Assembly: GCA_015056565.1 (NCBI GenBank)
Contig: SVGB01000005.1
Span: 62,001-126,000 of the forward strand
Source: Butyrivibrio sp.
GTDB lineage: Bacteria; Bacillota; Clostridia; Lachnospirales; Lachnospiraceae
Direction of reading: 5' to 3'
Length of the DNA: 64,000 bases
The translations under genes were made by a program, and so were the position numbers. Shown in pieces: positions 1 to 64,000 of this stretch; the stretch's first letter is position 1; every line of letters starts with the position of its first letter. Under the pieces are notes generated by a model. That model did no database searches. It saw only the letters and a list, made by a program, of their open reading frames with translations, and had not been told where the DNA came from.

Positions 1-737
1 TTTCTACTCCTCTTGCATGGCTTGGAGCATACGCTTATACTCTGGAACTATACTTTGACTTCTGGGGATATTCCCTGATGGCTGGTGGAATAGGTGTTAT
101 GCTGGGTTTCCCGTTTATCGTAAACTTCGATCAGCCCTATGGAAGTGGCAGCGTATCTGAGTTTTACAGAAGATGGCATGCGACCCTTGGTTCATGGTTC
201 AGGGACTATATCTACTTCCCGCTTGGAGGCAGCAGGAAAGGGAACTTTAGGACAGTATTTAACCTGCTGGTTGTATGGCTTGTTACTGGTTTTTGGCACG
301 GGATCACTCCAAACTTCATCCTTTGGGGTGTAGTTTTGTTTGTTATAATAGTCTGCGAAAAGTACCTGGTATTTAAGGTGTTTCCTGATAAGCTTGGTAA
401 GGTTGTTGGTAAGATCAATGTTCTTGTGCTTATTCCACTGACATGGGTCATCTTTGCCATAACAGATTTTGATATGCTGGCAATGTACTTTTCAAGGCTG
501 TTCCCATTCTTTGGACAGGGAATTGTTGTAAATGACAACGACTTTTTCAAGAATATAGGGATTTACTGGATGGTCCTTTTACCAGGATTTATCCTCCTGT
601 TCCCCAAGGTATTTGAGTTCTGGGAAAACAGACGCGGTCATATTGTGTTTAACGTTATCTGGATACTGCTATTCTGGTTCTGTATCTACAGCATCTCCGG
701 GGCAGCAGGCAATCCATTTATGTATTTTAGATTCTGA
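1..737 (+). CDS. MBOAT family O-acyltransferase, C-terminal part (5' truncated by window)
   Basis: Membrane-bound O-acyltransferase of the AlgI/DltB type, which moves an acyl group (often acetyl) across the membrane onto a cell-surface polymer. The frame is open from the first bases of the window, so the N-terminus lies outside. Visible family signatures are YFDFWGYSLMAGGIG, the EFYRRWHATLGSWFRDY block followed by YFPLGG, and the GFWHG segment that carries the conserved histidine. Several hydrophobic helices follow. An SGNH-type protein starts 14 bases downstream, the usual partner in surface O-acetylation, so the two probably act together. Family assignment is strong; the acceptor polymer is unknown. 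Confidence 0.9.
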   Translation, partial: STPLAWLGAYAYTLELYFDFWGYSLMAGGIGVMLGFPFIVNFDQPYGSGSVSEFYRRWHATLGSWFRDYIYFPLGGSRKGNFRTVFNLLVVWLVTGFWHGITPNFILWGVVLFVIIVCEKYLVFKVFPDKLGKVVGKINVLVLIPLTWVIFAITDFDMLAMYFSRLFPFFGQGIVVNDNDFFKNIGIYWMVLLPGFILLFPKVFEFWENRRGHIVFNVIWILLFWFCIYSISGAAGNPFMYFRF

Positions 738-751
738 AACGGTAGTGTGTT

Positions 752-1771
752 ATGAAGTTTTTGAAGGAGTGCCCAATTTTAATAGGTATTGCGCTGATAG
801 CTGTGATCCTCACTGTTATCTCTTTTGCCTGCCAGGGCTCTGTCTATTCTGATTATGCAGAGGAGTCGGACCCAGCCAAGGTTCCTGCCCTTGCTCTTGT
901 ATTTAAGGCAGCCAGGGATGAAGTGTTCCCCTGGAGTGGCAGTGCTGGAGCACAGGTGGCAACAGGTGAAGTCCAGGGAGAGGCAGATGGGGCCGGAGCA
1001 GAAGGCGAAGGCAGCAGTGCCACAGAGGCTGACGTAGAAGGTCAGGAAGGATCTGCGCCAGATGGCAGTGATCAGAGCGCATCTTGGCTCTATGGAGATG
1101 TAGACGCAGCCATTTCAGGAAATGACATATCAGGCAATGCTGTATCAGGTGATGACGCAGAGCCTGAAACCTACGAGTTTACTGAGGTTGATGAAGACTA
1201 CTTTACAGATGCCCTGTTTATCGGTGATTCCAGGACAGTGGGGCTTTCTGAGTACTGCGAGCCATTAGATGAGAGAGCAACATTCTATTCCAAGGTATCC
1301 CTCACCATCTATACGGTGATGGATAAGGAGTTCGTTAAGACTGATGAAGGTAAGATCAGCGTGGATGCTGCACTTAGAGAGAATCAGTTCAGCAAGATAT
1401 ACATAATGCTCGGACTTAATGAGATTGGAACCGGAGATACAGAGTATTTCTTCAATGCCTACAAAGAAGTGATCGACAGGATTATGGAGCTGCAGCCGGA
1501 TGCCATTATCTACATTCAGAGTATCATGCATGTAACGGCGGAAAAGGCACATGGCGATAAGAACTTCAACAACGAGAAGATCAATGCCAGAAACGAGGCC
1601 ATTGCCCAACTGGCAGATCAGAAGAAGATTTTCTATATCGACATGAATGAAGCGGTGGACGACGAGGACGGTAACCTTGATAAGTCCCTTTCCTTTGACG
1701 GAGTTCACCTAAAAGCTTCCTCTTATGAGAGGTGGTATGAATTTTTACTTCATAATGCCATAGTGAGGTGA
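752..1771 (+). CDS. SGNH/GDSL-type hydrolase-like protein, membrane anchored
   Basis: 339 residues. A hydrophobic N-terminal segment (about residues 6-26) suggests a signal anchor. An acidic, Ala/Gly/Ser-rich linker follows to about residue 150. The catalytic-type domain starts with ALFIGDSRTVGL, matching block I of SGNH hydrolases (nucleophile Ser in GDSR), includes LGLNEIG (block III-like Asn), and ends with DGVHL, matching block V (Asp and His). Position directly after an MBOAT acyltransferase points to a DltD/AlgX-like role in transferring or removing acyl groups on a surface glycan. The pairing is inferred from context; the SGNH motifs are seen directly. Confidence 0.82.
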   Translation: MKFLKECPILIGIALIAVILTVISFACQGSVYSDYAEESDPAKVPALALVFKAARDEVFPWSGSAGAQVATGEVQGEADGAGAEGEGSSATEADVEGQEGSAPDGSDQSASWLYGDVDAAISGNDISGNAVSGDDAEPETYEFTEVDEDYFTDALFIGDSRTVGLSEYCEPLDERATFYSKVSLTIYTVMDKEFVKTDEGKISVDAALRENQFSKIYIMLGLNEIGTGDTEYFFNAYKEVIDRIMELQPDAIIYIQSIMHVTAEKAHGDKNFNNEKINARNEAIAQLADQKKIFYIDMNEAVDDEDGNLDKSLSFDGVHLKASSYERWYEFLLHNAIVR

Positions 1772-1775
1772 TAAA

Positions 1776-2018
1776 ATGGCTAGAGAGATGACTTTTAAGA
1801 TGGAAAGACCGGGACTCCTTCATGAGGGAGATAAGGTTACAGTTACGGAAGGTGTTCTTCCAAGTAACTATTACTACACCATCGATCCATCCCTTGCAAT
1901 GTCTGGTAACTTCCCGTTCAGGGAGAGAATGCTTGAAAGAGAGGGCGTCGTTACCAAGGTAGAGGAAAACGCAAGAGGATTCTATGTTACGGCAGTTTTC
2001 GGTGAGCAGAGCACTTGA
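1776..2018 (+). CDS. Small conserved hypothetical protein (80 aa)
   Basis: The gene begins 5 bases after the SGNH gene, and its ribosome site GAGGTGAT overlaps the end of that gene, suggesting translational coupling. The product is soluble with no signal or membrane segment. It has alternating strand-like stretches (HEGDKVTVTEGVL, EGVVTKVEENARGFYVTAVF) that look like a small beta-barrel. I do not recognise a family. It lies between the acetylation pair and ridA. Confidence 0.65.
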   Translation: MAREMTFKMERPGLLHEGDKVTVTEGVLPSNYYYTIDPSLAMSGNFPFRERMLEREGVVTKVEENARGFYVTAVFGEQST

Positions 2019-2075
2019 CGAGGTATTGTCGAGTTTAGTGCAGCATCCCATAAGGAGAAACAAGGAGGATTAAAA

Positions 2076-2450
2076 ATGGAGTACATTCACACAGACAAGG
2101 CACCACAGGCAATCGGACCATATTCACAGGCTATCAAGGCAGGAGATTTCCTCTATGCTTCAGGACAGATCCCTATCAACCCTGAGGATGGCGAGATTGA
2201 GGCTACAACAATAGCTGATCAGGCTGACAGAGTCTGCAGAAATATTGGAGAGATCCTCCACGCAGCAGGAACAGATTTTGACCATGTAGTAAAGACAACC
2301 TGTTTCCTCGATGAGATGAGCGATTTTGCTGCATTCAATGCAGTTTATGAGAAATACTTTACAAGCAAGCCGGCACGTAGCTGCGTGGCAGTTCAGCAGC
2401 TTCCAAGAAATGTCCTTTGCGAAGTAGAGGTTATTGCATACCTCAAGTAA
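2076..2450 (+). CDS. ridA: RidA family enamine/imine deaminase
   Basis: 124 residues, the normal family length. RidA hydrolyses reactive enamine/imine intermediates such as 2-aminoacrylate from PLP-dependent dehydratases, protecting PLP enzymes in the cytoplasm. Signatures: AIGPYSQAIKAG near the N-terminus, FLYASGQIP, and the C-terminal PARSCVAVQQLP followed by EVEVIAY, where the Arg of PARSCV is the conserved carboxylate-binding residue. A strong AAGGAGGA ribosome site precedes the ATG. It is probably in the same transcript as the upstream small gene, but no functional link to it is evident. Confidence 0.95.
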   Translation: MEYIHTDKAPQAIGPYSQAIKAGDFLYASGQIPINPEDGEIEATTIADQADRVCRNIGEILHAAGTDFDHVVKTTCFLDEMSDFAAFNAVYEKYFTSKPARSCVAVQQLPRNVLCEVEVIAYLK

Positions 2451-2496
2451 TATGTAGGCCTATAGCCTATTGGATATTTAACTTGGGGGGTATTAC

Positions 2497-3549
2497 ATGA
2501 AAAAAGTTTTAGCTATTCTGGTGGCCGGATTTGCCTGCCTGTCCATGGCAGGATGCGGGTCACTTGCAGGAAGGCACAACATAGATTCTGGCTTTAGCTA
2601 TATAGACAGCCACGAATATCAGAATGCCCTGGAGAGCTTTGACGCTGCTCTTGAAAATGGGGAAGATCAGTGCCTTATACACAGAGGCAAGGGAATAGCC
2701 CTCCTTCGCTCCGGGGAATATGGACAGGCGGCGGATGAGCTTCTTTTGTCCCTCTCATGCGATGAGGGCATAGTTGATGACATGGACTTTGACACCAACT
2801 ATTATCTGGCAGAGGCTTACCTTGGGCTTTCTGAGTATAACAAGGCAAAAGAGGTATATGACGCAATACTGGCCCTTCGCAGCAAGGACAGTAATGCTTA
2901 TTATCTTCGCGGTATTGCAGAGCTTGCTTCTGGGAACCACGACGGAGGCTATTCTGATTTCACCAAGGCTATAGCACTTAATGCCAGGGATTATTCCATG
3001 ATCATCATGATATACAAGGCTCTAGATGAGTATGGCTACAGCGACGAGGCCACAGGCATACTTCAGACAGCGATGTCTGGTGGCAGTGATTTTATGACTA
3101 ATTTTGAGAAAGGTCAGATCTCTTTTTACCTGGGTAATAACGCTGAGGCCCAGAGCTATCTTGAGGCTGCCAGGAATGAGAGAGATCAGGAAAAAGAGCC
3201 GGTTGTTATCATGCTGGGACAGACAGGAGAAAAGCAGGGGGACTACAACTACGCTATCAGTGTTTACAGAAACTATCTGTCAGAGAATCCAGACAGCGCT
3301 CTTGTATATAACCAGCTTGGAATGTGTCAGATAAGACAGGGGGATTATCAGTCGGCTGTTTCATCCTTTGAGTCGGGAATTGCACTGGACAATAAGGAGA
3401 TGAATCAGGCACTTATGCTCAATCAGATAACTGCCTATGAGTACATGGGGGAGTTTCAGGTGGCAGCAGGAATGATGGAGGATTATCTTGCAACTTATCC
3501 GGAGGATAAGGATGCTATAAGGGAGAATATCTTCCTATCCACAAGATAG
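2497..3549 (+). CDS. TPR-repeat lipoprotein
   Basis: 350 residues. The N-terminus is a lipoprotein signal with lipobox SMAGC (Cys at residue 20). The rest is a run of tetratricopeptide-like repeats, for example YQNALESFDAALENGEDQ, YNKAKEVYDAILALRSKDSNAYY and YQSAVSSFESGIALDNKEM. Such proteins are surface-anchored scaffolds for protein-protein contacts; no enzymatic domain is visible. It lies between ridA and a short-chain dehydrogenase in the same direction, without an obvious functional tie. Confidence 0.85.
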   Translation: MKKVLAILVAGFACLSMAGCGSLAGRHNIDSGFSYIDSHEYQNALESFDAALENGEDQCLIHRGKGIALLRSGEYGQAADELLLSLSCDEGIVDDMDFDTNYYLAEAYLGLSEYNKAKEVYDAILALRSKDSNAYYLRGIAELASGNHDGGYSDFTKAIALNARDYSMIIMIYKALDEYGYSDEATGILQTAMSGGSDFMTNFEKGQISFYLGNNAEAQSYLEAARNERDQEKEPVVIMLGQTGEKQGDYNYAISVYRNYLSENPDSALVYNQLGMCQIRQGDYQSAVSSFESGIALDNKEMNQALMLNQITAYEYMGEFQVAAGMMEDYLATYPEDKDAIRENIFLSTR

Positions 3550-3588
3550 GGTGATAAATAAAAAACTATATAAATGGAGGGTATTTAA

Positions 3589-4344
3589 ATGGCAAAGACA
3601 GCAATTATCACTGGCGGATCCAGAGGTATTGGAGAAGCTATGGCACTCAAGCTGGGAGAACTTGGTTACAATGTAGTTATCAACTACAGAAGTGAGTCTT
3701 CCAAGGTACTTTCTGACAATCTTGCAGCTAAGATCAGTGAGCAGTATGGGGTTGAGACTCTTGTTGTAAGAGCAGATGTCAGCAAGTATGAAGACTGTGA
3801 GACATTGGTAAAAGAAGCAGTTGCTAAGTTTGGCGATAAGATCGATGTACTTGTAAACAATGCAGGTATCACCAATAACTGTAACTTTGTTGATATCACA
3901 AAAGAGAGCTACACAAACCTTATCAACACAAATCTTTTAAGTGCTCTTCACATGACACACCTTGTACTTCCTTACATGGTCAATCATGCATCAAAGGATG
4001 AGCAGTGCTCGATCGTTAACACATCATCCATCGGAGGACTTATTGGTGTTATAAATCAGGCTGATTACTGCGCTTCCAAGGCTGGTCTTATCGGCTTTAC
4101 AAGAGCCATCGCTCTTGAGTTTGCTGCCAAGGGAATCCGCTGCAACGCTATCGCACCTGGCATGATCATGACAGACATGCTTCGCGGCGTTAACCAGGAT
4201 GAGCTCAAGGCTCTTGCAGCTACTATCCCTCAGGGCTTCATTGGCGACACATCAGCTATCGCCGGCGCTCTTGGATACATTCTTACAGCTTCATACCTCA
4301 CCGGACAGGTTATTTCACCTAACGGCGGTATTGTTCAGCAGTAA
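3589..4344 (+). CDS. Short-chain dehydrogenase/reductase (FabG-like)
   Basis: 251 residues, classical SDR size. The N-terminal TGGSRGIG is the Rossmann dinucleotide motif, VNNAGIT the NAG motif, NTSSIGG the catalytic Ser region and YCASKAG the catalytic YxxxK. The C-terminal YLTGQVISPNGG is typical of FabG-like enzymes. The reaction is NAD(P)H-dependent oxidoreduction; the substrate cannot be told. It is a single gene with its own AATGGAGGG ribosome site, well away from any fatty acid cluster, so a true FabG role is doubtful. Its stop codon abuts a perfect palindrome shared with the convergent tetR gene. Confidence 0.9.
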   Translation: MAKTAIITGGSRGIGEAMALKLGELGYNVVINYRSESSKVLSDNLAAKISEQYGVETLVVRADVSKYEDCETLVKEAVAKFGDKIDVLVNNAGITNNCNFVDITKESYTNLINTNLLSALHMTHLVLPYMVNHASKDEQCSIVNTSSIGGLIGVINQADYCASKAGLIGFTRAIALEFAAKGIRCNAIAPGMIMTDMLRGVNQDELKALAATIPQGFIGDTSAIAGALGYILTASYLTGQVISPNGGIVQQ

Positions 4345-4345
4345 A

Positions 4346-4419
4346 AAACAAGACACGGGGACGGTTCTAGTGACTCATTGTACACAATGAGTCACTAGAA
4401 CCGTCCCCGTGTCTTGTTT
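4346..4419. repeat. GGGGACGG-family palindrome acting as bidirectional terminator
   Basis: Perfect 36-bp arms (4346-4381 and 4384-4419) around a 2-base loop, overlapping the stop codon of the convergent tetR gene and starting 2 bases after the SDR stop. The arms contain GACACGGGGACGGTTCT, which recurs at 63420-63600 and, slightly altered, at 57745-57875. Flanking A/T runs make it a plausible two-way terminator. The shared sequence marks it as a member of a dispersed repeat family. Confidence 0.85.
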
Positions 4420-5020
4420 ATTCTTCGGTATATTGTGCGATGATCTGTCTGACAGTCTGCTCAAGATGGGGCTTTAAGTCCTTGAGGGATACCGGATCGT
4501 CATACATGATGGAGCTGTAGCCGGTTGAGCCAATGAGTTCAATGATAAGGAAGAGCATTACCTCAGGATCTTTGATCTTGCCGCCTGCATCCTTGATCAT
4601 CTGGTTATACACGGCGCCAAAGTCTATGTCGGTATCAGCCAGTGGATTGGTGAGAGCTCTTTTAAATACTGCCCAGGAAAGGTCCTTGTAGATAAATGCA
4701 AGGAGACCCTTGTTGGTAGCAAGTTCATCAAGAACATAGTTCATTATAAAAATGATCTTATCCTCAAAATCCTCAACGCCTTCTTTTTCCATGGCGTCGT
4801 AGGCCTGCATGAACAGCTGGCTGGACTTGTGGGCGATGAGTCTGTTCCTGATGTCGTATTTATCCTTGAAATAAAGATAGAAAGTGCCCTTGGCTACGCC
4901 GGCTCTTTCTACAATATCTGAGATGGAAGTCTTGTTGATACCCTTCGAGGTGAAAAGCTCAAAGGAAGTATTTAACAGATTTTCCATCTTTATTTTTTTG
5001 TTCTGATCTGCTTTTCCCAT
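4418..5020 (-). CDS. TetR family transcriptional regulator
   Basis: 200 residues. The N-terminal helix-turn-helix reads FTSKGINKTSISDIVERAGVAKGTFYLYFKDK in two adjoining parts (about residues 23-55), a standard TetR DNA-binding domain; the C-terminal helical region would bind a ligand. It is divergent from the MMPL exporter gene 237 bases away, with two TGACC-type dyads in the gap, so it is probably a repressor of that exporter and possibly of itself. The 3' end lies inside the shared palindrome. Confidence 0.92.
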   Translation of the reverse strand: MGKADQNKKIKMENLLNTSFELFTSKGINKTSISDIVERAGVAKGTFYLYFKDKYDIRNRLIAHKSSQLFMQAYDAMEKEGVEDFEDKIIFIMNYVLDELATNKGLLAFIYKDLSWAVFKRALTNPLADTDIDFGAVYNQMIKDAGGKIKDPEVMLFLIIELIGSTGYSSIMYDDPVSLKDLKPHLEQTVRQIIAQYTEE

Positions 5021-5117
5021 TTCTTTTTCCTATCCTTCAATTTAATTGTATCATACTTGTTTTAAATGCAGTAAACAAGGGTGAAAACTCGATTTCTAAA
5101 AATGTTTTCCAAAAATA

Positions 5118-5146
5118 TTGACCATTGGTCATTTATGTGATATACC
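5118..5146 (+). promoter_or_regulatory. Promoter of the MMPL exporter operon
   Basis: TTGACC (5118-5123) and TATACC (5141-5146) are separated by 17 bases, a good sigma-A arrangement about 110 bases before the MMPL start. The -35 box lies within the first TetR operator-like dyad. Confidence 0.6.
5119..5131. promoter_or_regulatory. TetR-type operator candidate 1
   Basis: TGACCATTGGTCA is a 13-base dyad with perfect 6-base arms (TGACCA/TGGTCA), a common shape for TetR-family operators. It overlaps the -35 element of the MMPL promoter, so binding would block polymerase. Confidence 0.65.
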
Positions 5147-5158
5147 ATAATAAGAAAA

Positions 5159-5171
5159 TGACCAAAAGTCA
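5159..5171. promoter_or_regulatory. TetR-type operator candidate 2
   Basis: TGACCAAAAGTCA resembles the first dyad (TGAC...GTCA arms kept, centre changed) and lies exactly 40 bases downstream, about four helical turns. It falls just past the expected transcription start, consistent with a second repressor site. Confidence 0.5.
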
Positions 5172-5257
5172 ATAATATATTTCTAATTAGCTAAGGCTAA
5201 CTGAAACAAATTATCAGAATCTCGTAAAAGACACACGGGTTCTGGAGGAGGAATGTT

Positions 5258-7378
5258 ATGAACAAGCTTTCACATTTGATTGTAAAGCTAAGATATGCGA
5301 TTTTAATTGCAGCAATCGCATTACTTGTTCCATCTGCAATTGGCTACTTCAACACAAGAGTCAATTACGATATCCTTACATATCTGCCTAAGGATATTGA
5401 GACAATGCAGGGACAGGACATACTGCTCGATCAGTTTGGAACTGGCTCTTTTGTCCTGTATGTTGCAGAGGGAATGGAAGAAAAAGATGTTTCAAAATTA
5501 AAGGAAAACATTGAAAATGTGGATCACGTGGCAAAGGTCCTCTGGTATGATTCAATCCTGGATATCAGGATCCCGATGGAGATGATACCTGATGAGGTGT
5601 ATGAAGCTTTTAACAGCGGCGATGCCACAATGATGTTTGTTATCTTTGATGACGGCACAAGTGCTGATGGCACAATGGAAGCCATCGAAGAGATCAGACG
5701 TATCTCCAATAAGCAGTGCTTCATGAGTGGCATGAGCGCCATTGTTACAGATACCAAGAACCTGGCTATGAAGGAAACACCTATATATGTTGGAATTGCA
5801 GTACTTCTTGCAGTTATAGTTCTTTCACTGACAATGGATTCCTACCTGATACCGCTGTTCTTCCTCTTGAGTATAGGAATGGCGATTGTTTATAACATGG
5901 GAACCAACGTGTTTAAAGGAGAGATCTCTTTTATCACCCAGTCCCTGAGCGCGGTACTGCAGCTTGGTGTTACCCTGGACTATTCAATCTTTTTGTGGCA
6001 CAGCTACCAGGAGGAGCTTGAGAAAAATGATGACAAGAGGGACGCCATGGCAAATGCCATTTCAGCAACCTTCCAGTCAGTAATAGGTAGCTCCATCACC
6101 ACCGTTGCAGGTTTCGTTGCTCTTTGCTTTATGAGCTTTACACTGGGCCTTGATCTTGGTGTTGTAATGGCCAAGGGTGTTATCTTTGGAGTTATCGGAT
6201 GCGTAACGATCCTGCCAAGTATGATCCTTGTGTTTGATAACCTCATTGAAAAGACCAAGCACAAACCGCTGATGCCTGAGTTTGTAAGGCTCCCTAAGTT
6301 TATATCCAAGTATTATTTAGTATTTTTTGCATTGTTCCTTGCTATTTTGGGACCAGCAATTTATGGAAACAACCACACATCTGTATATTACGACCTGACA
6401 CAGACGCTTCCGGATTCACTTGAGAGCGTACAGGGGGCCAACGAGGTTGATGAGAAGTTTGAGATGAACTCAGCTTACATGCTCCTTGTTGATAAGAACC
6501 TGGACACAGCCTCAATGACAGAGATGATAAAAGAACTTAAAGAGACAGATGGCATCATCTCAGTTCTTGGAACAGATTCGATCCTTGGTCCTTCATTCCC
6601 AAGGGAGTTCGTTCCTGAAGACCTTATGTCAGACCTTGAAAGCGATGAGTGGAAAATGGTGATGCTGACCACGGACTACAAGATAGCTTCAGATGAGATA
6701 AATGATCAGATTGCCAAGGTTGACTCCATAGTAAAGCGCTATGACCCCAAGGCTATGGTCGTAGGCGAGGCGCCTTGCACCAAGGATCTTATCAATATTA
6801 CAGATCACGACTTTAAGGTTGTTAACTTTGTTTCAATAGGGCTTGTGTTCCTGATCATCGCATTTGTACTTAAGTCAGTATCACTGCCATTTATCCTGGT
6901 TGCAGTTATTGAGTTCGCGATCTTTGTAAATATGGGACTTCCTTACTACACAGGAACTGTTATTCCATTCATTTCCTCAGTAGTTATAGGAACTATCCAG
7001 CTGGGTGCCACAGTTGACTATGCAATCCTGATGACAACAAGGTACCTGAATGAAAGAAATTCAGGCCACACCAAGAAAGAAGCTACACTGATAGCTCTTT
7101 CTACCAGCATGAAGTCGGTAATAGTCAGCGCACTTAGCTTCTTTGCAGCAACCTTCGGTGTTGGACTTATATCCAGTATCGACATGATCGGCTCTCTGTG
7201 CATGCTTATGGCAAGGGGCGCCATCATCAGTATGTTCACAGTTCTTTTGGTACTGCCTTCAATGTATATGCTCTTTGATGGCCTGATCATGAGAACAACA
7301 TTTGGAATGAAAAACGTAAAGAAGGAGAAAGATGACTATCACTTTGGTCATCTCATCCACAGACATAAAGTAGCATGA
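5258..7378 (+). CDS. MMPL/RND family transporter
   Basis: 706 residues with the two-fold RND plan: one N-terminal membrane helix, a large outside loop, five to six helices, then the same again. The paired proton-relay motifs are visible as GVTLDYSIFLWHSY (Asp241) and GATVDYAILMTTRYL (Asp587), equivalent to the DY pairs of MmpL proteins. Such proteins export lipids or hydrophobic molecules using the proton gradient. The gene starts with GGAGGAGGA and is followed 13 bases later by a heptad-repeat lipoprotein, probably its outside partner. The divergent TetR and the operator dyads imply induction by a ligand. Confidence 0.93.
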   Translation: MNKLSHLIVKLRYAILIAAIALLVPSAIGYFNTRVNYDILTYLPKDIETMQGQDILLDQFGTGSFVLYVAEGMEEKDVSKLKENIENVDHVAKVLWYDSILDIRIPMEMIPDEVYEAFNSGDATMMFVIFDDGTSADGTMEAIEEIRRISNKQCFMSGMSAIVTDTKNLAMKETPIYVGIAVLLAVIVLSLTMDSYLIPLFFLLSIGMAIVYNMGTNVFKGEISFITQSLSAVLQLGVTLDYSIFLWHSYQEELEKNDDKRDAMANAISATFQSVIGSSITTVAGFVALCFMSFTLGLDLGVVMAKGVIFGVIGCVTILPSMILVFDNLIEKTKHKPLMPEFVRLPKFISKYYLVFFALFLAILGPAIYGNNHTSVYYDLTQTLPDSLESVQGANEVDEKFEMNSAYMLLVDKNLDTASMTEMIKELKETDGIISVLGTDSILGPSFPREFVPEDLMSDLESDEWKMVMLTTDYKIASDEINDQIAKVDSIVKRYDPKAMVVGEAPCTKDLINITDHDFKVVNFVSIGLVFLIIAFVLKSVSLPFILVAVIEFAIFVNMGLPYYTGTVIPFISSVVIGTIQLGATVDYAILMTTRYLNERNSGHTKKEATLIALSTSMKSVIVSALSFFAATFGVGLISSIDMIGSLCMLMARGAIISMFTVLLVLPSMYMLFDGLIMRTTFGMKNVKKEKDDYHFGHLIHRHKVA

Positions 7379-7391
7379 GGAGGAAAAGGTT

Positions 7392-10004
7392 ATGATACGT
7401 AAAAATTTGATGAAATCATTATCAGTAATAATGGCTGCTATGATGGCCATAATGACAGTTGCCTGCGGCAGCAATACAGTAGATACTACAGCAGAGTCAG
7501 CAGTTGAAATGGCAGCAGAGGAACAGGCAGGAGAGGATGCTCTTGCAAATTCAGTTGTCAGCGCTTCCAACATCGCTTCAGCAGAGTCAGAGGCTGGCAA
7601 GGTTGAGACAGTATACGTTACAGCTGATGCCAACGGAGCAGTAAACGATGTCATCGTAAGTGAGTGGCTCAAGAACGCAGCTGCTTCACCTGAGATCGCA
7701 GATACAACTGAGCTTAAGGACATCGTAAATGTAAAAGGTGATGAAACCTTCACAGACAATGGAGACGGAACACTTACCTGGAACGCAGCTGGCTCAGACA
7801 TCTATTATCAGGGAACAACTAACAAGCAGCTTCCTGTAAACATGAAGATCACTTACACTCTTGATGGAAAAGAGATCACTCCAGAGGAACTTGCTGGTAA
7901 GAGCGGTAGAGTTACGATCCGTTTCGAATATGAGAACAACGACAAGCAGACAGTTGAAGTAAATGGCAAGGAAGTTGACGTCTACACACCATTTGCCATG
8001 GTATCTGGCATGATGCTTGATTCAGATAAGTTTACAAATGTTGAGATCTCAAATGGTAAGGTCATCTCAGACGGTGGAAACATCATCGTTATGGGTGTTG
8101 CGCTTCCTGGACTTAAGGAGAGCCTTGATATCTCTGATGATAAGTGGGATGAGCTTGAAGATGCTGATGAGATCAAGGACAGACTTTCAAACTCTTTCGA
8201 GATCACTGCAGATACCACGGATTTTGAGCTGGGAATGACCATTACCATGGCAAGCTCAGATATCCTTTCTGACTTTGGTATGACAGATCTTTCTGGTTCT
8301 GATAAGCTTGATGACCTAAAGAGCGACATGGAAGATCTCAATGACGGCTCCAACAAGCTCGTTGATGGTACAAAAGAGCTTAAGGACGGAACAACTAAGT
8401 TCCGCGATGGTGTAGGAGAGCTCTATAACGGATCAAAAGAACTCAAAGACGGAACACTGGCTCTTAAGGATGGTACCAGTGAATTGTACAACGGTACCGG
8501 AAGCCTTTATGATGGCATTGTTTCATATACAGATGGTGTAAGCAAGGTGGATGAAGGAGTTTCCAAACTTGCAGATGGAGCTTCTTCTGCAAAAGACGGA
8601 TCAGGCAAGCTCACTGCAGGTGCCAAGAGTGCAAAGGAGGGTGCTGATGCACTGGTTGCCGGGGTAAAGGCATTAAGCGACGGCGTTGAACCGCTGAGTG
8701 GTTCTGCGAAAAGCCTTGCAGAGCTGAAGAAAAAAGCTGAGTACGGATATATAGCCTATACATGGTTAAATGGTGATAGACCATGTACTCCCGCTGTAGC
8801 TGCTATTCTTTCTTCTTTGTCAGAAGATGGTCAGACAATTTCACAAAGTCAGGCAGAGGCCATAAGAGCAGCAGGCAAGAGCATCATGGCTTCAGCCACT
8901 ACAACTTCAGTAACTAACGATTCTAATTATGCGGAACTTGATACGGATGTGAAAATAGGAGAGGTTACACTTGAAGAACCAAAAACGGAAGACCCAAAAG
9001 TAGAAGAGCCAAAGGCTGAAGAACCGAAAGTAGAAGAGCCAAAGGCTGAAGAACCGAAAGTAGAAGAGCCAAAGACTGAAGAAACAAAAGCAGCAGAGGC
9101 TGATGCTGAAAAGAAAGCTGTGATAGTTGACGAAAATGTGCCCAAGGCTGGCCCGACAGATACGGATGATGATATTGACGATGACGGAACCGATGAAGAA
9201 GATGAAGATGTAAAGAAAACAGAAGAGACAGATGATAAGCAGACATTAATACTGGAAGAAAACGAAAATGATACGGAGCTTGATTCTGCAAGCTTACTTT
9301 CAACAAAGAAAGTTGTAAAATCAGTATCACCAACAGCTCTTCTTGGCAATTCAAACACAATACCAGTAAATCCACAGACGCTTAAGGCTGCGCTTACATA
9401 CTATCAGCTTCTTGGAGCAACAGAATCACTTAATAAGATTTATACCAGTGGTATTAAGGATCTTGATGTTTCCAAGTTTTCTGATTTGACTAAAGGATTG
9501 GCACAGTTGTCTTCTGGCAGTCAGGCTCTTGCTTCAGGACTTAATGACCTGTACACAGGTATGTCAGCCCTTGATGCAGGACTTGGAACCCTTTCTTCAG
9601 GTGCTGGAGAGCTTAAGAACGGAACCAGCACACTTGCTTCAAATAATGGAAAGCTCGTCGATGGGGCATATCAGCTCAGCGATGGTGCAAGACAGCTCTA
9701 TGATGGTGCTACAAAGCTTAATGATGGTGCCGGTGAGCTTTATGATGGCGTAGGCGAACTTAATGATGGAGCTATCAAACTTGACGATGGTGTTAAGGAA
9801 CTTCTTGACGGTGTTACCAAGTTTGATGACGAGGGTATCAAGAAGATCTACGAGGCATTTGACGGAGATCTTTCAGATTTCACAGACAGACTTGAAGCTA
9901 TTAAGGAAGCTGGCAGCAGCTACAAGACATTTGGCGGATCAGCTGATGATGTTGATTCAAGTGTTAAGTTCATCATCAAGACTGACAGCATCAAGAGCCT
10001 TTGA
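7392..10004 (+). CDS. Large lipoprotein with DG heptad repeats, MMPL partner
   Basis: 870 residues. The N-terminus is a lipoprotein signal ending in MTVAC. Two blocks (about residues 316-430 and 700-815) are arrays of xxxLxxG/LxDG heptads such as LKDGTTKFRDGVGELYNGS, the kind found in YhgE/Pip-like and MMPL-associated proteins and expected to form long coiled helices outside the membrane. Between them is an acidic Pro/Glu/Lys-rich linker (about 516-632) with tandem PKVEEPKAEE units. No C-terminal membrane helix is seen. Cotranscription with the MMPL gene suggests it extends or gates the exporter across the wall. Exact function is unknown. Confidence 0.82.
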   Translation: MIRKNLMKSLSVIMAAMMAIMTVACGSNTVDTTAESAVEMAAEEQAGEDALANSVVSASNIASAESEAGKVETVYVTADANGAVNDVIVSEWLKNAAASPEIADTTELKDIVNVKGDETFTDNGDGTLTWNAAGSDIYYQGTTNKQLPVNMKITYTLDGKEITPEELAGKSGRVTIRFEYENNDKQTVEVNGKEVDVYTPFAMVSGMMLDSDKFTNVEISNGKVISDGGNIIVMGVALPGLKESLDISDDKWDELEDADEIKDRLSNSFEITADTTDFELGMTITMASSDILSDFGMTDLSGSDKLDDLKSDMEDLNDGSNKLVDGTKELKDGTTKFRDGVGELYNGSKELKDGTLALKDGTSELYNGTGSLYDGIVSYTDGVSKVDEGVSKLADGASSAKDGSGKLTAGAKSAKEGADALVAGVKALSDGVEPLSGSAKSLAELKKKAEYGYIAYTWLNGDRPCTPAVAAILSSLSEDGQTISQSQAEAIRAAGKSIMASATTTSVTNDSNYAELDTDVKIGEVTLEEPKTEDPKVEEPKAEEPKVEEPKAEEPKVEEPKTEETKAAEADAEKKAVIVDENVPKAGPTDTDDDIDDDGTDEEDEDVKKTEETDDKQTLILEENENDTELDSASLLSTKKVVKSVSPTALLGNSNTIPVNPQTLKAALTYYQLLGATESLNKIYTSGIKDLDVSKFSDLTKGLAQLSSGSQALASGLNDLYTGMSALDAGLGTLSSGAGELKNGTSTLASNNGKLVDGAYQLSDGARQLYDGATKLNDGAGELYDGVGELNDGAIKLDDGVKELLDGVTKFDDEGIKKIYEAFDGDLSDFTDRLEAIKEAGSSYKTFGGSADDVDSSVKFIIKTDSIKSL
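9001..9090 (+). repeat. In-frame 30-bp tandem repeat (3 units)
   Basis: Two identical 30-base units (9001-9030, 9031-9060) and a third altered unit (9061-9090) encode the VEEPKAEEPK linker of the large lipoprotein. Because 30 is a multiple of 3, copy number can change by slippage without frameshift, so linker length may vary between strains. Confidence 0.9.
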
Positions 10005-10319
10005 TCTTGATAAATGACGATATAGCATTTTAATAATTAAGCACACATATTGATGTGATATCACCCGGCAATAGGTGATATGTACTGCAAAGGGAAAAGA
10101 GGTATCGGCTTTGCCTGATTTCAAGAATTTAGGCTGTAAACATGGTACCTCTTTTGCTATGCCTAGCCCTTGTTAACCTATGTTTACCTGATTTTAACTA
10201 AAGAAAACGTTTTCTTATCTCGCCAGGGTATGTTAAGATAAGTTAGAAGTATCAAAAACATGATGAATCAAGTCAGGAAATCAATCATGTTTTAAATCAG
10301 TCAAAAAGGCGGAGATAGT
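10005..10319. promoter_or_regulatory. Gene-free stretch before the GH13 amylase gene
   Basis: 315 bases without a gene. It holds a long-loop inverted repeat (10095-10104 AAAAGAGGTA with 10146-10155 TACCTCTTTT) that may end the MMPL operon, a perfect palindrome at 10201-10216, and a 10-bp inverted repeat AAAACATGAT/ATCATGTTTT (10255-10264, 10284-10293) in the likely 5' untranslated region of the amylase gene. No clear sigma-A promoter was assigned. Confidence 0.5.
10201..10216. promoter_or_regulatory. cre/LacI-type operator upstream of amylase gene
   Basis: AAGAAAACGTTTTCTT is a perfect 16-base palindrome with a central CG, the hallmark of operators bound by LacI-family proteins (CcpA, MalR). 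It lies 104 bases before the GH13 start. Control of the amylase gene by carbon source is the natural reading; which regulator binds is not known. Confidence 0.6.
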
Positions 10320-12188
10320 ATGAAAAAGAAAAGTTTAGGCCTTTTTCTGGCAGGTCTTATGACAATAACAGCTCTTTCAGGTTGCGGCAGAGCAGAAAAT
10401 GAAGGTGCAGATCCGGCCGACAAAGCAGCAACTTCCGGGCAGGAGGATGCTGCAGCAAAGTTAGACCAGACACAGGAGCTTCCTCCCTTAAATATCTTGA
10501 GGGACAAGTACAGGACCACCTATGAGATCTTCGTCTATTCCTTCTACGACAGTGACGGAGATGGAATTGGTGATCTTAACGGTGTAACTAAAATGCTTGA
10601 TTACATCAATGATGGGGATGATACCACAGATACAGACCTTGGCTGCAATGAGATATGGCTGATGCCCATAAGCCCATCTACAACCTATCACAAGTATGAC
10701 GTTACAGATTACAGGGACATTGATCCTGAGTATGGAACCTTAGAGGATTTTGATAATCTGGTTTCTGAGTGCCATAAAAGGGGCATTAATGTCATAATTG
10801 ATACAGTGTTTAACCACTCATCAAGTCAGCACCCATGGTTTTTAGAGGCAACAGAGTACCTTAAAGAACACCCGGGGCTTGAATTTGGGGCTGACGCTGG
10901 CGAATCTGGAGACACTTTGGCCCTTACACAGGCTCTATCAGAGTGTCCATCTCTTGACTACTACAATTTCTCCAACGAGAAACAGCAGGGATATGAACCA
11001 GTTGCAGGCACTGATTACTTCTATGAGGCCCGCTTCTGGTCTGAGATGCCAGATTTAAACCTGGACAGCGATGCTCTGAGAAAAGAACTATCAGACATAA
11101 CTCATTTCTGGACAGACAGAGGCGTAGATGGCTTCAGACTTGATGCAACAACCTATTACTACACTGGTCAGGATCAGAAAAACATTGAGTTCCTTAAGTG
11201 GCTCAAGGACGACAACAAGGACGCTTACTTTGTGGGCGAAGCCTGGGCTAATGCTGCCACCTATCAGAAATACTATGAAAGCGGCATCGACAGTTTTTTT
11301 GACTTTGAGTTTGCAGGAAGCGAGGGCATTATCGCAGCTACTGTAAGGGGAACGAGCCCTGCCTCAAGGTTTGCGGAGGCTCTGGAAAAGAGCGAGGCAG
11401 CCATCAGCGGTACCTACGACACCGCTATAGACGCACCCTTTTACACGAATCACGACATGGCAAGGAGCGCTGGCTACTACACAGGAAGCGGCGGAGAGGA
11501 CAAGATAAAGCTGGCCTATGGCCTCAGCCTATTAATGGGAGGTAATTCCTTCATATATTACGGCGAAGAGCTTGGAATGAAGGGCTCAGGCAAGGATGAA
11601 AACAAAAGAGCTCCCATGTACTGGACTACAGGAGAAACAGATGCTTCAGACGAGGCGCTTCCAGCTTTCATGGACAATGCCAGCGAAGGTATGTGCAAAG
11701 GCCCCAAGGCCATGGACTACTTCAAGATGAAATATCCTGCCCTTGATGAGCAGACTAAAGACCCCTATTCAATATATAATTATTTTAAGGCAGCCATAAG
11801 ACTCAGGAATACATACCCAGTGGTTGCAAGGGGGAAGACCACTGCACAAAAAGAATTGTCAGACCAGAATGTTTGCGCTTTTACAAGGTCATTGACCCGG
11901 GAAGAAGCCGAGGGATTTCTTAAGAATACCTGTGTAAAAGAAAATGCTGGTGGCAATGTAAGCCTGGAAGGTGCCAGCGCATCTGCAGATTTTGGCCCGC
12001 TTTCACTCCTTTTTGTGATAAACACGTCAGATGAGGCTCAGACTGTAGACCTTGCTGCATCAGATGACTGCAGCGCCTACAACACCCTTTCATATCAGCT
12101 TTGTACTTCAGAGAATCTCAGCTCTTTGAGCGGAACCACGCTGACAATAGCTCCCTATGGGGTAGCAGTGCTTACTTCAGATAAGTAA
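10320..12188 (+). CDS. GH13 alpha-amylase family lipoprotein
   Basis: 622 residues. Lipoprotein signal with lipobox LSGC, so the enzyme is tethered outside the cell. The GH13 barrel begins at YEIFVYSFYDSDGDGIGDL and shows region I DTVFNHSS, region II GFRLDAT (nucleophile Asp275), region III VGEAW (acid/base Glu307) and region IV FYTNHD (Asp379). It hydrolyses alpha-glucans, probably starch or maltodextrins, releasing oligosaccharides for uptake; exact specificity (amylase versus neopullulanase-like) cannot be told. Two additional sequence features support regulation: a LacI-type palindrome and a hairpin in the leader. A C-terminal beta-domain is present. Confidence 0.92.
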   Translation: MKKKSLGLFLAGLMTITALSGCGRAENEGADPADKAATSGQEDAAAKLDQTQELPPLNILRDKYRTTYEIFVYSFYDSDGDGIGDLNGVTKMLDYINDGDDTTDTDLGCNEIWLMPISPSTTYHKYDVTDYRDIDPEYGTLEDFDNLVSECHKRGINVIIDTVFNHSSSQHPWFLEATEYLKEHPGLEFGADAGESGDTLALTQALSECPSLDYYNFSNEKQQGYEPVAGTDYFYEARFWSEMPDLNLDSDALRKELSDITHFWTDRGVDGFRLDATTYYYTGQDQKNIEFLKWLKDDNKDAYFVGEAWANAATYQKYYESGIDSFFDFEFAGSEGIIAATVRGTSPASRFAEALEKSEAAISGTYDTAIDAPFYTNHDMARSAGYYTGSGGEDKIKLAYGLSLLMGGNSFIYYGEELGMKGSGKDENKRAPMYWTTGETDASDEALPAFMDNASEGMCKGPKAMDYFKMKYPALDEQTKDPYSIYNYFKAAIRLRNTYPVVARGKTTAQKELSDQNVCAFTRSLTREEAEGFLKNTCVKENAGGNVSLEGASASADFGPLSLLFVINTSDEAQTVDLAASDDCSAYNTLSYQLCTSENLSSLSGTTLTIAPYGVAVLTSDK

Positions 12189-12253
12189 AACCAATAAATG
12201 GAACCGCAAGATACCTGTAAATAGCCAGGGCACAGCATGTTGGGGGATAAATA

Positions 12254-13123
12254 ATGACATTTGATAACTATATTTTTGACCTGTACGGGACGCTTATAGA
12301 TATCCACACAGACGAGAAACAGCATGGTCTGTGGCAGGATATGGCAGCATATCTCCAGTGTCAGTTTGGGGCTGATTATACTGCAAAAGAGCTAAGAAAA
12401 AGATATCTTGAAATCTGCGCCCTGGAGGAAGAAACCCTGACTTTTTATCTTAAGAAAAACAGGGGCATAACTACCAGATACCCCGAGATCCGCATCTCCT
12501 GGGTCTGGACAAGGCTCATTGCGGAAAAAATTAACAGTGAAGCCTCAGAATTTACCAACAGCCGACTGGGGCATAGCCAGGCGGATATTGATGCAGGGGG
12601 TGCCTATCTTCCTCACAAGTACGACCAGGAGGAGTACATAACTCCACAAATACAGGCTCTGTGCACCTATTTCAGGAACACCTCAAGGGATAAACTTGTA
12701 AAATATGAGGGCGTTGAAAGGACCTTAAAAGAGCTGAAAAGATACGGAAAGAAGATATATCTTTTGTCCAATGCCCAGAAGTTATTCACTGTAAAGGAGC
12801 TGATGGACACAGGACTCTATGGCTATTTTAACGGGATTTTCATATCATCTGAAGCAATGATAAAAAAGCCTGACCCTGCTTTTATGGATATTCTCATATC
12901 GAAATACAGACTGGACAAGTCTAAATGTGTTATGATAGGTAACGACATCTCAAGTGACGTAGGTGTTGCTGCCCGCAGCGGTATCAGGAGCATTTTTCTT
13001 AACACCTACGATGTCTCAGATAAAGACATAAATAAAGGCCTAAGACAGCTTGATATCAGGGATAAAGAGCTTTTCCCGGTGATCATATCAGATGGAAACA
13101 TTGAAAAGATATTGAGCTTATAG
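12254..13123 (+). CDS. HAD superfamily hydrolase
   Basis: 289 residues. Motif I is FDLYGTLID, in which the usual second Asp is Tyr (DxY rather than DxD), a form known in haloacid-dehalogenase-type members. A helical cap follows, then motif II LLSNA, the motif III Lys in KKPDPAF and motif IV MIGNDISSD. It is likely a cytoplasmic phosphatase or related hydrolase of unknown substrate. The vanZ-like gene starts 17 bases later, so they may be cotranscribed. Confidence 0.85.
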   Translation: MTFDNYIFDLYGTLIDIHTDEKQHGLWQDMAAYLQCQFGADYTAKELRKRYLEICALEEETLTFYLKKNRGITTRYPEIRISWVWTRLIAEKINSEASEFTNSRLGHSQADIDAGGAYLPHKYDQEEYITPQIQALCTYFRNTSRDKLVKYEGVERTLKELKRYGKKIYLLSNAQKLFTVKELMDTGLYGYFNGIFISSEAMIKKPDPAFMDILISKYRLDKSKCVMIGNDISSDVGVAARSGIRSIFLNTYDVSDKDINKGLRQLDIRDKELFPVIISDGNIEKILSL

Positions 13124-13140
13124 GTGCAGAAACGGATAAG

Positions 13141-13686
13141 ATGAAATATTTTTTGCTTTATATCAAACAGACACTTAGATTTGTGTTAAAGCCAATGTCT
13201 TTTGTGCCTGCAATATTGATGATGTGCCTTATCTACATGTTCTCGGCCCAGGAAGCGGATGAGAGCAGCCGCCTTAGCTATGAGGTTGGAGTCAAGGTGC
13301 TGACCTATGCCAATGAGACTTTGGACAAAGGCTGGAGTACAAGGTATATTGAGCGCCTTTCAGAAGAAGGACAGCATTATATCAGAAAGACCGCGCATTT
13401 TACTGAGTACTTTCTTTTGGCGGTTTCTGTGGCTTTTCCCCTTTATGTGTACGGAGTAAGAGGCCTGTGGCTTGTATTTTCCGCAGGAATCTTTTGTGTG
13501 GGCTTTGCCTGCCTTGATGAATATCATCAATCTTTTGTGGCGGGGAGAACTCCTCAGAAAAAAGATATTGTCATAGATAGTTTTGGAATCTTTTTTGGGA
13601 TACTTATTACCAGGATCGTTGGATGGACTGGGCGGATGACAGTTTTCAGGCCTCTTTCAAACCACAGGAAGAAAAGGCGTGGTTGA
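13141..13686 (+). CDS. VanZ family membrane protein
   Basis: 181 residues with about four hydrophobic segments. VanZ signatures are clear: MFSAQEADESS, the RKTAHFTEYFLLA segment and LDEYHQSFVAGRTPQKKD followed by a final membrane helix. VanZ-like proteins are integral membrane proteins, some linked to glycopeptide tolerance, but most have no known role. It follows the HAD gene closely. The end of the gene overlaps repeats that precede the next promoter. Confidence 0.9.
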   Translation: MKYFLLYIKQTLRFVLKPMSFVPAILMMCLIYMFSAQEADESSRLSYEVGVKVLTYANETLDKGWSTRYIERLSEEGQHYIRKTAHFTEYFLLAVSVAFPLYVYGVRGLWLVFSAGIFCVGFACLDEYHQSFVAGRTPQKKDIVIDSFGIFFGILITRIVGWTGRMTVFRPLSNHRKKRRG

Positions 13687-13704
13687 CACATTTGCAACCA
13701 TCAG

Positions 13705-13733
13705 TTGACAAATTTCCAAGGCGACTTTATAGA
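13705..13733 (+). promoter_or_regulatory. Promoter of the membrane XRE regulator, with overlapping dyad
   Basis: TTGACA (13705-13710) and TATAGA (13728-13733) with a 17-base spacer form a near-consensus sigma-A promoter. The -35 box is inside an imperfect inverted repeat (ATTTGCAAC / GTTGACAAAT, 13690-13713), and GTTGACA-ATTT is directly repeated 22 bases upstream at 13682. These sites could be bound by the regulator itself. Confidence 0.65.
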
Positions 13734-13821
13734 TTGCAACTGTTATTTTTCGTAATCTGAGATCACAAAATCAAACAAAAGAGATCTCAAAAACAAAACG
13801 AAAATAACGGAGGAAAACAAA

Positions 13822-14820
13822 ATGATACTTGCAGACAAAATTATTAACGAGAGAAAAAAACTTGGACTTTCACAGGAAGACCTTGCAGATAGACTTGATG
13901 TTTCAAGACAGTCTGTTTCTAAATGGGAGAGCGCACAGTCAACACCAGATCTTGGAAGGATCCTTAAGATGTCAGAGATATTTGGTGTGAGCACTGATTA
14001 CCTTCTTAAAGATGAAATAGAAGAAGTTCATACCACTGGAGAGCTTGTGCAGGACAGCGCAGCATCTGCTGGCGGAAGTCGCAGATATGTAAGTCTTGAG
14101 GAAGCATCTGATTTCCTAAATAAAGTAGAAAAAACTACTCCTTTAACAGCATGTGGCGTTTCAATGTGCATCCTTTCACCTGTGGTACTTATTGCAATGG
14201 CAGGCTTTTCTGCTTTAGGTTTTGTTCCAGAAGCTGTTGCAGCAGGTGTTGGTCTTATCACACTTTTTATTTTAATTGCTGTGGCTGTATTCATATTCAT
14301 AATGAATGACAGATATCTTAAGCCTTATGAGTTCCTTGAGACAGATGCAATAGAGACAGCCTATGGCGTAGATGGTATGGTAAAAGAGAAGAAAGCTGCC
14401 TTTGAAAAGAAACACATGTTATTTATCGCCCTTGGCGTGGTTTTATGCATACTTTCAAGTCTGCCACTTATTATTGGAAGTCTCATCGCCACAGCCCAGA
14501 AGCAGGAGGAAGTTATTCCTTCACTTGTGTCAGTTCTTCTCATTATTGTAGCTACAGGTGTTAACCTCATCATCAGAGCTGGTGGCATTATGGAGTCCTA
14601 CAACAAGCTTCTTCAGGAGGGCGATTACAATTCAGAGGGCAAAAAGGCAAGCAAGGCTGTAGGCAAGATTGCCAGCATCTACTGGCCTGTAGTTGTTGCA
14701 GGATACCTTGCATGGAGCTTTGTTACCATGCAGTGGGAGATAACATGGATAGTATGGCCTGTTGCAGCAGTTCTTTTTGGTGCAGTGGCAGGAATCACCA
14801 GGGCATGCATGAAAGAATAA
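13822..14820 (+). CDS. XRE-type regulator fused to six membrane helices
   Basis: 332 residues. Residues 1-65 are an XRE/Cro helix-turn-helix (LGLSQEDLADRLDVSRQSVSKWES). After a linker come about six hydrophobic segments (roughly from residues 108, 137, 193, 233, 288 and 310). This fusion is common in Firmicutes and is thought to couple a membrane or envelope signal to transcription. The gene has a strong own promoter and a CGGAGG ribosome site. The overlapping dyad hints at autoregulation. Target genes are unknown. Confidence 0.88.
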   Translation: MILADKIINERKKLGLSQEDLADRLDVSRQSVSKWESAQSTPDLGRILKMSEIFGVSTDYLLKDEIEEVHTTGELVQDSAASAGGSRRYVSLEEASDFLNKVEKTTPLTACGVSMCILSPVVLIAMAGFSALGFVPEAVAAGVGLITLFILIAVAVFIFIMNDRYLKPYEFLETDAIETAYGVDGMVKEKKAAFEKKHMLFIALGVVLCILSSLPLIIGSLIATAQKQEEVIPSLVSVLLIIVATGVNLIIRAGGIMESYNKLLQEGDYNSEGKKASKAVGKIASIYWPVVVAGYLAWSFVTMQWEITWIVWPVAAVLFGAVAGITRACMKE

Positions 14821-14879
14821 TGTTAAAATATTGTTGACATGAGTTTTTAGATGTGTTATTGTACTTGAGTATTTGAAAA

Positions 14880-15010
14880 CCAAGCAGAGTATCCACTCTC
14901 ACCCTGCGGCACAGCCAGTAGCGGTTAATATCTTTTCAGATCAGTGCTTTTAGCGCGGATCATGACTATGATTTTTAGTGGATACATTTGCGGATGTATC
15001 CACTTTTTTT
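14880..15010 (+). promoter_or_regulatory. L20-type attenuator leader of infC-rpmI-rplT
   Basis: The leader ends in a strong terminator: arms AGTGGATACAT (14977-14987) and ATGTATCCACT (14994-15004) then seven T. An upstream segment GTATCCACT (14889-14897) is identical to part of the terminator's 3' arm, so it can pair with AGTGGATAC (14977-14985) and prevent termination. Such antiterminator-terminator exchange is known for the L20 leader of low-GC Gram-positives, where L20 binding favours termination. The match here is by sequence and position; no alignment was run. Confidence 0.85.
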
Positions 15011-15025
15011 CAGGAGGATAAAACC

Positions 15026-15535
15026 ATTAGCGAGTTATTTATTAACGATCAGATCAGAGCTAAAGAGGTCCGCGTGATCGGAGTAAGCGGCGAGCAGCTG
15101 GGTGTTATGGCACTTAGCGATGCCAAGAAGATCGCAGAGGACGAGGGTGTTGATCTTGTAATGATCGCCCCAACTGCCAAGCCACCTGTTTGCAGGGTTG
15201 TAGACTATGGCAAGTTCAAGTATGAGCAGCTCCGCAAGGAGAAAGAGGCTCGTAAGAAACAGAAGACTGTCGAGATCAAAGAGATCAGACTTTCCCCTAA
15301 CATTGACACCAACGATCTTAATACTAAGGTCAATGCTGCCAAGAAGTTCCTTGAAAAGGGAAACAGGGTTAAGATCACACTTCGTTTCAGAGGCCGTGAG
15401 ATGGCTCATATGGGAGCAAGCGTTCACATCCTTACAGATTTTGCTGAGGCTCTTTCAGACGTTGCAGTTATTGAGAAACAGCCTAAGGTTGAGGGACGTA
15501 GTATGACAATGTTCCTTACTGAGAAAAAGAATTGA
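15026..15535 (+). CDS. infC: Translation initiation factor IF-3
   Basis: 169 residues from the ATT start. IF-3 binds the 30S subunit, prevents subunit joining and proofreads start codons. The start at ATT (15026) is chosen because AGGAGG (15012-15017) lies 8 bases upstream and the protein then begins ISELFINDQIRAKEVRVIG, as in the family. An in-frame GTG at 14978 is inside the terminator stem and is not credible. A rare ATT start is the classic means by which IF-3 limits its own synthesis. Other family regions include MIAPTAKPPVCRVVDYGKFK and FRGREMAH. Confidence 0.95.
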   Translation: MSELFINDQIRAKEVRVIGVSGEQLGVMALSDAKKIAEDEGVDLVMIAPTAKPPVCRVVDYGKFKYEQLRKEKEARKKQKTVEIKEIRLSPNIDTNDLNTKVNAAKKFLEKGNRVKITLRFRGREMAHMGASVHILTDFAEALSDVAVIEKQPKVEGRSMTMFLTEKKN

Positions 15536-15573
15536 TAAAAATATTTTTTGCAAAGATATAGGAGGATTTAGTT

Positions 15574-15774
15574 ATGCAGCAAAAGATGAAAACAAAGAGA
15601 GCCGCTGCCAAGAGATTCAAGGTAACTGGCACAGGCAAGCTCATGAGAAACAAAGCGTACAAGCGCCACATCTTAACAAAGAAGTCCACAAAGAGAAAGA
15701 GAAATCTTCGTCATGCAGGACTTGTTGACGCTACAAATGTAAAGACAATGAAGCAGATCCTTCCTTACGCGTGA
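15574..15774 (+). CDS. rpmI: 50S ribosomal protein L35
   Basis: 66 residues, very basic. [19 protein letters not shown] and the C-terminal MKQILPYA are typical of L35. A GGAGGA ribosome site lies before the ATG. It sits between infC and rplT in the universal order and shares their attenuator leader. Confidence 0.97.
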
Positions 15775-15829
15775 GTATACACTGTAGCGAAGAGAAGATT
15801 TTTGGATTAGTAATAGGAGGAATATTAAG

Positions 15830-16186
15830 ATGGCAAGAGTTAAAGGCGCATTAAATGCCAAGAAGAAGCACAATAGAGTATTAAAGCTCGCTAAGGGCTA
15901 TAGAGGAGCTAGATCAAAGCAGTACAGAGTTGCTAAGCAGTCAGTTATGAGAGCACTCACATCTGCATTCGCTGGACGTAAGCAGAAGAAGAGAGATATG
16001 AGATCTCTTTGGATCACACGTATCAACGCAGCAGCTCGTATCAACGGTCTTTCATACAGCAACATGATGCATGGTCTTAAGCTTGCAGGCGTAGACATCA
16101 ACAGAAAGATGCTTGCAGAGATGGCTGTAAATGATCCTGATGGATTCAAGACACTTGCAGAGCTTGCAAAAGAGAAGATTGCTTAA
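15830..16186 (+). CDS. rplT: 50S ribosomal protein L20
   Basis: 118 residues, basic, starting [20 protein letters not shown] and containing the [18 protein letters not shown] block. L20 assembles early on 23S rRNA and, in related bacteria, binds the infC leader to repress this operon. It is the last gene of the operon and is followed by a strong terminator. Confidence 0.97.
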
Positions 16187-16240
16187 TATAAAAAATGGAA
16201 ACTATTGGTTGTCATAATAGTTTTTTGATAGTAAAATTAA

Positions 16241-16271
16241 GGGGACTCAGTGTACTGAGTCCCCTGTTTTT
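16241..16271 (+). terminator. Terminator of the infC-rpmI-rplT operon
   Basis: Perfect 10-bp stem GGGGACTCAG/CTGAGTCCCC (16241-16250, 16255-16264) with loop TGTA, followed by TGTTTTT. A weaker hairpin with T-tail (AAACTATT/AATAGTTT, 16199-16223) precedes it. The GGGGAC...GTCCCC ends resemble the dispersed palindromes elsewhere in the window. Confidence 0.9.
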
Positions 16272-16304
16272 ATGGGATTTTTTAGATAATCTGGAGGTGC
16301 CAAA

Positions 16305-17741
16305 ATGGCTTTTGAAAATTTACAGCCCAAAGAGGTTTTTCATTTTTTTGAAGAGATATGCAATATCCCGCACGGTTCAGGGAATCTGCAGAAAATAAGC
16401 GACTATCTTGTTTCTTTTGCAAAAGAAAGAAACCTTGAATATATCCAGGATGACGAGCTTAATGTTATCATCAAGGCTCCGGCAAGTGCAGGATACGAAG
16501 ATAAAGAGCCTGTGATCCTGCAGGGACACATGGATATGGTAGCTGTTAAGGAAGACAGCTCAGATATAGATATGGTAAATGAGGGCCTCAGGGTCAGGAC
16601 AGATGGAGAGTTTGTCTGGGCAGATGGCACAAGCCTTGGAGGAGACGACGGGATCGCAGTTGCCTACTGCCTTGCACTTTTAGATTCCAAGGATATTCCT
16701 CATCCACCACTTGAAGTTGTGATAACAACCAACGAAGAGACTGGAATGTTCGGAGCTACAGCAATTGACCTTAGGAGCCTTGCAGGCAAAAAGCTCATCA
16801 ACATCGACAATGAGGTAGAGGGAGCATTTATTGTAAGCTGCGCAGGTGGCGCAAGAGTATATTCCAAACTTCCTGTAAAAAGAGAAACCGCATCTGGCAA
16901 ACGCCTTAAAGTTGATGTTTCAGGCCTTCTTGGCGGTCACTCTGGAGAGATGATCATAAAGGGCAGAGGAAATGCCAATATTATTCTTGCAAGGACTCTT
17001 TTGGAGGCCCTTGACAGCGCAGAATTTAATCTTGAGACAATAGGCGGAGGCGTAGCAGACAACGCTATTCCAAACGTATCAAGTGCTATTGTTTGCGTTG
17101 ATCCTTCAAAGGTAGACGCCTTCAGGGCATCAGTTTTAAAGAGCCTTGAAGCTATAAAGGGAGAGCTTGAGGTCAAGGACCCTGATGTTAACATCACAGT
17201 CAGCGAGCTTCAGAATGCTGACAGCCTCGTTATAAATAAAGAGGATACCAGAAGAGCTCTTTCTCTTATCTGTGTAATGCCAGATGGAGTACAGGCCATG
17301 AGCTCCAGCATAGAAGGTCTTGTGGAGACATCTTTAAATCTGGGAATCCTAAAGACCACAGAGGATATGATCACCATTAAGCAGTCAGTAAGAAGCTCCG
17401 TCGCATCCTCCAAGGACTTCCTTATCAGGAAGCTTAAGACCATTTCTGGAGGCTACGGCGCAGAGGTAGAAGTTTCCGGTTCATATCCTGGATGGAAGTA
17501 CAGACAGAAGTCAGAGCTCAGAGATCACATGGTTTCTGTATACAAGGATATGTACGGCGTAGAGCCCAGGATCCTTGCAATCCACGCGGGTCTTGAGTGT
17601 GGGATCCTGAGCGAAAAGATAGAGGGACTTGACTGTATTTCAATCGGCCCTGATATGCAGGATATACATTCCACAAAAGAGAAATTATCAGTAAAATCAG
17701 CATCAAACGTTTGGGATTACTTAAAGGCAGTGCTTAAATAA
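16305..17741 (+). CDS. pepD: Aminoacyl-histidine dipeptidase (M20 family)
   Basis: 478 residues, normal for PepD. It is a cytoplasmic metallo-dipeptidase cleaving Xaa-His and other dipeptides. Metal-site motifs are LQGHMDMV, the DGTSLGGDDG segment, TNEETGMFGA (catalytic Glu region), and AIHAGLECGIL near the C-terminus. Start at ATG after CTGGAGGTG. It is followed after 18 bases by a TetR gene, then GH36 and a cation exporter, all closely spaced, so the four may form one operon, though their functions do not obviously connect. Confidence 0.95.
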   Translation: MAFENLQPKEVFHFFEEICNIPHGSGNLQKISDYLVSFAKERNLEYIQDDELNVIIKAPASAGYEDKEPVILQGHMDMVAVKEDSSDIDMVNEGLRVRTDGEFVWADGTSLGGDDGIAVAYCLALLDSKDIPHPPLEVVITTNEETGMFGATAIDLRSLAGKKLINIDNEVEGAFIVSCAGGARVYSKLPVKRETASGKRLKVDVSGLLGGHSGEMIIKGRGNANIILARTLLEALDSAEFNLETIGGGVADNAIPNVSSAIVCVDPSKVDAFRASVLKSLEAIKGELEVKDPDVNITVSELQNADSLVINKEDTRRALSLICVMPDGVQAMSSSIEGLVETSLNLGILKTTEDMITIKQSVRSSVASSKDFLIRKLKTISGGYGAEVEVSGSYPGWKYRQKSELRDHMVSVYKDMYGVEPRILAIHAGLECGILSEKIEGLDCISIGPDMQDIHSTKEKLSVKSASNVWDYLKAVLK

Positions 17742-17759
17742 ACCGGGTAGGGGGTTATA

Positions 17760-18320
17760 ATGGAAAATTTAAGACAGAGCATAATGGAGTCAGTTATCAA
17801 TCAGTTTAACCAGAAGGGAATGAAATTCACCATGGATGACATTTCCAAGGAACTCCATATCAGCAAAAAAACCATTTACAAAGAGTTTGACGACAAGGAC
17901 GAGCTCTTTTACGCTACAGTTGACTATGGCTTTACAGCTATCAAGCAAAAAGAGGCTGAGATATTAAATGATGATTCTTTAGACATCGTAGAAAAGCTCT
18001 CAAGAGTCATTGTCTGTCTTCCTGACAGCTACAGAAACATTGATTTCAGAATGGCTTATCAGCTTAAGGACAAGTATCCAACAGTTTATAGCAAGCTCTC
18101 ATCCAGGATCGAAAGCGATTGGGAGGAGACAGAAAAGCTTCTTAAGCAGGCTATGGAGGAGGGAAAGCTCCGCAAGATGCCTATTCCTGTAGTCAAGCTT
18201 ATAATCGAGGGCGCCATTGAGAAGTTCCTTGGTTCTGAGGATCTTTCCAAGACCAACGTAAGCTACGAGGATGCCTTAAATGGCATGATCGACATCATCA
18301 TCAATGGACTTAGAGTCTGA
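17760..18320 (+). CDS. TetR family transcriptional regulator
   Basis: 186 residues. The N-terminal HTH is seen in FTMDDISKELHISKKTIYKEF (in two adjoining parts), followed by the usual all-helical ligand domain. It lies between pepD and an alpha-galactosidase gene with gaps of about 20 bases on each side, so it may regulate its own operon. No dyad operator was identified near it. Confidence 0.9.
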   Translation: MENLRQSIMESVINQFNQKGMKFTMDDISKELHISKKTIYKEFDDKDELFYATVDYGFTAIKQKEAEILNDDSLDIVEKLSRVIVCLPDSYRNIDFRMAYQLKDKYPTVYSKLSSRIESDWEETEKLLKQAMEEGKLRKMPIPVVKLIIEGAIEKFLGSEDLSKTNVSYEDALNGMIDIIINGLRV

Positions 18321-18340
18321 GGCGTATTGGGGAGGGTTAA

Positions 18341-20734
18341 ATGATCTACGCAGACGGTAAAGTATTTCTTTTGCAGACAAAAAACACATCATACATGTTC
18401 AGAGTCATGGAAACAGGGCATTTAGAGCACCTTCACTTTGGGGGATCCCTTATGAGCGAAGGAAAGTATGAGAGGTTATCTGGTGAGATCGACTGGCCAG
18501 AGGCAGATAAACAGGAAATTTTAAAAATAGCAGATGCTATTGCTCCAAAGCACTATTTTGGCGGCGGAAACATGAATGGCTACAGCGATGAATTTCGGAA
18601 TGTCAGCCTTGAAGTGTACGGCCTTGAAGCCCCTACCTTTGGAAAGGGCGATATCAGAGAGCCGCTTCTTGAAGTGACCTATGGAAATGGCTCAACCACC
18701 GCGAACTTTCTTTATTACGACTACGAGGTGAGTAAGGGAAAAAGAAATCTTGAGACCCTTCCATCTTCTTATGATGCCACAGGAAGCTGCGAGCAGCTTG
18801 TCTTAAAGCTTACTGACAAGGAATACGAGGCAAGGCTTGAGCTTGTTTATTCAGTGTTTCCTGACTGCGACGTTATCACAAGAAGCGCAGCCATCTATAA
18901 CGACAACGACAGCGCCCTTGTCATAGACAGACTCCTTAGTACCTGTGTAGATCTTTATGACACAGGCTACAAGTTCACTTCCTTCCACGGAAGATGGGCC
19001 TATGAGATGGGCAGATTTGATTCAATCGTTGATGGAGGCAAGGCTGTTTCAGAGGAGCTTGCTGCGGGAGAGTCAGGTTCACGCTCCAATCCTTTTGTAA
19101 TGATATCAAGACCTGAAACTACTGATGATTACGGCGAAGCCTATGGCTTTAACCTTGTTTACAGCGGCAATCACTACGAGGCACTTTCATCAAACGCTGC
19201 CAGCATAAGCCGCTTTGTTTCAGGAATTCAGCCTGTGGGATTTAACTGGAAACTTGAAAAGGGCCAGAAATTTGAAGCTCCTGAAGCTGTGATGACATAT
19301 TCAGAGGAGGGCTACAATGGCCTTTCCAGAAATATGCACAGGTTTGTACGAAACCACATAGTAAGAGGCTACTGGAGGGACAAGGAGCGTCCTGTCCTTA
19401 TAAACAGCTGGGAAGCCAATTACTTTAACTTTACACAGGGGTCTCTTCTTAGCCTTGCTAAAGAGGCAAAGAAGTGCGGTATTGAGCTCTTTGTCATGGA
19501 CGATGGCTGGTTTGGAGTTCGAAACGATGACAAGAGGTCCCTTGGGGACTGGTACGAGAACAAGAAAAAGCTTCCAGGCGGTATAAAAGAGCTTGCCCAG
19601 AAGATGAACGACCTTGGCATGGAATTTGGTATCTGGGTTGAGCCAGAGATGGTGAACAAGGACAGTGACCTTTACAGATCGCACCCTGACTGGGCTGTGC
19701 AGGTTCCGGGCCAGAGCCACTCTGAGGGCCGTAACCAGATGAACCTTGACCTGACCAGAAAAGAGGTTCAGGACTATGTCATTGATGCCATGAAAAAGGT
19801 CTTTTCTGCTGGAAACGTATCCTACGTAAAGTGGGATATGAACAGGATATTCTCTGACAGGTTCAGCAGCAATCTTTCACCTGACAGGCAGGGAGAGTTC
19901 CAGCACAGATATTACATAGGCCTTTACAGAGTGTTAAAAGAGCTGACGGATGCCTTCCCTAAGATACTCTTTGAGGGCTGTTCTGCTGGCGGAAACCGCT
20001 TTGACCTTGGAATGCTGTCTTACTTCCCGCAGATATGGGGAAGTGATGACACAGACTTTTTCTGCAGACTGGACATCCAGAGGGGATACAGCTACGGATA
20101 TCCTGCAAGCACTATTGGAGCCCATGTTTCAGCGGTTCCAAACCATCAGACTCTTATGAACAGTCCTTTGGAGTCAAGATTTGAACTGGCTGCAGCCGGA
20201 TGCTTTGGATATGAGCTCAATCTCTGCGACATGCACGATTCTGATAAAAAGCTCATCAAGGACCAGGTTGAGTTCTACAAGAAGTATAGAAAAGTATTCC
20301 AGTTTGGCGATTACTACAGGCTCCCTGACTACGGCTTTATGATCGTATCCCAGGACAAGCAGTGCGCAGTAGCCTTTGCTGTTGAGAAAAATGCAACTCC
20401 CAACAATGACTACAAGTGCTTAAGGGCAGCCGGGCTTGATGAAGACGCAGTATACTCAGTGTGGAACAGGGCAGTTCCCTATAGCATCAAGGATATGGGA
20501 ACACTGATCAATAACGTGGCTCCTGTACATATCAAGCAGGACGGGCTTCTGCACAATGTTATAAATATAATCAAGGATATAAAGAGCGAGGAACAGAGAG
20601 ATACCATTTCTGGAGCAGCTCTGAAAAACAGAGGTCTGTCTCTTAACGCATCCTTCTCTGGAACTGGCCACAACGATGAAACCAGGATCATGAGAACTGG
20701 TGACACCAGACTGTACATCTTTGAGCGTATTTAA
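18341..20734 (+). CDS. GH36 alpha-galactosidase
   Basis: 797 residues with no signal peptide, hence cytoplasmic. It hydrolyses terminal alpha-galactosides such as melibiose and raffinose-family sugars. Catalytic motifs: LFVMDDGWFG, the nucleophile in YVKWDMNR (Asp499), GCSAGGNRFDLGML and the acid/base in WGSDDTD (Asp569). The large N-terminal beta-sandwich and C-terminal domain give the length expected for group I GH36 enzymes of Firmicutes. No transporter is adjacent; it sits between a TetR and a cation exporter gene. Confidence 0.95.
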   Translation: MIYADGKVFLLQTKNTSYMFRVMETGHLEHLHFGGSLMSEGKYERLSGEIDWPEADKQEILKIADAIAPKHYFGGGNMNGYSDEFRNVSLEVYGLEAPTFGKGDIREPLLEVTYGNGSTTANFLYYDYEVSKGKRNLETLPSSYDATGSCEQLVLKLTDKEYEARLELVYSVFPDCDVITRSAAIYNDNDSALVIDRLLSTCVDLYDTGYKFTSFHGRWAYEMGRFDSIVDGGKAVSEELAAGESGSRSNPFVMISRPETTDDYGEAYGFNLVYSGNHYEALSSNAASISRFVSGIQPVGFNWKLEKGQKFEAPEAVMTYSEEGYNGLSRNMHRFVRNHIVRGYWRDKERPVLINSWEANYFNFTQGSLLSLAKEAKKCGIELFVMDDGWFGVRNDDKRSLGDWYENKKKLPGGIKELAQKMNDLGMEFGIWVEPEMVNKDSDLYRSHPDWAVQVPGQSHSEGRNQMNLDLTRKEVQDYVIDAMKKVFSAGNVSYVKWDMNRIFSDRFSSNLSPDRQGEFQHRYYIGLYRVLKELTDAFPKILFEGCSAGGNRFDLGMLSYFPQIWGSDDTDFFCRLDIQRGYSYGYPASTIGAHVSAVPNHQTLMNSPLESRFELAAAGCFGYELNLCDMHDSDKKLIKDQVEFYKKYRKVFQFGDYYRLPDYGFMIVSQDKQCAVAFAVEKNATPNNDYKCLRAAGLDEDAVYSVWNRAVPYSIKDMGTLINNVAPVHIKQDGLLHNVINIIKDIKSEEQRDTISGAALKNRGLSLNASFSGTGHNDETRIMRTGDTRLYIFERI

Positions 20735-20762
20735 CTTTGACTTACTTTTGGGGGACTAAGAC

Positions 20763-21884
20763 ATGTCTAGAAACGATAGAGAAAACCGTGGAAAAGTCAT
20801 TATTCGAACTAGTATCATAGGAATCATCACCAATGTACTTCTGGCGGGATTTAAGCTGGTTGTAGGCCTAATTTCAGGCTCTATTGCCATTGTCCTTGAT
20901 GCGGTCAATAACTTAAGTGATGCTCTTTCATCTGTTATAACCATAATCGGTACAGCACTTGCAGGCAAAGCTCCTGACAAAAAGCACCCCTATGGCTACG
21001 GCAGGATTGAGTATCTAAGCGCCATGGTCATATCAATAATCGTTATGTATGCTGGCGTTACCTCCCTTATTGAGTCAGTAAGATCAATATTTCATCCGGA
21101 GGCAGCAAATTATACTACAGTGACGCTTGTCATAGTTGCAGTTGCTGTAGTAGTTAAGCTTCTTCTTGGACAGTTCTTTATTGGCACCGGCAAAAAAGTT
21201 TCGTCAGATTCTCTGATAGCTTCCGGAACAGATGCAAGGTTTGATTCCATTATCTCTGCTGCAACACTGGTGGCTGCTATATTCTTTCTTGTCACAGGCC
21301 TTTCTATAGAGGCTTACCTTGCTGCCATTATCGCCATCGTAATGATAAAGTCAGCCCTTGAGATGCTAAGAGATACCATAAGCGAGATCCTTGGTGAAAG
21401 GATAGACACAGCTCTTTCTACAGAGGTCAAGAATACCATCAAATCCGTTGAAGGCGTGCAGGGTGCTTACGACCTTATCTTTTCAGACTATGGTCCTGAC
21501 AGGGTGCTGGCATCAGTTCATATTGAGATTCCTGATACCTTCACCGCTGACAAGATCGACGAGATAACCAGGGAGATACAGGACAAGGTGTATAAAGAGC
21601 ACAATATTTCCCTAATTTCCATCGGTATATATTCAGTAAACACCAAGGATGAAGACACAATAGCCATGAGAACTGCAATCTCTAAGGCAGCAACCGCCCA
21701 TAAAGAGGTGCTTCAGATGCATGGCTTCTTTGTGGATTTCGTGCGTAAGGTCATCCGTTTTGACCTGGTTATCGACTTTGTCCCTGGAAACCACGAGATC
21801 TTTAAAGAGACCATAAAAGAGATCCAGTCTATGTACCCGGAGTACCAGATAGTTGCTAACATGGATGTCAGCTACAGCGATTAA
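20763..21884 (+). CDS. Cation diffusion facilitator family transporter
   Basis: 373 residues with about six N-terminal membrane helices and a cytoplasmic C-terminal domain. Metal-site region: IVLDAVNNLSDALSS (Asp residues of helix II), KKHPYGYGRIEYLSA (typical DKxHPYGHxR loop) and a second site at GTDARFDSI. Such antiporters export Zn2+, Mn2+ or Fe2+ in exchange for protons. The gene begins 28 bases after the GH36 gene with GGGGGACTAAG before the ATG. Substrate metal is not clear. Confidence 0.93.
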   Translation: MSRNDRENRGKVIIRTSIIGIITNVLLAGFKLVVGLISGSIAIVLDAVNNLSDALSSVITIIGTALAGKAPDKKHPYGYGRIEYLSAMVISIIVMYAGVTSLIESVRSIFHPEAANYTTVTLVIVAVAVVVKLLLGQFFIGTGKKVSSDSLIASGTDARFDSIISAATLVAAIFFLVTGLSIEAYLAAIIAIVMIKSALEMLRDTISEILGERIDTALSTEVKNTIKSVEGVQGAYDLIFSDYGPDRVLASVHIEIPDTFTADKIDEITREIQDKVYKEHNISLISIGIYSVNTKDEDTIAMRTAISKAATAHKEVLQMHGFFVDFVRKVIRFDLVIDFVPGNHEIFKETIKEIQSMYPEYQIVANMDVSYSD

Positions 21885-21947
21885 GAACAAAATGTGATAA
21901 AATTATCTTGAAGTAATCTGACTAATAATGTGTGCAGAGGTATAACA

Positions 21948-23318
21948 ATGAAAAAGAAAAGCGTAACAGCCGGTCTTTTGGCATTTGTAATTGCACTTGC
22001 AGTCACATCATGTGTAGCGGTATTTTATCTGGTAACTACATCAGGCAACAGGCGAGAGAGAGCGCAGTTTATCGCTGACTCTTTTGCCAGCAACATACAG
22101 TCCGAGATCCAGAGGCGTGAGTATGTGACCAGGATGCTGGAAATTCAGGTACAGGGCAGTAATGGGATCATGACAGGAGAGAACTTCCAGATCATAGCAG
22201 ACGAAGTTTTCAACGACTATCTGGATGTCATTGATATTACCCTGGCTCCTGATGGAATAGTCAGATACAAGTATCCTTTGGACAACGGAATTGCTGAGAG
22301 GGAGAACCTCTTTGAGGATAGCGCAAGGGGCGTATATGCTGATTACAGCAAGATGTCTGGAACCTCAGTTATCATTGCACCCACTATTTTAGCGGATGAC
22401 AGCTATGGAATCATTATAACAAGGCCGATATATACATCAGAAGAGGTATCTGATGCCAGCTTCTGGGGCTTTGCTTCTGTAACATTAAGCCTTTCAAGAT
22501 TTCTTTCTGCTGTGGACCTTCAGGGTCTTGCAGAGAGTAACTATGAATACAAGATCATCGGTAACAATGCGATTACAGGTGAGGACAGGATAATCATTGA
22601 GTTTTCTGAAAAAGAGCTTCAGTCCCCTGTAGAATCCATGGTCAGTACTGTAGGTGGAGGCTATTGGATACTGGCTATAGCTCCTATGGATCACTGGATG
22701 AATCTTACAGAGATTCTGTCAGTTCTTTTAATAGCAATTGTTATTAGCGTTCTGACAGCAGCTTTCGTTACTGCCTATATCTCTCTTAAGGAGGCGGCAA
22801 AAGAGCTGGAGATACTGTCCTACAGAGATGCTCTTACAAACCTCAATAACCCAAGGAACTACCATGAACACATGGATGAACTCTCCAGGAAGAAGCTTCC
22901 TTACGGACTTATATTCATGGATCTCAACGACTTTAAACAGGTCAATGATACCCACGGACATGATGCTGGAGATGAACTTTTAAAGATCGTTGCCAAGAGG
23001 CTTCAGAACAGCATCAGAGAAAAGGATAAGGCCTTCCGTATCGGCGGCGACGAGTTTGTTGTGGTCATTCACGGAACTCATGACACCAAGTTCTATGATA
23101 GCGTCATCGACAGAATGAGACAGAATGTTGCAAGAGATGTGGTACTGTCAGAGTCGGGGGTTACTCTTAAAGTATCCATAAGTGCAGGATATGCAAGATG
23201 TCCGGAGGATGGAGTTAAGTTCGAAGACGTAGTCAAGAAGGCTGATGAGCTTATGTACGAGAACAAGAGAAAGCACAAGGCTGCAAAAGCGGCAAGAGGA
23301 GAAAAATCCTATAGATAA
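21948..23318 (+). CDS. Diguanylate cyclase with extracytoplasmic CHASE-like sensor
   Basis: 456 residues. Start chosen at 21948 (MKKKSVTAG) because AGAGG lies 7 bases upstream; an in-frame GTG at 21930 lacks a ribosome site. A signal-anchor helix (about 8-30) and a second helix (about 258-280) frame a sensor region resembling a CHASE domain (APDGIVRYKYPLDNG). The GGDEF domain is intact: FRIGGDEFVVV, with an inhibitory I-site RxxD (REKD) five residues before it. It makes c-di-GMP in response to an outside signal. The next gene is a PAS-GGDEF-EAL protein, suggesting a shared signalling module. Confidence 0.9.
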   Translation: MKKKSVTAGLLAFVIALAVTSCVAVFYLVTTSGNRRERAQFIADSFASNIQSEIQRREYVTRMLEIQVQGSNGIMTGENFQIIADEVFNDYLDVIDITLAPDGIVRYKYPLDNGIAERENLFEDSARGVYADYSKMSGTSVIIAPTILADDSYGIIITRPIYTSEEVSDASFWGFASVTLSLSRFLSAVDLQGLAESNYEYKIIGNNAITGEDRIIIEFSEKELQSPVESMVSTVGGGYWILAIAPMDHWMNLTEILSVLLIAIVISVLTAAFVTAYISLKEAAKELEILSYRDALTNLNNPRNYHEHMDELSRKKLPYGLIFMDLNDFKQVNDTHGHDAGDELLKIVAKRLQNSIREKDKAFRIGGDEFVVVIHGTHDTKFYDSVIDRMRQNVARDVVLSESGVTLKVSISAGYARCPEDGVKFEDVVKKADELMYENKRKHKAAKAARGEKSYR

Positions 23319-23341
23319 ATCACATTAATCGGAGCGAGTAA

Positions 23342-24997
23342 ATGGCGGGAGGAAGTTTAGACACTATCAATCGAATCTTTGACACCTTTGCGGTAACATC
23401 AAGAAGCCGCTATGTCTATGTCTATGACATGGACAAGAACATAGCAAGGTGGTCGCCCAATGCAGTTGACTATTTTGGGCTTACGGGGGAATATATCTAC
23501 AACGCATCATCAGTGTGGGAAACCAGGATCCATCCTGATGACAGGGACAAGTATGTAGAGTATCTAAGCGTTGTTTATTCTGGGAAAAAGACAGATCCCA
23601 ACATCGAATACAGAGCAAAGAACAAAAACGGTGAGTATGTGATCTGCGCCGCAAGGGGCGTTGTGATCAAGGACTATGCAGGAAGACCCGCATACTATGC
23701 CTGCTCTATCATCAACAAGGGTATAGTTGATAATAATGATCCGATAACTTCTTTGCCAAACCAGTATGAGATGCTGAATTTCATGAGGCAGCTCAAGGCG
23801 GCGAAAAAAGATTACTCGATCCTCATGATCAATTTCATAGACTTTGGTGATGTCAACAGACGTTACGGCTATATGACTGGTAATGCCATCCTTAAAACCA
23901 CTGCATCCAAGCTCATTGAAGAGGGCAAAGGTCAGGGAAGGGCCTTTAGAGGCGAAGGAACAAGGCTTGCCTTTGTCACAGATACCATGGCTATAGACGA
24001 CATCAAGAAGTTCTATGGCAGGATGAGAGCCTACACAAGGGAGTCCATGATAATCTCTGGCAACAAGGTTGTAGCTGAAATCGCAGGTGGTATGATAGTC
24101 TGCACAGACCTTAAGGTGGATGAGCATTCTCTTTATACCAGTGCCAAGTATGCCCTTGATTATTCCAAGAACCAGAAGCACGGCAATCTTATCATTTTCC
24201 ACAATGATGAGCTTGATAACAATAAGAGCAGTATCGAGCTGGTTGATGAAGTAAGAAACAGCGTAATAAATGGATTTGAAGGCTTCTATCTGGAGTATCA
24301 GCCTATTGTAGCTGCTGCAGATGGGCGCCTTGTAGGAATGGAAGTACTCCTCAGGTGGCACAAGGAACCTTATGGAGACGTATCTCCTTCAGAGTTTGTG
24401 CCCTGGCTTGAGCAGGATCCGGTGTTCTATCTTCTTGGAAATTGGATCCTTGAGAATGCCCTTAAGGATGCTCTTGAGATCAGAATGGCAAACCGGGACT
24501 TTTACCTTAGCGTAAATCTTGCCTTCATGCAGCTTGAGAGATCAGAGTTCAGGACAACTCTTTTGGAGATCCTAAGAAAGACAGGCTATCCTGCAACAGG
24601 GCTTTGCCTTGATATGACAGCATCCAGCAGACAGTTGTCTGTTGAGCACTTAAAGAGCCAGATCGAGTTCCTTAAGTCATGCGGTATAAAGGTTGGTCTT
24701 GACTGCACAGACTTTGCATCTCTTGACCTTGTAAAGAGCCTTCCTATCGATCTTATTAATCTGGCACCATCTCTTACAGGTCCTATCACAGAGAACCTGA
24801 CTGTGCGATATATGATAGAAGCCATTACCTCTTTTACTCACAGACTGGGTATCAGAACCGCTTTCCATGGAGTTGAGGATGAGGAAAAGGCTCAGATTGC
24901 AAAGAGATATCCGATCTCAGATTTGATGGGATACTACTACGGAAGACCCTGTAGGATAGAAGAGTTTAAAAAGCTTGGCTTTTTTACGAACAACTAA
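23342..24997 (+). CDS. PAS-GGDEF-EAL protein with degenerate catalytic motifs
   Basis: 551 residues, soluble. N-terminal PAS domain (about 20-135, PDDRDKYVEYL and the following strands). The GGDEF-like domain has GEGTR where GGDEF is expected, so it should not make c-di-GMP. The EAL-like domain begins MEVLLRW and has lost most metal ligands: the DDFGTGYSSL region reads LDCTDFASL, the KID Lys region reads NLA, and EGVET reads HGVED. Both domains thus look non-catalytic and could bind a nucleotide or a partner protein. It begins 24 bases after the active cyclase gene and is followed 18 bases later by an unknown gene, so it is probably an operon member. Confidence 0.88.
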   Translation: MAGGSLDTINRIFDTFAVTSRSRYVYVYDMDKNIARWSPNAVDYFGLTGEYIYNASSVWETRIHPDDRDKYVEYLSVVYSGKKTDPNIEYRAKNKNGEYVICAARGVVIKDYAGRPAYYACSIINKGIVDNNDPITSLPNQYEMLNFMRQLKAAKKDYSILMINFIDFGDVNRRYGYMTGNAILKTTASKLIEEGKGQGRAFRGEGTRLAFVTDTMAIDDIKKFYGRMRAYTRESMIISGNKVVAEIAGGMIVCTDLKVDEHSLYTSAKYALDYSKNQKHGNLIIFHNDELDNNKSSIELVDEVRNSVINGFEGFYLEYQPIVAAADGRLVGMEVLLRWHKEPYGDVSPSEFVPWLEQDPVFYLLGNWILENALKDALEIRMANRDFYLSVNLAFMQLERSEFRTTLLEILRKTGYPATGLCLDMTASSRQLSVEHLKSQIEFLKSCGIKVGLDCTDFASLDLVKSLPIDLINLAPSLTGPITENLTVRYMIEAITSFTHRLGIRTAFHGVEDEEKAQIAKRYPISDLMGYYYGRPCRIEEFKKLGFFTNN

Positions 24998-25014
24998 GCC
25001 AGCTGGAGGAATAG

Positions 25015-25755
25015 ATGAGCAGACTTTTCAGGTACATTCAAAATGACGATGTTCTTAAGTCTTTTCTGGAGTTTCGGGATACCCTGCTTAAGGAAAGACC
25101 TGTTGTCATTGCGCGCCATGGGGACTATTCCCTGTACCTTAAGACCATATCAAATGATGAGCTTGGACTTACAATTGAAAATACCGCGAAACACAAAGTT
25201 ATCCAGGACAGGACTTACAATGTCAATGACACCACAGATGCCCTTGTTTCAAGGGGAGTAAGGCACGCCTGCCAGAAGATGGCTGAGCTGTCCGATGAGG
25301 AAGTGAACAGAAGGCGGCTTCAGATCTGGAAGTGGTATGTGATCGACTGGCAAAAAGAAAACGCTAAAAATTCCAGAGAATTCGTTGAAAAAGAGATAAG
25401 TTGGGATGAAGAGACCATAAGATCCGAGGAAAAGATAATGGACATGGAGTCCTTTCTCCACAGCGATTATCTTAATCTTGGCAATACAATCTCCCTTATT
25501 GAGAGGTATATGGCCGAGGATGAGGCTCACAAGGAACAGTTCAAGCGCTTTGCCATAAGCGACATCATGGAGATGACAAGCGAAGATACCAAGGAGAAAT
25601 CTTTGGTGGAGGCTGAGAAAGAAAGAGCTGAAGAGGGCATGAAGAAGCACACCTACAGATTTACGGTAACTGTGGAAGCTACAGACCGCGAACATGCCAG
25701 AGCAGCGCTACTTAGCTATCTTGCCGGTGATGAGAGAATTAAAATTCAGAAATGA
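25015..25755 (+). CDS. Hypothetical protein downstream of c-di-GMP genes
   Basis: 246 residues, soluble and highly charged, with no motif I recognise. The middle and C-terminal parts are rich in Glu/Lys and likely helical (EKERAEEGMKKH), ending in a strand-helix segment (TYRFTVTVEATDREHARAAL) that resembles a small ferredoxin-like fold. The gene follows the degenerate EAL protein by 18 bases with GGAGG before the ATG, so it may be part of the same signalling operon. Function unknown. Confidence 0.7.
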   Translation: MSRLFRYIQNDDVLKSFLEFRDTLLKERPVVIARHGDYSLYLKTISNDELGLTIENTAKHKVIQDRTYNVNDTTDALVSRGVRHACQKMAELSDEEVNRRRLQIWKWYVIDWQKENAKNSREFVEKEISWDEETIRSEEKIMDMESFLHSDYLNLGNTISLIERYMAEDEAHKEQFKRFAISDIMEMTSEDTKEKSLVEAEKERAEEGMKKHTYRFTVTVEATDREHARAALLSYLAGDERIKIQK

Positions 25756-25813
25756 TAAAAAATCAGGAAAGATAATTTCATAAAATTTTAATGATTTAAC
25801 GGGACAAAGTGTC

Positions 25814-25842
25814 TTCTATTTACCGCCATAATCATATATAAT
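25814..25842 (+). promoter_or_regulatory. Promoter of the 82-aa protein gene
   Basis: Perfect -10 TATAAT (25837-25842) with a weak -35 TTCTAT (25814-25819) at 17 bases. The predicted start, about 25849, falls right where a long stem begins, so the transcript would start with the hairpin. Confidence 0.55.
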
Positions 25843-25850
25843 GTACCCAT

Positions 25851-25918
25851 TAAATGAAACTTTGTTGTGAAACCACAATAGGTTGAGGGGCCTAAAATTT
25901 CACAAGTCACTTCATTTA
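25851..25918 (+). promoter_or_regulatory. Two-part stem at the 5' end of the 82-aa gene transcript
   Basis: TAAATGAA (25851-25858) pairs with TTCATTTA (25911-25918), and TTGTGAAA (25865-25872) with TTTCACAA (25898-25905), leaving near-symmetric internal loops of 6 and 5 bases and an apical loop of 25. The structure sits between the predicted transcription start and the ATG at 25954. It could stabilise the mRNA or regulate translation. Confidence 0.55.
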
Positions 25919-25953
25919 AAATCTTATTTCTTATGAGCATGGAGGAATAGAAT

Positions 25954-26202
25954 ATGAGACGTTCCGCGAAGAGCAGACAGACTGTCAGCCAGGGTACTAT
26001 TGCTATCATGGCAGACGCAATCAAGGCAAAGGAGCAGAACCTTTCATACGGAAAGTTTAAGGCACTTGACCTTCTTGGAGCTGGAAGTATGTTAGACGAG
26101 GACGAAACAAGCGAGTACGCAGTATACTCATCAAGCCTCGTTCGCAAGACAGAACACACTGAGGAGAAAAAGGCAGTAGCCTTCGTAAAGATAAGAGCTT
26201 AA
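25954..26202 (+). CDS. Small hypothetical protein (82 aa) with structured leader
   Basis: 82 residues with no signal or membrane segment. The N-terminus is basic (MRRSAKSRQTVSQGT), a helical stretch follows, then an acidic middle (LDEDETSEYAVYSSSLV). A good GGAGG ribosome site, its own promoter, structured leader and terminator-like hairpin support a real gene. I do not recognise a family. It is monocistronic between the c-di-GMP genes and a GH3 enzyme. Confidence 0.65.
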   Translation: MRRSAKSRQTVSQGTIAIMADAIKAKEQNLSYGKFKALDLLGAGSMLDEDETSEYAVYSSSLVRKTEHTEEKKAVAFVKIRA

Positions 26203-26236
26203 TAAGTGACTGACAACTTCATATAGTTTATAATAA

Positions 26237-26266
26237 GGACATGTGGCGACAAGCTGCATGTCTTTT
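26237..26266 (+). terminator. Weak terminator after the 82-aa gene
   Basis: GACATG (26238-26243) pairs with CATGTC (26257-26262) across a 13-base loop and is followed by TTTT. The stem is short, so efficiency is uncertain. Confidence 0.5.
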
Positions 26267-26324
26267 AATTTGTAATTTAATGAGCAATGCTTAATTTTCT
26301 TAAATCTAATGACAGGAGGAGCAT

Positions 26325-28598
26325 ATGGAAGTAAAAGACGTAGTTTCTAAAATGACACTTCAGGAGAAGGCAGCTCTTTTGTCCGGTAAGGATTTCTGGC
26401 ACACGGAAGGCACTGAAAGGCTTGGCGTGCCTGAGTTTATGATGTGCGACGGACCTAACGGGCTTCGCAAGCAGGATGGTGAAGCTGACCATCTGGGGCT
26501 TAATTCCAGTATCAAAACTGTGTGCTATCCAACAGCCAGTACAGTTGCATCAAGCTTTGATGTGGACATGGCAAGAAGGCTTGGACAGACTCTTGGAAAA
26601 GAGTGTCAGAGAGAAAATGTAAGTATGCTCTTAGGACCTGGCCTTAACATGAAAAGAAGCCCTATCTGCGGAAGGAACTTTGAATACTACTCAGAGGATC
26701 CATACCTTGCAGGCAAAATAGCAGCAGCCTATGTTGAAGGTATCCAGTCTGAAGGTGTTGCAGCCTGCCCCAAGCACTTTGCTGCCAACAACCAGGAATA
26801 CAGGCGTATGTCCGGAAACTCTGTTGTTGATGAGAGAACACTTCACGAGATCTACCTTACAGCTTTTGAGATCATGGTAAAAGACTCTCACCCCAAGTCC
26901 ATAATGTGTGCCTACAATCAGCTTAATGGAACCTACCTCTCAGATAACAAGTATATGTTAACTGATGTACTTCGCGACAAGTGGGGATTTGACGGTTTTG
27001 TGGTAACTGACTGGGGGGCTGGAAAGGACGCTAAGAAAGGTGTTGAAGCAGGCCTTGACCTTGTGATGCCAGGACCAAGAAAAGACCATGAGGATGCCAT
27101 AGTGGCTGCAGTTGAGAGTGGTGAGCTTGAAGAATCCAAGGTGGATGAGGCTGTTACCCATATCTTAAATGCCTTAAACTGGACACTTGAGAATAAGAAA
27201 AACGTTGGTCCTTCTACAGAGGCCACAAGAGCTGAGGACTATGCTTTCGCAAAAGAGCTTGCAGAGGGCGGAGCAATCCTTCTTAAGAATGATAATAAGG
27301 CCCTGCCTTTAAAGGATGACAGAAAGATCCTGTTCGTTGGCGAGTTTGCCAAGACTCCAAGGTACCAGGGCTCTGGTTCATCCCACATAAACAGTGCATT
27401 TGTTTCAAATGCCTACGACAGCGCAATAGCTTTAGGAAAAGATATTTCTTTTGCCATGGGCTATGACACAAAGTGTAAAGACGTCAAAGACAGCTACATT
27501 TTAAGGGAAGAAGCTGTTGAGGCAGCAACGGAAGCAGACGAGATCGTAGTATTTGCCGGGCTCCCTGCATCCTATGAATCTGAAGGTTTTGACCGCTCAG
27601 ATATTAACCTTCCTCCCGAGCAGGACAAGCTCATTGACGAGCTTTCACACCTTGGAAAGAAGACAGTGGTTGTGATGCACAACGGCTCTCCAGTTGCCAT
27701 GCCATGGATAGACAGCGTGGATGCTGTTCTTGATATGCAGCTTGCAGGAGATGCAGTGGGAGATGCCACGGTAGCTCTTTTGTGGGGAGATGTTAACCCT
27801 TCAGGAAAGCTTTCTGAATCCTATCCGTTTAAACTTTCAGACAACCCAAGCTTTCTTAATTTCCCGGGAGACGGCGGAAATCCAGTATATGCTGAGGGCG
27901 TTTACATTGGATACAGATATTATGAGAAAAAGAGACTTCCAGTCCTCTTTGCATTTGGCCATGGCCTTAGTTACACAGAGTTTGAGTATTCAAACATCAC
28001 AGTTGATAAGGATAATGCCACAGATGAGGATACAATAGAGGTTTCAGTTGACGTCTGGAATGTTGGAAGATATAAGGGAAAAGAGGTAGTTCAGCTCTAT
28101 GTAAGTCCTGAAAACAGCAAGATCTCAAGGCCCTACAAGGAGCTTAAGGGCTTTACAAAGGTAGAGCTTGATTCAGGTGAAAAGAAGACAGTGACCTTTA
28201 AGCTTGACTCAAGAGCCTTTGCCTACTATGAGACCAGGATCCATGATTTCTACGTTGAGAGCGGAGATTATAACATCATGATCGGAGCTTCAACAATAGA
28301 TATCAGACAGACAGTTAAGATCCATGTTGAGAGCTCTATAGAGCTTCCAATGACTTTTGACCGCTTTACACCTATTGAGGATATCCTTGATACAAAAAAG
28401 GGACAGATGGTCCTTGGACCTGTTCTTCAGAAGATAGGCGAGGGTATGGAGAATCAGGAAGACGACGGCTCCATGGGAGAAGGCGGAGCTGAGATGATGA
28501 CCAAGATGTTCATGGAAATGCCCATCATCAATCTGGCATCCTTTGGAATTCTGACCACAGAGCAGGTGGACGGAATCCTTAGCCAGCTCAATAACTGA
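26325..28598 (+). CDS. GH3 beta-glucosidase
   Basis: 757 residues, no signal peptide, so it works on imported oligosaccharides. The GH3 N-terminal barrel carries the nucleophile motif GFVVTDWG (Asp229) and GPGLNMKRSPICGRNFEYYSEDP; the alpha/beta sandwich domain and a C-terminal fibronectin-III-like domain (DVWNVGRYKGKEVVQLYV) follow. Expected activity is release of glucose or another beta-linked sugar from non-reducing ends. The gene is monocistronic, with AGGAGG before the ATG. It is followed by the long structured non-coding region. Confidence 0.95.
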   Translation: MEVKDVVSKMTLQEKAALLSGKDFWHTEGTERLGVPEFMMCDGPNGLRKQDGEADHLGLNSSIKTVCYPTASTVASSFDVDMARRLGQTLGKECQRENVSMLLGPGLNMKRSPICGRNFEYYSEDPYLAGKIAAAYVEGIQSEGVAACPKHFAANNQEYRRMSGNSVVDERTLHEIYLTAFEIMVKDSHPKSIMCAYNQLNGTYLSDNKYMLTDVLRDKWGFDGFVVTDWGAGKDAKKGVEAGLDLVMPGPRKDHEDAIVAAVESGELEESKVDEAVTHILNALNWTLENKKNVGPSTEATRAEDYAFAKELAEGGAILLKNDNKALPLKDDRKILFVGEFAKTPRYQGSGSSHINSAFVSNAYDSAIALGKDISFAMGYDTKCKDVKDSYILREEAVEAATEADEIVVFAGLPASYESEGFDRSDINLPPEQDKLIDELSHLGKKTVVVMHNGSPVAMPWIDSVDAVLDMQLAGDAVGDATVALLWGDVNPSGKLSESYPFKLSDNPSFLNFPGDGGNPVYAEGVYIGYRYYEKKRLPVLFAFGHGLSYTEFEYSNITVDKDNATDEDTIEVSVDVWNVGRYKGKEVVQLYVSPENSKISRPYKELKGFTKVELDSGEKKTVTFKLDSRAFAYYETRIHDFYVESGDYNIMIGASTIDIRQTVKIHVESSIELPMTFDRFTPIEDILDTKKGQMVLGPVLQKIGEGMENQEDDGSMGEGGAEMMTKMFMEMPIINLASFGILTTEQVDGILSQLNN

Positions 28599-28618
28599 TA
28601 AGTAAAGCTAGTCCATAG

Positions 28619-28791
28619 CCGCTTCTTGAATTATAAGTCTGACCGGATGAATATCAATAGCCTTTCGCGGCATATCCTCGTTAGAGGGAAGTCAGTGGGG
28701 ACAGAGCCGTCCCCACTGACTTTCCTCCAACTGCGGTATTCCACGGTGCTATTGACATTCATTCGGTCAGACTTTTTTGGTGATCAAGCGG
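28619..28791 (+). repeat. 173-nt structured element, copy A
   Basis: The element opens with CCGCTTCTTGAATTATAA (28619-28636) and closes with AAGCGG (28786-28791), which pairs with its CCGCTT. A 25-bp stem (28637-28661 with 28748-28772; one wobble and one mismatch) encloses conserved blocks CGGCATATCCTCG (28668-28680) and CTGCGGTATTCCA (28731-28743). The 50-nt tip (28681-28730) is a 19-bp hairpin of the GGGGAC/GTCCCC type. It aligns without gaps to copy B. Confidence 0.85.
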
Positions 28792-29286
28792 CCATGGATG
28801 GGGCGTTGTAGGTGCTGAATCGGCTCCCCTGTTAGACTAATACCCGCGCAGATGCAAATTTGCGGCCCGGAGCCTTTTGGGTGCGGTATATCGTATTGCA
28901 GTCGATGCTATTGCGTGAATATAATACCACCGACCAGCCTATCTTCTGCAGGTATTATGGTTTTACAGAAATATTATCTGTTATCATATTCAATCTAATA
29001 CCCACAGCCCTCACACCGTTGCCAGGTATGATTTTTCTATTGTGGTTTCATTGAAACTGGAAATATTGGCGCAAGAAATATAATACCAATATCCACATAC
29101 TCTTCTGGTGATATTAAAAGTATCCGGATTCTTTTTTTCAAAACCAGAAAAAGCTAGGACCAATTATAAGGAAATCTATTAATGGTATTAGATCAGCCAA
29201 AGCCCTCTCAAAAATAGCTTTTTGTGGCTCCTACCAATACCGCTTTTGAGCTCCACTATGCGTCCCAAAGTGTCGGATTTTCTTGA

Positions 29287-29527
29287 TTACGGACTATTGC
29301 ATAGAAAAAAACTCTACAGTAGGTCATTATTTTCCGCTAAAAACCTCAAAAAAGTCCATTTTCAGACTAGGAAGCACTTTTGGGGGCTAAAGTCCGTAAC
29401 TTGCCTTCCGAATCCAGTGGCAAAATTTCTTGAAAAAACTCGTTTTACGGACTGTATGCTCAAAAAACACGCTGTAGTCCGTAATGCAATTTAATAACGA
29501 TCGATATCGGCCATCTTTTTACGGACT
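29287..29527. repeat. TTACGGACT inverted-repeat cluster
   Basis: TTACGGACT occurs at 29287-29295, 29445-29453 and 29519-29527, and its complement AGTCCGTAA at 29391-29399 and 29476-29484. This gives two inverted pairs (about 113 and 40 bases long) plus an unpaired half. Similar TTACGGACC arms occur in the palindromes at 45906-46174. Confidence 0.7.
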
Positions 29528-29671
29528 TGGATAAGAAAATATGTCATATAGTCTGAATGCCACTATAAAGTGCCAATTAGTCAATGCTTTGCCGAGCACC
29601 CAGCGCCCCTCATTCAGGCAGCCCAAAATCCCTGCTTAAAGCCAATACCACCAGCCGCACCTTCATCATCC

Positions 29672-29844
29672 CCGCTTGATTACCCAAAAAAGTCCACCGG
29701 AAATTGGTCAAGTGGATCATGGAATACCGCAGCAGATACGGCCGGGTAAGAACAGCTAAATTCCTGAAACACCCAGTATCTGCGAGGATATGCCGTGAAA
29801 GCCACTTGATCGATTTCCAGTGGACGTTATAATTCAAGAAGCGG
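29672..29844 (-). repeat. 173-nt structured element, copy B (inverted)
   Basis: Read on the minus strand, it begins with the same 18 bases as copy A (29827-29844) and ends in AATCAAGCGG (29672-29681). Its 24-bp stem (29692-29715 with 29802-29825) has a different sequence from copy A but still pairs, and its 50-nt tip (29733-29782) is unrelated in sequence yet self-complementary (CAGATAC/GTATCTG ends). Every segment has the same length as in copy A. Confidence 0.85.
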
Positions 29845-29863
29845 GGATGATTCCGCGTAGGTT

Positions 29864-31159
29864 TTATTTTGAAAGAGGACTCTTTCTGTAAATGATGTCG
29901 TTTCTTGCAGGTCCGTTACTTACCATTGTGATAGGATATCCGATCTGGCCCTCGATGAACTCGATGTAGTTCCTGCAGTTTTCAGGAAGGTCTTCGTAGT
30001 TCTTGATGCCTCTGATATCGCATTTCCATCCTGGAAGTGTCTTGAATACTGGCTTAGCCTTCTCAAGAAGGTGAGTTACAGGGAACTCGGTTGTAACTTC
30101 GCCGTCAATGTCGTAGCCGACACATACAGGGATCTCGTCAAGGTAGCCAAGTACGTCAAGTACTGTGAATGCTACGTCTGTTGTGCCCTGAAGTCTGCAG
30201 CCGTACTTACTTGCTACGCAGTCGTACCAGCCAACTCTTCTTGGACGACCTGTTGTTGCGCCGTACTCACCGCCGTCACCGCCGCGTCTTCTAAGTTCCT
30301 CAGCCTCATCTCCAAAGAGCTCAGATACAAATGCTCCAGCTCCAACAGCAGAAGAGTAAGCCTTGGATACAGTGACGATCTGCTTGATCTCATAAGGTGG
30401 GATTCCTGCACCAATTGCACCGTATGCAGCCAGTGGTGAAGAACTTGTAACCATAGGATAGATTCCGTGATCAGGATCCTTCATGGTACCAAGCTGACCT
30501 TCAAGAAGGATTGTCTTGCCTTCCTTGATGGCCTTATCAAGATAGAGAGAAACATTTCCGATGTATGGCTTAACCTGCTCTCTCCAGTCTACGATCTGAT
30601 CAAAAAGAGCTTCCTGATCGATAGGATCTGCATGGTAGAGATTAACTAAGATGACATCTTTGATCTCTGCAATCCTTGCGATCTTTTCTTTTATAACTGA
30701 GTCCTCCTGGAAGAACTCGTTGATCTGCCAGCCGATCTTGGCGAACTTATCTGAATAAAAAGGTGCGATACCTGACTTGGTTGAGCCAAAGCTCTTTCCA
30801 GCAAGGCGAGCTTCCTCAAGAGTATCAAATAACACATGATATGGCATCATGACCTGAACTCTGTCAGAGATCATGATCTGTGGCATTGGAACGCCCTTGG
30901 ATGTGATCTCATTAAGCTCTTTCATGAACTTGGTAATATCAAAAGCTACTCCATTGCCAATGATGTTCATGATGTTCTGATGGAAAACACCTGATGGCAT
31001 TGTGTGAAGTGCAAATTTACCATAATTATTTACAATTGTGTGTCCTGCATTGGCACCACCCTGAAAACGGATAACGACGTCAGCCTTATCTGCTAAGGTA
31101 TCTGTGATCTTACCCTTTCCTTCATCGCCCCAGTTAGCGCCTACAACAGCTTTTACCAT
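29864..31159 (-). CDS. purA: Adenylosuccinate synthetase
   Basis: 431 residues. PurA joins IMO and aspartate with GTP to form adenylosuccinate, the first step from IMP to AMP. The start at 31159 is chosen because the protein then begins MVKAVVGANWGDEGKGKITD, with the GDEGKGK P-loop at the N-terminus as in the family, and CCTCCT (AGGAGG on this strand, 31169-31174) is 9 bases upstream; in-frame ATGs at 31177 and 31189 lack this. Other motifs: GGANAGHTI with catalytic His, and the GTTGRPRRVGW substrate loop. Monocistronic. Confidence 0.96.
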   Translation of the reverse strand: MVKAVVGANWGDEGKGKITDTLADKADVVIRFQGGANAGHTIVNNYGKFALHTMPSGVFHQNIMNIIGNGVAFDITKFMKELNEITSKGVPMPQIMISDRVQVMMPYHVLFDTLEEARLAGKSFGSTKSGIAPFYSDKFAKIGWQINEFFQEDSVIKEKIARIAEIKDVILVNLYHADPIDQEALFDQIVDWREQVKPYIGNVSLYLDKAIKEGKTILLEGQLGTMKDPDHGIYPMVTSSSPLAAYGAIGAGIPPYEIKQIVTVSKAYSSAVGAGAFVSELFGDEAEELRRRGGDGGEYGATTGRPRRVGWYDCVASKYGCRLQGTTDVAFTVLDVLGYLDEIPVCVGYDIDGEVTTEFPVTHLLEKAKPVFKTLPGWKCDIRGIKNYEDLPENCRNYIEFIEGQIGYPITMVSNGPARNDIIYRKSPLSK

Positions 31160-31400
31160 AAAAAATAGCCTCCTCATAAATACTGCCACCTATGGCAGCT
31201 CTTTTATTTACACCAAAGAATATACATTAAAACATCACATAAGTAAAATCAATATTTATTATAATAGGCATAAGGAAAACTTATTTTCCGAAATTTTATA
31301 TAAATTTACACATTATTTAGACACAATAGACGAAATTTCGCATAAAATATAAGGTGCAGGTTATGCATATTTATGAATCCAAATTTATGGAGGTTTATCT

Positions 31401-33113
31401 ATGGCTAAAACAGATAAGCAGAATGAGTTTTCACAGGATAGTTTCAAGAACTTGTCAGTTTCTGAGAAGTTCAAAAAAGTATTTGGGAGCTTTAGGAATA
31501 ATCTTATAGCTGTCTTCGTGGTAATTGTGCTAATTGATGTGATAGCTCTTTTCAATCTAGGAAATATCTATCACAAATACTATGAGCAAAATTCTCAGCA
31601 GGGTGAAATAAGAATAACTATCCAGGCTCTTGCCAAGTATTATCTGTGGGCTATGAACGCTCAGGATGAGGCTGACAGGCAGGAACAGCTTGAAGGCGCC
31701 TACGAAAAGATCCAGGAGATGAATGATGGACTGGATGCACTGAGCAAGGTATATAAAGGAGACCTTTCAAATGCATATCAGCACCTTAAAGATATTGATA
31801 AGTCGGATGATACCCTTGTCAGTATGTTTGAGTCTGGAGCATCACATGAAGAAATTTATGCATACTATGTAGCCAATACCAATGAGGCTATAAAGGTGGT
31901 TGTTAAGGACTTTAAAGAGATTGGTATCGCAGCAAAAGAAGGTGCTGCAAGAGCATATTCTATGTCACTTCTTGCAGTTATCATAATGACCATTATTTCC
32001 CTTATCGTGGTAATATATGCTCTTATGTACTCAGCCAAGGCAAGAGCAGCTCTTACAAAGAGTATCCTTGGACCTATCGAGGCTATTTCACAGGCAGCTG
32101 ATGACATGGCAAAGGGTAAACTTGAGATCCAAGTTGAGACAGATTCCAAAGACGAACTTGGAAAGCTTGCTGACGATATTACAGAATCAACCAATATAAT
32201 TGAGCGCATTGTAAAAGACATTGATGAGACCCTTCACAGAATGTCTGCCGGAGACTTCTCAACAGGCTCACAGAATGAAGGCATTTACGTGGGCGACTAC
32301 AAAGCCATCAGCAGCGCTCTTTCTGATATTTCAGATAACCTCTCAAGCACACTCCTTGAGGTTAAGAATTCTTCAAGCCAGGTATCCCAGGGAGCAACCA
32401 ATATGTCCCAGGGCGCTACAGATCTTGCTGAGGGAGCCACAGACCAGGCAGCTGCAGTTCAGGAGCTTACAGCTTCAGTAAACTCTATTACAGAACAGAC
32501 CAAGCAACTTGCTGACGTGGCAGAGAGAAGTAAGAACATGGCTACATCAGTTAGAGACAACGCAGAACTTTCTGCAAGAAAGATGCACCTTGTTACTGAT
32601 GCCATGACCAGGATCACAGAGGCATCTGCAGAGATCGAGCAGGTTACAAATACTATCGAAGCAATTGCCAAACAGACATCACTTCTTGCCCTCAATGCTT
32701 CAATCGAGGCAGCAAGAGCTGGTGAGACAGGAAAAGGTTTTGCAGTTGTTGCTGAACAGATCGGAGAGCTGGCAGACCAAAGTACTGAGGCTGCCAAGAA
32801 CACCCATCAGCTTATTGCAGATACAATGGATGAGATCGGCAACGGTAACGCAGTTGTTGCTGAGACTACAGAGGCTCTTGACGCTATGCAGCACAGCGTA
32901 GAAGAGATCACAGAGATGATCATCGAAACAGGAGACCTTGCAGGACAGCAGGCTCAGAGCATGGATGAGATCGACAAGGGAATCGAGCAGATTTCCAACG
33001 TGGTACAGAACAACTCCGCTACAGCTCAGGAGTCAAGCGCTGTTTCCTTAGAGCTTTCAGAGCAGTCAGAGAGTCTGAATAAGCTCATTGGACAGTTCAC
33101 CATCAATGGTTAA
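31401..33113 (+). CDS. Methyl-accepting chemotaxis protein
   Basis: 570 residues. First membrane helix about 34-56, second about 188-210, enclosing a sensor of about 130 residues with no clear dCache signature (four-helix-bundle type likely). A HAMP domain follows, then a long coiled-coil signalling domain with the conserved hairpin tip [23 protein letters not shown]. It signals to CheA/CheW in response to an unknown ligand. The gene stands alone with a GGAGG ribosome site and a terminator after it, suggesting a motile organism. Confidence 0.93.
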
Positions 33114-33131
33114 ATTTTATAAAATCCGCTA

Positions 33132-33174
33132 AAAAGGCCCTTTGCGTAGGCGTTGTCCTGCGTGGGGGGCTTTT
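33132..33174 (+). terminator. Terminator after the chemoreceptor gene
   Basis: AAAAGGCCC (33132-33140) pairs with the GGGGGCTTTT run (33165-33174), with an inner CGTAGG/CCTGCG stem (33145-33150, 33157-33162), and ends in T residues. Confidence 0.8.
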
Positions 33175-33274
33175 ATTTGCCTATTTTTTTCAATTAGTGT
33201 ATGATATGCAGTGTTTTTGCAGGAAACTTTTTTGCATGGAAGATCATAACTAATTCAGGAAAACAGGTGAAAAA

Positions 33275-34171
33275 ATGGAAACAAATAATACAAAGACTCC
33301 TACATATAAAAGAGTATTAGCCTGGATAGGCATAGTCATTTTAGTTGGCATGTACCTGGTACTTTTGTACGAGGCCCTTACAGGATCACCAGAGACCTAC
33401 AACGTGTTCATCACCTGCGTGGCGGCAACCATCGCAGTGCCAATTATTCTTTGGCTCCTTATCTGGTCTATCGGAGCGCTGACAGGAAGACATACTGTTG
33501 CTTCCCTTGATGCCATGACCAGCAACAGGATGCATGACAAGTACGGAAATGTGATCCCCGAAGGGAAAATAAGGACCATTGTTTTTGACATTGGAAATGT
33601 GCTGGTAGATTTTGCCTGGAGGCCACTTATTGAAAAACGCGGCTTTGACAGCGACATGGTGGACAGGATTGCCAAGGCTTCAGTATTTAGCGAAGACTGG
33701 GTTGAATTTGATAAGGGTAATCTATCTATAGAAGAGATCATTGACCTTTTTGTGGAGAACGATCCTGAGATTGAAAGCGAGATCAGAAAGGCATTTTCAG
33801 ACCTTACAGATATAGTTACCAAGAGAGAAAGAACTATTCCCTGGATAAACGCCATAAAGGCAGCAGGATATCAGGTTCTCGTTCTTTCAAACTTCAGCAA
33901 GATGGCTGTTGAAAACTGCAAAGAAGCCATGGGATTTTTAGACTATGTTGATGGCGGGATCCTTAGCTACAAAGACCACGTAGTAAAACCTGGAGAGGAG
34001 ATCTACAAGCTCCTTATGGAGAGATATGATCTTACAGCTGATACTACAGTCTTTATTGACGACACACCTGAAAACATCGATACAGCTAAGAGACTTGGCT
34101 GGAACGGTATCGTATTTAAGTCCTACGACCAGGTTGAGGATGAGCTTAGAGCTCTCGGCGTTAAGTACTGA
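33275..34171 (+). CDS. HAD family hydrolase with N-terminal membrane helices
   Basis: 298 residues. Two hydrophobic helices (about 13-32 and 45-67) precede a HAD-IA domain that starts at about residue 100 with IVFDIGNVLVDF (motif I, DxGN form as in YihX-like phosphatases) and ends with VFIDDTPENIDTA (motif IV). The soluble domain is a likely phosphatase or glycerol-phosphate-type enzyme of unknown substrate. The membrane-anchored arrangement is unusual for this subfamily. It converges on a lysR gene with only 4 bases between. Confidence 0.83.
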   Translation: METNNTKTPTYKRVLAWIGIVILVGMYLVLLYEALTGSPETYNVFITCVAATIAVPIILWLLIWSIGALTGRHTVASLDAMTSNRMHDKYGNVIPEGKIRTIVFDIGNVLVDFAWRPLIEKRGFDSDMVDRIAKASVFSEDWVEFDKGNLSIEEIIDLFVENDPEIESEIRKAFSDLTDIVTKRERTIPWINAIKAAGYQVLVLSNFSKMAVENCKEAMGFLDYVDGGILSYKDHVVKPGEEIYKLLMERYDLTADTTVFIDDTPENIDTAKRLGWNGIVFKSYDQVEDELRALGVKY

Positions 34172-34175
34172 GGTG

Positions 34176-35075
34176 TTACCTGTGATCGTCGTTTCCAAGG
34201 ATGAGCCTAAGCAGCTCAGACGCAGCAAGGCTAAGCGGCCTTGACTTATCACTTACAACACAAATATTTCGTTTAGGAAGTATCTTATTGAAGCGGAGTT
34301 CGAACAGGACTCCGCTTTCTAAATATTCTTTTGCAAAGCTCTTTACAACGCAGCCAACACCAAGGTTTCTTAAGGTGAACTGCACGATCATGTCGCTGGT
34401 TGCAAGCTCAAACTCAGGCTGGATAGAAACCCCATTATCTTTCAAAAATGAATCCACATAGTCCCTTGTGCTGGATTTACCATCAAGCATGATAAGAGGA
34501 AGGCTCTCAAGGTCCTTGTAGTCCATCATCCTGTTCTTGTACTGGATAAAGCGCCTTGCAGCCACAAAAGTATCCTCGATCTCGGAAACCTCGTGGAACT
34601 CGTAGTTTTCTTTTTCTGAAAAAGGAGATGAGATAACGCCAAAGTCTATAAGATCCCTGTCAAGGTAACTTAAGGTTTCAGGAGTTGGTCCATTGGTTAC
34701 TGTGACCTTGATACCAGGGTGCAGCTCATGGAATTTCTCAAGATAGGGCAAAAGAAAAAATCTAAGAGTCATGTCACTGGCTCCGATCCTGACTTCTCCT
34801 GCGTCCAGATGAAGGAGCTGCTTAAGTCTCTTTTCCCCAAGGTCAAATTCCTGATAGCCCCGTTCAACATATCTATATAGAAGAGTACCCTCACTGGTGA
34901 GCTTCATGCCTCTTGCAGTTCTCTGGAAAAGAGTACAGGAAAGAGAATTCTCAAGCTGATGTATGGACTGGCTGACAGCAGGCTGGGAAATAGACAGCTC
35001 TTTTGCTGCCAAAGTGATGCTGCCTAGTCTGCCAACATGATAAAAAACTTTATAGTATTCGAAATTCTCCAGCAT
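34176..35075 (-). CDS. LysR family transcriptional regulator
   Basis: 299 residues with the start at 35075 (MLENFEYYKVFYHVGRLGS), where AGGAG lies 7 bases upstream; the in-frame ATG at 35111 has no ribosome site. The winged HTH is SITLAAKELSISQPAVSQSI followed by HQLENSL. The C-terminal periplasmic-binding-like domain would bind an inducer. LysR genes usually regulate a divergent neighbour, here the 161-residue unknown protein starting about 200 bases away. Target and ligand are unknown. Confidence 0.92.
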   Translation of the reverse strand: MLENFEYYKVFYHVGRLGSITLAAKELSISQPAVSQSIHQLENSLSCTLFQRTARGMKLTSEGTLLYRYVERGYQEFDLGEKRLKQLLHLDAGEVRIGASDMTLRFFLLPYLEKFHELHPGIKVTVTNGPTPETLSYLDRDLIDFGVISSPFSEKENYEFHEVSEIEDTFVAARRFIQYKNRMMDYKDLESLPLIMLDGKSSTRDYVDSFLKDNGVSIQPEFELATSDMIVQFTLRNLGVGCVVKSFAKEYLESGVLFELRFNKILPKRNICVVSDKSRPLSLAASELLRLILGNDDHR

Positions 35076-35273
35076 AGAGGCACTCCTACTTCCTTTGTTT
35101 TCATTAATCATACAGCACTAAAGTGGCCCTTACAAATTGATTTTGATCAGGCGATTTTCTCTAGACATCAGCCGAGGTACTTGCTATAATGTTTTGGAGC
35201 TCGAACCGAGAGCTTTTTTTCTGAAAAATCAAAAATACGAAATGGCGTTAAGCCAGGAAAGGCGCGGGTTTCA

Positions 35274-35759
35274 ATGGATTTTGAAAATGACAAAAGTGTC
35301 AATGAAAACAGTGTTGAGGATATCGTTTTAAGGTATCGTCCTGAGCTTTCCAAGCTGACTCCTTATCTTAACTGGCTTAAGGAGAACACAAGTCACGATG
35401 TGGCTCAGAGCTACTCGAACAGCGATCTTAAGTCGATGCCATTTCCTGTTTATGATTCTAATCTTCTGGCCTTTGTTAAGGCAGCTCAGACCACCAATTT
35501 GCTTGACAGAAACTACGTATATGTATATTCCAGGAACAGGCTTAATTCCCCCAAGGATGAGCTTATGTTCATTCAGGACGCCCAGATAACAGATATGGAT
35601 GACCTTGCTGGGATCCTTTCATGCTACATCCTTCAGGGCATGAGCAAGGGTGCCAAGTGGGCACAGGGTGTTAAAACAGGAGTCCTTTATAACGTAGTAA
35701 AAAAGATGGATGAGCTGGTCCGTTTTTGGGGGCAAGAGACCGACAGGCCGCTAATCTAA
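35274..35759 (+). CDS. Conserved hypothetical protein (161 aa)
   Basis: 161 residues, soluble, mixed alpha/beta. Notable segments are VLRYRPELSKLTPYLNWL, FPVYDSNLLAFVKAAQ, YVYVYSRNRL and GMSKGAKWAQGVKTG. It resembles conserved proteins that I associate with Lachnospiraceae, but I cannot name a function. It is divergent from a lysR gene and followed after 16 bases by a TetR gene, with which it may be cotranscribed. Confidence 0.75.
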   Translation: MDFENDKSVNENSVEDIVLRYRPELSKLTPYLNWLKENTSHDVAQSYSNSDLKSMPFPVYDSNLLAFVKAAQTTNLLDRNYVYVYSRNRLNSPKDELMFIQDAQITDMDDLAGILSCYILQGMSKGAKWAQGVKTGVLYNVVKKMDELVRFWGQETDRPLI

Positions 35760-35775
35760 GTTGAGTGGAGGATAA

Positions 35776-36366
35776 ATGGGAGAGAAATCAGTTCAGAAGA
35801 GAAAGTACATTATTGATAAGGCCAGAACAGTTTTTTCTGAAAAAGGCTTCAAGAATGTAACAATGAAGGATATCGTGGACGCCTGCGAGATCAGTCGCGG
35901 AGGCCTTTATCTTTATTTCTCAAGTACTGATGAGCTTTTCCTTTCCGTTTTGTCTGATGATTCCGATGATGAGGATACAGTCCTTGCATCTATTTCCGGT
36001 AGTGCAGCTGCCGGGGATATGCTGGCTCTTTTCCTCAAGGAACAGAAAAAAGAAATCCTTAGAAAGAAAAACAATCTGACAGTTGCCACATATGAGTACT
36101 TCACACTTCATAAGGCGGCTGCTCTTGATAATCCCCTTAAACGTCAGTTTGATACAGCAGTTAAGATAGTTGAGAAGCTCATTGAAAACGGTGTTGAGAC
36201 TGGTGAGTTCTATTGTGAGAATCCTCTTGGATGTGCTCGCAATCTTATGTACGTGGTTGAGGGGCTTAAGATAACAGCTGGTACCATTGGCATTACAGAA
36301 GAGACCATTGATAAAGAGCTTATGTACGTCATGCAGGGATTAGTGCCCGATGAATTAAATAATTAA
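35776..36366 (+). CDS. TetR family transcriptional regulator
   Basis: 196 residues. HTH region VTMKDIVDACEISRGGLYLYF (two adjoining parts) near the N-terminus and a helical ligand domain. It follows the 161-residue unknown gene by 16 bases with GTGGAGG before the ATG and ends at a strong terminator before purL. It probably controls its own short operon. Confidence 0.9.
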   Translation: MGEKSVQKRKYIIDKARTVFSEKGFKNVTMKDIVDACEISRGGLYLYFSSTDELFLSVLSDDSDDEDTVLASISGSAAAGDMLALFLKEQKKEILRKKNNLTVATYEYFTLHKAAALDNPLKRQFDTAVKIVEKLIENGVETGEFYCENPLGCARNLMYVVEGLKITAGTIGITEETIDKELMYVMQGLVPDELNN

Positions 36367-36373
36367 TGATTTG

Positions 36374-36406
36374 AAAAGTGCTTTGGATTTCCTGAAGCAC
36401 TTTTTT
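36374..36406 (+). terminator. Terminator between tetR and purL
   Basis: AAAAGTGCTT (36374-36383) and AAGCACTTTT (36395-36404) form a 10-bp stem with an 11-base loop and a T tail to 36406. Confidence 0.85.
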
Positions 36407-36428
36407 CAAAAGTAAGGAAGGAGAAATT

Positions 36429-39400
36429 ATGAGCGCAGTAAGAAGAGTTTATGTGGAGAAGAAGGAACCTTTTGCAGTTAAGGCAAAAGAGCTTAAGGCT
36501 GAGATAAAGGGGTATCTCGGAATTAAGAGTGTTGAGAACGTAAGGATGTTCATCAGATACGACGTTGAGAACGTATCAGACGAGGTATTTGAAAAGGCCT
36601 GCAGGACAGTCTTTTCAGAGCCACCAGTTGATGATCTTTATAGAGAAGAAATTGAGATTCCTGCTGGAGCAAGGGTGTTCAGCATCGAGGCACTTCCTGG
36701 ACAGTTTGACCAGAGAGCAGACTCAGCTGAGCAGTGCGTACGCTTTATTAAGGGCGACGAGCATCCAGTTATCAGGACTGCAGTAACATATATGCTTATT
36801 GGTAACGTATCAGACGAGGAGCTTTTAAAGATCCAGAACTACACCATGAACCCTGTGGATTCAAGGATTGCTAGTGATACTAAGCCTGAGACACTGGTAG
36901 AAGTTTACGACGAGCCAGAGGACGTTAAGATCTTTGACGGCTTCAAGGACATGGATGAAAAGAGTCTTAAAGACCTCTATGAGTCCCTGGGCCTTGCCAT
37001 GACCTTTAACGACTTTAAGTGGATCCAGCAGTACTTCTCTGGTGAGGAGCACAGAGACCCTTCAATGACAGAGATAAGGGTTCTTGATACCTACTGGTCA
37101 GACCACTGCCGCCACACAACCTTCGGAACTGAGCTCACAAACGTAACCTTTGAAGATGGCGATTACAAGGCGCCAATTGAGGGTGCATATAAAGAGTACC
37201 TCTCAGCAAGAGATGCACTCTACAAGACTGATGACAAGAAGAAAGAGAAGTTCATCTCCCTTATGGACATCGCTCTTATGGGTATGAAGAAGCTTAAGGC
37301 AGACGGTAAACTCACAGACATGGAAGAGTCTGAGGAGAACAACGCCTGCACAGTTGTTGTACCTATCGAGGTTGATTACGGCGATGGTCCAAAGACTGAG
37401 AACTGGCTTGTATTTTTCAAGAACGAAACCCACAACCATCCTACTGAGATCGAGCCTTTTGGTGGAGCTGCAACATGTCTTGGCGGAGCCATCAGAGATC
37501 CCCTTTCAGGAAGAGGTTATGTATACCAGGCTATGCGTGTAACAGGCGCTGCAGATCCTACAGTTCCTGTAGCTGATACCATGAAGGGCAAGCTTTCACA
37601 GAAAAAGCTTGTTCGCGGCGCAGCAAGCGGATATTCATCCTACGGTAACCAGATCGGTCTTGCAACCGGTTATGTAAAAGAGATCTATCACCCTGGATAC
37701 GTTGCTAAGCGTATGGAGATCGGTGCTGTTATGGGCGCTGCTCCTCAGGAACATGTAATTAGAGAGAGCGCAGATCCGGGAGATATCATCATTCTCCTTG
37801 GCGGAAGAACTGGTAGAGACGGCTGCGGCGGAGCAACAGGATCTTCCAAGGCGCATGATTCCAAGTCCCTTACAACCTGCGGCGCTGAAGTTCAGAAGGG
37901 TAATGCTCCTACAGAGCGTAAGCTCCAGAGGCTCTTTAGAAGACCAGAGGTAAGTGAACTTATCAAGAAATGTAACGACTTTGGTGCAGGCGGTGTTTCA
38001 GTAGCCATCGGCGAGCTTGCTCCAGGTCTTGATATCAACCTTGACCTTGTGCCTAAAAAGTACGCAGGTCTTGACGGAACAGAGCTTGCAATCTCTGAGT
38101 CTCAGGAGAGAATGGCAGTTGTTGTTGCTCCTAAGGACGTTGACAAGTTCCTTTCATATGCATCAGAGGAAAACCTTGAAGCTGTTAAGGTTGCAGTTGT
38201 AACCAAGGAGCCAAGGCTTGTTCTTAACTGGAGAGGCAAGAAGATAGTAGATATTAAGAGGGCTTTCCTTGATACCAACGGAGCTCACCAGGAGACACAG
38301 GTCAAGGTAGAGATCCCTTCAAAGAAGGACAATTACCTTGAAAAGATCGCATCAGAAGGCGCTTCTAAGGCCCTTGAAGCAGGAGATGTTAAGGGAGCAT
38401 GGCTTTCAGAGATGAGTGACCTTAACGTATGCTCACAGAAAGGCCTTGTTGAGATGTTTGACTCCTCAATCGGCGCAGGCACAGTAGTTATGCCTTACGG
38501 CGGTAAGTACCAGCTCTCCGAGACCCAGACCATGATCGCAAAACTCCCTGTTCTTGCAGGTAAGACAGATACAGTAACAATGATGAGCTACGGCTTTGAT
38601 CCATTCCTTTCAAGCTGGAGCCCATACCACGGCGCAGCATACGCTGTTACAGAGTCTGTGGCAAGGATCGTTGCAAGCGGCGGATCACTTAAAAACCTCC
38701 ACTTCACCTTCCAGGAGTACTTCAAGAGAATGACAGAGGATCCAACAAGATGGAGCCAGCCTTTCACAGCTCTTCTTGGAGCTTTTGATGCTCAGCTGAA
38801 ATTCGGCGTAGCTTCAATCGGTGGTAAGGACTCAATGTCCGGATCCTTCAACGAGATAAACGTACCACCTACACTGGTTTCCTTCGCAGTAGATGTGGCT
38901 ACCCAGAAGGACGTTGTAACTTCTGAGCTCAAGAAGGCAGGAAACGCCCTTGTTCAGTTCAAGATCGCAAGAGACGAGTATGACCTTCCAGACTATGACA
39001 AGGTTATAGCTCTTTATAACGGTATAAAAGAACTTATGGCAGCAGGCAAGGTGGCTAGCGCTTACGCTGAGGATTCTTACGGAATCGCAGCAGCTGTCAG
39101 CAAGATGGCATTCGGTAACGGCCTTGGGGTAGCAATTGATGATGCTATCCCTGCAAAAGAGCTCTTTGCAAACGATATTGCAGACATCATCGCAGAGATC
39201 CCTTCTGAGTTTGTTGATGATGCCCTGAGGCTTTCAGGCGCAAGAAAGATCGGTGTTGTAACAGATGATGGCAAGTTCTCATTTGCTGGCACCAGCGTAA
39301 CAGTAGAAGAGGCCCTTGATTCCTGGAAGAGCAAGCTTGAGAAGGTATTCCCTTCAACAGTTTCTGATTCCAAGGACAAGGTAGACACAGGTCTTTTTGA

Positions 39401-40235
39401 GGCAAAAGAGATCTACATATGCAAGAACAAGGTCGCAAAGCCTACAGTATTTATCCCTGTATTCCCAGGCAGCAACTGCGAGTACGACAGTGCAGAGGCC
39501 TTCAGAAGAGCCGGAGCAGATGTAAATATCAAGGTATTTAGAAACAGAGATGAAAAGGACATCAGAGAGTCTGTAGAGGAGTTTAAGAAGGCAATCGACA
39601 ACGCCCAGATCATCATGTTCCCAGGCGGATTCTCAGCTGGTGATGAGCCGGACGGAAGTGCCAAGTTCTTTGCAACAGCCTTCCAGAATGAGGAGATAAA
39701 GGCTGCAACAGACAGACTTCTTCAGGAAAGAGATGGTCTTGCTCTTGGTATCTGTAACGGATTCCAGGCTATGATCAAGCTTGGTCTTGTACCTTACGGA
39801 AAGATCACAGGACAGAGCGAGAACTCACCTACACTTACATACAACACCATCGGAAGACACATCTCCAAGATGGCTACAATAAAGGTTGTTTCAAACAATT
39901 CACCATGGCTGACAGGAGCAAAGCTTGGCGGAGTTTACACAAACCCAGCATCCCACGGCGAAGGAAGATTTGTTGCACCAGAGGCTGTTCTTGATGAACT
40001 CTTTAAGAATGGTCAGATCGCAACCCAGTACTGCGATCTTGATGGAAATATCACAATGGACGATGAGTGGAACATCAACGGCTCCTACAGGGCTGTCGAG
40101 GGAATACTTTCACCTGATGGAAGATGTCTTGGAAAAATGGCTCACTCAGAACGCCGTGGAGATGGAGTAGCAGTCAATATTTTTGGTGAACAAGACCTTA
40201 GAATATTTGAGAGCGGTGTGGCTTACTTTAAATGA
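36429..40235 (+). CDS. purL: Phosphoribosylformylglycinamidine synthase, fused large form
   Basis: 1268 residues, carrying PurS-like, PurL synthetase and PurQ glutaminase parts in one chain. It converts FGAR to FGAM with ATP and glutamine in purine synthesis. The N-terminus (VRRVYVEKKEPFAVKAKEL) is PurS-like. ATP-grasp/AIR-synthase-like repeats follow, including KNETHNHPTEIEPFGGAATC. The C-terminal GATase has the nucleophile in LGICNGFQAM (Cys1109) and SHGEGRF with the His/Glu partners. Such a fused form is usual in clostridia. The 5' leader is too short for a purine riboswitch. Confidence 0.96.
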   Translation: MSAVRRVYVEKKEPFAVKAKELKAEIKGYLGIKSVENVRMFIRYDVENVSDEVFEKACRTVFSEPPVDDLYREEIEIPAGARVFSIEALPGQFDQRADSAEQCVRFIKGDEHPVIRTAVTYMLIGNVSDEELLKIQNYTMNPVDSRIASDTKPETLVEVYDEPEDVKIFDGFKDMDEKSLKDLYESLGLAMTFNDFKWIQQYFSGEEHRDPSMTEIRVLDTYWSDHCRHTTFGTELTNVTFEDGDYKAPIEGAYKEYLSARDALYKTDDKKKEKFISLMDIALMGMKKLKADGKLTDMEESEENNACTVVVPIEVDYGDGPKTENWLVFFKNETHNHPTEIEPFGGAATCLGGAIRDPLSGRGYVYQAMRVTGAADPTVPVADTMKGKLSQKKLVRGAASGYSSYGNQIGLATGYVKEIYHPGYVAKRMEIGAVMGAAPQEHVIRESADPGDIIILLGGRTGRDGCGGATGSSKAHDSKSLTTCGAEVQKGNAPTERKLQRLFRRPEVSELIKKCNDFGAGGVSVAIGELAPGLDINLDLVPKKYAGLDGTELAISESQERMAVVVAPKDVDKFLSYASEENLEAVKVAVVTKEPRLVLNWRGKKIVDIKRAFLDTNGAHQETQVKVEIPSKKDNYLEKIASEGASKALEAGDVKGAWLSEMSDLNVCSQKGLVEMFDSSIGAGTVVMPYGGKYQLSETQTMIAKLPVLAGKTDTVTMMSYGFDPFLSSWSPYHGAAYAVTESVARIVASGGSLKNLHFTFQEYFKRMTEDPTRWSQPFTALLGAFDAQLKFGVASIGGKDSMSGSFNEINVPPTLVSFAVDVATQKDVVTSELKKAGNALVQFKIARDEYDLPDYDKVIALYNGIKELMAAGKVASAYAEDSYGIAAAVSKMAFGNGLGVAIDDAIPAKELFANDIADIIAEIPSEFVDDALRLSGARKIGVVTDDGKFSFAGTSVTVEEALDSWKSKLEKVFPSTVSDSKDKVDTGLFEAKEIYICKNKVAKPTVFIPVFPGSNCEYDSAEAFRRAGADVNIKVFRNRDEKDIRESVEEFKKAIDNAQIIMFPGGFSAGDEPDGSAKFFATAFQNEEIKAATDRLLQERDGLALGICNGFQAMIKLGLVPYGKITGQSENSPTLTYNTIGRHISKMATIKVVSNNSPWLTGAKLGGVYTNPASHGEGRFVAPEAVLDELFKNGQIATQYCDLDGNITMDDEWNINGSYRAVEGILSPDGRCLGKMAHSERRGDGVAVNIFGEQDLRIFESGVAYFK

Positions 40236-40247
40236 TCAGCTAATGAC

Positions 40248-40270
40248 GCCCAGCCTGCGTCAGGCTGGGC
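40248..40270 (+). terminator. Hairpin after purL
   Basis: Perfect GC-rich stem GCCCAGCCTG/CAGGCTGGGC (40248-40257, 40261-40270) with loop CGT. There is no T tract, so it may be a pausing or mRNA-stabilising hairpin rather than an efficient terminator. Confidence 0.6.
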
Positions 40271-40308
40271 TGTGTATTGGATAAAGCAATAAATATAGGA
40301 GAAATTTT

Positions 40309-41532
40309 ATGAAAGCGTTTCTTATATTAGAAGATGGAACGAGGTTCGAAGGTAAGCACATTGGAGCTGACAAAGATGTTGTATCTGAGATAGTGTTTAA
40401 CACCTCTATGGCGGGCTACACAGAAGTGTTTACGGATCCTTCATATGCTGGCCAAGCAGTTTGTATGACCTACCCTCTGATCGGTAACTACGGAGTATGT
40501 TTAGAGGATATGGAGTCTGAGAGGATATGGCTGGATGCAGTTATCGTAAGAGAGCTGTGCAGAGTACCTTCAAACTTCAGGTGTGACATGTCTCTTTCCG
40601 ATTTCCTTGAAAAGTATGAGATCCCTGGAATTGAGGGAATAGATACAAGGGCACTGGTAAGGCTTCTTAGAGATAAGGGTACAATGAATGGTCTTATAAC
40701 GACAAATGAGAATATCTCTTTTGACAGTGTAAAAGAGAAGATCAAGGCCTATACAACAGGGGATGTGGTTTCCAAGGTTTCCTGCAAGGAGAAGTACTTC
40801 GTCAAAGGAGCTGAAAATCTTGAGGATAATGGCCCAATCTCAGGAAGCTCATCCTTTAATAAAGAGGATTATGAAGCTTACCTTAAAGGAGATAAGGCAA
40901 GACTTGAAAAAAGGCCATCTCTTGTAAGGGAGCTTAATGGTAAGGGCCTGAAGGTAGCTCTTTTGGATGTAGGAGCCAAGAAAAACATTGCTGCGTCCCT
41001 TGCAGCAAGAGGTTGCGACGTCACAGTTTATCCTTACAACACCACTGCAGAAGAGATCCTTTCTGACAACCCTGATGGAATCATGTTATCCAACGGCCCT
41101 GGAGATCCAAAGGACTGCGGCGATGTGATAAAAGAGGTTAAAAAGCTCTATGACAGCGGCAAAACTATTTTTGCCATCTGTCTTGGACATCAGCTCATGG
41201 GTCTTGCTACAGGAGCTGACACCCACAAGCTTAAATATGGTCACAGAGGTGGTAACCACCCTGTAAAGGACCTTGAGACAGGAAGAGTGTTCATCTCATC
41301 CCAGAATCATGGATATGTAGTTGATGTGGACAAGCTCGATGAAAATATAGCAGTTCCAGCCTTCACAAATGTCAATGACGGCACCAATGAAGGTCTTAAA
41401 TACACGGGCAAAAATATCTTTACTGTGCAGTTCCATCCGGAAGCCTGCCCAGGCCCACAAGACACAAGCTTTTTGTTCGACAGGTTTATAGATATGATCC
41501 ATGAAAATAAGAAAAACGGAGGTAAGGACTGA
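40309..41532 (+). CDS. carA: Carbamoyl-phosphate synthase small subunit
   Basis: 407 residues. CarA hydrolyses glutamine and passes ammonia to CarB for carbamoyl phosphate (arginine and pyrimidine synthesis). The N-terminal CPSase domain has NTSMAGYTEVFTDPSYAGQ and GIDTRALVRLLRDKG; the GATase domain has LSNGPGDP, the nucleophile in FAICLGHQLMG (Cys291) and FHPEACPGP. It is somewhat longer than the usual 360 or so residues, with an insert around residues 165-200. The stop codon overlaps the carB start (TGATG). Confidence 0.95.
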   Translation: MKAFLILEDGTRFEGKHIGADKDVVSEIVFNTSMAGYTEVFTDPSYAGQAVCMTYPLIGNYGVCLEDMESERIWLDAVIVRELCRVPSNFRCDMSLSDFLEKYEIPGIEGIDTRALVRLLRDKGTMNGLITTNENISFDSVKEKIKAYTTGDVVSKVSCKEKYFVKGAENLEDNGPISGSSSFNKEDYEAYLKGDKARLEKRPSLVRELNGKGLKVALLDVGAKKNIAASLAARGCDVTVYPYNTTAEEILSDNPDGIMLSNGPGDPKDCGDVIKEVKKLYDSGKTIFAICLGHQLMGLATGADTHKLKYGHRGGNHPVKDLETGRVFISSQNHGYVVDVDKLDENIAVPAFTNVNDGTNEGLKYTGKNIFTVQFHPEACPGPQDTSFLFDRFIDMIHENKKNGGKD

Positions 41533-44500
41533 TGCCAAAGAGTAAAGACGTAAAAAAGGTTCTGGTCATCGGTTCAGGACCTATAGTAATAGGACAGGCT
41601 GCGGAGTTCGACTATGCTGGAACCCAGGCCTGCAGATCCCTTAAGGAAGAGGGGATTGAAGTTGTACTTGTAAACTCAAACCCTGCAACCATCATGACAG
41701 ACAAGGACATCGCTGATGAGGTTTACATTGAGCCTCTTACAGTCAAGGTCCTTGAGAGGATCATTGAAAAAGAAAAACCGGATTCCATCCTTCCTACCCT
41801 TGGAGGCCAGGCTGGTCTTAACCTTGGAATGGAGCTGGATGAGTCAGGATTTTTAAAGAGCCACAATGTGAAGCTCCTTGGAACCACAGCTGAGACCATC
41901 AGAAAGGCTGAGGACAGGCAGGAGTTTAAAGACACCATGGAAAAGATCGGCGAGCCCTGCGCAGCATCTACTGTTGTTCACAACGTAGAGGACGGCGTAG
42001 CTTTTGCAAAAGAGATCGGCTATCCTGTAGTTCTTCGTCCTGCGTTTACGCTTGGCGGCTCAGGCGGAGGTATCGCCCACAACCAGATAGAGTGTGAGGA
42101 GATCCTTAAAAACGGTCTTCGTCTCTCAAGAGCTAACGAGGTTTTAGTTGAGAGATGCATCGCTGGATGGAAAGAGATCGAGTACGAGGTTATCCGTGAC
42201 AGCGCAGGAAACTGCATCACAGTCTGCAACATGGAAAACATCGACCCTGTAGGTGTTCACACCGGAGACTCAATCGTCGTTGCTCCATCCCAGACCCTGG
42301 GCGACAAAGAGTACCAGATGCTAAGAAGCGCAGCTCTTAACATCATCAATGAGCTTCAGATAACAGGTGGCTGTAACGTACAGTTTGCCCTTCATCCCAC
42401 AAGTTTTGAGTACTGCGTAATTGAGGTTAACCCAAGAGTATCAAGATCCTCAGCCCTTGCAAGTAAGGCAACTGGTTACCCTATTGCCAAGGTTGCAGCC
42501 AAGATCGCCCTGGGATACACGCTTGATGAGATCAAAAATGCCATTACAGGTAAGACCTTTGCAAGCTTTGAGCCTGCCCTTGACTACTGCGTAGTTAAGT
42601 TCCCACGTCTTCCTTTCGATAAGTTCATTACTGCCAAGAGAACCCTTACAACACAGATGAAGGCTACCGGCGAAGTAATGAGTATCTGCACCAACTTTGA
42701 AGGTGCAATGATGAAGGCAATCCGCTCCCTTGAGCAGCACGTGGACTGCCTTACAAGCTACGACTTTTCAGAGCTTGACGACGATGAGCTCCTTACCCGA
42801 CTCACCGTAGTTGACGACCAGAGAATATGGGTGATCGCTGAGGCTCTTCGCCGCGGCATAAGCCATGAGCAGATCCACGACATCACTATGATCGACCTGT
42901 GGTTTATCGACAAGCTCCACACCCTGGTAAAAATGGAGCTCAAGCTCCTTCGTGCTGGTGAAAAGAACACAGAAGGTAAGTACGGAACCCTTGAGGATGC
43001 CAAGAAGATCATCAGCTTTGACACCATGCTTGAAGCTAAGCGTCTTGAGTATCCTGACAGCGTTATCAGCAGGCTTACAAGATTTAAGGTATCTGTATTA
43101 AAAGAGCTTAGAGATTTCTACAAGATCCATGCTACTTTCAAGATCGTTGATACCTGTGCTGCTGAGTTTGAGGCTCAGACTCCATACTACTACTCAGTTT
43201 ATAATGGCCCGGATTCAGAGGATGAAGCATCTCTTTCCGCTGATACAGAAAAGAAAAAGATCCTGGTTCTTGGCTCAGGACCTATCAGGATCGGACAGGG
43301 TATCGAGTTCGACTACTGCAGCGTCCATGCAACATGGGCCTTCAGAAAAGCCGGCTTTGAGACCATCATAATCAACAACAACCCTGAGACTGTAAGTACA
43401 GACTTTGACATAGCAGACAAGCTCTACTTTGAGCCTCTTACACCTGAGGATGTAGAGAACATCGTAAGACTTGAAAAGCCTGACGGAGCTGTAGTTCAGT
43501 TCGGTGGTCAGACTGCGATAAAGCTCACCCAGGACCTTATGGAAATGGGAGTTAAGATCTACGGAACAGATGCTAAAGACGTGGATGCAGCTGAGGACAG
43601 AGAGATCTTTGATCAGATCCTTGAAGAAACACAGATCAAGAGGGCAGCAGGTGCCACAGTTTACACTGCAGAGGAAGCAAAAGAAGTTGCTAACCGCTTA
43701 GGATATCCTGTACTTGTGCGTCCTTCCTACGTTCTTGGTGGACAGGGCATGCAGATAGCTCTTTCCGACGACGAGATCGAAGAGTTCATGAATATCATCA
43801 ACAGATATGCTCAGGATCACCCGATTCTTGTAGATAAGTACCTTCAGGGTATTGAGACTGAGGTTGACGCTGTGTGCGACGGCGACGACATCGTTATCCC
43901 TGGTATCATGGAGCATATCGAAAGATCCGGTATCCACTCCGGCGACTCAATCTCAGTTTATCCTGCACAGTCTCTTTCTGATAAGGTAAAAGAGACTATA
44001 GCTGAATATACAAAGAGGCTAGCAAAGGCGCTTCACGTAATAGGCCTTATCAATATTCAGTTCATCGCAGTTGGTGATGAGGTTTACATCATCGAGGCTA
44101 ACCCAAGGTCATCAAGAACTGTACCTTATATCAGCAAGGTTACAGGCATTCCTATCGTTGATCTGGCAGCCAAGGTAATGCTTGGCGAAAAGCTTAAGGA
44201 TATGGGCTACACACCGGGACTTCAGCCTGAGGCTGGTTATGTTGCCATCAAGATGCCGGTATTCTCTTTTGAAAAGATCCGCGGCGCTGAAATAAGCCTT
44301 GGACCTGAGATGAAGAGTACAGGTGAGTGTCTTGGTATCAGCAGGAACTTCAATGAAGCTCTTTACAAGGCCTTCCTTGGAGCAGGCGTAAACCTTCCTA
44401 AGCACAAGCAGATGATCATCACTGTCAAAGATGCAGATAAGGGAGAGATCATCGAGATCGCAAGGCGCTATGAGAAGCTTGGCTATATCATTTACGCCAC

Positions 44501-44798
44501 AAGATCAACAGCCAACACCCTTAATGAAAATGGCGTAAAGGCCCGTAAGATCAACAGGATAAGTCAGGAGTCACCTACGGTCATCGACCTTATCCTTGGT
44601 CACAAGATCGACCTTGTAATCGATACTCCAACCCAGGGTCGCGACAAGACAAGAGATGGATTCCTCATCAGAAGAACCGCCATCGAGACTGGTGTAAACG
44701 TAATAACAGCCCTGGATACTGCAAGAGCTCTTGTTACAAGCCTTGAGTGTGCTGAGACTGAAGAGAGCCTTGAGCCCATCGATATCGCAAAACTATAA
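41532..44798 (+). CDS. carB: Carbamoyl-phosphate synthase large subunit
   Basis: 1088 residues, two homologous ATP-grasp halves. The first half begins VLVIGSGPIVIGQAAEFDYAG, the second VLGSGPIRIGQGIEFDYC; each has its own ATP site (TLGGSGGGIAHN and VLGGQGMQIA). The C-terminal MGS-like domain (about 950 on) is the allosteric region. The ATG overlaps the last base of carA's stop, ensuring coupled translation and equal amounts. Confidence 0.97.
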   Translation: MPKSKDVKKVLVIGSGPIVIGQAAEFDYAGTQACRSLKEEGIEVVLVNSNPATIMTDKDIADEVYIEPLTVKVLERIIEKEKPDSILPTLGGQAGLNLGMELDESGFLKSHNVKLLGTTAETIRKAEDRQEFKDTMEKIGEPCAASTVVHNVEDGVAFAKEIGYPVVLRPAFTLGGSGGGIAHNQIECEEILKNGLRLSRANEVLVERCIAGWKEIEYEVIRDSAGNCITVCNMENIDPVGVHTGDSIVVAPSQTLGDKEYQMLRSAALNIINELQITGGCNVQFALHPTSFEYCVIEVNPRVSRSSALASKATGYPIAKVAAKIALGYTLDEIKNAITGKTFASFEPALDYCVVKFPRLPFDKFITAKRTLTTQMKATGEVMSICTNFEGAMMKAIRSLEQHVDCLTSYDFSELDDDELLTRLTVVDDQRIWVIAEALRRGISHEQIHDITMIDLWFIDKLHTLVKMELKLLRAGEKNTEGKYGTLEDAKKIISFDTMLEAKRLEYPDSVISRLTRFKVSVLKELRDFYKIHATFKIVDTCAAEFEAQTPYYYSVYNGPDSEDEASLSADTEKKKILVLGSGPIRIGQGIEFDYCSVHATWAFRKAGFETIIINNNPETVSTDFDIADKLYFEPLTPEDVENIVRLEKPDGAVVQFGGQTAIKLTQDLMEMGVKIYGTDAKDVDAAEDREIFDQILEETQIKRAAGATVYTAEEAKEVANRLGYPVLVRPSYVLGGQGMQIALSDDEIEEFMNIINRYAQDHPILVDKYLQGIETEVDAVCDGDDIVIPGIMEHIERSGIHSGDSISVYPAQSLSDKVKETIAEYTKRLAKALHVIGLINIQFIAVGDEVYIIEANPRSSRTVPYISKVTGIPIVDLAAKVMLGEKLKDMGYTPGLQPEAGYVAIKMPVFSFEKIRGAEISLGPEMKSTGECLGISRNFNEALYKAFLGAGVNLPKHKQMIITVKDADKGEIIEIARRYEKLGYIIYATRSTANTLNENGVKARKINRISQESPTVIDLILGHKIDLVIDTPTQGRDKTRDGFLIRRTAIETGVNVITALDTARALVTSLECAETEESLEPIDIAKL

Positions 44799-44816
44799 AG
44801 TACTAGGAGCTTTATT

Positions 44817-45404
44817 ATGTCAAAGGTTATTTACGATAACCCTCTGGCCTGTGAAAATGATATAAGGGATTTTGTATTGGAAAGGGACGCTGAGATTTCT
44901 TTTGATGGCGGCGCCCTTTCCCTTCAGGCAAAAAGAGAAGCGGGCAGCAACAGGCTCATTTTCTGGTGCCCAAAGAGCTTTCCCTCTGACGTAAAGATAG
45001 AGTGGGAGTTTAGGCCTGTTAAGGAGCAGGGCACTGCGCAGCTTTTTTTTGCAGCCAAAGAGAAGGATGATAAAAGGGATTTCTTTGAATTATCCTTTTA
45101 TAAGAGAGCAGAGGATACTGACAGGTCTTTTCATCTGTGCGACTTAAAAAAGAGCTTTGATGAAAGCGCAGTAGCGCAGGCAGCAGATCCTCTTCCGGAA
45201 GCAAAAGAGGACCTTCCCTGGTACAGCATGTGCATCGTCAAAAACAGGAACAAGGTGGTTTATGCTGTAAACGAATTTGTGGTTTTGGAGTTTGAGGACG
45301 ATGGCATGACCCATGGAGATATTTTGACAGGTGGATGCGTTGGCTTTGGTCAGAGAGAAGGACTTCTTGCCCAGTACCGGAATTTCAGGGTTACATGGGT
45401 GTGA
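44817..45404 (+). CDS. DUF1961 family protein
   Basis: 195 residues, soluble. It matches the DUF1961 pattern: LIFWCPKSFPSDVKIEWEF, FFELSFYKRAEDTD, FHLCDLKKS, VAQAADPLPEA, VKNRNKVVYAVNEF and GFGQREGLLAQYRNFRV. The family has a concanavalin-like beta-sandwich suggesting carbohydrate binding or hydrolysis, but activity is unknown. It starts 18 bases after carB and is followed by aroQ, so it is probably carried along in the transcript without a pathway link. Confidence 0.8.
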   Translation: MSKVIYDNPLACENDIRDFVLERDAEISFDGGALSLQAKREAGSNRLIFWCPKSFPSDVKIEWEFRPVKEQGTAQLFFAAKEKDDKRDFFELSFYKRAEDTDRSFHLCDLKKSFDESAVAQAADPLPEAKEDLPWYSMCIVKNRNKVVYAVNEFVVLEFEDDGMTHGDILTGGCVGFGQREGLLAQYRNFRVTWV

Positions 45405-45434
45405 AAAGAGTTTCGCCAGATTGGAGATATAGCA

Positions 45435-45866
45435 TTGAAGATACTAGTTATTAACGGACCAAACTTAAATTTCCTTGGTATCAGGGAAAAAGCAGTTTAT
45501 GGTAATCAGGACTATGATTACCTCTGCAATATGATAAAGGACAAGGCAGCAGCTGACGGGGACGAGGTAGTTCTTTTTCAGTCCAACCACGAAGGCGCCA
45601 TCATCGACAGGCTTCAGGAAGCCTACAGCGACGGAACAGACGGGATCGTAATTAATCCCGGTGCCTACACTCACTACAGCTACGCCATCCACGACGCTCT
45701 AAAGAGCCTTGAAAACATCACCAAGGTCGAGATCCACATCTCGGACATTCAGTCCAGGGAAGAGTTCCGCAAGGTCTCAGTCACCGCCCCTGCCTGCCAC
45801 AAGCAGATTTACGGGCATGGACTTAATGGATATCTTGAGGCCATGGACTATATAAGGTCAAGGTAA
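45435..45866 (+). CDS. aroQ: 3-dehydroquinate dehydratase, type II
   Basis: 143 residues, the normal size of the type II dodecameric enzyme that dehydrates 3-dehydroquinate in the shikimate pathway. Motifs: INGPNLNFLGIRE (active loop Arg), INPGAYTHYSYAIHDAL and EIHISDIQSREEFR, with the catalytic Tyr in the N-terminal AVYG region. The start is TTG at 45435 with GGAGA seven bases upstream; no ATG is suitable. Confidence 0.93.
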   Translation: MKILVINGPNLNFLGIREKAVYGNQDYDYLCNMIKDKAAADGDEVVLFQSNHEGAIIDRLQEAYSDGTDGIVINPGAYTHYSYAIHDALKSLENITKVEIHISDIQSREEFRKVSVTAPACHKQIYGHGLNGYLEAMDYIRSR

Positions 45867-45905
45867 ACCTGCATCACATTTGTTGAATACCTGCAAGCAG
45901 CAAAA

Positions 45906-46015
45906 TAGGACCAGGAGGCAGTTTTTCCTCGTTTGGTCCGTAAAATTCCCACAAATAACACATGTTATCTTATAAAATTACGGACCAAAGAGGCATTTAT
46001 GCTTCTCTGGTCCTA
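45906..46015. repeat. 110-nt palindromic element, copy 1
   Basis: Outer arms TAGGACCAG/CTGGTCCTA; the pairing extends outward to 45902-45914 with 46007-46019. Inner arms TTTGGTCCGTAA (45932-45943) and TTACGGACCAAA (45978-45989) are perfect. The loop contains ATAAC/GTTAT. It aligns with copy 2 without gaps. Confidence 0.8.
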
Positions 46016-46064
46016 TTTTTATGTATTTTTCCAATCCTTCCTCATGGTTTCCAACCGTAAAAAG

Positions 46065-46174
46065 TAGGACTAAATGCAAGTTTTTTTCCATTTGGTATGA
46101 AAATGCCCCTGAAACCAGTTTTTTGTCCTTGAAAAATTACGTACCAAATGCACATTTTTTGCTGTTTGGTCCTA
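46065..46174. repeat. 110-nt palindromic element, copy 2
   Basis: Outer arms TAGGAC (46065-46070) and GTCCTA (46169-46174); inner arms CATTTGGTA (46089-46097) and TACCAAATG (46142-46150). Inner arms start and end at the same offsets as in copy 1, but the paired bases differ (GGTCC/GGACC there, GGTA/TACC here), so pairing is kept while sequence changes. Confidence 0.78.
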
Positions 46175-46442
46175 TGTATAAAAAGAGGCAACCAAAGAAT
46201 ACTTATCTTTGGGATAACAGTGATTCCTGCAGAATATAATATAAACAAGATCCTTGACAAAAAGGGCTACTGCGGATTCCTTCGCCTTCTTGCACTCCTT
46301 GGCGGAGAGATAGTAGATAAGTAATAGGATTGTTCATAATAATACCGGATATCATGGGTAAACTTCAGGATATCCGGTTGTTTTTTCTTTGGACTTATCA
46401 TGTATAATACTATAGATATAGCGTGCGGAGGCTGAAAGAGAT

Positions 46443-47507
46443 ATGAGCATTTGGGCTAGATTAGTAAATAGCTTAAGAAAAAAAGATGATAATAAATCGG
46501 AAGAAACAAAACCAGACTGGGTCAAAAGGGCAGAAGCAGAGTGCAAGATAAAATCGAAAGTGGAATTTAGAAAAGCTTGTCGCAAAGCTGGAATTCCTGA
46601 TGATTGGTTTTCATATACATATGATAAAAGTAAACCTGTATGTTTCGACGGAAACAGCGTCTATTATGGCGAATATGGCGCTACAAACTGCAGTGTTCCA
46701 ATGGCCATGTGGGATGTGGCCTATGAGCAGCTGATGAAATACAAGAACGAGTATGAGTGGAGACAATCTGAGCAATCTTTTAAGATAGACTGGGTGACAA
46801 TCAGGCACAAGTGGTGGATACCAGGTGCAGAATCTGATGAATATCCATATGTTAAAGTTACAACCAGCACTATGACAGATGAACCTGATAAAGAGCTACT
46901 TGCGGATGGTTGGCTGGACCCATGGTATGACCGCTATCAGGGATTGTATCAGTATCACAAGACGGTGGACATAAGGACTATTCTGGAGAGTATCAGCATA
47001 CGCTTTGAGAAAATGACAGATGATAGAGATGCAATGACTTTTGGCTTTAATGAGATGTATATGTCTGGCACCTATCGATATCCCATACCGGAGGATCTGT
47101 TGGAAGAGGCTGCTCACGTCGTGTATGATTTTAGAAACAAACAGCATGATTACCGTGGAGATCAGGTACCAGAACCGCTGCGAAGCAAGATTTTAGAACG
47201 GTTTGCTGACAGGATCCTGGAAGATGAGTATACTGCGCTAAGTGAGTTTAAAGAGACTCATCGAAAGGCTCTTTTCGCTGCAATAGATCCTGCACTTTCC
47301 AAAGAGGAGCAGCGGTCAGCTCTTGCAGATGCATCGAGACAGGCTATGAAAGACTGCCCTGCCAGTGACAACTATATGGATAGTCGAAGCAACACAGTGA
47401 TAGAAGAAAACTTTGAACTGGCATATGAAAAAGCTGGTCTTGAAAGAAAAAGAAGACCATCCGTCAAGGAAATAAACGATGTATTTGGTAATAAGAGGAC
47501 TGTATAA
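46443..47507 (+). CDS. Hypothetical protein (354 aa), orphan
   Basis: 354 residues, soluble, unusually rich in Trp and Tyr in the first half (DWVTIRHKWWIPGAESDEYP, GWLDPWYDRYQGLYQYHKT), more helical and charged in the second half. No signal, membrane helix or motif that I recognise. It has a usable AGAGAT ribosome region and stands alone between the palindromic elements and efp, with a terminator after it. Likely an accessory gene; function unknown. Confidence 0.7.
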   Translation: MSIWARLVNSLRKKDDNKSEETKPDWVKRAEAECKIKSKVEFRKACRKAGIPDDWFSYTYDKSKPVCFDGNSVYYGEYGATNCSVPMAMWDVAYEQLMKYKNEYEWRQSEQSFKIDWVTIRHKWWIPGAESDEYPYVKVTTSTMTDEPDKELLADGWLDPWYDRYQGLYQYHKTVDIRTILESISIRFEKMTDDRDAMTFGFNEMYMSGTYRYPIPEDLLEEAAHVVYDFRNKQHDYRGDQVPEPLRSKILERFADRILEDEYTALSEFKETHRKALFAAIDPALSKEEQRSALADASRQAMKDCPASDNYMDSRSNTVIEENFELAYEKAGLERKRRPSVKEINDVFGNKRTV

Positions 47508-47523
47508 AAATAGTGACCTGCCC

Positions 47524-47543
47524 AAAAAGGCAAAGCTTTTTTT
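47524..47543 (+). terminator. Terminator after the orphan gene
   Basis: AAAAAGGC and GCTTTTT pair with one bulged G around an AAA loop and run into seven T residues. Confidence 0.6.
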
Positions 47544-47552
47544 GAAAAATGG

Positions 47553-47581
47553 TTGAAAAATCTTGATTTATAGTTTAATAT
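47553..47581 (+). promoter_or_regulatory. Promoter of efp
   Basis: TTGAAA (47553-47558) and TAATAT (47576-47581) with a 17-base spacer, about 40 bases before the efp start. Confidence 0.65.
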
Positions 47582-47621
47582 TAGTTAGTTGTTTGATGTA
47601 ATGTAATTTAGGAGGATTTTT

Positions 47622-48179
47622 ATGATTTCTGCAAGTGATTTCAGAAATGGTGTTACCATCGAGATCGATGGCAACGTATGTCAGATTATTGAATTCCAGC
47701 ATGTTAAGCCTGGTAAGGGCGCTGCTTTCGTAAGAACCAAGCTCAAGGATATCATCAATGGCGGTGTTAAAGAGACAACATTCCGTCCTACTGAGAAGTT
47801 CCCTGCAGCAAGAATCGACAAGAAGGATATGCAGTATCTCTATCAGGATGGCGATATCTTCAACTTCATGGATTCAGAGACTTATGAGCAGATCGGTCTT
47901 ACTAAGGATCAGATCGGTGATTCCCTTAAGTTCGTTAAGGAGAATGAGACTTGTAAGGTTATGAGCTACAATGGAAGCGTATTCGCAGTTGAGCCACCTA
48001 TGTTCGTAGAGCTTACAATTTCTGAGACAGAGCCTGGATTCAAGGGCGACACAGCTACAGGTGCTACTAAGCCTGCAACTGTTGAGACTGGTGCTACAGT
48101 AGCAGTTCCTCTCTTCGTAAACGAGGGAGATGTTATCAAGATCGATACAAGAACTGGTGAGTACCTTTCAAGAGTTTGA
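47622..48179 (+). CDS. efp: Elongation factor P
   Basis: 185 residues, normal length. EF-P relieves ribosome stalling at polyproline stretches. Three beta-barrel domains are expected. The modification loop reads [10 protein letters not shown], with Lys32 at the position modified in related bacteria, and the C-terminal [17 protein letters not shown] is the family signature. It has its own promoter and a strong terminator, so is monocistronic. Confidence 0.97.
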
Positions 48180-48233
48180 TCTTATACGTAACCATATCTG
48201 ACGCGGTAAGTCATAGTATATAGAAACTTAAGC

Positions 48234-48276
48234 AAGACAATAGATTTTTCCACGGATAAGTCTATTGTCTTTTTTT
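48234..48276 (+). terminator. Terminator after efp
   Basis: Perfect 11-bp stem AAGACAATAGA/TCTATTGTCTT (48234-48244, 48261-48271) followed by a run of T residues. Confidence 0.9.
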
Positions 48277-48367
48277 GCGCTTTTTTAGGCGCTTTGGGGC
48301 GTTCATTATTTGCCCTTGGGGAGATGTCTTTTCACACATCAAAAAATGACTTAAGGAGAGAACAGAT

Positions 48368-49339
48368 ATGGATTTAAATAGAGTTAGTAATGAGGAATTA
48401 ATTAAAGAGATCAAAGGTGGTAATGGTAAGGACAAAAGAGATTACATGGGACTTACAGAGTTCTGCAGGACTGTTGCAGAGCTGGTAATTAGCTCCCTGG
48501 GAGATGGCTATAGGGCTGTTAATAAAGAGATCATCAAAAACAATGGTGTTGTTTATCATGCGCTTATCATAAGTGAGGAGGGTAAGAGCATTGCTCCTAC
48601 AATTTATCTTGATCAGTTTTACGAGATTTATAAAAACGGAATGCCTTTAAAGAATGTGGTCATGGATATTCTTGGAATGTACAGGAATTCCATGCCCAAA
48701 ACAGACCTTGATATGGACTTCTTTTTTGACTTTGCAAAGGTGTCGGACAAGCTCTTTTTCAAGGTGGTGAACTACGAGAAGAATAAGAAGAAGCTTGAAA
48801 ATGTGCCCTACAGAAAGCTCATGGACATGGCTATGGTGCCTCTTTGCAGGATGAAGAATGAAGAGCTTGGCGAAGGAGTCATCACTATAGATAACGATCA
48901 TCTAAAGAGCTGGGAAATTTCAGAGGATGAGCTGTGGGAGAACATCGGAGAGCACGCAGGCAGTGTTGCGCCACCTAAGATTACTGGGCTTGTGGACTTC
49001 CTTGAGCATATGGCAGGCCAGAAGCTTGATATGGGACCACTTTGCGGGATCAGGGTCGTGACAAACACATCAGGAAATCTTGGAGCAAGTGCTGCATTTT
49101 ATCCAGGTGTTCTTGAGGAACTTGCAGATGACATGGAGAGCGATCTTTACATAATCCCATCATCTGTCCACGAGACGCTGGTAATTCCCAATCCAGAGCT
49201 TGAGATGGATGTGGAAAGTCTAAAGGATATGATCCATGAGGTGAACAGCACTACGGTTTTGGAGGAAGAAGTTTTAAGCGACAACCTCTACCGATACGAC
49301 AGAGAGAGCGGAAGGCTATTTGTTGTGAAGGCTAGCTGA
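48368..49339 (+). CDS. DUF5688 family protein
   Basis: 323 residues, soluble. Features that match this Lachnospiraceae family are PTIYLDQFYEIYKNGMPLKN, the KLFFKVVNYEKNKKKLENVPYR segment with MDMAMVPLC, and the C-terminal YIIPSSVHETLVIPN. The family is expanded in gut and rumen Lachnospiraceae and has no known function. The gene is monocistronic with AGGAGAG before the ATG. Confidence 0.78.
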   Translation: MDLNRVSNEELIKEIKGGNGKDKRDYMGLTEFCRTVAELVISSLGDGYRAVNKEIIKNNGVVYHALIISEEGKSIAPTIYLDQFYEIYKNGMPLKNVVMDILGMYRNSMPKTDLDMDFFFDFAKVSDKLFFKVVNYEKNKKKLENVPYRKLMDMAMVPLCRMKNEELGEGVITIDNDHLKSWEISEDELWENIGEHAGSVAPPKITGLVDFLEHMAGQKLDMGPLCGIRVVTNTSGNLGASAAFYPGVLEELADDMESDLYIIPSSVHETLVIPNPELEMDVESLKDMIHEVNSTTVLEEEVLSDNLYRYDRESGRLFVVKAS

Positions 49340-49384
49340 TTGGCCGGATGGTACAGGCTAGGATGTTAAGCTAGGAAATTAAAA

Positions 49385-49418
49385 AGGGAATAAGCCAAAT
49401 GCTATTGGCTTATTCCCT
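49385..49418 (-). terminator. Terminator of the ribbon-helix-helix gene
   Basis: 14-bp stem AGGGAATAAGCCAA / TTGGCTTATTCCCT (49385-49398, 49405-49418). On the minus strand it is followed by TTTTTAATT. The stop codon of the minus-strand gene lies within the stem. Confidence 0.8.
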
Positions 49419-49715
49419 GGCAATATATGATAAGAAGTCGACTATATCTGAGTCGCTAATATTGTGGGATTTTAACCAGCTTATCATGTTGGTGATGAGC
49501 TTTGGCTCTAAATTTTGGCCTTCATTATCGAGTGATATCTGGTTGCCCACTGCATTAAGAACATATGCATTAACACTCATGTTTTTACTTTGAGCTTCTT
49601 TTTGCAGCAGCTCTTTTTGGGAAGGACTCATGCGCAGTTTGATCTCTGCCTTATTAGAGAGGTATTTCTTTATTGCCAACGCTTGGGATTTTGTATAATA
49701 GTTCTTTTTATCCAT
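49410..49715 (-). CDS. Ribbon-helix-helix (Arc/CopG-like) protein
   Basis: 101 residues. The middle (KAEIKLRMSPSQKELLQKEA, followed by SVNAYVLNAV) has the strand-helix-helix pattern of Arc/CopG DNA-binding proteins such as antitoxins. The C-terminal about 27 residues (ISWLKSHNISDSDIVDFL) form a separate helical motif that reappears in the divergent 41-residue protein. A strong AGGAGG (49724-49729) lies 8 bases before the ATG. No toxin gene is adjacent. Confidence 0.78.
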   Translation of the reverse strand: MDKKNYYTKSQALAIKKYLSNKAEIKLRMSPSQKELLQKEAQSKNMSVNAYVLNAVGNQISLDNEGQNLEPKLITNMISWLKSHNISDSDIVDFLSYIARE

Positions 49716-49826
49716 ATAGCAGCCCTCCTAGCCATATTATATAGTATTAGTTGATATATGGGAATATATAAAAATGTTAAAAACACAAGTGAAAATATAG
49801 TATATGTGTACATAGAAAGGAATAAT

Positions 49827-49952
49827 ATGCCAAAAACAGAAATTGTAAAGCTAATAGAGTGGCTTAGAGCACATGGCCACTCAGATAGTGAAATCATTGA
49901 TTGTATTGAATTTGTGGAATCAAATGAGAAATATCCTGAAGGCGACAGATGA
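49827..49952 (+). CDS. 41-aa protein sharing the C-terminal motif of the divergent RHH protein
   Basis: The start at 49827 (MPKTEIVKLIEWLRAHGHSD) is preferred because GAAAGG lies about 7 bases upstream. The protein is essentially only the motif IxWL[RK]xHxxSDS[ED]I[IV]Dx[IL] seen at the C-terminus of the divergent 101-residue RHH protein, without its DNA-binding part. It may bind the RHH protein or a shared partner. It ends 5 bases before the convergent acyltransferase gene. Small size keeps confidence moderate. Confidence 0.6.
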   Translation: MPKTEIVKLIEWLRAHGHSDSEIIDCIEFVESNEKYPEGDR

Positions 49953-49957
49953 GCTGG

Positions 49958-51103
49958 TCAACGATTTGAGATCAGGCCACCAACCCAGTTTTCTATTTTT
50001 TTGAGCAAAAGAGAAACTGGGAGAGCTGCGATGATCACACAAAGGATGTACAGAAATGGGCTTGAAACAGGGATTGGTGATGGTGCGATCCCTACAAAGT
50101 CATGGTCAAATACCTCAACCAGGATGCCATGGATGAGGTAGATCTCAAGGGTATATTTTCCAAGGAAGGCCAGAGTTTTGTTGCCTATCCTGATCTTCAT
50201 GCTAACAAGCAGTATAAGTGCAATAAACAAGTAAACACAGAGTATACGGGGCAATAGGCTTACAAGCTTGCACATTGTTCCGTAGGGAATGCTGTCATTA
50301 AAAAACCCAAAGCGATTTATAGTGAGCTTGGAAAACATGAACATAGGGACAATAAGGAACAGGTGAATAAGCAGATATCTGCCATAATTTCTTTTGACAT
50401 GAGAAATGATCTTCTCCTCGCTTCCAGCAAAGATCATTCCAAGGGGCATCATAAATACAGAGTCATACCACCACTCGCCTCTTAGGAAGTAGCTGTTGCG
50501 AGGAATAAACAGGCCAAGGATCATGTATGCAAGAACTATCACAGAAAAGATAACAGTAGCGGAACTGGCATCTTTTGCTCTTTTGAACACAAGATAGAAT
50601 ACTACATAAAACAGGATAAGTATCACAATGTACCAACTGTAGGGGCTGCAGTGCACAAGGCCTGACAGGTACAAAATGATAAGCTTTTTACCTATCTTTT
50701 CCCCAAGGGCAAGTCTTAGGGCAAAGAAAATAAGACCTGTCATATAGTACGCCACAAGGGGAGCAGTGAGCCTTTTTGACAGAAAGTGATCCAGGTATCC
50801 GGGTTTAGAGGTATAGCTCTTGTACAGGCCATAGCCATTAAAGAAAAAGAACACAGCAGTGAGAAGGAATCCCGCATTGACGAATGGGTCAAGACTGTGG
50901 GTTATGAGCTGTGGCAGATCCTGGCGCACATATATTTTTTGTGAGATATGGTGAAAGACAATGAGAAGTACGCACATTCCCTGAAGGGCCTTGGACTGTG
51001 ACAGTGACAAAAATCCATCGTTCCACTGGCCTCTTGAAGAGACAGCAGATCCATAGAACAGGATTATGGGAAGAATGATATATATCGAGAAAATAAGCTG
51101 CAT
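49958..51103 (-). CDS. Acyltransferase family 3 membrane protein
   Basis: 381 residues with about ten membrane helices. The start at 51103 (MQLIFSIYIILPIILF) is chosen because GGGAG lies 7 bases upstream and the longer frame would run into the tRNA gene. The segment LSQSKALQGMCVLLIVFHHIS carries the conserved His of the OafA/NodX-like family, and FFFNGYGLYKS and LAFLGKYTLEIYLIHG follow. Such proteins acylate (often acetylate) surface sugars using cytoplasmic acyl-CoA. Substrate unknown. Confidence 0.88.
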   Translation of the reverse strand: MQLIFSIYIILPIILFYGSAVSSRGQWNDGFLSLSQSKALQGMCVLLIVFHHISQKIYVRQDLPQLITHSLDPFVNAGFLLTAVFFFFNGYGLYKSYTSKPGYLDHFLSKRLTAPLVAYYMTGLIFFALRLALGEKIGKKLIILYLSGLVHCSPYSWYIVILILFYVVFYLVFKRAKDASSATVIFSVIVLAYMILGLFIPRNSYFLRGEWWYDSVFMMPLGMIFAGSEEKIISHVKRNYGRYLLIHLFLIVPMFMFSKLTINRFGFFNDSIPYGTMCKLVSLLPRILCVYLFIALILLVSMKIRIGNKTLAFLGKYTLEIYLIHGILVEVFDHDFVGIAPSPIPVSSPFLYILCVIIAALPVSLLLKKIENWVGGLISNR

Positions 51104-51173
51104 CAAAAACTCCCTGTAGGATATTGCCCTGACGTACTGCAGCTTAATTGCCACAGATGCAGGCAACAAAAAA

Positions 51174-51245
51174 TGCACCCGACTGGACTCGAACCAGCAA
51201 CAAAGGCGTCGGAGGCCTACGTTTTATCCATTAGACTACGGGTGC
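51174..51245 (-). tRNA. tRNA-Arg (anticodon CCG)
   Basis: On the minus strand the 72-nt sequence folds with acceptor stem GCACCCG/CGGGTGC, anticodon loop CTCCGAC (anticodon CCG, U33 and A37 present), T-arm CTGG-TTCGAGT-CCAG and discriminator A. CCA is not encoded. It lies between an acyltransferase gene and a HicAB module. Confidence 0.93.
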
Positions 51246-51336
51246 ACATACAACATTCATATTCTAGCACAAAAATTGACACATAAAAAGTTTAATGATA
51301 GTATGCAACTAGAAAGTAGTTGCAAAAGGACTAATT

Positions 51337-51594
51337 ATGCCAAAAAAGGAAGATTTGCTTAGAAAACTACTTAGTAAACCATCTCCAACGAACTTTACAA
51401 CACGAGAGCTTGATGCTCTGATGAGAAAGTGTGGTTGTAAGAAATTTGAAGGTGGAAGAGGATCAGGAATTGGCTATTATCATGAAGAAACAAAACGAAT
51501 TCTTCAGTTTGATGGCCCACATCCTGGTAATGAGTTATATAGATATCAAATTAAAATGATCATCAAGTTTTTAGGAGAGGTAGGTGAAATATAA
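51337..51594 (+). CDS. hicA: HicA family toxin
   Basis: 85 residues. HicA toxins are dsRBD-fold mRNA interferases. The C-terminal FDGPHPGNELYRYQIKMIIKF is typical of the HPGNEL subtype. The classical GSH motif is here GSG, so the catalytic His must be another one, if activity is kept. The last base of its stop codon is the first base of the hicB start, the normal toxin-antitoxin arrangement. Confidence 0.85.
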   Translation: MPKKEDLLRKLLSKPSPTNFTTRELDALMRKCGCKKFEGGRGSGIGYYHEETKRILQFDGPHPGNELYRYQIKMIIKFLGEVGEI

Positions 51595-51941
51595 TGATCA
51601 ATTCTTTAATGGAATATGAAGGATACCATGCAAAAATTGAATTTGATCAGGAAGATCAGATATTTGTTGGTCATGTTCTCGGGATAAATGATTCCATAAA
51701 TTTTCATGGCCATTCTGTACAGGAACTAACAATAGAGTTCCACAATTCTGTAAATAACTATGTTGATTATTGCGTTCAGATTGGGAAAAAGCCTGAAAGA
51801 GAGTTCAAAGGTTCTTTCAATGTTAGGATCAAACCTGAGCAGCATAAGAAAGTAGCTCTCCATGCTGCAAATGAAGGGATAACCATAAACCAGTTTGTGT
51901 CTAGAGCTATAGATGACGAACTGGCAATGTTAGAAGGATAA
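51594..51941 (+). CDS. hicB: HicB family antitoxin
   Basis: 115 residues. The N-terminal part (YEGYHAKIEFDQEDQIFVGHV) is the partially degraded RNase H-like HicB fold; the C-terminal NVRIKPEQHKKVALHAANEG and INQFVSRAIDDEL is a ribbon-helix-helix DNA-binding domain used for autoregulation. It neutralises HicA. The start overlaps the hicA stop by one base; an in-frame ATG five codons later is an alternative. Confidence 0.9.
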   Translation: MINSLMEYEGYHAKIEFDQEDQIFVGHVLGINDSINFHGHSVQELTIEFHNSVNNYVDYCVQIGKKPEREFKGSFNVRIKPEQHKKVALHAANEGITINQFVSRAIDDELAMLEG

Positions 51942-52054
51942 CCTACTTGCTGTTGAACACTCTAAGATGGTAAAAAACTTCTGACGTTATTTTATACTGT
52001 TCAGGAGACACATTACGAGCTGACTGAGGCCTGATTCAAAAGACCCCCGAAAAC

Positions 52055-52083
52055 TTGACTTGACCTGCCAATATATATAAAAT
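52055..52083 (+). promoter_or_regulatory. Promoter of the SH3-domain protein
   Basis: TTGACT (52055-52060) and TAAAAT (52078-52083) with a 17-base spacer, 38 bases before the start codon. Confidence 0.6.
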
Positions 52084-52120
52084 CAGAGTGTTGTATTATG
52101 ATTTCCAGAGGTTTATATAA

Positions 52121-53479
52121 ATGAAAAAGAAGAAAAATGACATAACAAATTGGCGCAATGAAAAGAAGGATATCTGGGCTATCCTTGGAGATAACAAGAA
52201 ATATCTTATGCCGGCAATATTGCTTGTAGCTGTTGCCATTACTGTAGTAGTAGCTATAAGTGCTAACAAAAGAGCTGCTCAGGTGGCACAGTCAACAGCA
52301 TCAACATCAGAGGTTTCTACCTATGAGATACCGGATGTAACAATGGAAGAAAATGCATATCCTGAAGTTAACGCACTGGTTGAGAAGTATTACAAAGCGT
52401 CAGCTGAGGGCGATGCAGATACATTGTCACAGATCTACAGAGGACTTGATGAGACTGAGATCCTTAAGTCAGTGGCAGCATCTGAGTATATTGAGAAGTT
52501 TGATAATATTACGGTTTATACCAAACCTGGTCCTGTAGAGGGAAGTTATGCAGCCTATGTTTACAATGAGGTCAAGCTTTACGACTATGATGGCTATTTA
52601 CCAGGTCTTGAGACTTTATACATCTGCACTGATGAAAATGGTGAGCTGTACTTTAACGGCGATATCGCAGATGCCAACGAGATAGATTACCTCAAGCAGA
52701 TCAATGTTCAGGCTGATGTAATAGACCTTAACAACAAGGTTGCATCCAGCTATAACGAAATGGTAAGCGCTGATGAGAAGCTTGCTGAGATCCTCACCAA
52801 GATGCGTGCAGCTCTTCAGGTATCAGTTGGTGAAGCTCTTGCTACATCAGAGGGAACATCAACAGAGGAAGAGGATGGTTCAGCTGAGGCTTCTGAGGAA
52901 GAGTCCACAGAACCAGAGGTTAAGACTGTAACTACAAGGACCATCAAGGCTACAGACGTTATCAATATCAGAAGCTCAGATTCCGAGACTGCAGACGTCC
53001 TTGATAAGACTGAGAAGGGCCAGGAGTTTAAGGAGCTTGAGGCACTTGCTAACGGCTGGAGCAAGATTGAATATAAGGGCAAGACAGCATACGTTAAGAC
53101 AGAGTTTTTTGACGTGGTATCAACAGAGACAGTTGAGGTTGATAATACAGAGGACGACAGTACACAGGATGCGACGGCAGAGAGTTCAGAAGCTGCCTCT
53201 GCTTCAAGTACTGAGGCTTCATCTGCTGCTTCAACAGCGTCATCAACAGCTTCATCTGCATCAAGCTCTTCATCCAAGGTTTCATCTGCTAAGACAGGCA
53301 AGATGACTGTTTCTGAGTCCGTCAAGTTCCGTAAGGAAGCGAGCACAGAGTCAGAAGCTCTTGCTACTATCTATGCAGGTTCTACTGTCAATGTAGTGGA
53401 GCAGTATGCAAACGGATGGGCTAAAATAGAGTATAATAAGAAGACAGGATATATTAAGTCAGAGTTTCTTAAAGAATAA
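52121..53479 (+). CDS. Membrane-anchored protein with two SH3b domains
   Basis: 452 residues. One membrane helix (about 29-49) after a short basic cytoplasmic tail; the rest is outside. A conserved alpha/beta region (about 70-220) precedes two bacterial SH3 domains: about 273-325 (VINIRSSDSETADVLDK with WSKIEYKGKTAYVKTEF) and about 395-452 (VKFRKEASTESEALATIY with WAKIEYNKKTGYIKSEF). The linker is rich in Ser, Ala and Thr. SH3b domains usually bind peptidoglycan peptides, so a cell-wall role is likely. The following genes include a wall hydrolase. Confidence 0.85.
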   Translation: MKKKKNDITNWRNEKKDIWAILGDNKKYLMPAILLVAVAITVVVAISANKRAAQVAQSTASTSEVSTYEIPDVTMEENAYPEVNALVEKYYKASAEGDADTLSQIYRGLDETEILKSVAASEYIEKFDNITVYTKPGPVEGSYAAYVYNEVKLYDYDGYLPGLETLYICTDENGELYFNGDIADANEIDYLKQINVQADVIDLNNKVASSYNEMVSADEKLAEILTKMRAALQVSVGEALATSEGTSTEEEDGSAEASEEESTEPEVKTVTTRTIKATDVINIRSSDSETADVLDKTEKGQEFKELEALANGWSKIEYKGKTAYVKTEFFDVVSTETVEVDNTEDDSTQDATAESSEAASASSTEASSAASTASSTASSASSSSSKVSSAKTGKMTVSESVKFRKEASTESEALATIYAGSTVNVVEQYANGWAKIEYNKKTGYIKSEFLKE

Positions 53480-53507
53480 AGAAATATCCAGGTAGGAGGG
53501 ACATTGT

Positions 53508-54641
53508 ATGTTCGGACGTATAAAAGTTGCTATCATGGGAACTGGCAAGATTGCAGGTGTCATGGCAGATACACTTAAAGGTATGAAGGGTGTTACCTGC
53601 TACGCAGTTGGCTCAAGAACTATAGAGAATGCTGAGAAGTTTGCCAAGTACTATGGCATCAAAAAGGCCTATGGCTCCTACCAGGAACTTGTTAATGATC
53701 CCAAGATTGACCTTATTTACGTGGCAACACCACATTCCGAGCATTTTGAGAATGTTAAGCTTGCCCTAAACGCAGGCAGGAACGTTATCTGCGAGAAGGC
53801 ATTTATGCTCAATGAGGCCCAGGCTAAAGAGGTCTTTGACCTTGCCAAGGAAAAGAACCTTCTTCTTACTGAGGCTATCTGGACAAGATATATGCCGATG
53901 AGGACCAAGCTTTTGGAAGTTCTTGGAAGCAACGTCATTGGCGAGCCTACCATGCTTACAGCCAATCTTGGCTACAACATTTCCTACAAGGAGAGGATCG
54001 CTAAACCTGAGCTTGGAGGCGGAGCCCTTCTTGATCTTGGTGTTTATGTCCTTAACTTTGCATCAATGGTCTTTGGCAATGATGTTTCAGACATTGCATC
54101 TATCTGTACTTTCAACAACCTTGGAATGGATATGCAGGATTCCATCACTCTTCGCTATGTAAACGGTAAGATGGCAGTACTTAATGCCACAGCTCTTGCA
54201 AACAGCGATAGAAGCGGTATTATCTATGGAACTAATGGATACGTTGTAGTAGAGAATATCAACAATCCTGAATCCATAACTGTCTATGACAGAGAGTATA
54301 AAAAGATTGCTACATACAAGAAACCCAAGCAGATAACAGGGTATGAGTACGAGATAGAGGCCTGTGTAAAGGCAATTTCTGAAGGATGGACTGAATGTCC
54401 TCAGATGCCTCATTCTGAGTCTTTAAAGATCATGAACATGATGGATTTCATCAGAAAGAGCAACAATATAAGGTTTGCTGTTGACGATGAGAAGCAGCTG
54501 TCAGAGACTCCTGCCATGGATGATGCGCAATTTAAGATGGATAAGGCTCCTGGCATGGAGGATACTGATAGTCAGTTGCCAGATGAACCATCAAATGAGA
54601 ATACGCAGATACAGACAGTTGCAGAGGATACCGCAGAATAA
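53508..54641 (+). CDS. Gfo/Idh/MocA family oxidoreductase
   Basis: 377 residues. N-terminal Rossmann domain VAIMGTGKIAGVMADTL binds NAD(P). The active-region EKAFMLNEAQAKEV has the family Lys, and EAIWTRYMPM is like that of the dihydrodiol-dehydrogenase branch. The last about 50 residues are an acidic, low-complexity tail that is not part of the fold. The sugar or polyol substrate is unknown. It lies between two wall-related genes with short gaps. Confidence 0.88.
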   Translation: MFGRIKVAIMGTGKIAGVMADTLKGMKGVTCYAVGSRTIENAEKFAKYYGIKKAYGSYQELVNDPKIDLIYVATPHSEHFENVKLALNAGRNVICEKAFMLNEAQAKEVFDLAKEKNLLLTEAIWTRYMPMRTKLLEVLGSNVIGEPTMLTANLGYNISYKERIAKPELGGGALLDLGVYVLNFASMVFGNDVSDIASICTFNNLGMDMQDSITLRYVNGKMAVLNATALANSDRSGIIYGTNGYVVVENINNPESITVYDREYKKIATYKKPKQITGYEYEIEACVKAISEGWTECPQMPHSESLKIMNMMDFIRKSNNIRFAVDDEKQLSETPAMDDAQFKMDKAPGMEDTDSQLPDEPSNENTQIQTVAEDTAE

Positions 54642-54664
54642 CTGGTATCTTCGATGGGGAGTGT

Positions 54665-56128
54665 ATGAAAAGTAAGTTTGTACCAATAATCCTGATCTTA
54701 GTGCTTTTTATAAATCAGTTCTCTTTTGTGAGCCATGCAAGTGAGAGTTTGTCTGAACTCTATGAGCGTGAGGCTGAGACTCAGCAGGCAATCTCTAATC
54801 TTGAGAAGCAGACAAAAGAGACTAAGGATGCCATCAGCGCTCTTCAGGGACAAAAAGAGCAGACACAGGCAAGCGTAAATAATCTTGAAAACCAGAAGGG
54901 CTCTCTTCAGAGCACCATAAATGGTTATTCCAGTAAGCTGACAACCCTTGACGAGGAAATATCTGACGCTGAGGATGCCATGGCAGAGGTGTCTGCTGAG
55001 ATAGTCAAGTTAAACAACGAACTGTTTGAAGCTCAGCAGCAGGAAAAAGACAGATACGAAGCTTTAAAAAAGCGACTTAAGAACACCTACGAAAGTGGCG
55101 GCACAGGCGGCCTTGTACGCGTTCTTTTGGAGTCTAAATCTCTTGGAGAATTACTTACCAAATCTGAATACCTAAATGCAATAGTCAGGTATGATCGTCA
55201 GAAAATAGCTGAATTTAAAGATCTTCAGGCTGACATAGAGGCCAAGAAGAAGGTTGTGGAAGAAAGAGAAGCTGAGCTTGATGCTTATCAGGATCAGCTC
55301 GATGAGAAGCACGATGAACTTGAGGGCCTTACCAATCAGGTAATGGGGCAGCTTTCTGCCACCAATAGTTCTCTTAAGAATGAGAAAAATAAGCTTGCTG
55401 ATTACGACAGTCAGCTGGCATCCCTTGATGAAAAGATGAAAGCTCTTGAGTCCCAGGTAGCAGCAGCTCAGGCTAAGCTGGCTCAGCAGATCGCTGAAAG
55501 ACTTGCCCTTATGAAGGAAGATCTGGGTGGTTCCTACAATGCCAGCGATACAGAGCTTATCTGGCTTGCAGCTACTATTCAGGCCGAGGCAGATGGCGAA
55601 TCCTACACAGGTAAGCTTGGCGTTGGAACGGTAATAATGAACAGGGTCAAGAGCTCGGCATTTCCAAATACAGTAATAGGTGTTATCACACAGAACATGC
55701 AGTTTGCATCCTACAGATCAGGCAAGGTAGAACTGTTTGTTGAAAGGGGACCTAACTCAACCTGCGTAAGAGCAGCCCAGGAAGTCCTTGGAGGCGCCCG
55801 TATTGGCGATTACCTTTTCTTTATGACCAAGTATTGGGCTGATTACTACCGCATCACATCTTACACCATGATCGGTAACCATGCTTTCTTTTACAGATGG
55901 GAAACCTACGCAGCTCCGGAGCCGGAACCTGAGCCTTCAGAGGATGCACAGCCGCAGGAAAGCAGTAGTCCGGAAGAGCCTCAAAGCTCAGAGGAACAGC
56001 AGGAAGAGCCTTCTGAAGATTCTGGTGATTCGGAAAATTTAGATGGCAACGGCGGAGACGATGGTGGCGATAATGGCGACGGTGATAATGGCGACGGCGG
56101 TGATGGTGGCGGAGACGGCGGCGAATAA
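54665..56128 (+). CDS. Secreted cell wall hydrolase with coiled coil and SleB/CwlJ domain
   Basis: 487 residues. Signal peptide (about 1-26, cleavage near SHA-SES), then a long coiled coil of PcsB/CwlO type (about 30-285, heptad Gln/Glu/Leu-rich). The catalytic domain (about 290-415) has LIWLAATIQAEADGESYTGK and TVIMNRVKSS with FPNTVIGVI, typical of the SleB/CwlJ Hydrolase_2 family. The C-terminal tail is a Pro/Glu/Ser and Asp/Gly-rich region. It probably cuts peptidoglycan during growth or division. The gene converges on gdhA. Confidence 0.87.
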   Translation: MKSKFVPIILILVLFINQFSFVSHASESLSELYEREAETQQAISNLEKQTKETKDAISALQGQKEQTQASVNNLENQKGSLQSTINGYSSKLTTLDEEISDAEDAMAEVSAEIVKLNNELFEAQQQEKDRYEALKKRLKNTYESGGTGGLVRVLLESKSLGELLTKSEYLNAIVRYDRQKIAEFKDLQADIEAKKKVVEEREAELDAYQDQLDEKHDELEGLTNQVMGQLSATNSSLKNEKNKLADYDSQLASLDEKMKALESQVAAAQAKLAQQIAERLALMKEDLGGSYNASDTELIWLAATIQAEADGESYTGKLGVGTVIMNRVKSSAFPNTVIGVITQNMQFASYRSGKVELFVERGPNSTCVRAAQEVLGGARIGDYLFFMTKYWADYYRITSYTMIGNHAFFYRWETYAAPEPEPEPSEDAQPQESSSPEEPQSSEEQQEEPSEDSGDSENLDGNGGDDGGDNGDGDNGDGGDGGGDGGE

Positions 56129-56178
56129 AGCCAGTAAGATGATAAGAGAGTAATGTCTTTTTAATAAATGACCATAAA

Positions 56179-56210
56179 AAATCGCCAGGAGGTAATTCTC
56201 CTGGCGATTT
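56179..56210. terminator. Bidirectional terminator between hydrolase and gdhA
   Basis: Perfect 13-bp stem AAATCGCCAGGAG / CTCCTGGCGATTT (56179-56191, 56198-56210) with A and T tracts on its two sides, between convergent genes. Confidence 0.88.
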
Positions 56211-56233
56211 GCTATATCTGCAATTATCAGGTA

Positions 56234-57692
<1,459 letters not shown>

Positions 57693-57698
57693 TATACA

Positions 57699-57727
57699 AT
57701 TATACACATGACCACTTTAAAGTGCAA
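57699..57727 (-). promoter_or_regulatory. Promoter of gdhA
   Basis: On the minus strand TTGCAC (57722-57727) and TATAAT (57699-57704) with a 17-base spacer. The palindrome at 57733-57886 ends 5 bases upstream of the -35 box. Confidence 0.8.
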
Positions 57728-57732
57728 GAGTT

Positions 57733-57886
57733 TTTTCACAAGACACTGGGACGGTTCTTTTGCTGACAGGGGTGGACCATGGGGACGGGGTTAGTGGATC
57801 ATTGGGATGACTCCCAATGATCCACTAACCCCGTCCCCATGGTCCACCCCTGTCAGCAAAAGAACCGTCCCAGTGTCTTGTGAAAA
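57733..57886. repeat. GGGGACGG-family palindrome with perfect 75-bp arms
   Basis: The arms 57733-57807 and 57812-57886 are exactly complementary with a 4-base loop TGAC. They contain GACACTGGGACGGTTCTTTTG and ATGGGGACGGGGTTAGTGGAT, variants of the motif at 4346-4419 and 63425-63592. It lies between the divergent promoters of gdhA and lacI. A perfect palindrome of this length usually indicates recent origin or repair. Confidence 0.95.
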
Positions 57887-57926
57887 TAGTGTATTATAGA
57901 AGTAGCAAACTATTGGGGAGAAGGTT

Positions 57927-58892
57927 ATGGCAGGTATTAGGGATATAGCGGAAAAGGCGGGAGTATCGCTGACTACAGTTTCCAACGTTCTTAATAAGAA
58001 GAAAAACGTTGGGAGTGCGACCAGGCAGAAGGTACTTGAGATCGCCAAGGAGCTTGGATATACCCACAAAGAGCAGAGCAGGTTTGACGGAAAAAGGCGC
58101 ACTATAATAGTGAGCTTTAGTGATTTTGATACCCTTTATTATCTGGATATACTTCATGGGATAAGCGATTACGTAAGCAAGCAGGGATATCATATCCTCA
58201 TATGTAATGGTGATGATCTGGCTCATTACTCGGATCCGGATGAGGTATGTGGCTGCATTATCTTAAGCTCATTGATCCAGGACTATCAGGTCCTGGCGGT
58301 GGCAGATAAGGGGCTTCCTGTGATAACTCTGGACAGAGAGCTTGAGCATCCAATGATCAAGGCAATGATCGTAAGTAACTACGAGGGCGAGAAGCAGCTC
58401 ATGAAAAAGCTGGTAGATGAGGGCTTTAAGACCTTTGCATTTTTATCAGGACCCAATACTCCTGATAATAAGGAAAGATATGCGGCTTTCAGGGATGTAC
58501 TTAAGGACAGCGGTATACCATTTAACCGAAACGACCTCTATGAGGGAGACTGGAAGGAAAAGAGTGGAGTACAGGCTGCAAGGCTCATCATGCTCCGGGA
58601 CAAGATGCCAGGAGTTTTGGTTTGTGCCAACGACATGATGGCAATTGGTGCCATAAGGCACTTCCAGGAAAATGGTATAAGAGTTCCTGATGACATCAGC
58701 GTTGTAGGATTTGATGACATCATCATTTCAAGATATCTGGGACTTACAACAGTGAGCGTTCCTGACTATGAGAGAGGTTTTCTGGCTGGACAGGCTCTTT
58801 TAAACATCCTTGACAGAAACGGAGACTATGAAACCTACAGGATTGGAGCCAGAGTTAAGTGGAGAAAAACAGCCCTTGGAAACCGGAGGTAA
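57927..58892 (+). CDS. LacI family transcriptional regulator
   Basis: 321 residues. N-terminal HTH IRDIAEKAGVSLTTVSNVLN with the hinge KVLEIAKELGY, followed by a sugar-binding-protein-like domain (VVGFDDIIISRYLGLTTV). LacI regulators bind palindromes with a central CG and respond to sugars. It is upstream of a sugar-binding lipoprotein and alpha-glucoside enzymes, so it probably controls that cluster. A terminator separates it from the next gene. Confidence 0.93.
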   Translation: MAGIRDIAEKAGVSLTTVSNVLNKKKNVGSATRQKVLEIAKELGYTHKEQSRFDGKRRTIIVSFSDFDTLYYLDILHGISDYVSKQGYHILICNGDDLAHYSDPDEVCGCIILSSLIQDYQVLAVADKGLPVITLDRELEHPMIKAMIVSNYEGEKQLMKKLVDEGFKTFAFLSGPNTPDNKERYAAFRDVLKDSGIPFNRNDLYEGDWKEKSGVQAARLIMLRDKMPGVLVCANDMMAIGAIRHFQENGIRVPDDISVVGFDDIIISRYLGLTTVSVPDYERGFLAGQALLNILDRNGDYETYRIGARVKWRKTALGNRR

Positions 58893-58897
58893 ACCTG

Positions 58898-58943
58898 AAT
58901 TTTACTAAAATTTACTAAAATAATAAAATGTTTTAGTAAAATT
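58898..58943. promoter_or_regulatory. Repeated TTTTACTAAAA sites after lacI
   Basis: AATTTTACTAAAA (58898-58910) and TTTTAGTAAAATT (58931-58943) are a 13-base inverted pair, and TTTACTAAAA is repeated at 58911-58920. They lie before the lacI terminator. They may be protein-binding sites or simply AT-rich repeats. Confidence 0.4.
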
Positions 58944-58967
58944 TACAATGATTTAGTTAATTACACA

Positions 58968-59008
58968 ACCTTCCATGTGTGAATATCACATGTGGAAGGT
59001 CTTTTTTT
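58968..59008 (+). terminator. Terminator after lacI
   Basis: ACCTTCC-ATGTG pairs with CACATGTGGAAGGT (58968-59001, two-base bulge) and is followed by seven T residues. Confidence 0.85.
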
Positions 59009-59118
59009 GTGGTAAACAGCCAAAAATTTTATGCAATATTGCGAGTTTTCTGGTTAATACCGTAGCATATAGACATAAACAAACGGGCATTATTTTTTTC
59101 ATATAAAAGGAGGAAGAC

Positions 59119-60495
59119 ATGAAAAAGAAAGCTTTAACACTAATGCTTGCAGCAACAACTACCCTGACATTTGCTCTGGCTGGTTGCGGCGTAAGCACAA
59201 CAGGAACAGCAGACAACGCAAAGGCACCAGAGACAACAGAGACCACTACTGCATCTGACGCAGCTGCTACAACAGAAGCTCAGGCAGATTCAGCAGAGGG
59301 AACAGTTGTAAGACTTGTTAACAACAAGGCAGAGATCCAGGAAGGCCTCACAAAGCTTGCTGATACTTACAAGGAGCAGACAGGTGTAACTATCGACATC
59401 GAGACTATTGGTGGTGGACAGGATACACAGGCTATCTTAAAGAACTATTACCAGGCTGATGATATGCCAGACATCTTCGTATTCGAGGGAGATACACACT
59501 ACGAGACATGGAAAGACCTTCTTGTAGACCTTTCAGACGAAGCATGGACCAAGGATACAGAGGCTGAGTACGTTGCAGACGGCCATGTATACGGCTTCCC
59601 TACAACAACAGAGGCAATCGGACTTTCATATAACAAGTCAATCCTTGACAAGGCTGGCATTGACCCTAAGTCAATCACAGGTCCTGAGAGCATGAGAGCA
59701 GCTTTTGAAAAGATCGACTCCATGAAGGACGAGCTTGGACTTACAGCAGTTGTCGGTTACTACACAGAGTCAGCTAACCTCTGGTGGACAGCAGGTCAGC
59801 ACCTCTTTGGAACATACCTTGATTCCGGTCTTAAGAGAGACGACACAACATACCTCGATCTTATCAACGACGGTGGAAAGCTTGACCTTGACCGTGCTAA
59901 GGCTTTTGCTGAGATGGTAGCTCTTTTCAACGAGTACACAGATCCTAAGGGAATCTCAGGTTCCTATGATGACCAGGTTCTTGGATTTGCAAGCGGCCAG
60001 TACGCTTTCGTTACACAGGGTTCATGGATCGGCGCATCTATGACAACAACTTATGCTGATCAGTATGCAGCATCTGGTAACTTCGAAGTAGGTATGATCC
60101 CTTACGCATTCATCGAGGGACAGGACACCATCCAGACCAATTCACCTAACTGGTGGGGACTTTACAACGGCGGCAACGTAGATGCAGCTAAGGCATTCAT
60201 TCAGTGGTGCTCACAGAATGACGGTGGCCAGGAAATCCTTGCTAAGGACTGCGGATGCGTATCACCTTTCACAACATCTGAGTTCGCTCCTGATGATCCA
60301 TTTGCAGCAACTATTGGTGAGTACACAGCAGCAGGTAAGACATCTGCATGGCACTGGCAGGGATGGAAGGCTGGACTTGCACAGAACGTAACTTCAGTTA
60401 TCTTCCAGGATTTTGCTAAGGGTTCAATCAAAGATACAGATCAGTTCATCGATACACTTCAGAAAGCACTTGAGGCATATTATGCACAACAGTAA
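59119..60495 (+). CDS. Sugar ABC transporter substrate-binding lipoprotein
   Basis: 458 residues. Lipoprotein signal with lipobox ALAGC. The mature part is a family 1 carbohydrate-binding protein (IDIETIGGGQDTQAILKNYY, VYGFPTTTEAIGLSYNKSIL, QYAFVTQGSWIG), similar to maltose/maltodextrin-type binding proteins. It captures a sugar outside the cell for an ABC importer. No permease gene follows; the GH65 gene overlaps its end instead, so the permeases must be encoded elsewhere. A strong AAAGGAGGA ribosome site is present. Confidence 0.92.
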   Translation: MKKKALTLMLAATTTLTFALAGCGVSTTGTADNAKAPETTETTTASDAAATTEAQADSAEGTVVRLVNNKAEIQEGLTKLADTYKEQTGVTIDIETIGGGQDTQAILKNYYQADDMPDIFVFEGDTHYETWKDLLVDLSDEAWTKDTEAEYVADGHVYGFPTTTEAIGLSYNKSILDKAGIDPKSITGPESMRAAFEKIDSMKDELGLTAVVGYYTESANLWWTAGQHLFGTYLDSGLKRDDTTYLDLINDGGKLDLDRAKAFAEMVALFNEYTDPKGISGSYDDQVLGFASGQYAFVTQGSWIGASMTTTYADQYAASGNFEVGMIPYAFIEGQDTIQTNSPNWWGLYNGGNVDAAKAFIQWCSQNDGGQEILAKDCGCVSPFTTSEFAPDDPFAATIGEYTAAGKTSAWHWQGWKAGLAQNVTSVIFQDFAKGSIKDTDQFIDTLQKALEAYYAQQ

Positions 60496-62794
60496 TCGTG
60501 TCATCAGACGTGATGAGAGATACGATAACAAAATACTTAGATTAAACGAAACATTGTTTTCAAATGCCAATGGGTACATTGGAGTTAGGGGCACACTTGA
60601 AGAAGGTGTGCCCGCTGACTTTTCGACTATGAGAGGCATGTACCTGGCGGGAGTTTATGAGACTATCCCAATGAAGCAGGCTGAGAGCCTGTGTAACCTC
60701 ATCGAGGAAAAGCAGACAATGTTAAACGTTGCAGATACCCAGTCAATAGACCTTTACATCTGCGGCGAGAGATTCGATATGGGAACGGGAGAGCTTATCT
60801 CAAACCAGAGGATCCTTGATATGGATCAGGGCTTTACTTCCAGGGAAATAGTCTGGAAGAGTCCCCTTGGAAACACGGTAAAGATTGTTACAAAGAGAGT
60901 GGCTCACCTTGACATTCCACAGCTCTTTACCATTGAGTACAGTGTGAAGTCCCTGGATTTTGACGGAGAGATAGTCTTTGATTCCTGGCATATTGCAGAC
61001 GTCAAGAACTACTCAGATCCAACAGATCCGCGTCTTGCTTCTGAGAGCTCTTCATACCTGGAGGTTACAAGCTCTGAGGTTGTGGGAGATGTCACTTTGT
61101 GCGTCAGCCGCACCAAGGTAAGTGGCATCAGCATAGCGTCTGCTTCAGCACACCTTTTATTTGGCGAGGACGATCACATAGAGGTCTGCGACAATGACAA
61201 TGACAAGAGGCTTTGCAGCTACATAAAGGCTCACATCTGTCAGGATCAGGAGATAAGTCTTTTAAAGTTTTGCACTTTTTCAGATTCACTTAGGTGTGAC
61301 GATCCAAAAAATGACGCCCATAAAGTTCTTTTGGATGCTATGAAAAAAGTGGGCACTGATGGAAAAGGCCTTAAGGATCTATACGACAGACAGAGCGCTA
61401 TACTTAAGGAATTTTGGCTACGGTCAGGAATGGAGATCATGGGAGATGAGGATCTTAACCTCTCAATGAGCTTTAACATGTACGAGCTCTTTTGCTCTGC
61501 TCCAAGGACTCCTGGCTACAGTATGGCGGCAAAGGGCCTTACTGGTGAAGGCTACGAAGGTCACTATTTCTGGGATACAGAGATGTATGCACTGCCTTTC
61601 TTTACCCTGACAGATACTGACCTTGCAAAAAATATCCTTCATTTCAGATACAAGACACTTGATAAAGCGAGAGAAAATGCAGTACTGCTTGGGCACAAAA
61701 AAGGCGCTCTCTACCCCTGGAGAACTATTACAGGGCAGGAGTGCTCAGGCTACTTCCCAAGCGGAACAGCTGCATATCACATAAATGGTGCAGTTTCTTA
61801 TGCCATAGTTCAGTACTACCTCACTACTGGCGATAAGGACTTTATCTTAAAGGAGGGAGCTGAGATTTTAATTGAGACGTCACGTCTCTGGCTGGATACA
61901 GGCAACTTCGACAGGAAGGGCAATTTTGTTATCAACGAAGTTACAGGCCCTGATGAGTACACCTGTATGGTGGACAACAATTTTTACACCAACTGCATGG
62001 CAGCTCATGGCATGAAGTGGACCTTAAAGCTCCTTAAGAAATACGAAGATACGCCGGAAATTATCAGCCTGAAGCAGAGGCTCTGCTTAACAGATATGGA
62101 GCTTTCAGATATCAAAAAGGCTGCTGATAATATTTACCTTCCATACGATGAAGAACTGGGGATCAATCCACAGGATGATTCTTTCCTTCAAAAGCCCATC
62201 TGGGACCTTGAGGCAACTCCTAAGGAGGAGTTTCCCCTTCTTCTTCATTACCATCCGCTGCACCTGTACAGATATCAGGTATGCAAGCAGGCGGATACAG
62301 TACTTGCACATTTTCTTTTCCCAGACAGCGCAGATAAGACCACTCAGGAAAAGAGCTTCAGGTACTATGAAAAGATAACAACCCACGATTCCTCGCTTTC
62401 TACCTGCGTATTTTCAATGCAGGCATCAAGGCTTGGACTATTCGATGAAGCTGTCTCCTACCTGGGAGATTCAGCTAAGCTTGACCTTCTCAACCTTCAC
62501 GGCAATAGCTCTGATGGTGTTCATACAGCCAATATGGGCGGTTCTTACATGGCATTTGTGTTTGGTTTTGGAGGGGTGAAGATCACTGAAGAGGGCCTTT
62601 CTATCAATCCATTTTTGCCCGGGACAGTAACGGGCTACTCCTTTAAATTCGGTTACTTTGGAAGGCTCCTTCAGTTATCTATAAATGAAAAAGAGATGGT
62701 CGTAGAACTTATAAGCGGCGACGAGATTTCTTTTGAACATAAAGGAAAAACCTATACTATCAACGGAGGTGAGAAATGCAGTATAAAGCAGTGA
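60482..62794 (+). CDS. GH65 glycoside phosphorylase
   Basis: 770 residues from 60482, where GAGG lies 6 bases upstream; it overlaps the binding-protein gene by 14 bases. The family has NANGYIGVRGTLEEG at the N-terminus, GHYFWDTEMYALPFF, and the acid catalyst in VTGPDEYT (Glu492). GH65 enzymes cleave alpha-linked glucose disaccharides (maltose, trehalose, kojibiose, nigerose) with phosphate to give beta-glucose 1-phosphate. The next gene is the mutase for that product. The disaccharide cannot be told from sequence alone; maltose is likely. Confidence 0.92.
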   Translation: MHNSNRVIRRDERYDNKILRLNETLFSNANGYIGVRGTLEEGVPADFSTMRGMYLAGVYETIPMKQAESLCNLIEEKQTMLNVADTQSIDLYICGERFDMGTGELISNQRILDMDQGFTSREIVWKSPLGNTVKIVTKRVAHLDIPQLFTIEYSVKSLDFDGEIVFDSWHIADVKNYSDPTDPRLASESSSYLEVTSSEVVGDVTLCVSRTKVSGISIASASAHLLFGEDDHIEVCDNDNDKRLCSYIKAHICQDQEISLLKFCTFSDSLRCDDPKNDAHKVLLDAMKKVGTDGKGLKDLYDRQSAILKEFWLRSGMEIMGDEDLNLSMSFNMYELFCSAPRTPGYSMAAKGLTGEGYEGHYFWDTEMYALPFFTLTDTDLAKNILHFRYKTLDKARENAVLLGHKKGALYPWRTITGQECSGYFPSGTAAYHINGAVSYAIVQYYLTTGDKDFILKEGAEILIETSRLWLDTGNFDRKGNFVINEVTGPDEYTCMVDNNFYTNCMAAHGMKWTLKLLKKYEDTPEIISLKQRLCLTDMELSDIKKAADNIYLPYDEELGINPQDDSFLQKPIWDLEATPKEEFPLLLHYHPLHLYRYQVCKQADTVLAHFLFPDSADKTTQEKSFRYYEKITTHDSSLSTCVFSMQASRLGLFDEAVSYLGDSAKLDLLNLHGNSSDGVHTANMGGSYMAFVFGFGGVKITEEGLSINPFLPGTVTGYSFKFGYFGRLLQLSINEKEMVVELISGDEISFEHKGKTYTINGGEKCSIKQ

Positions 62795-63414
62795 TTTTTG
62801 ACCTGGACGGAGTACTGGTCTTTACTGACAAGTATCACTTCAAGGCGTGGAAAAAGCTGGCAGAAAAGCTCTCCATAGACTTTACAGAAAAAGACAATGA
62901 CAGGCTTCGCGGAGTCAGCAGGGCAGAGAGTCTTGAGATCATTCTTGAAAAGTATAAGGGAAAGCCCACTTCTGAGGCTCAGAAGCAGGAATACCTTGCG
63001 GAAAAAAATGACACCTACAGGCAGTTTCTTGGAGATATGAACAGGAATGATGTTTCTGACGTTGTCAGGGACACTTTAAAAAAGCTTCGTGAGAGTGGAT
63101 ATCGTCTTGCAATCGGCTCATCCAGCAAGAATACAGCATACATCCTTGAAAGAACAGAGCTTACAGACGCCTTTGACGCAGTAGCTGACGGGACAATGAT
63201 CACAAAGTCCAAGCCAGATCCTGAGGTGTTTTTAAAGGCGGCTGAGCTCCTTAGGGAGACCCCCTCAAACTGCCTTGTAGTTGAGGATGCAGACGCAGGC
63301 GTTACAGCAGCCCATGCGGCAGGCATGGATGCGGCTGCAATTGGCGCAGCCACAAAGAGTCAGCGGGCAGACTATAACCTTGAGGCGTTTTCAGATCTTT
63401 TGAGAATACTTTAA
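62776..63414 (+). CDS. pgmB: Beta-phosphoglucomutase
   Basis: 212 residues, HAD family. FDLDGVLVFTDKYHFKAW contains the nucleophile Asp9 and acid/base Asp11 and the mutase-specific cap residues; GSSSKNT and the KSKPDPEVF, VVEDADAGV motifs complete the active site. It converts beta-glucose 1-phosphate, the GH65 product, to glucose 6-phosphate. The start lies within the last 19 bases of the GH65 gene, so translation is coupled. Confidence 0.95.
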   Translation: MQYKAVIFDLDGVLVFTDKYHFKAWKKLAEKLSIDFTEKDNDRLRGVSRAESLEIILEKYKGKPTSEAQKQEYLAEKNDTYRQFLGDMNRNDVSDVVRDTLKKLRESGYRLAIGSSSKNTAYILERTELTDAFDAVADGTMITKSKPDPEVFLKAAELLRETPSNCLVVEDADAGVTAAHAAGMDAAAIGAATKSQRADYNLEAFSDLLRIL

Positions 63415-63424
63415 AGATGAAGGT

Positions 63425-63598
63425 GACACGGGGACGGATAAGACACGGGGACGGTTCTGGGATAAGACACGGGGACGGTTCTGCTGGGATGAGACACGGG
63501 GACGGTTCTTTTGTCTTATTTTATCAAGATAAAACAAGACAAAAGAACCGTCCCCGTGTCTCATCCCAGCAGAACCGTCCCCGTGTCTTATCATCCCC
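63425..63598. repeat. Multi-copy GGGGACGG repeat with long palindrome
   Basis: GACACGGGGACGG occurs four times in direct orientation (starting near 63425, 63442, 63467 and 63493), and the complement CCGTCCCCGTGTC twice more. The section 63461-63592 is a palindrome with 65-bp arms, a 2-base loop and a single mismatch. It separates pgmB from the GH31 gene and probably terminates transcription. Confidence 0.92.
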
Positions 63599-63666
63599 GT
63601 GCCTTTTCTCAGAACCATCCTCATCGACTCTTTTTATGCTAGAATTAATTAACAGGAGGAAAAAAC

Positions 63667-64000
63667 ATGATAAGAAAATTCAGGATAGGTGATCCGATAC
63701 CAACAGATGCTGTGGTCATGGATATAGAACTTTCAGAGGGAAGTATTCCTTATTTTGACACCGATAAAGAGGCTAAAGAGCTAGCTCTTTTCCTTGAGGA
63801 AGATGACAAAGTATTTGGCCTTGGCGAGACTGTAAGGGGCATCAACAAAAGAGGATGGCTCTATGTCAGCAACAATTCGGATGACCCGAATCATACCGAA
63901 AACAAGCACTCCCTCTATGCATCCCAGAACTTTTTGATCGTTTTTTCCAAAAAGAAAACCTTCGGAATATACATTGATACTCCAGGACGTGTGAGCTTTG
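63667..64000 (+). CDS. GH31 alpha-glucosidase family protein, N-terminal part (3' truncated by window)
   Basis: 111 residues visible before the window end. The start follows AACAGGAGG. The N-terminal beta-domain shows VFGLGETVRGINKRGWLYVS, and ENKHSLYASQNFLIVFS, typical of GH31 enzymes just before the catalytic barrel. Family members hydrolyse alpha-glucosides from the non-reducing end. Its place after GH65 and pgmB fits alpha-glucoside use. Catalytic residues are outside the window. Confidence 0.82.
   Translation, partial: MIRKFRIGDPIPTDAVVMDIELSEGSIPYFDTDKEAKELALFLEEDDKVFGLGETVRGINKRGWLYVSNNSDDPNHTENKHSLYASQNFLIVFSKKKTFGIYIDTPGRVSF

Follow-up and report, generated by a model that had tools for sequence, protein, structure and literature searches.

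What is the role of two long hairpins that lie, inverted with respect to each other and changed in sequence but still paired, between a beta-glucosidase gene and purA on a Butyrivibrio chromosome? A sequence-only reading of the window (the whole stretch of DNA analyzed, 64,000 nucleotides) had proposed either a structured non-coding RNA or a palindrome-ended mobile element. Both copies were found where that reading had placed them, and since the outermost stems pair, too, pairing extends further on either side, spanning 28612-28799 for copy A (the left-end hairpin, sense core on the plus strand) and 29665-29851 for copy B (the right-end hairpin, sense core on the minus strand). One non-coding element of 1.24 kb (∼1240 bp; 28612-29851, no strand assigned) has the two copies as its ends. 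The reading that we consider best, with a probability of roughly two in three, is that of a mobile element, non-coding, which has at each end an inward-facing hairpin of the single-stranded DNA promoter or priming (ssi) type.

Each hairpin begins, on the outside, with an outer stem that varies in sequence. Next come an internal loop, in which CTTGAATTATAA faces TTTTTTGG..GATC, a long stem, likewise variable, and the conserved core, in which CTTTCRCGGCATATCCTCG faces CTGCGGTATTCCAYG; the tip varies again. The general pattern of the core is CTTTCRCGGCATA...TATTCCAYG; in copy A, it is represented by CTTTCGCGGCATATCCTCG in the 5′ arm (28662-28680, plus strand) and CTGCGGTATTCCA in the 3′ arm (28731-28743, plus strand), in copy B by CTTTCACGGCATATCCTCG (29783-29801, minus strand) and, again, CTGCGGTATTCCA (29720-29732, minus strand). 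The 18-nt start (CCGCTTCTTGAATTATAA) and the further blocks that the two copies had been said to share are indeed present in both. Their alignment, claimed to be free of gaps, is nearly so; MAFFT introduces one single-base gap per row (213 columns for 212 bases). The Butyrivibrio copies carry a T-run after the second stem. The tip of copy A (28681-28730, plus strand) belongs to the GGGGAC palindrome family, as had been noticed before, and the same site in a related genome (G006) holds a longer palindrome there, which supports the suggestion that one repeat is nested inside another. GGGGAC palindromes are also nested in the left-hairpin tip of L023 and in L292, and in G000:C30 such a palindrome occupies the site where another genome, G028, has the element.

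The 199-nt stretches containing the hairpins fold far better than dinucleotide shuffles (z of −14.2 for copy A and −7.3 for copy B; 0 of 200 shuffles as good). When 17 hairpins were aligned, both sides had changed in 26 of the 43 pairs, many of these changes merely separating left from right types and thus not being independent events. Of all cells, 95.4% paired, versus 32.8–41.8% with the partners slid by one to three columns, and only nine G-U cells were present outside two common core U-G pairs. Covariation thus exceeded the controls, and the claim that pairing had been kept despite sequence change held. No Rfam family matched the hairpins at gathering score, the sole match in the window being a tRNA (51174-51245); relaxed thresholds yielded weak matches only, and nothing for the hairpins.

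When a covariance model was applied with strict filters to 79 genomes of the genus, 20 had matches, which means many copies and not just two, and relatives carry further copies of the element at other loci. The exact core pattern had 20 matches in four of 99 genomes (own genome included), 14 of which form seven convergent pairs, each combining a left type with a right type. In a scan of 60 sources, neighboring hairpins (separated by less than about 1.6 kb, counted by hand) faced each other in 20 of 21 pairs; the sole tandem pair is that at 1554 and 3141 of L105 (G019:C2). Outside this set of 21, two core hairpins 3 kb apart on G496:C1 (L133 and L138) diverge, the reverse of the arrangement in the window, and each lies antisense to the gene for an IS3-like transposase, which shares 34.8% identity with that of G029.

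In six genomes (G105, G002, G017, G010, G043, and G021), the matches to the beta-glucosidase and purA flanks are 95–304 bp apart, and no core is contained in these stretches; relatives thus keep the flanking genes adjacent without the element. The window site is filled in one other genome (L023), and the element of G028:C58 is missing at the orthologous site in G006, G000, and G105. Dispersed homologous copies and empty sites are properties of MITE-like elements; a target-site duplication, another such property, was not found in clean or consistent form, the flanks of filled and empty sites being different. Because left/right-ended copies are dispersed, orthologous sites are empty, and 20 of the 21 pairs face each other, the element is read as mobile, and these sequence comparisons support its mobility well. 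Of the two possibilities originally proposed, the mobile element is supported, and the structured non-coding RNA is not the preferred one.

The interior (28800-29664, no strand assigned) is characterized by TAATACC..GGTATTA and ACGGACT..AGTCCGT repeats, and parts of it are common to other copies at roughly 65–96% identity in alignment. The repeated TAATACC..GGTATTA hairpins and the ACGGACT/AGTCCGT repeats occupy 28918-29240 and 29287-29527 and are partly common to other copies. The interior contains no conserved ORF, matches of small ORFs between copies following from the similarity of the DNA, and the element as a whole has no convincing coding capacity. Neither a phage gene nor a conjugation gene was found at the element, and the whole element used as query matched none of the plasmid records.

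The core extends beyond the element: of 397 genomes sampled from the family, the own one among them, 18 contained it and none the reversed pattern. A scan of named genomes revealed at least 118 stretches with the core; among the matches listed (80 rows, from which the spread was read), these cross phyla, comprising Actinobacteria, Proteobacteria, Bacteroidota, Firmicutes, and one cyanobacterium, with a few, such as L160 and L220, which lack paired arms, probably being chance matches. Among the matches listed, 98 distinct hairpins are from outside the Lachnospiraceae (left out by name, so that some may remain), and a gene start within 30–220 nt was present on the sense side only for 49 of them, on the antisense side only for 3, on both sides for 3, and on neither for 43. 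The distance to the sense-side gene ranged between 74 and 199 nt (median 105), and these genes include, judging by their N-termini, those for DNA methylases, ParB-like proteins, SSB, and an ArdC-like protein. In the Butyrivibrio set (51 hairpins), the region within 120 nt outside the hairpin contained only the end of a sense ORF in 30 cases, only the start of an antisense ORF in 2, both in 4, and neither in 15; a sense ORF end is thus present for 34 of the 51.

The core hairpin was also encountered in insertion sequences. In 21 places (hand count after removal of duplicate loci), it follows the stop codon of a distant IS6/IS66-like transposase gene, or of a 3′ fragment thereof, by ∼30–40 nt, and in all 21 it is on the strand opposite to that gene. 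One example is L067 3560-5526 (G026:C2), which encodes a transposase of about 495 amino acids, has the ends GGTAGTGTC.. and GATAGTGTA.., and holds the core hairpin on the opposite strand of its 3′ non-coding part. Against the NCBIfam model for IS6, these transposases score 65–69 bits, which is below the cut-off of 125. IS3-type transposases were likewise found beside related hairpins. As the insertion sequences have ends of their own and the core hairpin is internal to them, the hairpin is not an insertion sequence end. Considered as the autonomous partner of the window element, neither type is clearly its source, again because the ends are others.

On the strand that would become single, both window hairpins display the arrangement TTGATA/TTGATC-N16-TATAAT. 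In copy A, the −35-like TTGATA (28652-28657) and the −10-like TATAAT (28630-28635) are on the minus strand; in copy B, TTGATC (29806-29811) and TATAAT (29828-29833) are on the plus strand. In either copy, the spacer is 16 bp, and the −10-like box resides in an unpaired internal loop, both boxes being largely unpaired in the DNA folds. Both copies are thus, according to the predicted folds, stem-loops that rebuild a −35 and a −10, as a single-stranded DNA promoter would. The best two sigma-70-like matches within 28400-30000 are exactly these boxes (11/12 and 10/12), whereas promoter-like sites in the region are no more common than in shuffles (5 versus a mean of 3.1, sd 1.8).

In the non-redundant hairpins, TANNNT was present at offsets 24–29 of the non-template arm in 24 of 45 from Lachnospiraceae and in 34 of 75 others, compared with 3 of 45 and 0 of 75, respectively, on the opposite arm. 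The best single offset accounted for 12 (Lachnospiraceae) and 16 (others), the maxima in mononucleotide shuffles being 7 and 5. A −10 in place was absent from 21 of 45 and from 41 of 75 hairpins, respectively. Where present in Lachnospiraceae, no more than two of its six bases were paired in 19 of 24 cases; outside this family, the box was less clearly unpaired (11 of 34). The non-template arm of the antisense form often reads GAAAG-N3-5-TTGAC. Host groups differ in the −10-like box: CTACGAT takes its place in several hairpins of Actinobacteria, and Mucilaginibacter (L164), Hufsiella (L166), and one further record (L239) have TATCTTTG, which we take to be the −7 form of Bacteroidota. The 25 non-redundant viral hairpins contained TANNNT at offsets 18–31 in seven cases (at 24–29 in six), and those of the insertion sequence type had, by inspection, no good −10 at a spacing of 16–18. 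Conservation is higher in the core than in the −35 and −10. When only hairpins bearing TANNNT outside the Lachnospiraceae are considered (n = 50, among the matches listed), the gene is on the sense side only in 26, on the antisense side only in none, on both sides in 2, and on neither in 22.

In plasmid F (54009-54059; L261 6010-6060) and in ColIb-P9 (L263 9723-9774), a core hairpin precedes an annotated DNA methylase gene by ∼106 nt, on the oriT-proximal side and near the leading region. The hairpin region of L158 matched at least 5000 plasmid records, at least 4059 of which, among the matches listed, are typed as conjugative. In the 99402 bases of F and ColIb-P9, model R1 (E up to 10) matched only the methylase-side hairpin, once in each plasmid, Frpo1 and Frpo2 of F being without the core. 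The methylase-side hairpin is a candidate for a further single-strand promoter, other than Frpo1 and Frpo2. Single-strand promoters are placed in the leading region of plasmids in the literature (PMC11541004, PMC9849209, PMC7736820, and PMC10104558), and one of these papers describes an Frpo (ssi) upstream of the M.EcoGIX gene. The F methylase is probably a homologue of the product of that gene.

In viral contigs (IMG/VR, L295-L339), the core was present in 45 records, 34 of which are 5–12.5 kb long. Zot, the assembly protein of filamentous phages, is encoded in 29 of these 45 but in none of 27 controls matching the reversed pattern, which had been shortened and was 1.5 bases looser, so that more chance matches were to be expected from it. 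The zot gene is opposite in sense to the core in all 28 unambiguous records, some of which are close relatives and thus not independent; the remaining one (G540) has Zot on both strands. The core hairpin of inovirus-like contigs is a candidate complementary-strand origin. No core was detected in the 720-base piece of Pf1 examined, and two other hairpins matched none of the named phages, one short match being to an unannotated record. In plasmids and phages alike, then, the hairpin would be present in its antisense form on the strand presumed to be the one entering the cell. Placement upstream of early genes on an entering strand fits the plasmid and phage relatives; the window element is chromosomal.

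To us, therefore, the hairpins look like promoters that work only on single-stranded DNA; a folded DNA strand is preferred over RNA because of the distribution across plasmids and phages and because of the promoter layout. Once one strand becomes single, the hairpin would fold, the non-template arm offering a duplex −35 (TTGATA/TTGATC), and the −10 (TATAAT) of the folded strand would sit in a pre-opened loop. RNA polymerase of the host would bind the folded hairpin, copy the other arm, and run inward. With the plus strand single, copy B would be active and transcription would proceed leftward into the element; with the minus strand single, copy A would be active and direct transcription rightward. 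As copy A would serve the minus and copy B the plus strand, each strand should have one promoter or primer site. The inward RNA could lead to expression of something or prime the second strand, the latter being at least as likely since nothing in the interior hints at a product. As about half of the hairpins, and most of those from phages, lack a −10 in place, recognition by RNA polymerase, primase, or another factor may be of the core itself. Whether CTTTCRCGGCATA..TATTCCAYG plus a −10 tuned to the host is one phylum-spanning motif for single-stranded DNA promotion or priming, common to inoviruses, conjugative elements, insertion sequences, and chromosomal MITE-like elements, with the Butyrivibrio element bearing both orientations and thus being active whichever strand is single, is a proposition to which we would give even odds.

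The features just described have to be weighed against other functions. Absence of a good −10 from most phage versions, together with the core being better conserved than the −10, would also be expected of an initiation site of the primase or primosome type (ssi) which does not involve RNA polymerase and in which the likeness to −35 and −10 is secondary. The narrow position of the −10, where present, and the consistent placement before start codons argue against it, so that we regard this alternative as unlikely. Slightly less weight is given to the hairpins being intrinsic terminators or 3′-UTR stability elements on a MITE-like element, which would replace the terminator of the host upon insertion after a stop codon. 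The T-run of the Butyrivibrio copies, the sense ORF ends near them (alone for 30 of 51, within 120 nt, and together with an antisense ORF start for 4 more), and the ancestral window site in G105, which by inspection has a hairpin resembling an intrinsic terminator between the genes, are in line with it. A terminator would, however, neither need TATAAT opposite the T-run nor explain the strand bias toward Zot, and outside the Lachnospiraceae, the hairpin precedes genes. A scan for terminators, which allowed loops of 3–8 only and is thus no test of this matter, returned one small site at the right edge (29841-29856, versus 1.5 in shuffles). Termination is doubtful as the sole function but compatible with single-stranded DNA promotion; as RNA, hairpin plus T-run might additionally serve flanking genes as a terminator.

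Ordinary double-stranded promoters reading out of the element ends, as in many insertion sequences, would be another explanation of the boxes, because TTGATA/TTGATC-16-TATAAT does face outward in duplex DNA. The boxes of the relatives, read in this way, would face away from the genes at which they point when read on the folded strand (26 sense-only versus 0 antisense-only of 50, among the matches listed), and there would be no explanation for the core, for the mismatched loop, or for the second arm being paired, all of which renders this possibility very unlikely. Even less probable is selection for a structured non-coding RNA, bound for example by RNase III or a protein. Covariation and the strong RNA folds speak for it, but the hairpins match no Rfam family, contain few G-U cells (the nine beyond the two common core pairs), and have a −10-like box varying with host group. 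We thus retain single-stranded DNA promotion or priming as the most plausible function of the hairpins.

Single-strand promoters rest on few characterized sequences; the search in PMC11541004 was seeded by five known Frpo/ssi sequences. In the open-licence literature searched, no description of the present core was found. A searchable core occurring in filamentous-phage-like contigs, insertion sequences, and chromosomal repeats would enable a search across phyla for early expression and second-strand priming, and its conservation raises the question as to which host factor reads it. A further suggestion is that passing through a single-stranded state shapes some of the repeats found in chromosomes.

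Compared with known systems, the window element shares with palindromic repeats of the MITE/BIME kind, which are non-coding, multi-copy, and intergenic and have inverted hairpin ends, all of these properties. It differs in that its ends are hairpins of ∼190 nt with promoter boxes and in that no matching transposase or target duplication was found. Insertion sequences from Lachnospiraceae whose transposases are distantly IS6/IS66-like or of the IS3 type contain the core hairpin as well, but they code for a transposase, have their own ends, and harbor the hairpin internally. At the minus-strand origin of filamentous phages such as M13, a hairpin of the packaged strand is used by RNA polymerase to make a primer; the orientation in the 28 unambiguous Zot-bearing records matches such a complementary-strand origin, whereas the sequence is apparently unlike that of M13, and the element in the window is no phage. 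Like Frpo (ssiD) of plasmid F and ssi of ColIb-P9, which Masai and Arai are reported to have described in 1997 as single-stranded DNA promoters, the present hairpins are long and, as predicted from sequence, rebuild −35 and −10 only when single-stranded; in plasmids, such hairpins are situated ahead of early genes in the leading region. It is the layout that is shared and not the sequence, Frpo1 and Frpo2 of F remaining unmatched by model R1; the present hairpins have a strongly conserved core of their own and occur also in inovirus-like contigs, insertion sequences, and chromosomal repeats.
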